Origin: Spirogloea muscicola
Lineage: Eukaryota; Streptophyta; Zygnematophyceae; Spirogloeales; Spirogloeaceae
Assembly: GCA_009602725.1 (NCBI GenBank)
Contig: WELB01000051.1
Span: 590,869 to 620,009, forward strand
Direction of reading: 5' to 3'
Length of the DNA stretch: 29,141 nucleotides
The first letter of the stretch is position 1, and each line of letters starts with the position of its first letter. Positions 1 through 29,141 of this stretch are shown in pieces. The notes under the pieces are model-generated. The model ran no database searches, had not been told where the DNA came from, and saw only the letters and a list, made by a program, of their open reading frames with translations. Both the position numbers and the translations under genes were made by a program.

Positions 1-2
1 CG

Positions 3-2446
3 GCGGCCGCGCGGGCGCTGGGGGGCCTCCTGGCCGCCGGCGGCGGGCGACTGCTGGCGGCGTGCCGGGGGCTCGTGGACCGGGCGGCCTTCGCGCTCCT
101 GGAGGCCCTGGACCGCACGCTCTGCCCCGTGTTCAGGTGCACTCGAGCTCCCCAAACGACGAATAGATGGCGGAGTATTCTCTTTTGCATCTCTGTGTAA
201 CTGAGGTGCTGCCGGTGAGCGGCCGTCGATGCATTGTCCGGATAGACGGCTACGCCTCCATCTTTGGCTCCACCTCCATTGCAATGGCCAGTGTGGCTTT
301 GGGCCGTCGCCTTTACCACGATCCGAGGGGGACGTCGTTGCCTTCTCTGAGCCTCACTTCCAACGGCCCGCTGAGCATTGGTGACATGTTGGCGGTGAGG
401 TGTGCAGGCTGGCAGATGCGTGGTGTCCAAGCGGCGCGCCGCCGTGCTACTGCGCCAAGCGCAAGCGCACGGCCGCCTGGGACGAGGCTCTCGCCGGCCA
501 CGACGACGGTGCCGGAGATAACGGAGCAGAAGCTGAGGCCGTTGCGGCCGCGGCCAACCGCCTGGCGGCAGTCTCGGCAACGCTACGAGCGCGGAGAAGG
601 AGGGTGGTGCGGCCAACTGGCCGCGTCGCCATCTACAAAGTCGCAACGGCCTCCTTGCAGACGGCAAAGCGAAGGGCCGACGTGGTGGACACAGCCAGCA
701 CGCTTAGGATTGCCAGAGCAGCAGAAGAGCAGCAGCCGCTCCTGGAGGCGGTGTCTGGCGTCAAGTTCCGCCTGCTGAACCTGCCAGCGCCGCCGCCAGC
801 GCCAGCAGGCCAGCCGCTTATGGGCCGCGACGGCCTCGCGCAGCGCACCACTGAGCTCCGCGCTGTCGCGGCACTCCTCCGCAAAGCCCTCCGGCGCGAG
901 GAGGGCGACGCCGGCGCCTCGAAGCACGGAGTGCGCCGCGGTGATGGCGAGCACCCGTCTCGCCACCGCTGGTCAGATTGCGGCTGTGGGGTTTGCTCGG
1001 CTTGGACAACCGCCGAGGGGCACCTGTACGTGCACCGCACATGCGCCGCCACCATTGCCGCCGGGTCGCGCCTTCCCAAGCCTGCACACAAGGGCCTCGC
1101 TGGCACTGCTCCAGGCGCTGACAAGATCCCAAGAGTGCCCGTCAATGAGGCTAGCGACGTCATCTTCCTACATGGCTTTGCGGCCTCCTCATCGTTCTGG
1201 GTCGACACTGTGCTGCCGCACTTCTCGGAGCACTTTCGTTCCAAGCACCGCCTCTATGCTGTGGACCTTCTTGGCTTTGGCAAGAGCCCCAAGGTGAGGG
1301 CCAGCCGCCATGCTGAGCATTAATCCTCCCAATCAGACCAACAGCCGCCGATGAGACTCATCGCTTGTTGTTCGCTGGAGCGCAGCCGATGGACTGTCTG
1401 TACACTCTGGGTGACCTCGTGGAGACGATCCAGGCATCAGTCATCGCACGGTACGGCCTGCGGTCCTTCCACATTGTCGCGCACTCCATGGGCTGCCTCG
1501 TCGCCCTGGCGCTGGCCGCCTGCCACCCTCTGGAGGTGGAATCCGTTACGCTCTTCTCACCAGTGAGTGCCCGTGCCGCTGCCTTCCACGCCAGCACCGC
1601 ATTGTCCTTGGCTGCCTTGCGAGCAGCACTGAGGCTGACGTGCATGGTAGCGGCGGTCGTGCTGATGCAGCCCTACGTGGCGGCGCCGCCTGGTGTGCCC
1701 GCCGCTGAGCAATACCTTGAGAAGGCCATTCGGCGGACGTTGTGGCCACCTCTGGCGTTCGGCATGGCGCTCATGTCGCACCATGAGCACGTCGGGCGCG
1801 TCGTCTGCTTCCTCCTCTGCCGTAATCACCGCTTGTGGGAGCCTATCCTCGGTGCTGCAGCTACACTGCTTTCACGGCGCAGGTGAGCGCATACTTAGCA
1901 TAATTTGGTCTTCGTGGAAAGGCTTGACCTTGAAGGTCGCAACTTCAAGCCCTGTATGACACTTAAGGAAGAAGAGCTTTCTAACATCATCAAGTCAACG
2001 ACCCTTAACATTAGTGTCTCTGTCAGGGCCGTTGTAAGCAATTCATACCTCTAGGCGCTTAGCAAATTGTTGCAGTGTAAGAGACTGACCTTCTCAGCCC
2101 CCTCTGCAGGGTGCCGCGTTCGTTCATTGCCGACTTCATGCAGCACACGCACCACTCCGCATGGCACATCTTCCACAACACCATCTGCAGTGGTGCGGCG
2201 CTCATTGGCCCCACACTGCACCTGCTCCACCTCGCTGGCCTCCGAGTTCGAGTCATCCATGGCTCGGCAGACGCTGTGTGTCCATACGCTCACAGTCTGC
2301 AGTTGACAGCCAAGCATGCCAACGTTGACCTACGGGCCGTCTCTGGTGCCGACCACGTCACAGTGATTCTGGGAAGAGAGGCTGCTGCTGCGGCCGAGAT
2401 CGAGGCCTCCATTGCACTAGAGGCTCTGCCCAGCCCAGTCCTCTAG
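3..2446 (+). CDS. BDG: BODYGUARD-like alpha/beta-hydrolase, 5' end missing
   Basis: Five exons can be read: 3-136 (open to the window edge), 408-1293, 1386-1562, 1671-1882 and 2110-2446 (stop TAG). All junctions are GT..AG and keep phase. The N-terminal segment LVDRAAFALLEALDRTLC followed by PPCYC matches the start of plant BODYGUARD proteins. Further family signatures are HRWSDCGCGVCSAW, FLHGFAASSSFW, AVDLLGFGKSPK, WPPLAFGMALMSHHEHVGR, CRNHRLWE and HHSAWHIFHNTIC. The hydrolase triad is visible: Ser in AHSMGC, Asp in HGSADAV and His in SGADHVTVILG. Land-plant members are membrane-anchored or wall-facing hydrolases needed for cuticle and surface lipid formation; the substrate here cannot be told. 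The region at residues of about 1450-2730 nt upstream of HRWSDCG is Ala/Arg-rich and diverged. The intron at 1563-1670 is 108 nt with no stop, so retaining it would add 36 residues; splicing gives the better family match (FSP joined to PYVAAPPG). Identification is strong; only the start is lost. Confidence 0.88.
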
Positions 2447-3043
2447 TACTTGCAATGACGTGTGGCTAAGTGCGTCTAGATGGTACCTATGTACTGTACT
2501 TTTCATGCAATGAGCTACGTGCCATGCGCCATATGCATGCAACATTTGCTCGCAACTGAACAAGAAAGGAGGCGCCATTCCGCCTTCGCTCAGGAGACTG
2601 CATTCTCGCCAATTGCTTTCGAGGATGTAACGAGCCTCTCACTTTAGAAGGAGCCTCGTCATATCTCTAAACAACAAGAAATGACGATTTCGTGGCTGCC
2701 AGCTGTTGAAGGGGCCTTCTTGCTGATCCATATGGCGAAGTGGTGCTGGCTTCAGAGGAAGAAAACAAATCAATCACAGGCACAAAATCTAGGGTTCAGG
2801 TCTAGGGCTGGCGTTTGCTGTGCCTAGTTAGCTGCCTAACGGAGTGGTAAAAGAGGAAAGGGGGGTATGTTGGCGTAGTAGGCACTAACGCTGAGCGTCA
2901 CGTCGTCCTGACGGTGGCCGACAGCGCCCATCCCCTCGTAAAACCCTAGCTCCTCAAACCCTGCCTATCCTCCAGTCGCCACACCCTCACTCAGGCCTCG
3001 GACCCGGCGGCGGCGGCGGCGGCGGTGGCGGCGGCGCCGGAGG
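2447..3043. other. Intergenic: hydrolase 3' flank and GTPase promoter
   Basis: This 597-base stretch separates two genes on the same strand and holds no convincing coding sequence. It should contain the hydrolase 3' UTR and poly(A) site on the left and the GTPase promoter and 5' UTR on the right. Composition changes from mixed to strongly GC-rich from about 2880, ending in a GGC-repeat run (about 3004-3040) just before the GTPase start codon. No clear TATA box is seen. Confidence 0.5.
2941..2948 (+). promoter_or_regulatory. Telo-box-like element AAACCCTA
   Basis: AAACCCTA lies about 100 bases upstream of the GTPase ATG, with a weaker AAACCCTG 15 bases further on. Telo-boxes (AAACCCTA) are a known plant promoter element, common near the transcription start of genes for translation and growth. 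Function here is an inference from sequence and position only; an 8-mer can occur by chance. Confidence 0.3.
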
Positions 3044-6000
3044 ATGCGGCCCCGCCGAGCGGTGCCGGTGACGGTGCTGACGGGCTTCTTGGGAGCCGGC
3101 AAGGTGCGGGGGCACAGCCGCCGCCGCCAGGCCGCCGCCGCAGCCGTTGCGCCGTTTCCCGCCCTCCGGCACTTTGACGCCGACGCCACCGCCGCCGCCG
3201 CCGCCGCCGCAGACGACGGTGCTGAGCGGGGCGCTGGCGGCTACGGGGGGCCGGCGCATCGGCGTCCTGGTCAATGACCTCGCCGAGGTGAGGCGCCGCC
3301 GTTGCGGTGAAGCTATGGAGTTTAGCTCAGGGTTTGGGATTGAGGGTTCAAGGCTCGGGCGTGCGCTTGCCTGGACGGCCGTTGTCTTGTTGCGCTGCCA
3401 CGCTAATACTGAACCTAAGCCCAAGCCTAAACCTAAACTTAGACTTAAACCTAAAAGTAACCTAATTGTAATCTCTTGAACCCTAGTCTTGAGATGCCCG
3501 TGGCCCTCACCTGCGCCCAGGTCAACGTGGACGCCCGGGTGCTGGGCGAGCTGGCAGGCGCGGCCGGCGGGCTGGCAGAGCTCCATGGCGGTGAGGGCCC
3601 TGGCAGCTTGAGCTCCTGAAGTAGTGACGTTTCTAATTGTTGCCATGTATTCCTGAACAAATCTGCACAATCGCACCACTTTGTAATTAGGTTCTACATA
3701 GAAATGGATTTCAATCCGGAGCCCTGGCAGCACGAGCCCTTGAGCCGGCTACATCCTCAAACACTCCTTACACGGATCTCGATTGATCTTCATTGTCTCA
3801 CTGGTCTCAGTATTGGTGTTATTGGATGCGGGCAAGCTGCGCTATTCGCTTATGCTTTGGCGGGGGAGGCTCAGGTTGCATCTGCTGCTCTGCTGGCGGC
3901 GGGCTGGCCGCGGCCCTCCGAAAGCTGCTCTCGACCGATGATGGGAGCGAGCCCCTGGATGCTGTTGTGATTGAGTGCTCTGGCGTTGCAGAGGTGTGCA
4001 AATGTCCCGGTGACAACACCTACAGGGGACCACAAACCGTAGCCCCAACTAACCTTAGAAGCTGAAGCTTTCGTCTGAATTCCCGAAACCTGAAATGTCA
4101 AGTCCCACAGAGTCCACCAAGGTGGGAGGGAACGTGCCTGCTGGCAACTTGAAGTTTGACTCTGACTGCTTCATTGCTGCTCACGTGAAGGGATGTCTCC
4201 TTGGTTCTCTTGACTTTGTCAGGCGTCCAATGTCAGCAGTCTCCTGGCCGCACTCGGCGGCGATGAGGAAGGCTGCCCTCAGCAGGCGGTGCTTGACACT
4301 CTGGTAGGAAGTCTGTCTTTTCTGTAAGCTTTTCCCTTCTCCAGGCTGTGTGAGCACGAAGTTGGGCAATTTGTCGTCCCGTTCGTGTTACCCACTGTCA
4401 ATGGCTGTGATTGTACTCCCATTACTCACTGCTCGACTTATGATCCATGCTAACCTCGTTGTCAGGTCACCGTGGTCGACGCCGGCACCATCTTGAGGTG
4501 GCTCGATGCAGCCCGTGGGGCTGCAGGTACTGGCACCGACGAAAGTGCACTGGCAGCGCTTATGGTTGAGCAGGTGCAATGACTTCCATGCACGCTACTT
4601 GGGAGGAAAGAGGAACCAAATGTCAAGGCCTCAGGGATTGCCTACAAAGCTCTCCGCCTTTTGTGCTGTGTGCTGGTTATGATACCTACGGGCCTTCGGC
4701 GGGAGTGGCACTGAGGCCTTCACCCTGCTTCTGGATGACGTGCAGTTCTGCATACAATCTTGTTTATGATGGTGGGGTGTAGTCAATGGTGGGGCGTAGA
4801 AGCTAAGATCTGCGCCACAGATTGAATGTGCAGACGTAGTGATTCTCAACAAGGCCGACCGAGTCCCGCTGCCCAAGCTGGCGCTTTGCAGTGCTGCTGT
4901 CAGGGCCCTCAACCCTCGTGCCTTCCTCCAGGTGATCCCAGTATAAGAACTGTATCGTGGATGCAACTCAGCCTCCTTTAGCAGAAGCAATGCTATTTGC
5001 CGAGAAGCCAAATCTATGCCAGCAGGAAGCTGGCATTAGCTTGTACCTAGGTCCAGTTGAACATGGACTCTATCTTTCTTACCCCAGTGATGGTCAACCT
5101 TTGTAAGGTCGAGGATCACAATGATCCCAGGGATGTGCTGCCAGGGCTGACATTGCCCTTGGGATTTATTTTTCCTTCAGACCACCTCATTCGGCAGGGT
5201 TCCCTTGAAGGTCAGTATTGCCACCGGCAGGCGGCAGGTAGGCTCTGGAGCGAGCTTGGAAACGGTAAAGACTGTCGGGGCTTGTCCACGTGGCCGCTCT
5301 GACAATGACAAGGGCGAGGAGGACCTCACGAGGGGCGCAGACCTTGACGAGGGACACCACACACATCATGCACACTCGCAGGCCGGCCATATTTGCAGCT
5401 TTGGTTTCCTTTGTCGGAGGCCCTTCCACATGGAGCGGCTGCACGACTTGGTCAAAGACCTCCGCCATCATCTAGCTCGCATAGACGGTACCTCAGCCAT
5501 GCAGCTGGGGACAAGGGGAAACGGAAGCGGAGGGGAATGTCACACTTGGAATGGCTTGCTGAGGTCCAAGGGCCTCCTCTGGCTCGCCAATAAGATGGAA
5601 CGTGCTGGGTAAAGTGCTTCTGCCATATGCACATCAAGCTGGTCTGGGTTCAATAGGCAAAGCTGTGCGGGGTTTAGGATACAGCATCTAGAATATAGCA
5701 CAAACAACCTGAGGTTGGGATGCTTGGTTGTTACATAAGAAAAATCAATGTCGTCTTTGACCAATTTATGTTGACTCTTGGCCTGGAAGCTGGCTAGCTT
5801 GTTTGACTGGCTAGACTAACAGAAGGGACTTTTGCTCGGAATTGCAGAGAGTGGTGTCAGGCTGGCAGCGTACTTGAGATTCAGCCGGGTACCAAGTGGG
5901 TGCCGGTGAGGCTTGCATTCTCTGCTCTTGCCATTCAAGATTATTTTGGTTTTAATTCTGAACAAGTCAAATACTAACTCATCTGTAGTGGAGGTATCTC

Positions 6001-6847
6001 ATTCCATGTGTTTAGTATCTCATTTTGTGCATTAGCTTGAGCTGCATGCAAGCATCAGGTTGCAGAGGTATCAGGGTCAGCACATTGACATGTATGCAGG
6101 AGGTGAATCTTGAGCATCCGATGACAAGCACTGACTTCGGTGATAGAAGGCAAGAGGTAATCTTACAGCCAGGTGCTCCACCATGACACGTGTTATCTAT
6201 TATACTTGCTGGTGCCCTGCTCTGCTTCCCCTCCATCTAACACCCCAGCTCCCTTCTTGTATCATCTGTGCTGATGCTTATGTGGGCAACAACTTCAAGC
6301 TTAGATTCTGTTAAATGAAAAGTTTTGCCAGTCAACATTTTTAGGGAGTTGAGGCAATGTCCACACATCCTTGCAGATTGTCTTCATTGGCACAGTTGAG
6401 CTGAATCAGGAGAGAGTCCTAGAACGCCTGCAAGCCTGTTTGCTGACTGAGGAGGAGGTAAAATCTTATGTCACACCATGGATAAACTGGTGCCTAGCTG
6501 AGCCAGCGTACATCCCTTATGTGTACATGAAAGTTGCATGTTATCTTCCTTCTCAGTACGAGCTTATCAGCTCCCCACCTTAGCAGCACAATACGTGCTC
6601 AAGACCTGACTAAGACTGGACCAAGTTTCCTTTGACTTGGGTGTGTCGACGATGATAGTGTCCAAGATAGATACTCCACACTTTATGGGGTGTAATCTTG
6701 GATCACCTACTTTGCAGGCTTACTGATGCAATGTGCACCCCTGTATACTTCCAGCTTCGGCAGGGCCCAAGTGCATGGAGATCCTGGAGAAATCCTCTGG
6801 TCCTTACATTGACAACAGCAGCGCGAGCCAAAGCTGCTGCCAAGTAA
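3044..6847 (+). CDS. CobW/YciC-type (COG0523) metal-chaperone GTPase
   Basis: Twelve exons give 446 residues: 3044-3103, 3213-3287, 3521-3590, 3875-3993, 4223-4303, 4466-4573, 4821-4931, 5181-5608, 5848-5905, 6100-6156, 6377-6457 and 6755-6847 (TAA). All introns are GT..AG in consistent phase. The Walker A loop GFLGAGKTT is split by intron 1 between K and T. Next come RRIGVLVNDLAEVNVDARV, the metal-binding GCICC, VVIECSGVAE, VTVVDAGTI, the guanine-specificity NKAD and FGRVPL. A His-rich linker (GHHTHHAHSQAGH) precedes the C-terminal CobW domain: RRPFHMERLHDL, LLRSKGLLWLA, EWCQAGSVLEIQPGTKW, GDRRQEIVFIG and a final GPSAWRSW. These match the bacterial YciC/ZigA-like branch, not the ZNG1 branch of eukaryotes. 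COG0523 GTPases load or store Zn, Co or related metals; which metal is not shown. No targeting peptide is seen: the product starts MRPRRAVPVTVLTGF, so a cytosolic location is likely. Ending at 6718-6726 (AY then stop) is possible but breaks the family C-terminus. Confidence 0.9.
3413..3466. repeat. Degenerate telomere-like CCTAAA repeat in an intron
   Basis: Within GTPase intron 2 (3288-3520) there is a run of six-base units: CCTAAG, CCCAAG, CCTAAA, CCTAAA, CTTAGA, CTTAAA, CCTAAA, then AGTAACCTAA. It resembles a degenerate interstitial telomeric repeat (CCCTAAA or CCTAAA type). The same intron also carries AGGGTTTGGG and AACCCTAG nearby. It could equally be an ordinary hexanucleotide microsatellite. 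Confidence 0.55.
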
Positions 6848-8016
6848 GCCAATGCTTTTCTCTGAGCAGCGGCAGGACAAGCAGCAAGCAAGCCAAGCTG
6901 TTGCTGGAGCAGCGGCATGTAGACCGTCAAGTCCCCATCTACTTGCAACTTTGCATCTCACTCTCAAGCTTTTCCAGTGATCTTCCTGACTTGCACTTTC
7001 CATCCTGCATCTGTCGGAAAATGAGGACTAACACACGTTATGAATGGGCGTTTGTGGTCACCGAGACTGTCAAACCCAGCTTGAGAAAGTAAGCCCGGTA
7101 GATCCATCTTGTGTCCTGCTAAGCAGCTTGAAGTTGTGCTTTGCTGGTGCAAGTGCAGGCCGGTGACCCATGGAAAGACCTGCTCTTGCTGCAACCCTGA
7201 GATCCAAGCATTGGACAATTTAGCCTCCGGGAGTTGCTTTTGAGCTTCTATGGTGTGCGCGGCGGTTGGCAAACAGTGCTAGACTGTACATAACTCTCTT
7301 GAAGGGGCACTGCTCACTGACCTGTGATGGAGTTTATATAGGATATTCGTATAATTATACTGAAGCTCACATCCTCAAATATTCCGAGCAACAAAGAGTT
7401 GGAGTGATGCTTGCTTATAATATACTTACACAGATACTTAGACAGACAGACAGACAGTCAGACACAGAGAGAGAGATGGAATGGGGGGGGAGGGACCGAA
7501 AGCGAGAGCGCGAGCGAGAGAGGAGGCGAGGGAGAGTGAGGGTGCACATCGGAGCCAGACGTACTTGGACGACGTAAAATGAGAGCAGTGCAGATGCTTA
7601 GCACCTCCAATCTTAATGCACTGGTGGCATGTCAGCGAGCTTGCGCCACGTCTTTGGCACAGAATGCAACCGCTCTTCAAAAGTCCAGGACCAGTGGGAA
7701 GGGAGTGGCTCAGGTGCTCAAGGAGCCAATGCCAGGAACTGCGTAGCCATACTACAATGACTGTCATTGACTTGTCATGGGAAAGGCACCGTGGGTGGCT
7801 ACACTTCATGGTTGTCCCACTTGTTCTGACGCTCGCATCATGCAGGATGAACAAAGATTATGGCCTTGCTAACTTGCCATGGCATTGCGGCAGCTGCGGA
7901 AGACTCAGGCAATGCAGCCAAGAGGGTTGGGGGCCATGATCTTGCCGGGTGTTGAGGTGTGTTCTCTCCTGCATGCTTGACCGACAGAATGGCACTTACA
8001 TCTGGGGCCTAGAGCC
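6848..8016. other. Convergent intergenic region
   Basis: This 1.17-kb stretch lies between the stop of the plus-strand GTPase and the stop of the minus-strand MED26-like gene, so it should hold both 3' UTRs. Several short open frames occur (for example 7616-7939), but none has recognisable motifs or splice structure. The only structured element is the purine-rich microsatellite at 7441-7530. Confidence 0.5.
7441..7530. repeat. GACA/GAGA purine microsatellite
   Basis: Four perfect GACA units (7441-7456) are followed by CAGTCAGACACAG, a GAGAGAGA run, a run of eight G, and a GCGAGAGCGCGAGCGAGAGAGG tract up to about 7530, at the convergent gene boundary. It is simple sequence with no coding value. 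Confidence 0.8.
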
Positions 8017-11000
8017 CTATCGAGAGGCCGGCCGTGTGGGTAGCGAAAACTTTCGCTGGAGACCGAGGCGCGACGACGCCGAGGAAGCCGACGGCGGCAG
8101 CTTGGCCATGCGCCGGGGGCCACCGGCGCCCTTATGCTGCGGCAGGTCGGTGAGCTCCATGACCTGCACTACGCGCTGCTTCTTGGCTGCACACAAACCA
8201 CCAGGAGCAGCACCTAGCTGAGATGTGAGCAGCACCTAGCTGAGATGTCACCAATGGTAAGCAATGCCTAAAGATTGACGGCAGGGGTCCAAGGTCAAGA
8301 TTTCATTGTTCCAAGCAAGGTGTATGACCTGATTTCAAGCAATCTTGGAGGATCTCCATTTGGCAGATTGATGAGCACACTGGCGAAGCTTACCATTTTC
8401 GAGCTCCTGATAACGCTCGTGCAGCTTACGCTTGACCTTGGCCAGCCGCTCGTCGGCAGTGCACAAGGGGTCTGCCTGGGGAGCGACCACCTTGGTGGGG
8501 CTGGGCCTGGCACTCGCCGATCCAGTCTTAGGCACCAAGGGGCTCCCACTCGTCAGGCCATTGGCGGCTCTCGGGTGCGGCACCTCCTTGGCAGCTCTCA
8601 ACGCATTTGCACCCAAGCTGCCGCCGGCCTCTTTGGCCTTCTTCTTTGACACCGCGCTGACGGTAGGCGGCTCTGGGGTCCGCTGCCTCGGTGGCATGCT
8701 GCTGCCATCTGCAACACTGAGCTTCTTTGCCTCCTTGAGATGCTGCAGAGTGGCCTTGCTCGCGCTCCACTCACAGGGAGCCAGCACCGGCGGCGGCAGC
8801 GACGACTTGTCAACCGCCGCGTCAGCATCCATGTTGCCGGCCGCTGCCAGCAGCGGCTGCTGCTTCTCAGTAGGCTCCTCCACCACACATTGTAGAGCTT
8901 CCGGGCTGCAGCCGCCGCCAGTGCTACCATTGCTACTACAGCCGCCGACCATGACGTTCCTCCCTGCTTCCGTCATGCTGGCCTGCTCCTCCTGATTGCT
9001 GAGCATATTTGTGTTCGGGGCCTCGCGGGCCTCAGCGGGTGAGGGGCCTGAAGAATCCTTGATTGGTGATATGGGGCCGGAAATGTCCAGCCAGGCAGCA
9101 GACCCCGTTCCACCAGGTGTGGGCCACCGCAGGTCCTCTTCAGTCGCCAGGGTGATAGAGCCGCCAGCTGCCCTCCCATGAGATAACAAAACCAGGTAAT
9201 TTCATAACGCAGTTTAGGTGGGTAAATGTTGATTGTGTGACGATTGGACTTCACTTCTGACTGACTGAACTGCTAATCACATTCTACCTATGTGCATGGG
9301 CTGGAACCCTCTGATCAAGTTGCATGGAAGATGGCATGAGGGCCACAACACCGTGCAGGACCTGCGCGTACGCAGCCAACCCAGCCTTGCTCCGCAGAAA
9401 ATTTGACCATCCTAAGACCAGCACATGCATGGAAGGAAGCGAGCGAGACTAGCGTCCGAGTTGAGTCGCTTCAAGGACCCTGCGCCACTGGACATTCTGA
9501 CCAAGACTTGGAGCTAATTGCAAGCCAGCAAGCGACCACCCAATACATATGCGGAACACATTGCAAAGAGAAACTTACAAATGTCCTCCTCCATGAGCTC
9601 ACGCAGGAACTGCCAATGATCAAGATCAAATAGAAGTCCTGTCAACATATTGACTTCAATGTGACGCATAGCTCTATGGACGCCGGCTAGGTGTGGAGAG
9701 CACTTGCAGCTTGACTGACAAATTGCGACAGGAGATAGACACCAGCTTGCTCGTGCCCTCTACTGTGCCAGGAGCGAGAGCAGGAGCAGGCAGAACAGGG
9801 GGAGGATGGATCACTCAGTAGTAGGAGCGAGAGCAGGAGCGGGTGGCGGGTGGCGGCAGCTGCGGTCAAACCTCGGCCATGGCGGCGGGCTCGGCGGTGC
9901 GCGTGTCCAGGAGGGCGTGCGGATCCAGGGGCAGCTCAGGCAGCGCAGACGGCAAGGACTGCAGCTGCTTCTCCTCGCCCTCCTCAGCGCCCCTGGAGAC
10001 TGCAGGCGGCCGCTCGCCTGCAGAGCGAGCAAGCGAGCAAGCGGCAACGTTAAGGACGCCGGCCTGGTAGCGGCGGCCTTGGCGACGACAGGGCACGTGT
10101 CGTGACATGCTGCCTCTGGGCTGTGCATAGCTGTCACCTGGCGGTGGAGACCCGCTCTTGATGGCGTCCACGCTGCCGAGGAACTCTAAGACAATGTCCT
10201 TCCACAGCCTGCAAGCGACCTTCGCGTCCGCATCAGCAGAGACTCGTGACCATAGAATGCAGTGTGTGACATTGGGCGGCAACTGGCCAGCTGGGCACTC
10301 GGCATTGCAGGAAGGGGGGGAGGGCGAGCGGCGACCGGAGGATGAGCTTGGCGGCCTCGCGCACGCGCTTGGAGCTGTGCTTGCGGAGCAGCCGGACCTT
10401 GAGCCCCACCTCCGTGACCTGCAGAAGCCGGTGGCGGCAAGCGGGGGCCACGCTGTCAGCTGCTGCAAACCCAGTGATGGGAAGCTCGCTGGCAACATTG
10501 CAGACAACATCGGCCGTCGTGAGCACCGAGGAGGCTGAGAAGAAGGCGCACTCTGAGCGCCTCCACGGACATGGGCATCGCCTCCAGCTCCTGTATGGCG
10601 TCCAGGAGGTCTGCCTCCTCCTGCCGTCATGGAGCGCACGTGCGAATGTGAGTCAGCCTTCGCTCTGCATGGGAGCTCAGTGTCAGAGCTTCGTGCCAGA
10701 GCTCAGGGCCACGGCCATGGAGCCGAAACTACTGCCCCCGATGAATCCCACATCGAGCTCCGGCAACTCCATCAGATGTCGAGATCATGGCTCGGCCAGC
10801 CGCCGTTGCATGTGAGGCAGCACTGCACCTGGCGGCTGTCAGTCAGGCGGTCCCGCAGGACGGCGATGCGGCGGAGCTGCTCCGCCTCGGCCTCCATCTC
10901 GTCCTCCAAGCCCTCGCAGTCGTGCGAGGCCACCGCCGCCGCCGGCGCTGGCTCGACCTCGGCCGCCGCCGCGGCGGTCACAGGCTGCTCGGAATCCACG

Positions 11001-11042
11001 GCAGGGCCGGCCTCGGCCGCCGCCGCCGCCACCTCGCCCTCC
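8017..11042 (-). CDS. MED26: MED26-like Mediator subunit, N-terminus lost in gap
   Basis: Exons on the minus strand, in coding order: 11042-10829 (open to the N gap), 10620-10552, 10418-10336, 10208-10138, a probable 10017-9872, a large exon ending at 8394, and 8186-8017 (TAG). The first is acidic and Ala-rich with EGLEDEMEAEAEQLRRI. The next three encode a TFIIS N-terminal-type helical bundle: DLLDAIQELEAMPMSVEALR, VTEVGLKVRLLRKHSSKRV, REAAKLILRLWKDIVLEFL. The large exon is low-complexity with RLAKVKRKLHERYQELEN, joined in phase to AKKQRVVQVMELTDLPQHK. That ending is characteristic of plant MED26 (family pattern ENAKRQRTIQVMELHDLPK). MED26 is a nuclear Mediator subunit that contacts elongation factors. 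The start of the large exon is uncertain: an acceptor before 9167 fits direct joining to 10138 (phase 1), while one before 9135 fits inclusion of 10017-9872 (phase 0). The amino-terminal half presumably lies in the gap. Confidence 0.82.
8205..8248. repeat. 22-bp perfect tandem duplication
   Basis: The unit starting GAGCAGCACCTAGCTG occurs twice back to back (8205-8226 and 8227-8248). It lies in the last intron of the MED26-like gene (8187-8393) and is a small recent duplication. Confidence 0.85.
9168..9871. other. Non-coding stretch, probably an intron of the MED26-like gene
   Basis: About 700 bases between the probable exon at 9872-10017 and the large exon ending near 9167. No conserved motif or in-phase exon was found. 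It contains a dispersed repeat of AGGAGCGAGAGCAGGAGC at 9770-9787 and 9823-9840. If exon 9872-10017 is not used, the intron would extend to 10137. Confidence 0.45.
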
Positions 11043-11967
11043 NNNNNNNNNNNNNNNNNNNNNNNNNNNNNNNNNNNNNNNNNNNNNNNNNNNNNNNNNN
11101 NNNNNNNNNNNNNNNNNNNNNNNNNNNNNNNNNNNNNNNNNNNNNNNNNNNNNNNNNNNNNNNNNNNNNNNNNNNNNNNNNNNNNNNNNNNNNNNNNNNN
11201 NNNNNNNNNNNNNNNNNNNNNNNNNNNNNNNNNNNNNNNNNNNNNNNNNNNNNNNNNNNNNNNNNNNNNNNNNNNNNNNNNNNNNNNNNNNNNNNNNNNN
11301 NNNNNNNNNNNNNNNNNNNNNNNNNNNNNNNNNNNNNNNNNNNNNNNNNNNNNNNNNNNNNNNNNNNNNNNNNNNNNNNNNNNNNNNNNNNNNNNNNNNN
11401 NNNNNNNNNNNNNNNNNNNNNNNNNNNNNNNNNNNNNNNNNNNNNNNNNNNNNNNNNNNNNNNNNNNNNNNNNNNNNNNNNNNNNNNNNNNNNNNNNNNN
11501 NNNNNNNNNNNNNNNNNNNNNNNNNNNNNNNNNNNNNNNNNNNNNNNNNNNNNNNNNNNNNNNNNNNNNNNNNNNNNNNNNNNNNNNNNNNNNNNNNNNN
11601 NNNNNNNNNNNNNNNNNNNNNNNNNNNNNNNNNNNNNNNNNNNNNNNNNNNNNNNNNNNNNNNNNNNNNNNNNNNNNNNNNNNNNNNNNNNNNNNNNNNN
11701 NNNNNNNNNNNNNNNNNNNNNNNNNNNNNNNNNNNNNNNNNNNNNNNNNNNNNNNNNNNNNNNNNNNNNNNNNNNNNNNNNNNNNNNNNNNNNNNNNNNN
11801 NNNNNNNNNNNNNNNNNNNNNNNNNNNNNNNNNNNNNNNNNNNNNNNNNNNNNNNNNNNNNNNNNNNNNNNNNNNNNNNNNNNNNNNNNNNNNNNNNNNN
11901 NNNNNNNNNNNNNNNNNNNNNNNNNNNNNNNNNNNNNNNNNNNNNNNNNNNNNNNNNNNNNNNNNNN
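11043..11967. other. Assembly gap (925 N)
   Basis: All positions are N. Both flanks are GCC/CCG triplet-rich (GCCGCCGCCGCC on each side), so a GC-rich repeat probably stopped the assembly. The gap interrupts the MED26-like gene; frames read across it are meaningless. Confidence 1.
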
Positions 11968-12444
11968 GCCGCCGCCGCCGCCGCCGCTGCCGCGCCCGCG
12001 CCCGCGACGACGCCCGCAGGTCCGCCTGGCAAGCCTGCTGCTCGCGCCCGCCCCCTCCTCCCACCTCGTTCCTTCCAGCCTTTGTCCTTTCCAAGCCGTG
12101 GCACCATCCAATCCGCCGCGGAAGCATCGCCAGCCTCGCTGGGCGCGCCGACCCGCCCGCTGGCGCCATGGGCGACGAGCACAGGGATCAGACGTCTAGG
12201 CGCTTGCAGCTAGGCCTTGGCAGCTGAGCCTGTATCAGCAGCAGGCGCCTGACCTTGCCTCGCTTCTGCCGCCTGCAGCCCCGCCGGGACGGGCGGCAGC
12301 CATGATCTCCAGGAAGCCCCTCCTGGCAGCGCGCACGCTGCGCCGCGGCAGCCCCGCCGGCAGCTGCCTCCTGCTGGCTGCCAAGGGTTTGCCTCCGCAG
12401 GCCCCCGTGCTGTAGCCGGCAGCGGCGCTCAGCCCTCCTTGCAG
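11968..12444. other. Divergent upstream region between the MED26-like and carboxypeptidase genes
   Basis: This GC-rich stretch lies between the gap and the first recognisable carboxypeptidase exon. It should contain the carboxypeptidase promoter and first exon, and possibly the MED26-like start. Open frames exist on both strands, but none shows a domain. ATG codons at 12168 and 12302 are followed by short frames that do not join the downstream reading frame by any clear splice. Confidence 0.4.
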
Positions 12445-15400
12445 CTGCTCTCCTCTGCACGCTTCCATGCTCACGATGCCGCCGCCGCTCGCGTGCTCGC
12501 AGTGTCCTTCCTCGCGGTCGCCTTCAGCCAGACCCCCCTGTGGCTCCCGGCGGCGCCCACAGTGGCAGCAGCGGCGGCAGGCGATGCAGACCGCCTCCTG
12601 CGCGTCGCACCGTCGCGGCCGGCTCCCGCCGCTGCTGTGGCAGCGAGGCGCATCGTGCGCAAGGTCGGGACTGCTGCCTGCTGGCACCTTTGCTTGAGAA
12701 GAGCCATAAGACTTTCAATCCAGAGACACAGGTACATATTTAAACTCGGGATTTCATTAACGCCGGTCTTTTGTTCCCATGACCGTCCTCATGGTCCACA
12801 GGCCCCGCGCGCCGGCGCTGAGGCGCCGCCAACGAGCGCCAGCCCGTTGCCGGACGGCGCCGATTTCAGTGGTGACAAGCTGCCGACGCTCTCAGGTTAT
12901 GTCCCGGTGGCGGCGGGGTCGGCCTCGCGCCTCTTCTACACGTTCTACGAGGCGTCGGACCCTGGCGGGCGGCCGATCCGCGACACGCCGCTCATCCTCT
13001 GGCTCAACGGGGGCCCTGGGTGCTCCTCCCTCATCGGCGCGTTCTACGAGCTCGGCCCCTGGCGCGTCGCCGGCATCGACGGCCGCCTCGTCCCCAATCC
13101 CGGCGCCTGGAACCGCAGGTCAGGCTGCCACAATTGCGTCTGCCCCAAGAAATCAGGAAATAGAGCTTGTGCGTTGCTTGTACCATCTGAGTGGTCAAAT
13201 ATGGCAAACATACCATAGTTTTGCTTGTTCCTGTGTTGAGTCTACAAGCTCCGAGCGCTGGTGTGCGGTTCCTTGTACACAACAAAGTTAGGCTCGACTA
13301 CTGGAAGTTAGGCTCTTAGTGGTGATCTTAAGACGTTAGCATCTGATAGGAAACCTGACGTTCGGATTTGAACTCCAAGTGTACGAAATTCACAGAAGCC
13401 TCGGCAGCAAGCTGTTGAGGCGTCCATGACCAACACCTTGGTGTGACGCTCGCCAGGCTGCCTGCTGGCATCGGGGCAGGTATGGCGTGCTTTTCGTCGA
13501 CAACCCCATAGGCACAGGGTTCAGCATCGTGGCACCCGGCGAGACTGCGCCGACGGACCAGGCCAGAGTCGCAGAGCACCTGCTCCATGGGCTGCTGGCC
13601 TTCTTCGACGAGAACCCCAGCTTTGCTGGCCGCCCGCTTGTTGTCGCCGGCGAGAGCTACGGCGGCAAGTACGTCCCGTCGCTCGCTCATCGCCTGCTGG
13701 AGGAGGTGCGGCGCGGCGCCAGCGGCGGCGGCAGCGCCAAGGAGTCGCGCCTGCCCTTCCGTCTCCTCGGCATGGCCGTCGGCAATGGCTTCACCGACCC
13801 CCGATCGCAGGTTGCGCAGCTTAGTGGCGTCTGCATAGAGCAGGCTAATCTGGACATCCTTCTCATTGTAATCAAATGCTAATTAAGTGAGACACACACA
13901 GAAGCCATTGAGTGCATTATGTGGGCTGTCGCACCTTGCTTGGGCCTCCTGTCGGCACACCCGCTGACGCCGTCTGCTCTCGACCCGGCAGGTCCAGGTC
14001 CATGGCGAGGTCGCATACCACTTTGGCCTGCTAGATGGCCGCCAGGCTGAGCACGTCAATCACGAGGCGGAGGCCGTCGTTGATCTCGTGGACAGGCGCG
14101 CCCTCTGCATCTTGCCACGCTGCCAGCAAGATTCTGCATTCTCTTGATAACAGCTGCTTGGGTGGCCGCCAATAGCGGCAGTAACTGTGGTGCCGTCAAG
14201 TGCAGCAATGCGTGCCCTTGTAACATACATCATTCAACATCATTGCTAACCATCTGTCTCAATGAGCTTGGGTTGCCCCGCCCTGTGTCTGCGAGGTGGC
14301 AGGGAGGAGTGGGTGGCGGCGCACCACCGGCGCACGGCGCTGTGCGAGTGGATCGAGGAGCACGGCGGCATCCCCACGCTGCTTGACGTGCGGCGCTATG
14401 CCAAGTACCACGCCACAGAGGTGCGCCTGCTCCAGAGATCATTTCTTGCAAGATGCACAAAGCTGGTCACTCTGGGCCATGCTAACTTCATTGGGAAGTC
14501 GGATTGTAGCAAATGCCAAGCACTCAGGGCTTACTAAGCTATGTCTGTGTTTGCTGGTGTCTCACTTGCAGGACGGTGTTGAGTACCTCGCACTGTTCCT
14601 GAATCGGCCAGAAGTGAAGGCGGCCCTTGGCGCCGATGCCGACGTCGACTGGGTCAGCTGCCGGAAAAGCATCCGCCTGCACATGGCAGAGGTGAGGCAC
14701 GAGTTGTTGGGCTTGGTGGCTTCTCCCTTGTCGTTGCCCTTGCTTTTACAAACTTTAGTTTCTAGGCCGTAGTGTGTGGGGCTTATGGTACACATTTAGC
14801 TTGTAATTCTCAAGACTGCTGCTGCTGGGGAGTATGACCGGCAAGTCGGGCTGCCCTGTGCCCTAGCACCACGAAGCTGAAGTGAAAGGCTGCAATGTTG
14901 AGTCTTCCCTTTTTCAGGATAGAGACCTGGGTCTTGCTGCGCTGCTTGCTGGCTGGTGGTCCTGGCAGCTTATTGGCGTGCCATCAGCCTCTGTGCCTCT
15001 GGCACAAAGAAGCAATGCGCACTGTTACTCTATTGGCAACGTACTGTTTCTAGTATGTGACAGCCACATTGCACAGACTCACCATGTTGCCAAGGACTGA
15101 GTCTGAGCGTCACTTGTTGCAGGACACCATGAAGAGTTGCAAGTGGAAGGTGGAGGCATGCGTGCGCGCAGGCCTCCCAATGCTGCTGTATCAGGGCCAG
15201 TACGATGCCAAGGATGGCGTTGTTAGCTCCCTGGCCTGGATGGTGGACCTGGACTGGGACCGGAATGATGCCTTCTGGGGCGCAGAGCGCCGGCTCTGGC
15301 GCGTCGATGGTCGCCTCGCGGGATATTGGCGCCAGCTCGACAACCTCACGCACGTTGAGGTCACGGGTGCTGGACACCAGGTGACATGCAGCAGCTTACA

Positions 15401-15641
15401 GTGCTGCAGACCTGTGATAAGACTCAGTGTTTTCGATCCACAGTATCTCAAATACATATCTGTATCGTGATGGTGCATGGTAACAGATTCAGTGTTCCTT
15501 GTCGGCCTTCATCTGCAGGTCCCTGTCGACCAGCCCCGACATTCGCAGGTCATGATCGAAACCTGGATTGAGGCGCAGCGTGATTCCATGGTGGTGGCTG
15601 GGGCGAAGCTGGAGGCAGCAGTGGCGGTTGGCAGTGGCTGA
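12445..15641 (+). CDS. Serine carboxypeptidase (S10), SCPL50-like, secreted
   Basis: Exons: about 12445-12663, 12802-13118, 13480-13810, 13992-14095, 14303-14420, 14572-14691, 15123-15380 and 15519-15641 (TGA). Exons 2-8 alone give 457 codons, the usual family length. The first exon has a signal-like hydrophobic stretch ([20 protein letters not shown]) but no in-frame ATG; a TTGCAG acceptor just before 12445 suggests an upstream start exon I could not place. Motifs in order: [18 protein letters not shown], substrate-binding [22 protein letters not shown], nucleophile [39 protein letters not shown] with the catalytic Asp, and [15 protein letters not shown] with the catalytic His. The QGQYD..DGVVS and VDGRLAGY blocks resemble plant SCPL50. 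Family members remove C-terminal residues in the secretory or vacuolar system, and some are acyltransferases. The fourth intron (14096-14302) appears to use a GC donor. Confidence 0.88.
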
Positions 15642-17571
15642 AGACTGACCAACAGCAGTGCAGAAGTTGTCACCCCTGTGGGCCCGTCTTCAGGGCAACT
15701 GCAACACTCGGCTGATGGCCGTAGGCGCATTGTGCACTCTGCAGTCGCCCCAAGAGCTGGCGGCCTCTCACCAAATGTGTTGCTGCCACTGCCGCTGCTT
15801 CGTTCGCTACCTGATGACCCTGCAGGGCTCACACGAGCTCAAGCATGTCATCAGTCGGCTCTTGTCAGTTAGGGTCAGTCAGCTGGAGTCGATAAAGTCT
15901 GGCACTTCCGCTTATTGAACTTGATATTGCTGCCTGTGATCTGCTCATGCCCCTCCTCACTTTTAGGTTTAAAGAATCATGACAAATCATGATGACAAAC
16001 TATGATGACAAATCATGATATGCTGCAGTAGGATCTGTAAGCAACTTAAGGTGTTGATGATCATTATTCAGCTGGCTTGGGGCTCCATCTAGAGCTCAGT
16101 CTGGCATCGCAGATCGAGGCCGCCCACTCGCGCCTCCAGCAGTGATGCCTGGCAGGGTCGATGCTACTGTGATGCAAGGCCATATCTGTGTACCATAGTT
16201 GCACAGCAGTCTGCATGAGGAATGCACACTAGTCGTAGTTCCACCCAAGACTAGAACCCGAGAGTAACGACGTTATTTTCGCAATTAACCCACAAATTAA
16301 CTAGTAAGACCAATGCTTCGCTTCATATGCATGCAAGCAACATTGTGCGAGCTAAAACTAACTCTGTCAAGCCCTTCTGGCTGTAGGCAGTGGCTGCCAT
16401 TGCCAGCAACACAGATCAAGCATGGAGTGGATTGGTCGAATCTTTGCGAATGGGGGCCGCTTAGGGATACTGCTCAGTGAGCGCCAGTCAAGCAAACATT
16501 GGTAAGTATAAATCAAGAAGCTGGTATTTAAATGGGGGGAAAGAGAACAAGTTTCTAGCCGGAATTGCTGGACAGAGACAGCTGTACATCCTTTGGGCTG
16601 GCCTTTCACAGCCACTGCCTTATATTGGAAGAGCTGTTCGCTAGGCCGCTTCTACCTAAAGGTATCGGCTGGAAGGAGTCAGCTGGAAGAGGGGCTTTCA
16701 CAAGAGGCAGTAGCTGTGAGCAGCCAGCTGGAAACTGGGGCAAGGTGTCTGTCAATACACCAACTTTATCTCGAGACTCAGCATTCTTTAATCAACAGAC
16801 CGCTGCTCAAAGATCAAGCTCAGAAGAGGACATCTGGCAACTAGTTGCCGTGTCAGGAGTAGCAGCTCTTCCAAAGAATTAAGCTCGTCCGAAGGGGCGA
16901 GGGCTGAAGTGCCAATCCAGGAAACAGGTCTTTCGAAACATAAGGCAATGGCTGCGAGAGGCCAGTCAAATAGAATGACAAAAGAATGACAAGAATGACA
17001 AGGTCCAGAAGAACAAGGGGGTTAGGTGGCTGCGCATGAAGCAGCCGCAGAATGCGCGGTAGCGCGGGAATGCAACTGCTTGGCCAGGCCCTGGTCAGGC
17101 TCAGCGTATGGAAGGGCCAGCTGGCGCATGCCCAATCGCCCGCGGCTATCCAAAGCGGCTGCAAGCCGAGGACCGTAATACGCAGCAATCGGCTGCGAGC
17201 GCGTCTAGGAAGCCAGTGGAATGCTTGACAATGTACATCTGGTAAGACCACACTAACCTAAACATGAAGGCATCAAAAATTCTGCAGCTGTCTCTGCAGA
17301 CGATGGGTATGTATGGGAATGGGCCGGTACTACAATACATTTGCTACTAAACTCTTGACCACAACGTAGAAGAGATAGCAAGGTGACATGTGCTAACATT
17401 CTGATGATGGCAACTACAACAGTGTATTGGTGGATGAGGGAGCTGCAGATACTCCCCATGGCTGGCATGTTGACAATAGATTGATGGCTCAAGATTTTCT
17501 CCTAGACGATAGAGCTGCAGATACGCCTAAACAATGGCGTGTGGCATTCAGCACAGACACTCTGTGCATAA
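15642..17571. other. Convergent intergenic region without recognised genes
   Basis: This 1.9-kb region lies between the carboxypeptidase stop and the stop of the large minus-strand gene, so both 3' UTRs should fall here. Open frames of about 100 codons occur at 16565-16882 (plus) and 16853-17251 (minus), but neither has recognisable domains, and both have unremarkable composition. Short repeats occur at 15975-16022 and about 16973-17000. I see no tRNA, rRNA or transposon signature. Confidence 0.5.
15975..16022. repeat. Short AT-rich direct repeats (ATCATGA / GACAAA)
   Basis: The blocks AATCATGACAA, ATCATGATGACAAA, CTATGATGACAAA and TCATGATATG follow one another, an imperfect 14-base tandem repeat whose ATCATGAT core is nearly palindromic. 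It lies about 340 bases past the carboxypeptidase stop. A weaker AGAATGACAA triplication sits at about 16973-17000. Confidence 0.65.
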
Positions 17572-18561
17572 TCAGTGCTGGGCTTGGGGACCCAAGCGGC
17601 AACCAGCAGCCAGTACGTTGGCAGTGCGGTAGTCAAGCTCTGTGCCTTCAATTTTGAAGGCGCCATGGTGGGGTCTACGGTGTTGTCGGCCAAGAGGTGC
17701 TGCTTTGCGGTACGTCTGGCCCAGCACGCCATGCACAGCTGCCGACACTTGCAGCTGGTCCACGTTCACATTCAGCTGCACACACCGAGGCTGGAGTGTC
17801 AGCTCAATTAAGAATCTCATCATGACGTCGGCTAGCATTCTGCCAGGTCAGACAAGTAAAGCGGCCGGCAGATCACGAGGTTTGGGGCTCGGTAGGTGCT
17901 CACATAGAATTGCTGGGGCCCACCCTTCCAGTACACCACACGCTTCACCTCCACCTCCAGGTCCAACAAACCCATCTGCACGAGTCTTACAGATCGCCTG
18001 GACCTCCTGAGCTCCAGCTCTCCAATAGTCATGTTTCTTACCGTTGAAGCAAGGAGGACGCCGTTGACGTCAATCTCGCCCAGCATCACGTCTCTGACTT
18101 TGCCGGGTGTCCGAATAGCTTTATCTGCAGATATGAGAACTTGTACTTTCCCCAGGATGATGCCTATCTCTGTGATATACTGCAAGCACGTAAATTGGAA
18201 GAGTGCATAAAAAGAGCTGCTTGTGAGCAAGCAGGCATGTCATTAGCACCATGTGTTTCATGAGCGTCAGAAGAAGTAACAAGGGCATCAGCTCATTGCA
18301 AAGTTGAAGGACGCAAGAAACTGAGAGCAATGTCACATATATAGTGCCCCGAAATTCAATGCACTCAATGGTTCGGTCAAGCTCTTACTGTCGTGTGCTT
18401 GCGGTAGCCAGCCACAAGCTTCATGTTGATGTTAACCGCCTTGTCAGCAACGAGGCAGTAGCTCTTCCCGGCTTTGCCTAGAAAATCAAACCATTCGCCG
18501 TGCTTGCCAATAAGGTGGGGATCACCTCTCACGCCCGGCTGCGTATAGTTTGTGCTTGGGC
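17572..18561 (-). other. Root cap-type C-terminal domain exons of the giant gene
   Basis: Exons 18561-18389, 18179-17904 and 17775-17572 join in phase and encode a domain matching plant Root cap/LEA-related proteins. Matches, with the family pattern in parentheses: GVRGDPHLIGKHGEWFDFLG (family: DPRFVGGDGVMFYFHG), KSYCLVADKAVNINMKLVAG (family: FCLVSDSNLHINAHFIG), EIGIILGKVQVLISADKA, then VSAAVHGVLGQTYR (nearly identical to the family AVHGVLGQTYRP) and IEGTELDYRTANVLAAGCRL (family: FASSSLFATDCAV). The fold is von Willebrand D-like. The stop at 17572 gives a natural C-terminus shortly after the last conserved block. This part has no frame breaks. Confidence 0.82.
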
Positions 18562-21500
18562 CTGCAACATGTGGATGAAATTCCATCAGCATGATTGATT
18601 TGCTGAGATGGCCTGCGAGGCTGCTGTAAGACAGTTGGCCATCGGCTGCCATGATCTCCAGAATCGAGAGCAGTGAGCTTACGATGTAGGTGTACGTGGT
18701 GGTGCCTCTTCAGATGGCCATGGTGAGGGCAGGGCTCTGGGGGAGGCTGAGCCTGGTTGCAGGTACACTTTGGAGAAGGAGAGCCAGAGGCCGAAGGCGG
18801 ACTAGATTTCCCGGAATCGGTGGGCGGGGGAGCTAGAGACGGAGGAGGGATGGCTTCTTGGTGCAGAGGAGGGCGTAGGAAGGAAGGTGGACTTTGAGAG
18901 GAGGGAGGAGAAGACTCTGGTGGAGGATGTGAGAAGGAAGAGGGAGAGGGTCCCTGAGTGGGGGGAGGAGAGGTCTCATGGTGAGAAGGGGGGAGACCGG
19001 AGGAGGGGCCTGGTGGTGCAGAGGAGGGGGGGATTCCGGAGGTTGATTCTGGGAGGATGAAGGAGGGGGCTCTAGGTGAGGAGGATGGAAGGAGGGAGGT
19101 AGACTCTTAGGCGGTTGAGCAACATGAGCTGGCGTTGCTACTTGAGGAGGAGAGACTGGAGGGAGGTGGTGTGGCATGGGAGTTGGGGATCTGGAGTAAA
19201 ATGAGGGAGTTGCTCGCGGCCATGGCGGCGACGGATATGCCGCAGACGGCGAAGGCAGAGGAGTGGATGGAGTAGATGGAGGTGGATAGGTCGACAAAAG
19301 AGGGGGATGGGTCTGCGGAACTGGCGATGGCATTGGCAGTGGAGGTGGAGAAAGCAGTGGAGGGGGCCTTGGAGATGAAGGTTGAGGTGGGAGCGGCGAT
19401 AAGGATGGGGATGGAGCTGGTGACAAGGTTGAGCGCGGAGGAGGTGAATATGGAGGAGCAGAGAGGGGAGGAGGTGATGGGACGATGGGACTCTGCACCG
19501 GCTGTGGAGCTGGAGGAGGGTGGGTGTGGCTTGCTCCTGAGGAAGCATTGCCAGCGCCTAATGACGATGGTGCAGCGGCTGCTGGTGGAGGTTGGAGAAC
19601 CGGCCCTGGGGGAGGGACCTGACTGGGAGAGGCAGGACTGGGGGCAGGGCCAGTCACAGCTGGAGGGGAGGGGCCCAAAGGAGGTGGCGGTAAGTAATCC
19701 CTCAGTGGTGAAGGTATAGGTGGAGGGATGTATGGAGGAGAGGGTGTCACTGGAATGTTTGGTGGAGGCAAAGGTGGGGGCGGTGACGATGATGTGCTTG
19801 GTGGCTTGGCAAAGCTGTGCGGCGGCGGCGGCGGCAACGGTGGCGGTAGTAACGGCGGGGCCTGTGTGGAGGATGGGGTGCCGGTCGGAGGTGTGACTGT
19901 TGACTGTGGCGGTGGCGGTGAGGCCATGGAGGGCGGAGGAAGAAGAGGATGTGGAGGCCTTGACAGCACCGGTGGTGCGGTCCTTGAGGAGGGAGGGGGT
20001 GGCATCTGCAGAGGGGGAGGAGCTGGACTTGGCCCCAACAATGGAGGCGTGGAAGTAGGTGGGGTTGGCGATGCTGGAGAGCGGGCAGGTGGTGAAGGAG
20101 GTGGACCTTCGAGAAGTGGTGGAGGTGGAGGGTGATTGCGGCCTGAGCCAGAGTGGTCATGCTGATAGTACGGCGGAGGCGGTAGAGAGGGGAAAGATGG
20201 GCTTGGCTGCAAGCTCGGTGAGCGTGGAGGAGGGTGGTGGGGAATCGGAGTGAAGCTGGGGGCAGGAGCTGGTGCATGGCCGCTGGGAGGAGGGGGGTGC
20301 GGGCTGAGGTAGAGGATTGGAGAAGCAGGGGATGGAGGTTGTGACACGGGCGGGCTTGTGAGCTGCATCCCAGGGGGCGGAGGAATTGGTGGTGATGACA
20401 TGATGACAGGCCGAGGAGGGAATTGGACTGGAGCAACTGGAGCTACAGATAGATCAGGCTGAGGAGGGGGAGGCGAGAGAACGACTGGAGGCGGTGCAGA
20501 AGGAGGTGGAGCACCATGACTTGGAGATGGAGGTGAGAGTGAAGTAGGGGGACGTGGAAGAGGGGGTGGACTAGGGGGGCTACCAAGAGGACCCTGAGTG
20601 AGAGGAGAGAATGGTGGAGGTGTCAGGGCTGGAGCTATCACTGGATATGGTGGAGAGGGAGATGGAGGTGAGGGTACCAAGCTATGAGCACTGGAAGGTG
20701 GAGAGCGCCACACAGGAGTTGGCAAAGGAGTTGGTGAAGAAGCTGGCGATGGCTGAGGTGGAGGGCCAGCAGGAACCACGTGATGGTGAGGGGAGGAGGG
20801 TAGAGAAGGGGACTCAGGAGGAGGTGGCGCGAACTGAGGTCGGGGGCTAGAAGCACTGGCATTGGAGGAAGAAGAGGGTGGCTGTGATGTTGGTGGTGGA
20901 GAAGGTAGACCAGGACTTGAAGGGAGTGGGGATGGAGACGGAAGTGACAGTACGGGGCTGGGAGGCCTTAGATTTGCAGGAGAGGGGGATGCCAGAGGGG
21001 GTGGTGGAGGGGAGGGGTTTGCAGGAGCAGGTGGTTGAGGTTGAGGGGGGCTAGTAAAAGGACTGTGAGGGGAAGAGGAGGGTGGATATGATGAAGAAGG
21101 AGGTGGAGGCATCAGAGGTTGTGGTGGCGGAGGTGGAGGCGAGACTGAGACGCTGTGGGGACTATAAGGAGGAAGGAGGTAGAGTGTTGACGGCAGAGGT
21201 GGTGGAGGAGAGAAGGACGCAGGAGGGAGTTGCGGGGGTGGAGGTTGAGGTAGGGGTCCTGTAGGAGAGCTGTCAGGAGAGGGCGAAGGTGGTGGAAATG
21301 GTGGAGGAGGCAGACCAGGGGATGGGGAGGTCTGCGGAGATGGTGGAGGAGGAAGTGGAGTGGATGGAGATAGGGGTAGAGATGGTGGTGAGGGAGGTGG
21401 TGGAGGAGGAGGTGGAGGACTCAGAGGAGGTGGAGATAGAGGAGAAGGTGAGAGACAGTGAGGACTTGAAGCAGCTGGAGGTGGGGATGCTGGAGGAGGA

Positions 21501-24500
21501 GTTGGAAGTGGAGCCTGAGGTGGGGGCTCAAACGAGGACAAAGGTGATGGAGGTGGCAAAGGACGACTCATAGGTGGTGGAGAGGGGGGCGCAGGAAGAG
21601 GAGGTGTCGGAGGTATACGCAGTTGAGGTGGGGAAGAGGTCAAAGGTGATGGAGGTGGCAAAGGAACACTTGGAGGTAGTGGAGAGGGGGACACAGGAAG
21701 TGATGGTGGAGGGGGAGGTGGTGGAGGTGGGGGGCCTGCCTGAGGACTTTGAAGGGGAGGGGAGGAGAATGGAGGTAAGGGCACTGTTTGAGGTGGGGGT
21801 GGGGGTTTGTCAGGATTTGGAGGTGGTGGAGGACTTGAAGGTGGTGGTGAAGGGGATGGTGGAGGAGGTGTTGGAGGCGGAGGTGGGGAGAACGGTGCAG
21901 GTAATGGAGGTAGCTGCGGAGGACTACCAGGTGGAGGAGAGGGGGACGCAGGAACAGGTGAAGGAGGAGGAGGTGGGAGGCCAGCTGGAGGACTGTGACG
22001 AAGAGGGGAGGCGAAGGAGGTGATAGAGGTAGGGTTGGCGGGTTTTGAGGACTCGGAGGTGGTGGAGGTGGTGGAGGAAGAGGTTGAGGGGGGGGCTTAG
22101 CTGGAGATCTGGGAGGGACAGGAGAGGAGGGCGGAGGTGGTGGAGGTTGCAAAGGAGGACTTGAAGGTGGTGAGGAGGGGGACGCTGGAGGAGGTGGTGG
22201 AGTAGGAGGTGGGGAGGAGGGCGGAGGTGATGGAAGCGGCTGAGGAGGACTTGGAGGTGGTGGCGTGGGGGACGCTGGAGGGGCTGGTGGAGGGGAAGGT
22301 GGTTGAGGTGGGGGGCCAGCCGGAGGACTGTGAGGGGGAGGGGAGGGAATTGGAGGTGATGGCACCGACTTAGGTGGGTGTGGGGAATCGTGAGAGCTTG
22401 GAGGTGGTGGAGTTGGAGGTTGAGCTGGGGGCTCGGTAGGAGGACTAGGAGGAGGAGGACTGGAGGGCTGAGGTGATGGAGGTGGCAATGGAGGAGGTGG
22501 GGAGGAGGGCGGAGGTGATGTAGGTGTCTGAGGAGGAGTTGGAGGTGGTGGAGAGGGGTACGCAGGAGGGGTTCGTGGAGGAGGTGACTGAGGTGGGTGT
22601 GGGGCATTGTGAGAGCTTGGAGGTGGTGGAGGTGGAGGTTGAGGTGGGGGCTCAGCCGGAGGGGGAGGACTGAAGGGTGAAGGTAATGGAGGTGCCAACG
22701 GAGGAGGAGGTGGGGAGGAGGGCGGAGGTAATAGAGGTGGCTGCGGAGGACTTGGAGGTGGTGGAGAGGGGGACGCTGGGGGTGGTGATGGAGGAGGAGG
22801 AGGTTGGGTTGGGGGCCCAGCTGGAGGACTGTGAGGGGGAGGGGGAGAGACTGGAGGTGATGGCACTGACTGAGGTGGCTGTGGTCGTTCGTGAGAGCTA
22901 GGAGGTGTTGGGGGCGGAGGTTGAGGTGGGTGCTTAGCTGGTGGGTGAGGGCTGAACATTGGAGGTGGTGGAGGTGGTGGAGGTGGCGATGGAGGAGGAG
23001 GTGGGGAGGAGGCCCGAGGTGATGGAGGTGGCTGAGGGGGACTTGGAGGTGGTGTTGAGGGGGACGCAGGCCGGGCTGGTGGAGGGGAAGGGGGTTGAGG
23101 CGGGGGGCCAGCCGAAGGACTGTGAGGAGGAGGGGGAGAGACTGGAGGTGATGGCACTGACTGAGGTGGATGTGGTGGTTTGGAAGAGCTAGGAGGTGGT
23201 GGAGGTGGAGGTTGAGCTGGGGGCTTGGCAGGAGGACTGGGAGGAGGAGGACTGGAGGGCTGAGGTGGTGGAGGTGGCATTGGAGGAGGTGGGGAGGAGG
23301 GCAGAGGTGATGGAGGAGGATTTGGAGGTGGTGGAGGCGGTGGAGAGGGGTAAGCAGGAGGATTTGGTGGAGGAGGAGGTGGTTGAGGTGGGGGGCCAGC
23401 TGGATGACTGTGAGGGGGAGAGGAGGACAATGGAGGTGACGGCACTGATTGAGGTGGGTGTGGGGGTTCGCGAGAGCTTGGAGGTGGTGGAGGTGGAGGT
23501 TGAAGTGGGGGCTTAGCTGGAGGGGGAGGGCTGAACATTGGAGGTGGTGGAGGTGGTGGAGGTGGCAATGGAGGACGAGGTGGGGAGGAGGGCGGAGGTG
23601 ATGGAGGTGGCTGAGGTGGACTTGGAGTTGGTGGTGAGGGGGACGACGCTGGAGGGGGTGGTGGAGGAAGAGGTTGTTGAGGTGGGGGGCCAGCCGGAGG
23701 ACTGTGAGGGGGAGGAGCGGAGAGCGGAGGAGATGGGTGGAGGAGGACTTGGAGGTGGTGGAGTGTGCGGAGGGGGACTTGGAGGTGGTAGAGAGGGGGA
23801 CGGAGGAGGAGATGATGGAGGATGATGAGGAGTTTGATGAGGTGGGGCGGGGGGCGAGGGTGATGGACTTCGCGGAGAAGGGCTTGGAGGCGGTGGAGTG
23901 GGGTATACAGGAGGAGGCGGTGGTGAAGTTGGTGGTGGGGGTGGGAAGGAGGGCGGAGGTGATGGAGGTGGCGGAGGAGGACTGAAGGGTGGTGGAGAGG
24001 GGGACGCAGGAGGAGGTGATGGAGGAGGTGGTGATGGAGGTGGCGGCGGAGGACGGAGAGGTGGTGGAAGGGGGTACGCAGGAGGAGATGGTGGAGGTGG
24101 AGGTGGTGGAGATGGGAAGGAGGGTGGAGGTGATGGAGGTGGAGGAGGACTAGGAGGTGGTGGGGTTGGCGGAGGAGGACTTGAAGGTGGTAGAGAAGTG
24201 GACGGAGGAGGAGATAGTGGAGGATGATGATGTGGAGGTGGGGAGTGGGGCGGAGGTGATGGAGGTGGCGGAGGAGGACTGACGGGTGGTGGAGAGGGCG
24301 ACGCAGGAGGAGATGGTGGAGGCGGAGGTGATTGAGATGGGAAGGGTGGTGGAGGTGATGGAGGTGGAGGAGGATTTGGAGGTGGTGGACTTGGCGGAGA
24401 AGGGCTTGGAGGCGGTGGAGAGGGAGACGGAGGAGGAGATAGTGGAGGATGATGATGTTGAGGTGAGGAGTGGGGCGGAGGTGATGGAGGTGGCGGAGGA

Positions 24501-27500
24501 GGACTGAAGGGTGGTGGAGGGGGGGACGCAGGAGGAGATGGTGAAGGAGGAGGTGGTGGAGATGGGAAGGGTGGTGGAGGTGATGGAGGTGGAGGAGGAT
24601 TTGGAGGTGGTGGACTTGGCGGAGAAGGGCTTGGAGGCGGTGGAGGGGGAGACGGAGGAGGAGATAGTGGAGGATGATGATGTTGAGGTGAGGAGTGGGG
24701 CGGAGGTGATGGAGGTGGCGGAGGAGGACTGAAGGGTGGTGGAGGGGGGGACGCAGGAGGAGATGGTGAAGGAGGAGGTGGAGGAGATGGGAAGGGTGGT
24801 GGAGGTGATGGAGGTGGAGGAGGATTTGGAGGTGGTGGACTTGGCGGAGAAGGGCTTGGAGGCGGTGGAGAGGGAGACGGAGGAGGAGATAGTGGAGGAT
24901 GATGATGTTGAGGTGAGGAGTGGGGCGGAGGCGATGGAGGTGGCGGAGGAGGACTGAGGGGTGGTGGAGGGGGAGCCGCGGGAGGAGATGGTGGAGGAGG
25001 AGGTGGTGGAGATGGGAAGGGTGGTGGAGGTGATGGAGGTGGAGGAGGACTTGGAGGTGGGGAGTGGGGCGGAGGTGATGGAGGTGGCGGAGGAGGACTG
25101 AAGGGTGGTGGAGAGGGGGACTCAGGAGGAGATGGTGGAGGCGGAGGTGGTGGAGATGGGAAGGGTGGTGGAGGTGATAGAGGTGGAGGAGGACTTGGAA
25201 GTGGGGGAGTTGGTAGAGGAGGACTGGGAGGTGGTGAAGAGGGGGCCGGAGGAGGAGATGGTGGAGGATGATATTTTTGAGGTGGGGAGTGGGGCGGAGG
25301 TGATAGAGGTGGCGGAGGAGGACTGAAAGGTGGTGGAGAGGGGGACTTAGGAGGAGGCAATGGAGGTGGTGGTGGTGGTGGAGGGGGAGGGGGAGGGGAA
25401 GAGGGCGGAGGTGATGGAGCTGGCGGAGGAGGGCTGAATGGTGGTGCAGAGGGGGACTCAGGAGGAGGTGATGGAGGAGGTGGTGGTGGTGGAGGGGGAG
25501 GGGGAGGGGAAGAGGGTGGAGGCGGGGGATACGATGGAGGTGGCTTAGATGGTGGAGGACTTGGAGGAGGGAGATTACCAGGGCTGCTTGGAGGATGAGG
25601 AGGTGGGTTGTCGCAGCTCGGTGGTGTATAGCAACACACGCACTTGGCCTGCTCAGTTGGACAACTTGCTGCAATACCAAACAATGGTTGAAGTCAGAAT
25701 TCATGGTACACTTACTACAATGAGATGCTGAGTCAGTCTGAAGCCCATGCAGCAGACTCTGTCTGAAGTGCTGGACTTACATAGAGTTGTTATCGATCCT
25801 GAGCCCTGGATTTGTGGCGCCTTCAGCTCTGTCGGGCAGAAGCTGCAGTTGCCATCACAGAGGACTTCCTCGGCTGTGGAGGCTTGCGACGCTGTCGACA
25901 CAAATTGAGTCCTCACTATCAAAAAGTTGGCATTGTTGTCCACCTCCATCGCCATCCCAGCCTGTGCAACGCACATGCCCGATTAGTATGGTCGCTTGAC
26001 AACTACTTTACTTCAGTAACTTCGTCTAGTTGGAGACTACACTCTGATCCATCTGCAAGCAGCTGCAGACTCGTCTGCATGTTGGCTGCAGAAATGCTCC
26101 ACTCACTGGGGCTGTGTTCATTTGGAACGAAGAATCCACCCCAAGATGCTTGCACTCCCGACGTTTCACCAACTGATGCCTCACTGCTGATAGCTCCACC
26201 AGATATCTGCGACAGAGGAGGTAACAAACTTGCTGCTGGCTATAAGTTCTACAAAAAGCAAACAACCCATTTTACCGTGTGTGTATCTGTACAGCTACTT
26301 CTGCAGAGTCAGTGCGCCGCTGCGCTTGTAGTTGGGACGGCCAACTTACCCCTGCACTGTTGGTGATTGAATGCAGATGTATAAAATTTTGCAATTGCAC
26401 CACCACCTTGAGCAGCCAAATGTACTGCACCTCCCTCTCCGCGTGCCATATTATCTGAGAAGGAGCAATCGTAGCAATCCAGTCTACTTCCTCCGTTCTG
26501 GACAACAAGGCACATGTCTAAGTATTGGAGAAGAAGCAGTACATCATGTGAGGACTTCCTTTTCAACTTCAGGGTGTTGTGGGACGCGTGAAACATGCTT
26601 AGAGAGGATAACCCCCTTTTCCTTGATGCATCATACAAGAGGGTGACGGCCTTTCGATAGCTTCTTACCATCTCAAGGTCGGGCGAGGCATCATCAGCAA
26701 AGATTCCTCCTCCATAGCAGGCAACATTGTGCACAAAAGATACATTCTGAAAGGTCGAGCAACTGTCCAAGCCTGTGCCGCCTGTTGATGTTTGAGCATT
26801 AGCTGAACCAAGATAGATCGCTCCTCCAAAAGCATAACCACCAGCTGGGGGCTGGCAGTAGGAACATCAGGTACTCATTAGCAATCATGGCGATACAGTG
26901 GCTTGTGGGACCGCAGACGGACTATTTTATCAAAGAAAGCATTGCCGGAGTCGATGAGATCACTGCACAGCAGCAACATTGTCTTCGAAGCTCCAAGGGC
27001 AAACTCAAGTGTATTCAGAGGAAATCGTCCAAAGAAAAGCAAGCAAGACACCCGTCCATGCCAAAGCATTTGGCTCGGAAATCATAAATGTGAGCAAGCA
27101 TGGAGGACTCGCATAATTACATTGCCAAGATTGTTAGCAAATGAAACGTCTTTAAAGTATGCCATGGATCCAGCACCAATGTAGACCGCCCCTCCTGCCA
27201 CTATAGCAGTATTGTGGATAAAGTTGACTGCTATGGCTGAGAACTTCGTCTTTATGACAGATGGTAGCGATGCAGCTACATATACAGCTCCACCTTCCTG
27301 TCAAGTATATGCTCATCATAAGGTTGCGCAGGAACACAGACACTGCAAAAATGTAGACAAGACAATTTGGATGCAGTAATGCGAGTAGAAAGTCATAGCT
27401 CAATTGGGGTCAAGAGACGAGAGAAGCTTACTGTTGTTGCTGGATAGTCTGTGGCCACGCCATTGATAAGGGTAAGACCCTGAAGAGACAGCTTGCGGCT

Positions 27501-28751
27501 GCTAGAACATGAAATATCTGTGATATGCAGACACGGGTAGTTAGAGGAGGTTGACCATCTTTGACGGCATGCAATTAGCTGGAGAAGGTCAATACATGTA
27601 AGACCTTTGTGTAATCAAGCACATAAGGTGCACACGCGTGTCGAAGATGTGTAAAGATCATGGAAACAGCCCAACCTGGAACTTGTGGTCGCCGTCAATC
27701 TTGCAAGGACCACTGTCACAAGCTCCGACGATTGTAATGCTTTGTTGAACCTCTGGCAGTGGAGCAGTGAGCAGTATGTCCTTGTCCAGGTAGACACTGG
27801 CTGATCGATCAGATGCAATCTTGTCCTGTAGACAAGCCTCGTCACTGCACCAAACGAAGGCTGTTCCAGCCTCGACTTCTGCAAGGACTAAGGCATCGAT
27901 GACTTAGTCAAGCTGGCCTGATTACCGGTGCTTAATAACATATCAGTCTCTTGTGCCAAGGATCTCAATCAAATATAGGCATACGCTCCTATAGAAGTAG
28001 CCGTTCTTAGAGAAAAAGTTAGAGGCGCTGAGCTTGATATACCTGATTAGATGCACATTGATCAGATATATATGCACATGCGCAACTCGCGTGCGGTTGC
28101 ATGGACCGAATATCTATATGCTAGCTTCTCACCTTTGCCAGTCACGCGGAAGTCAACAGTCACGTTCCTAGAGAGAATGCTGGAATACAGGTCTACTCCT
28201 TGGTGCTTAGCAAGTTGCCTGTGAGAGCCTGCACTCCTTGGTACATGATGATAACGTTGAAGGACACCTGCATCGCACAGACTAAACACGTTGAATTGGA
28301 GAATTGACTATCTCCTCAGCACCTACATGTTTCAACAGGAAACTGAAGGCCCAACCGAGCAGGTTCGATTGTTCTTCATGCTGGTCCTTGAAGTGCAAGG
28401 ACAATATGACAGCTGCAAGTCTGTCTTGAGTAGCTTGCAAAAGGAGCTAACATTGTAAGCTTGGGTAGCAGCACGCAGTGAATACTGACTCCGACGTGGT
28501 GGCTAGCTTCGACTTGCTCAGAATATCGGCAAAGAGCAAAGCTCGCTTGCAGCACTCACTGCATATCCTGCTTTAAGCGGTCACTAGCACTACGTGATCA
28601 GGAAAAAGCACATACCGGAAGCTGCATGCAGCGGGAGCGCACTGGCGCCCAACGCAGCGCCAAAGGTGGCGAGAGCGTAGAGCGCCGCGTAAGGCAGCTT
28701 GCAGCTGCGCGCAGCGGCCGCGCGCCGGTGCGCACTAGGCGCGCCTCGCAT
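17572..28751 (-). CDS. Giant wall-type protein: PMP-like helix, Pro-rich stalk, Root cap domain
   Basis: Minus-strand exons in coding order: 28751-28616 (ATG plus signal peptide), 28412-28327, 28267-28133, 27878-27676, 27578-27432, 27297-27121, an unresolved small piece near 26880-27060, 26844-26669, 26497-26350, 26206-26012, 25961-25781, 25668-18683, 18561-18389, 18179-17904 and 17775-17572 (TGA). Nearly all junctions are GT..AG and agree in phase. The predicted product of about 3,000 residues is secreted: a signal peptide, Chlamydia-PMP-like repeats, a Ser/Pro-rich stalk and a C-terminal Root cap-type domain. The likely role is structural, in the wall or extracellular matrix; this is inferred from composition. 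As sequenced, the reading frame is broken near 28200, 26370, 23737, 22010 and 18990, each by a one-base shift. I call it a CDS because frames and splice phases between the breaks are well kept, but it may be a pseudogene or a poorly assembled repeat locus. It could also be two genes, although splice phases favour one. Confidence 0.62.
21980..23700 (-). repeat. About 291-bp diverged repeats within the Pro-rich exon
   Basis: A marker block (plus strand CCAGC, GGAGGACTGTGAG; protein HSPPAGPPPQPP preceded by SVPSPP) recurs at 22817, 23108, 23396 and 23690, with spacings of 291, 288 and 294 bases. More distant copies lie at 22316 and 21981. Each unit also carries a PHPPQ(S)VPSPP segment and a PPPMFSP segment. 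Copies differ by many substitutions but spacings stay divisible by three. Confidence 0.75.
24060..25330 (-). repeat. 225-bp near-identical tandem repeats (75 residues)
   Basis: Marker HHH-encoding blocks (plus strand GATGATGATG) occur at about 24226, 24451, 24676 and 24900, a period of 225 bases. Each unit encodes about 75 residues beginning near HHHPPLSPPPSPSPPPP and including PPNPPPPPSPPPPFPSPP and FSPPPPPPSPPPHSSPQ. The central copies differ at only a few positions; a partial copy and a diverged copy with KYHPPP follow towards 25330. Such near-identity indicates recent unequal exchange, and collapse or expansion in the assembly is possible. Confidence 0.85.
25781..28751 (-). other. Signal peptide and PMP-like beta-helix exons of the giant gene
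   Basis: The first exon (28751-28616) encodes MRGAPSAHRRAAAARSCKLP followed by the hydrophobic YAALYALATFGAALGASALP, a good signal peptide. Exon 4 has APLPEVQQSITIVGACDSGP and CKIDGD, typical of the entry to parallel beta-helix PMP-like proteins. Exon 5 has SRKLSLQGLTLINGVATD. Later exons carry the Chlamydia polymorphic membrane protein pattern of GGA(I/V) and FxNN: EGGAVYVAAS, AGGAVYIGAGSMAYFKDVSF, AFGGAIYLGSA, FQNVSFVHNVACYGGGIFAD, CSFSDNMARGEGGAVHLAAQ, ISGGAISS. Eukaryotic algae use this repeat in extracellular proteins. The exon between 27121 and 26844 is unresolved, and two exons (28267-28133, 26497-26350) seem to need a one-base shift. Confidence 0.72.

Positions 28752-29141
<390 letters not shown>

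Follow-up and report, generated by a model that had tools for sequence, protein, structure and literature searches.

Introduction

In pherophorins, pherophorin domains flank a rod, and the sexual agglutinins of Chlamydomonas have long hydroxyproline-rich stalks with terminal heads. Long chimeric extensins, which exceed 2,000 amino acids, have localised SPPP repeats and carry non-extensin domains, were found in Chlamydomonas, Volvox and Ostreococcus and in no other surveyed species, Klebsormidium and land plants included; the portions of that survey available to us mention no combination of a helix with a Root_cap domain (PMC4769139). A signal peptide was present in 76% of the proteins surveyed (PMC4769139, PMC5073881). 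The mastigoneme proteins MST3 and MST1 of Chlamydomonas likewise combine polyproline-II rods with globular domains, which in MST3 (8,572 residues) are a PKD-like transmembrane domain and C-type lectins and in MST1 are Ig-like domains; glycosylated polyproline-II helices can also be free filaments, and one segment of 429 residues has a theoretical length of 133 nm and a measured length of 146 nm (PMC11015965).

Root cap domains occur in two-module proteins. The poplar chimeric extensin PtEXT30 combines SP(n) repeats with PF06830, the sole domain listed for this protein of 467 amino acids, and its repeats are given as 5/0/0/0, taken here as SP3/SP4/SP5/YXY (PMC5073881). In the zygnematophyte Ancylonema nordenskioeldii, an ice-binding protein of about 55 kDa has a binding domain, DUF3494, followed by a C-terminal DPH/root cap domain; the excerpted text mentions no giant stalk (PMC10796529). 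The same authors describe the DPH domain as a beta-sandwich plus a root cap domain, call it streptophyte-specific and suggest that it promotes oligomer formation (PMC10796529). A root cap protein is also listed in a Penium secretome study (PMC6027541), and a review names the make-up and functions of the wall proteins of green algae among the questions still open (PMC10762512).

Here we analysed a giant gene of Spirogloea muscicola. A preliminary description had proposed that a signal peptide, PMP-like beta-helix repeats, a long Ser/Pro-rich stalk and a Root cap domain are joined in one protein of possibly undescribed architecture. Taken as a whole, that observation was partly confirmed, and its interpretation was partly supported.

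Results

The window, by which we mean the whole 29,141-nucleotide stretch of DNA that was analysed, is part of contig C51 in a genome of 153 Mb and 471 contigs, which was searched for related loci. Homeologs of the giant gene were found on contigs C84 and C9, and both are collinear with the window copy (C51) over the whole gene. At the sequence level, this comparison shows one gene in three homeologous copies, two of which (C84 and C9) are openly readable. Alignment of the three copies placed the gene on the minus strand, from 28751 to 17572, in 13 exons (Table 1). The introns are GT-AG in 12 of 12 cases in each copy, and all 13 exons of C84 and C9 are phase-compatible and can be joined without an internal stop into spliced proteins of 2,453 amino acids (C84) and 2,828 amino acids (C9). 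The splice-phase compatibility that had been described as mostly present in the window is therefore complete in the homeologs. The exon 8 donor at 26107 is common to the three copies and reads GTGAGT in the window and GTAAGT in both homeologs. The start at 28751 also held, with an in-frame stop 10 codons upstream of the ATG in all three copies; hydropathy, examined in the C9 copy, is raised over approximately residues 17-48. The order of modules is a signal-peptide-like start, a PMP-type helix, a Ser/Pro stalk and a C-terminal DPH/Root-cap domain. Between C84 and C9, dN/dS was below 1 throughout (helix, 0.39; stalk, 0.58; C-terminal part, 0.16).

Table 1. Exons of the giant gene as located in the window copy
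Feature	Positions	Strand	Basis
Exon 1: start codon and signal-peptide-like N terminus	28616..28751	-	upstream in-frame stop in 3/3 copies; hydropathy of C9
Exon 2	28133..28267	-	phase-compatible; aligned in C84 and C9
Exon 3: helix region begins	27676..27878	-	three-copy alignment
Exon 4: helix; window copy 1 base short relative to both homeologs	27432..27517	-	alignment
Exon 5: helix repeats (GGAV, FxxN)	27121..27297	-	motifs, alignment
Exon 6: helix repeats (GGAI, GGGI, FVHN)	26669..26851	-	motifs, alignment
Exon 7: helix repeats; window copy 1 base long relative to both homeologs	26350..26497	-	Pfam Chlam_PMP, alignment
Exon 8: helix repeat; window copy 1 base long relative to both homeologs	26107..26206	-	alignment
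Exon 9: helix region ends, Cys-containing linker	25781..25961	-	alignment
Exon 10: Ser/Pro-rich stalk; CVCC-type cluster at start, CTC..C at end	18683..25668	-	frame scan, alignment
Exon 11: GDPH motif, DPH (vWD-like) domain begins	18389..18561	-	motif, profile comparison
Exon 12: DPH domain	17904..18179	-	alignment, matches to C-terminal part
Exon 13: Root_cap domain and stop codon	17572..17775	-	Pfam Root_cap, 27.9 bits

Elsewhere in the window, a serine carboxypeptidase (Peptidase_S10) gene with several exons lies on the plus strand at 12876-15400, tail to tail with the giant gene, and alpha/beta hydrolase gene fragments over the Pfam cut-off lie on the plus strand at 385-1886. An assembly gap of 925 N at 11043-11967 falls between neighbouring genes. 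The window ends in a perfect (TC)n repeat (29023-29141), which lies upstream of the giant gene, approximately 270 bases from its start codon.

The joined helix exons matched Pfam Chlam_PMP (PF02415) with 33.8 bits in C9 and 32.1 bits in C84 (cut-off 20.6), and the C9 helix, the one scanned with this model, matched NCBIfam POMP_repeat (TIGR01376) with 26.5 bits (cut-off 15). These scores bear out the PMP-like beta-helix repeats proposed earlier. A single helix ORF of the window reached 19.6 bits with Chlam_PMP, just under its cut-off of 20.6. Each copy contains six FxxN and seven or eight GG motifs. All 27 matches to the helix in its own genome (E up to 0.01) fell in the three homeologous copies, and among sequences of solved structures no match was found at E up to 1. 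In a search of viral contigs restricted to two peptide patterns, no helix relative was seen among 16 stretches, and a first DNA pattern search for the helix gave no match. Searching the genome with PF02415 returned zero matches, probably because single exons hold too few repeats; this search missed the giant gene too, and its zero carries no weight. Chlamydial Pmps have a C-terminal autotransporter barrel, for which no match was seen in the two end regions scanned, so these appear to be PMP-type repeats and not a Pmp protein.

The stalk is a single exon that encodes 1,787 residues in C84 and 2,163 residues in C9, and the window tract is worth approximately 2,330 codons. About half of the stalk is proline. 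It contains 58 (C84) or 87 (C9) SPPP repeats, concentrated in its first half, and no YXY. The first half of the tract is also tandemly repeated, with periods such as 99, 126, 225 and 291 bp. The proline content falls from about 0.6 to about one third near the end, where many other residues are found. Cysteines are confined to the two stalk ends in both readable copies, where clusters that might cross-link the stalk had been noted earlier. Constraint on the stalk is weak, with a dN/dS of 0.58 between C84 and C9 and of 0.68-0.71 when the window copy is one of the pair. With 0.31 nm for each residue, a value derived from the 429 residues and 133 nm of the published filament (PMC11015965), the extended length would be about 554 nm in C84, 671 nm in C9 and 722 nm for the window tract. 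The fall in proline makes a rigid rod over the full length doubtful, and the far part may bend.

For the C-terminal part, Pfam Root_cap (PF06830) scored 27.9 bits on window 17572-17847, just over the cut-off of 27, but the spliced C-terminal parts scored 24.0 bits (C9) and 25.5 bits (C84), below it. For the Root cap assignment, the window score and a profile match around the GDPH motif speak in favour, and the scores of the spliced homeologs against. The GDPH motif is present in exon 11 of all three copies, and profile comparison of the GDPH part with two other DPH proteins of the genome gave 97.8% over 66 columns. From GDPH to the protein end there are 205 residues in both homeologs, shorter than the approximately 280 stated for DPH domains, and the C terminus is hydrophilic in C9. 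Residues 11-41 of the C-terminal part matched Fc-gamma-binding protein (E 3.5e-4 and 3.5e-3), in chains that hold vWD domains, and ITI_HC_C was matched below the cut-off (E 0.005 and 0.023). These similarities agree with a vWD-like C-terminal part and do not establish it.

Relatives of this domain are numerous in the genome. Root_cap was matched in 53 places (E up to 1), 45 of them over the cut-off and several in three-contig sets, and the C-terminal part gave 49 matches, 40 of which lie outside the three copies. We read five DPH relatives, three on C279 and one each on C164 and C83, all apparent stand-alone proteins; a sixth stretch (L057) yielded no reading with the motif used. The stand-alone proteins resemble the giant protein in the GDPH domain, which by the profile comparison of two suggests shared ancestry. 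Each has a signal-peptide-like start of its own and, ahead of the domain, a short linker of the PPPP type. The domain is apparently encoded by one exon, and the proteins extend over 311-337 amino acids from the likely start (three counted), without the helix or the long stalk. From these five of many relatives, we infer that the long stalk and the helix may be additions to a plain DPH protein. A candidate second giant at C279:36839, where a DPH match lies in an open frame of 6,238 amino acids, was rejected as an N-gap artefact; there is an ordinary-looking DPH protein there. Three DPH/Root_cap genes are clustered beside an N gap of >9 kb on C279:27001-47000 (L051/L052).

Among 30 Root_cap loci read in their stored orientation, one (L022, C84:287549-290698) has an in-frame Pro-rich run just before GDPR, and three others have Pro-rich windows that are not tied to the domain. 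The apparent homeolog of L022 is another Root_cap match at C51:647932-648081, approximately 28 kb beyond the window. The Pro-rich run that precedes GDPR in L022 continues into an N gap, so more proline-rich DPH genes may hide in assembly gaps.

The window copy itself is interrupted. Relative to both homeologs, it has six frame-breaking indels in approximately 9 kb of coding sequence, one base each in exons 4, 7 and 8 and three indels in the stalk exon. Its Pro-rich tract changes frame near 23.7-23.9 kb, again near 22.0 kb and a third time near 19.0 kb, and neither C84 nor C9 has such a switch; the first of these indels is uncertain in position because of the repeats (23869-23898 by alignment, near 23730 by frame scan). 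Stops occur in every frame of the window tract (17, 21 and 10). Introns within the Pro tract were considered as the cause of the three switches and rejected, as both homeologs read straight through. Thus, the Ser/Pro tract that had been described as one 7-kb exon is indeed a single exon in the readable homeologs, but the window tract lacks a single open frame.

Discussion

Whether the modules form one protein, and whether the window copy still encodes it, can be considered together. The five stand-alone DPH genes, with their own signal-peptide-like starts and short linkers, would be consistent with two or three separate head-to-tail genes at this locus, which would encode the helix, the proline-rich tract and the Root cap domain. 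In contrast, the exon 9/10 and exon 10/11 junctions are of the split-codon type (phase 1) and GT-AG in both homeologs, and no stop separates the modules in C84 or C9. Separate genes for the ends are hard to reconcile with 12 introns that are phase-compatible in two diverged copies, and we regard them as highly improbable. It is scarcely credible that the proline tract is open by chance and represents a non-coding minisatellite, even though its first half is tandemly repeated: between C84 and C9, 23 of 23 stalk gaps are multiples of three, as compared to 7 of 35 in introns 1-9 (a test that depends on how MAFFT aligned this repetitive sequence), 200 rounds of dinucleotide shuffling of the C9 stalk exon never gave a stop-free frame (the fewest stops in the best frame being six), the stalk dN/dS is 0.58, and the less repetitive second half is also open in both homeologs. 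The read-through of two homeologs and the multiple-of-three gaps thus bear out the order of helix, stalk and Root cap domain in one protein. As to the window copy, its frame breaks reflect either assembly error or recent decay. Loss of one copy is common after triplication, and C51 might have turned into a pseudogene recently, with C84 and C9 still functional. Besides the six indels, the private changes in the stalk, which are more numerous in the window (98 synonymous and 172 nonsynonymous) than in C9 (62 and 94), and the higher stalk dN/dS in pairs with the window copy point in this direction. However, no nonsense codon was seen in the helix or stalk among window codons aligned to C9 or C84, and the one stop counted in the window C-terminal part was taken as the one that ends the gene. 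In the helix, the changes specific to the window (18 synonymous, 13 nonsynonymous) are no worse than those specific to C9 (11 and 20), and errors of assembly are plausible where an assembly with gaps runs through a tract so rich in repeats. In the carboxypeptidase neighbour, three Pfam-matched stretches compared with C84 only (approximately 1 kb, too little to decide) had gaps only at 13817-13819; these positions close one stretch and, as judged by eye, fall past a splice donor. We consider decay of the window copy quite possible, at somewhat under even odds.

At the sequence level, the gene encodes a chimeric hydroxyproline-rich-type protein in which Cys collars flank an SP(n)-rich stalk, with the helix ahead of the first collar and the GDPH/Root_cap domain behind the second. 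Our preferred reading, to which we give a probability of about 0.6, is that this product works in the cell wall or in mucilage, as a long tether or spacer. The protein would be secreted, and its stalk prolines would be hydroxylated and glycosylated to give an extended polyproline-II rod of approximately 0.55-0.72 micrometre. The PMP-type repeats may form a right-handed beta-helix that takes hold of a ligand, either polysaccharide or protein, and the DPH domain may adhere or oligomerise at the far end. Since the copies have stalks hundreds of residues apart in length and the first half is built of tandem repeats, the stalk probably serves for reach or spacing rather than as a precise ruler. The same modules could instead belong to a stalked adhesin or ligand-binding surface protein that functions in freezing, desiccation or cell-cell recognition and not in wall structure, with the helix as its binding face and the DPH domain as its oligomeriser. 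DUF3494 is a beta-solenoid, and the sexual agglutinins of Chlamydomonas also bear terminal heads on long stalks. The Ancylonema ice-binding protein, for which such a role is likewise presumed, has its binding domain and DPH domain in the same order as here (PMC10796529). However, the helix of the giant protein resembles PMP repeats by profile, the scanned end regions contain no match to DUF3494, and such an adhesin would be without a known ligand; we find this role less likely than not.

Compared with the systems described so far, the spliced proteins of C84 and C9 have the length (>2,000 amino acids), the localised SPPP (at least two) and the non-HRGP domains that belong to the definition of long chimeric extensins (PMC4769139, PMC5073881). 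On this basis, we place the putative product of the giant gene among extensin-like proteins of the long chimeric type, as a new combination of domains and not as a new kind of protein. Profile scans of the end regions gave no match to PKD-like, C-type lectin or Ig-like domains, nor to pherophorin domains. The combination of helix, stalk and Root cap domain did not appear among the open-licence papers listed by searches on fewer than three modules at a time, and the absence of this trio from print is weakly supported. The suggestion of an undescribed architecture may stand for the trio, but its two-module pairings have precedents in the poplar extensin with a Root cap domain and the glacier-alga ice-binding domain with DPH. 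A whole-genome triplication has been reported for Spirogloea muscicola (PMC9065682), and the triplicated loci, together with the streptophyte-specific DPH domain, fit this zygnematophyte.

Two of its three copies are readable and evolve under purifying selection, and the gene presents a concrete, testable candidate for a giant matrix protein in a zygnematophyte. It also offers a way into the part that the DPH/Root_cap domain, itself poorly understood, may play outside roots.
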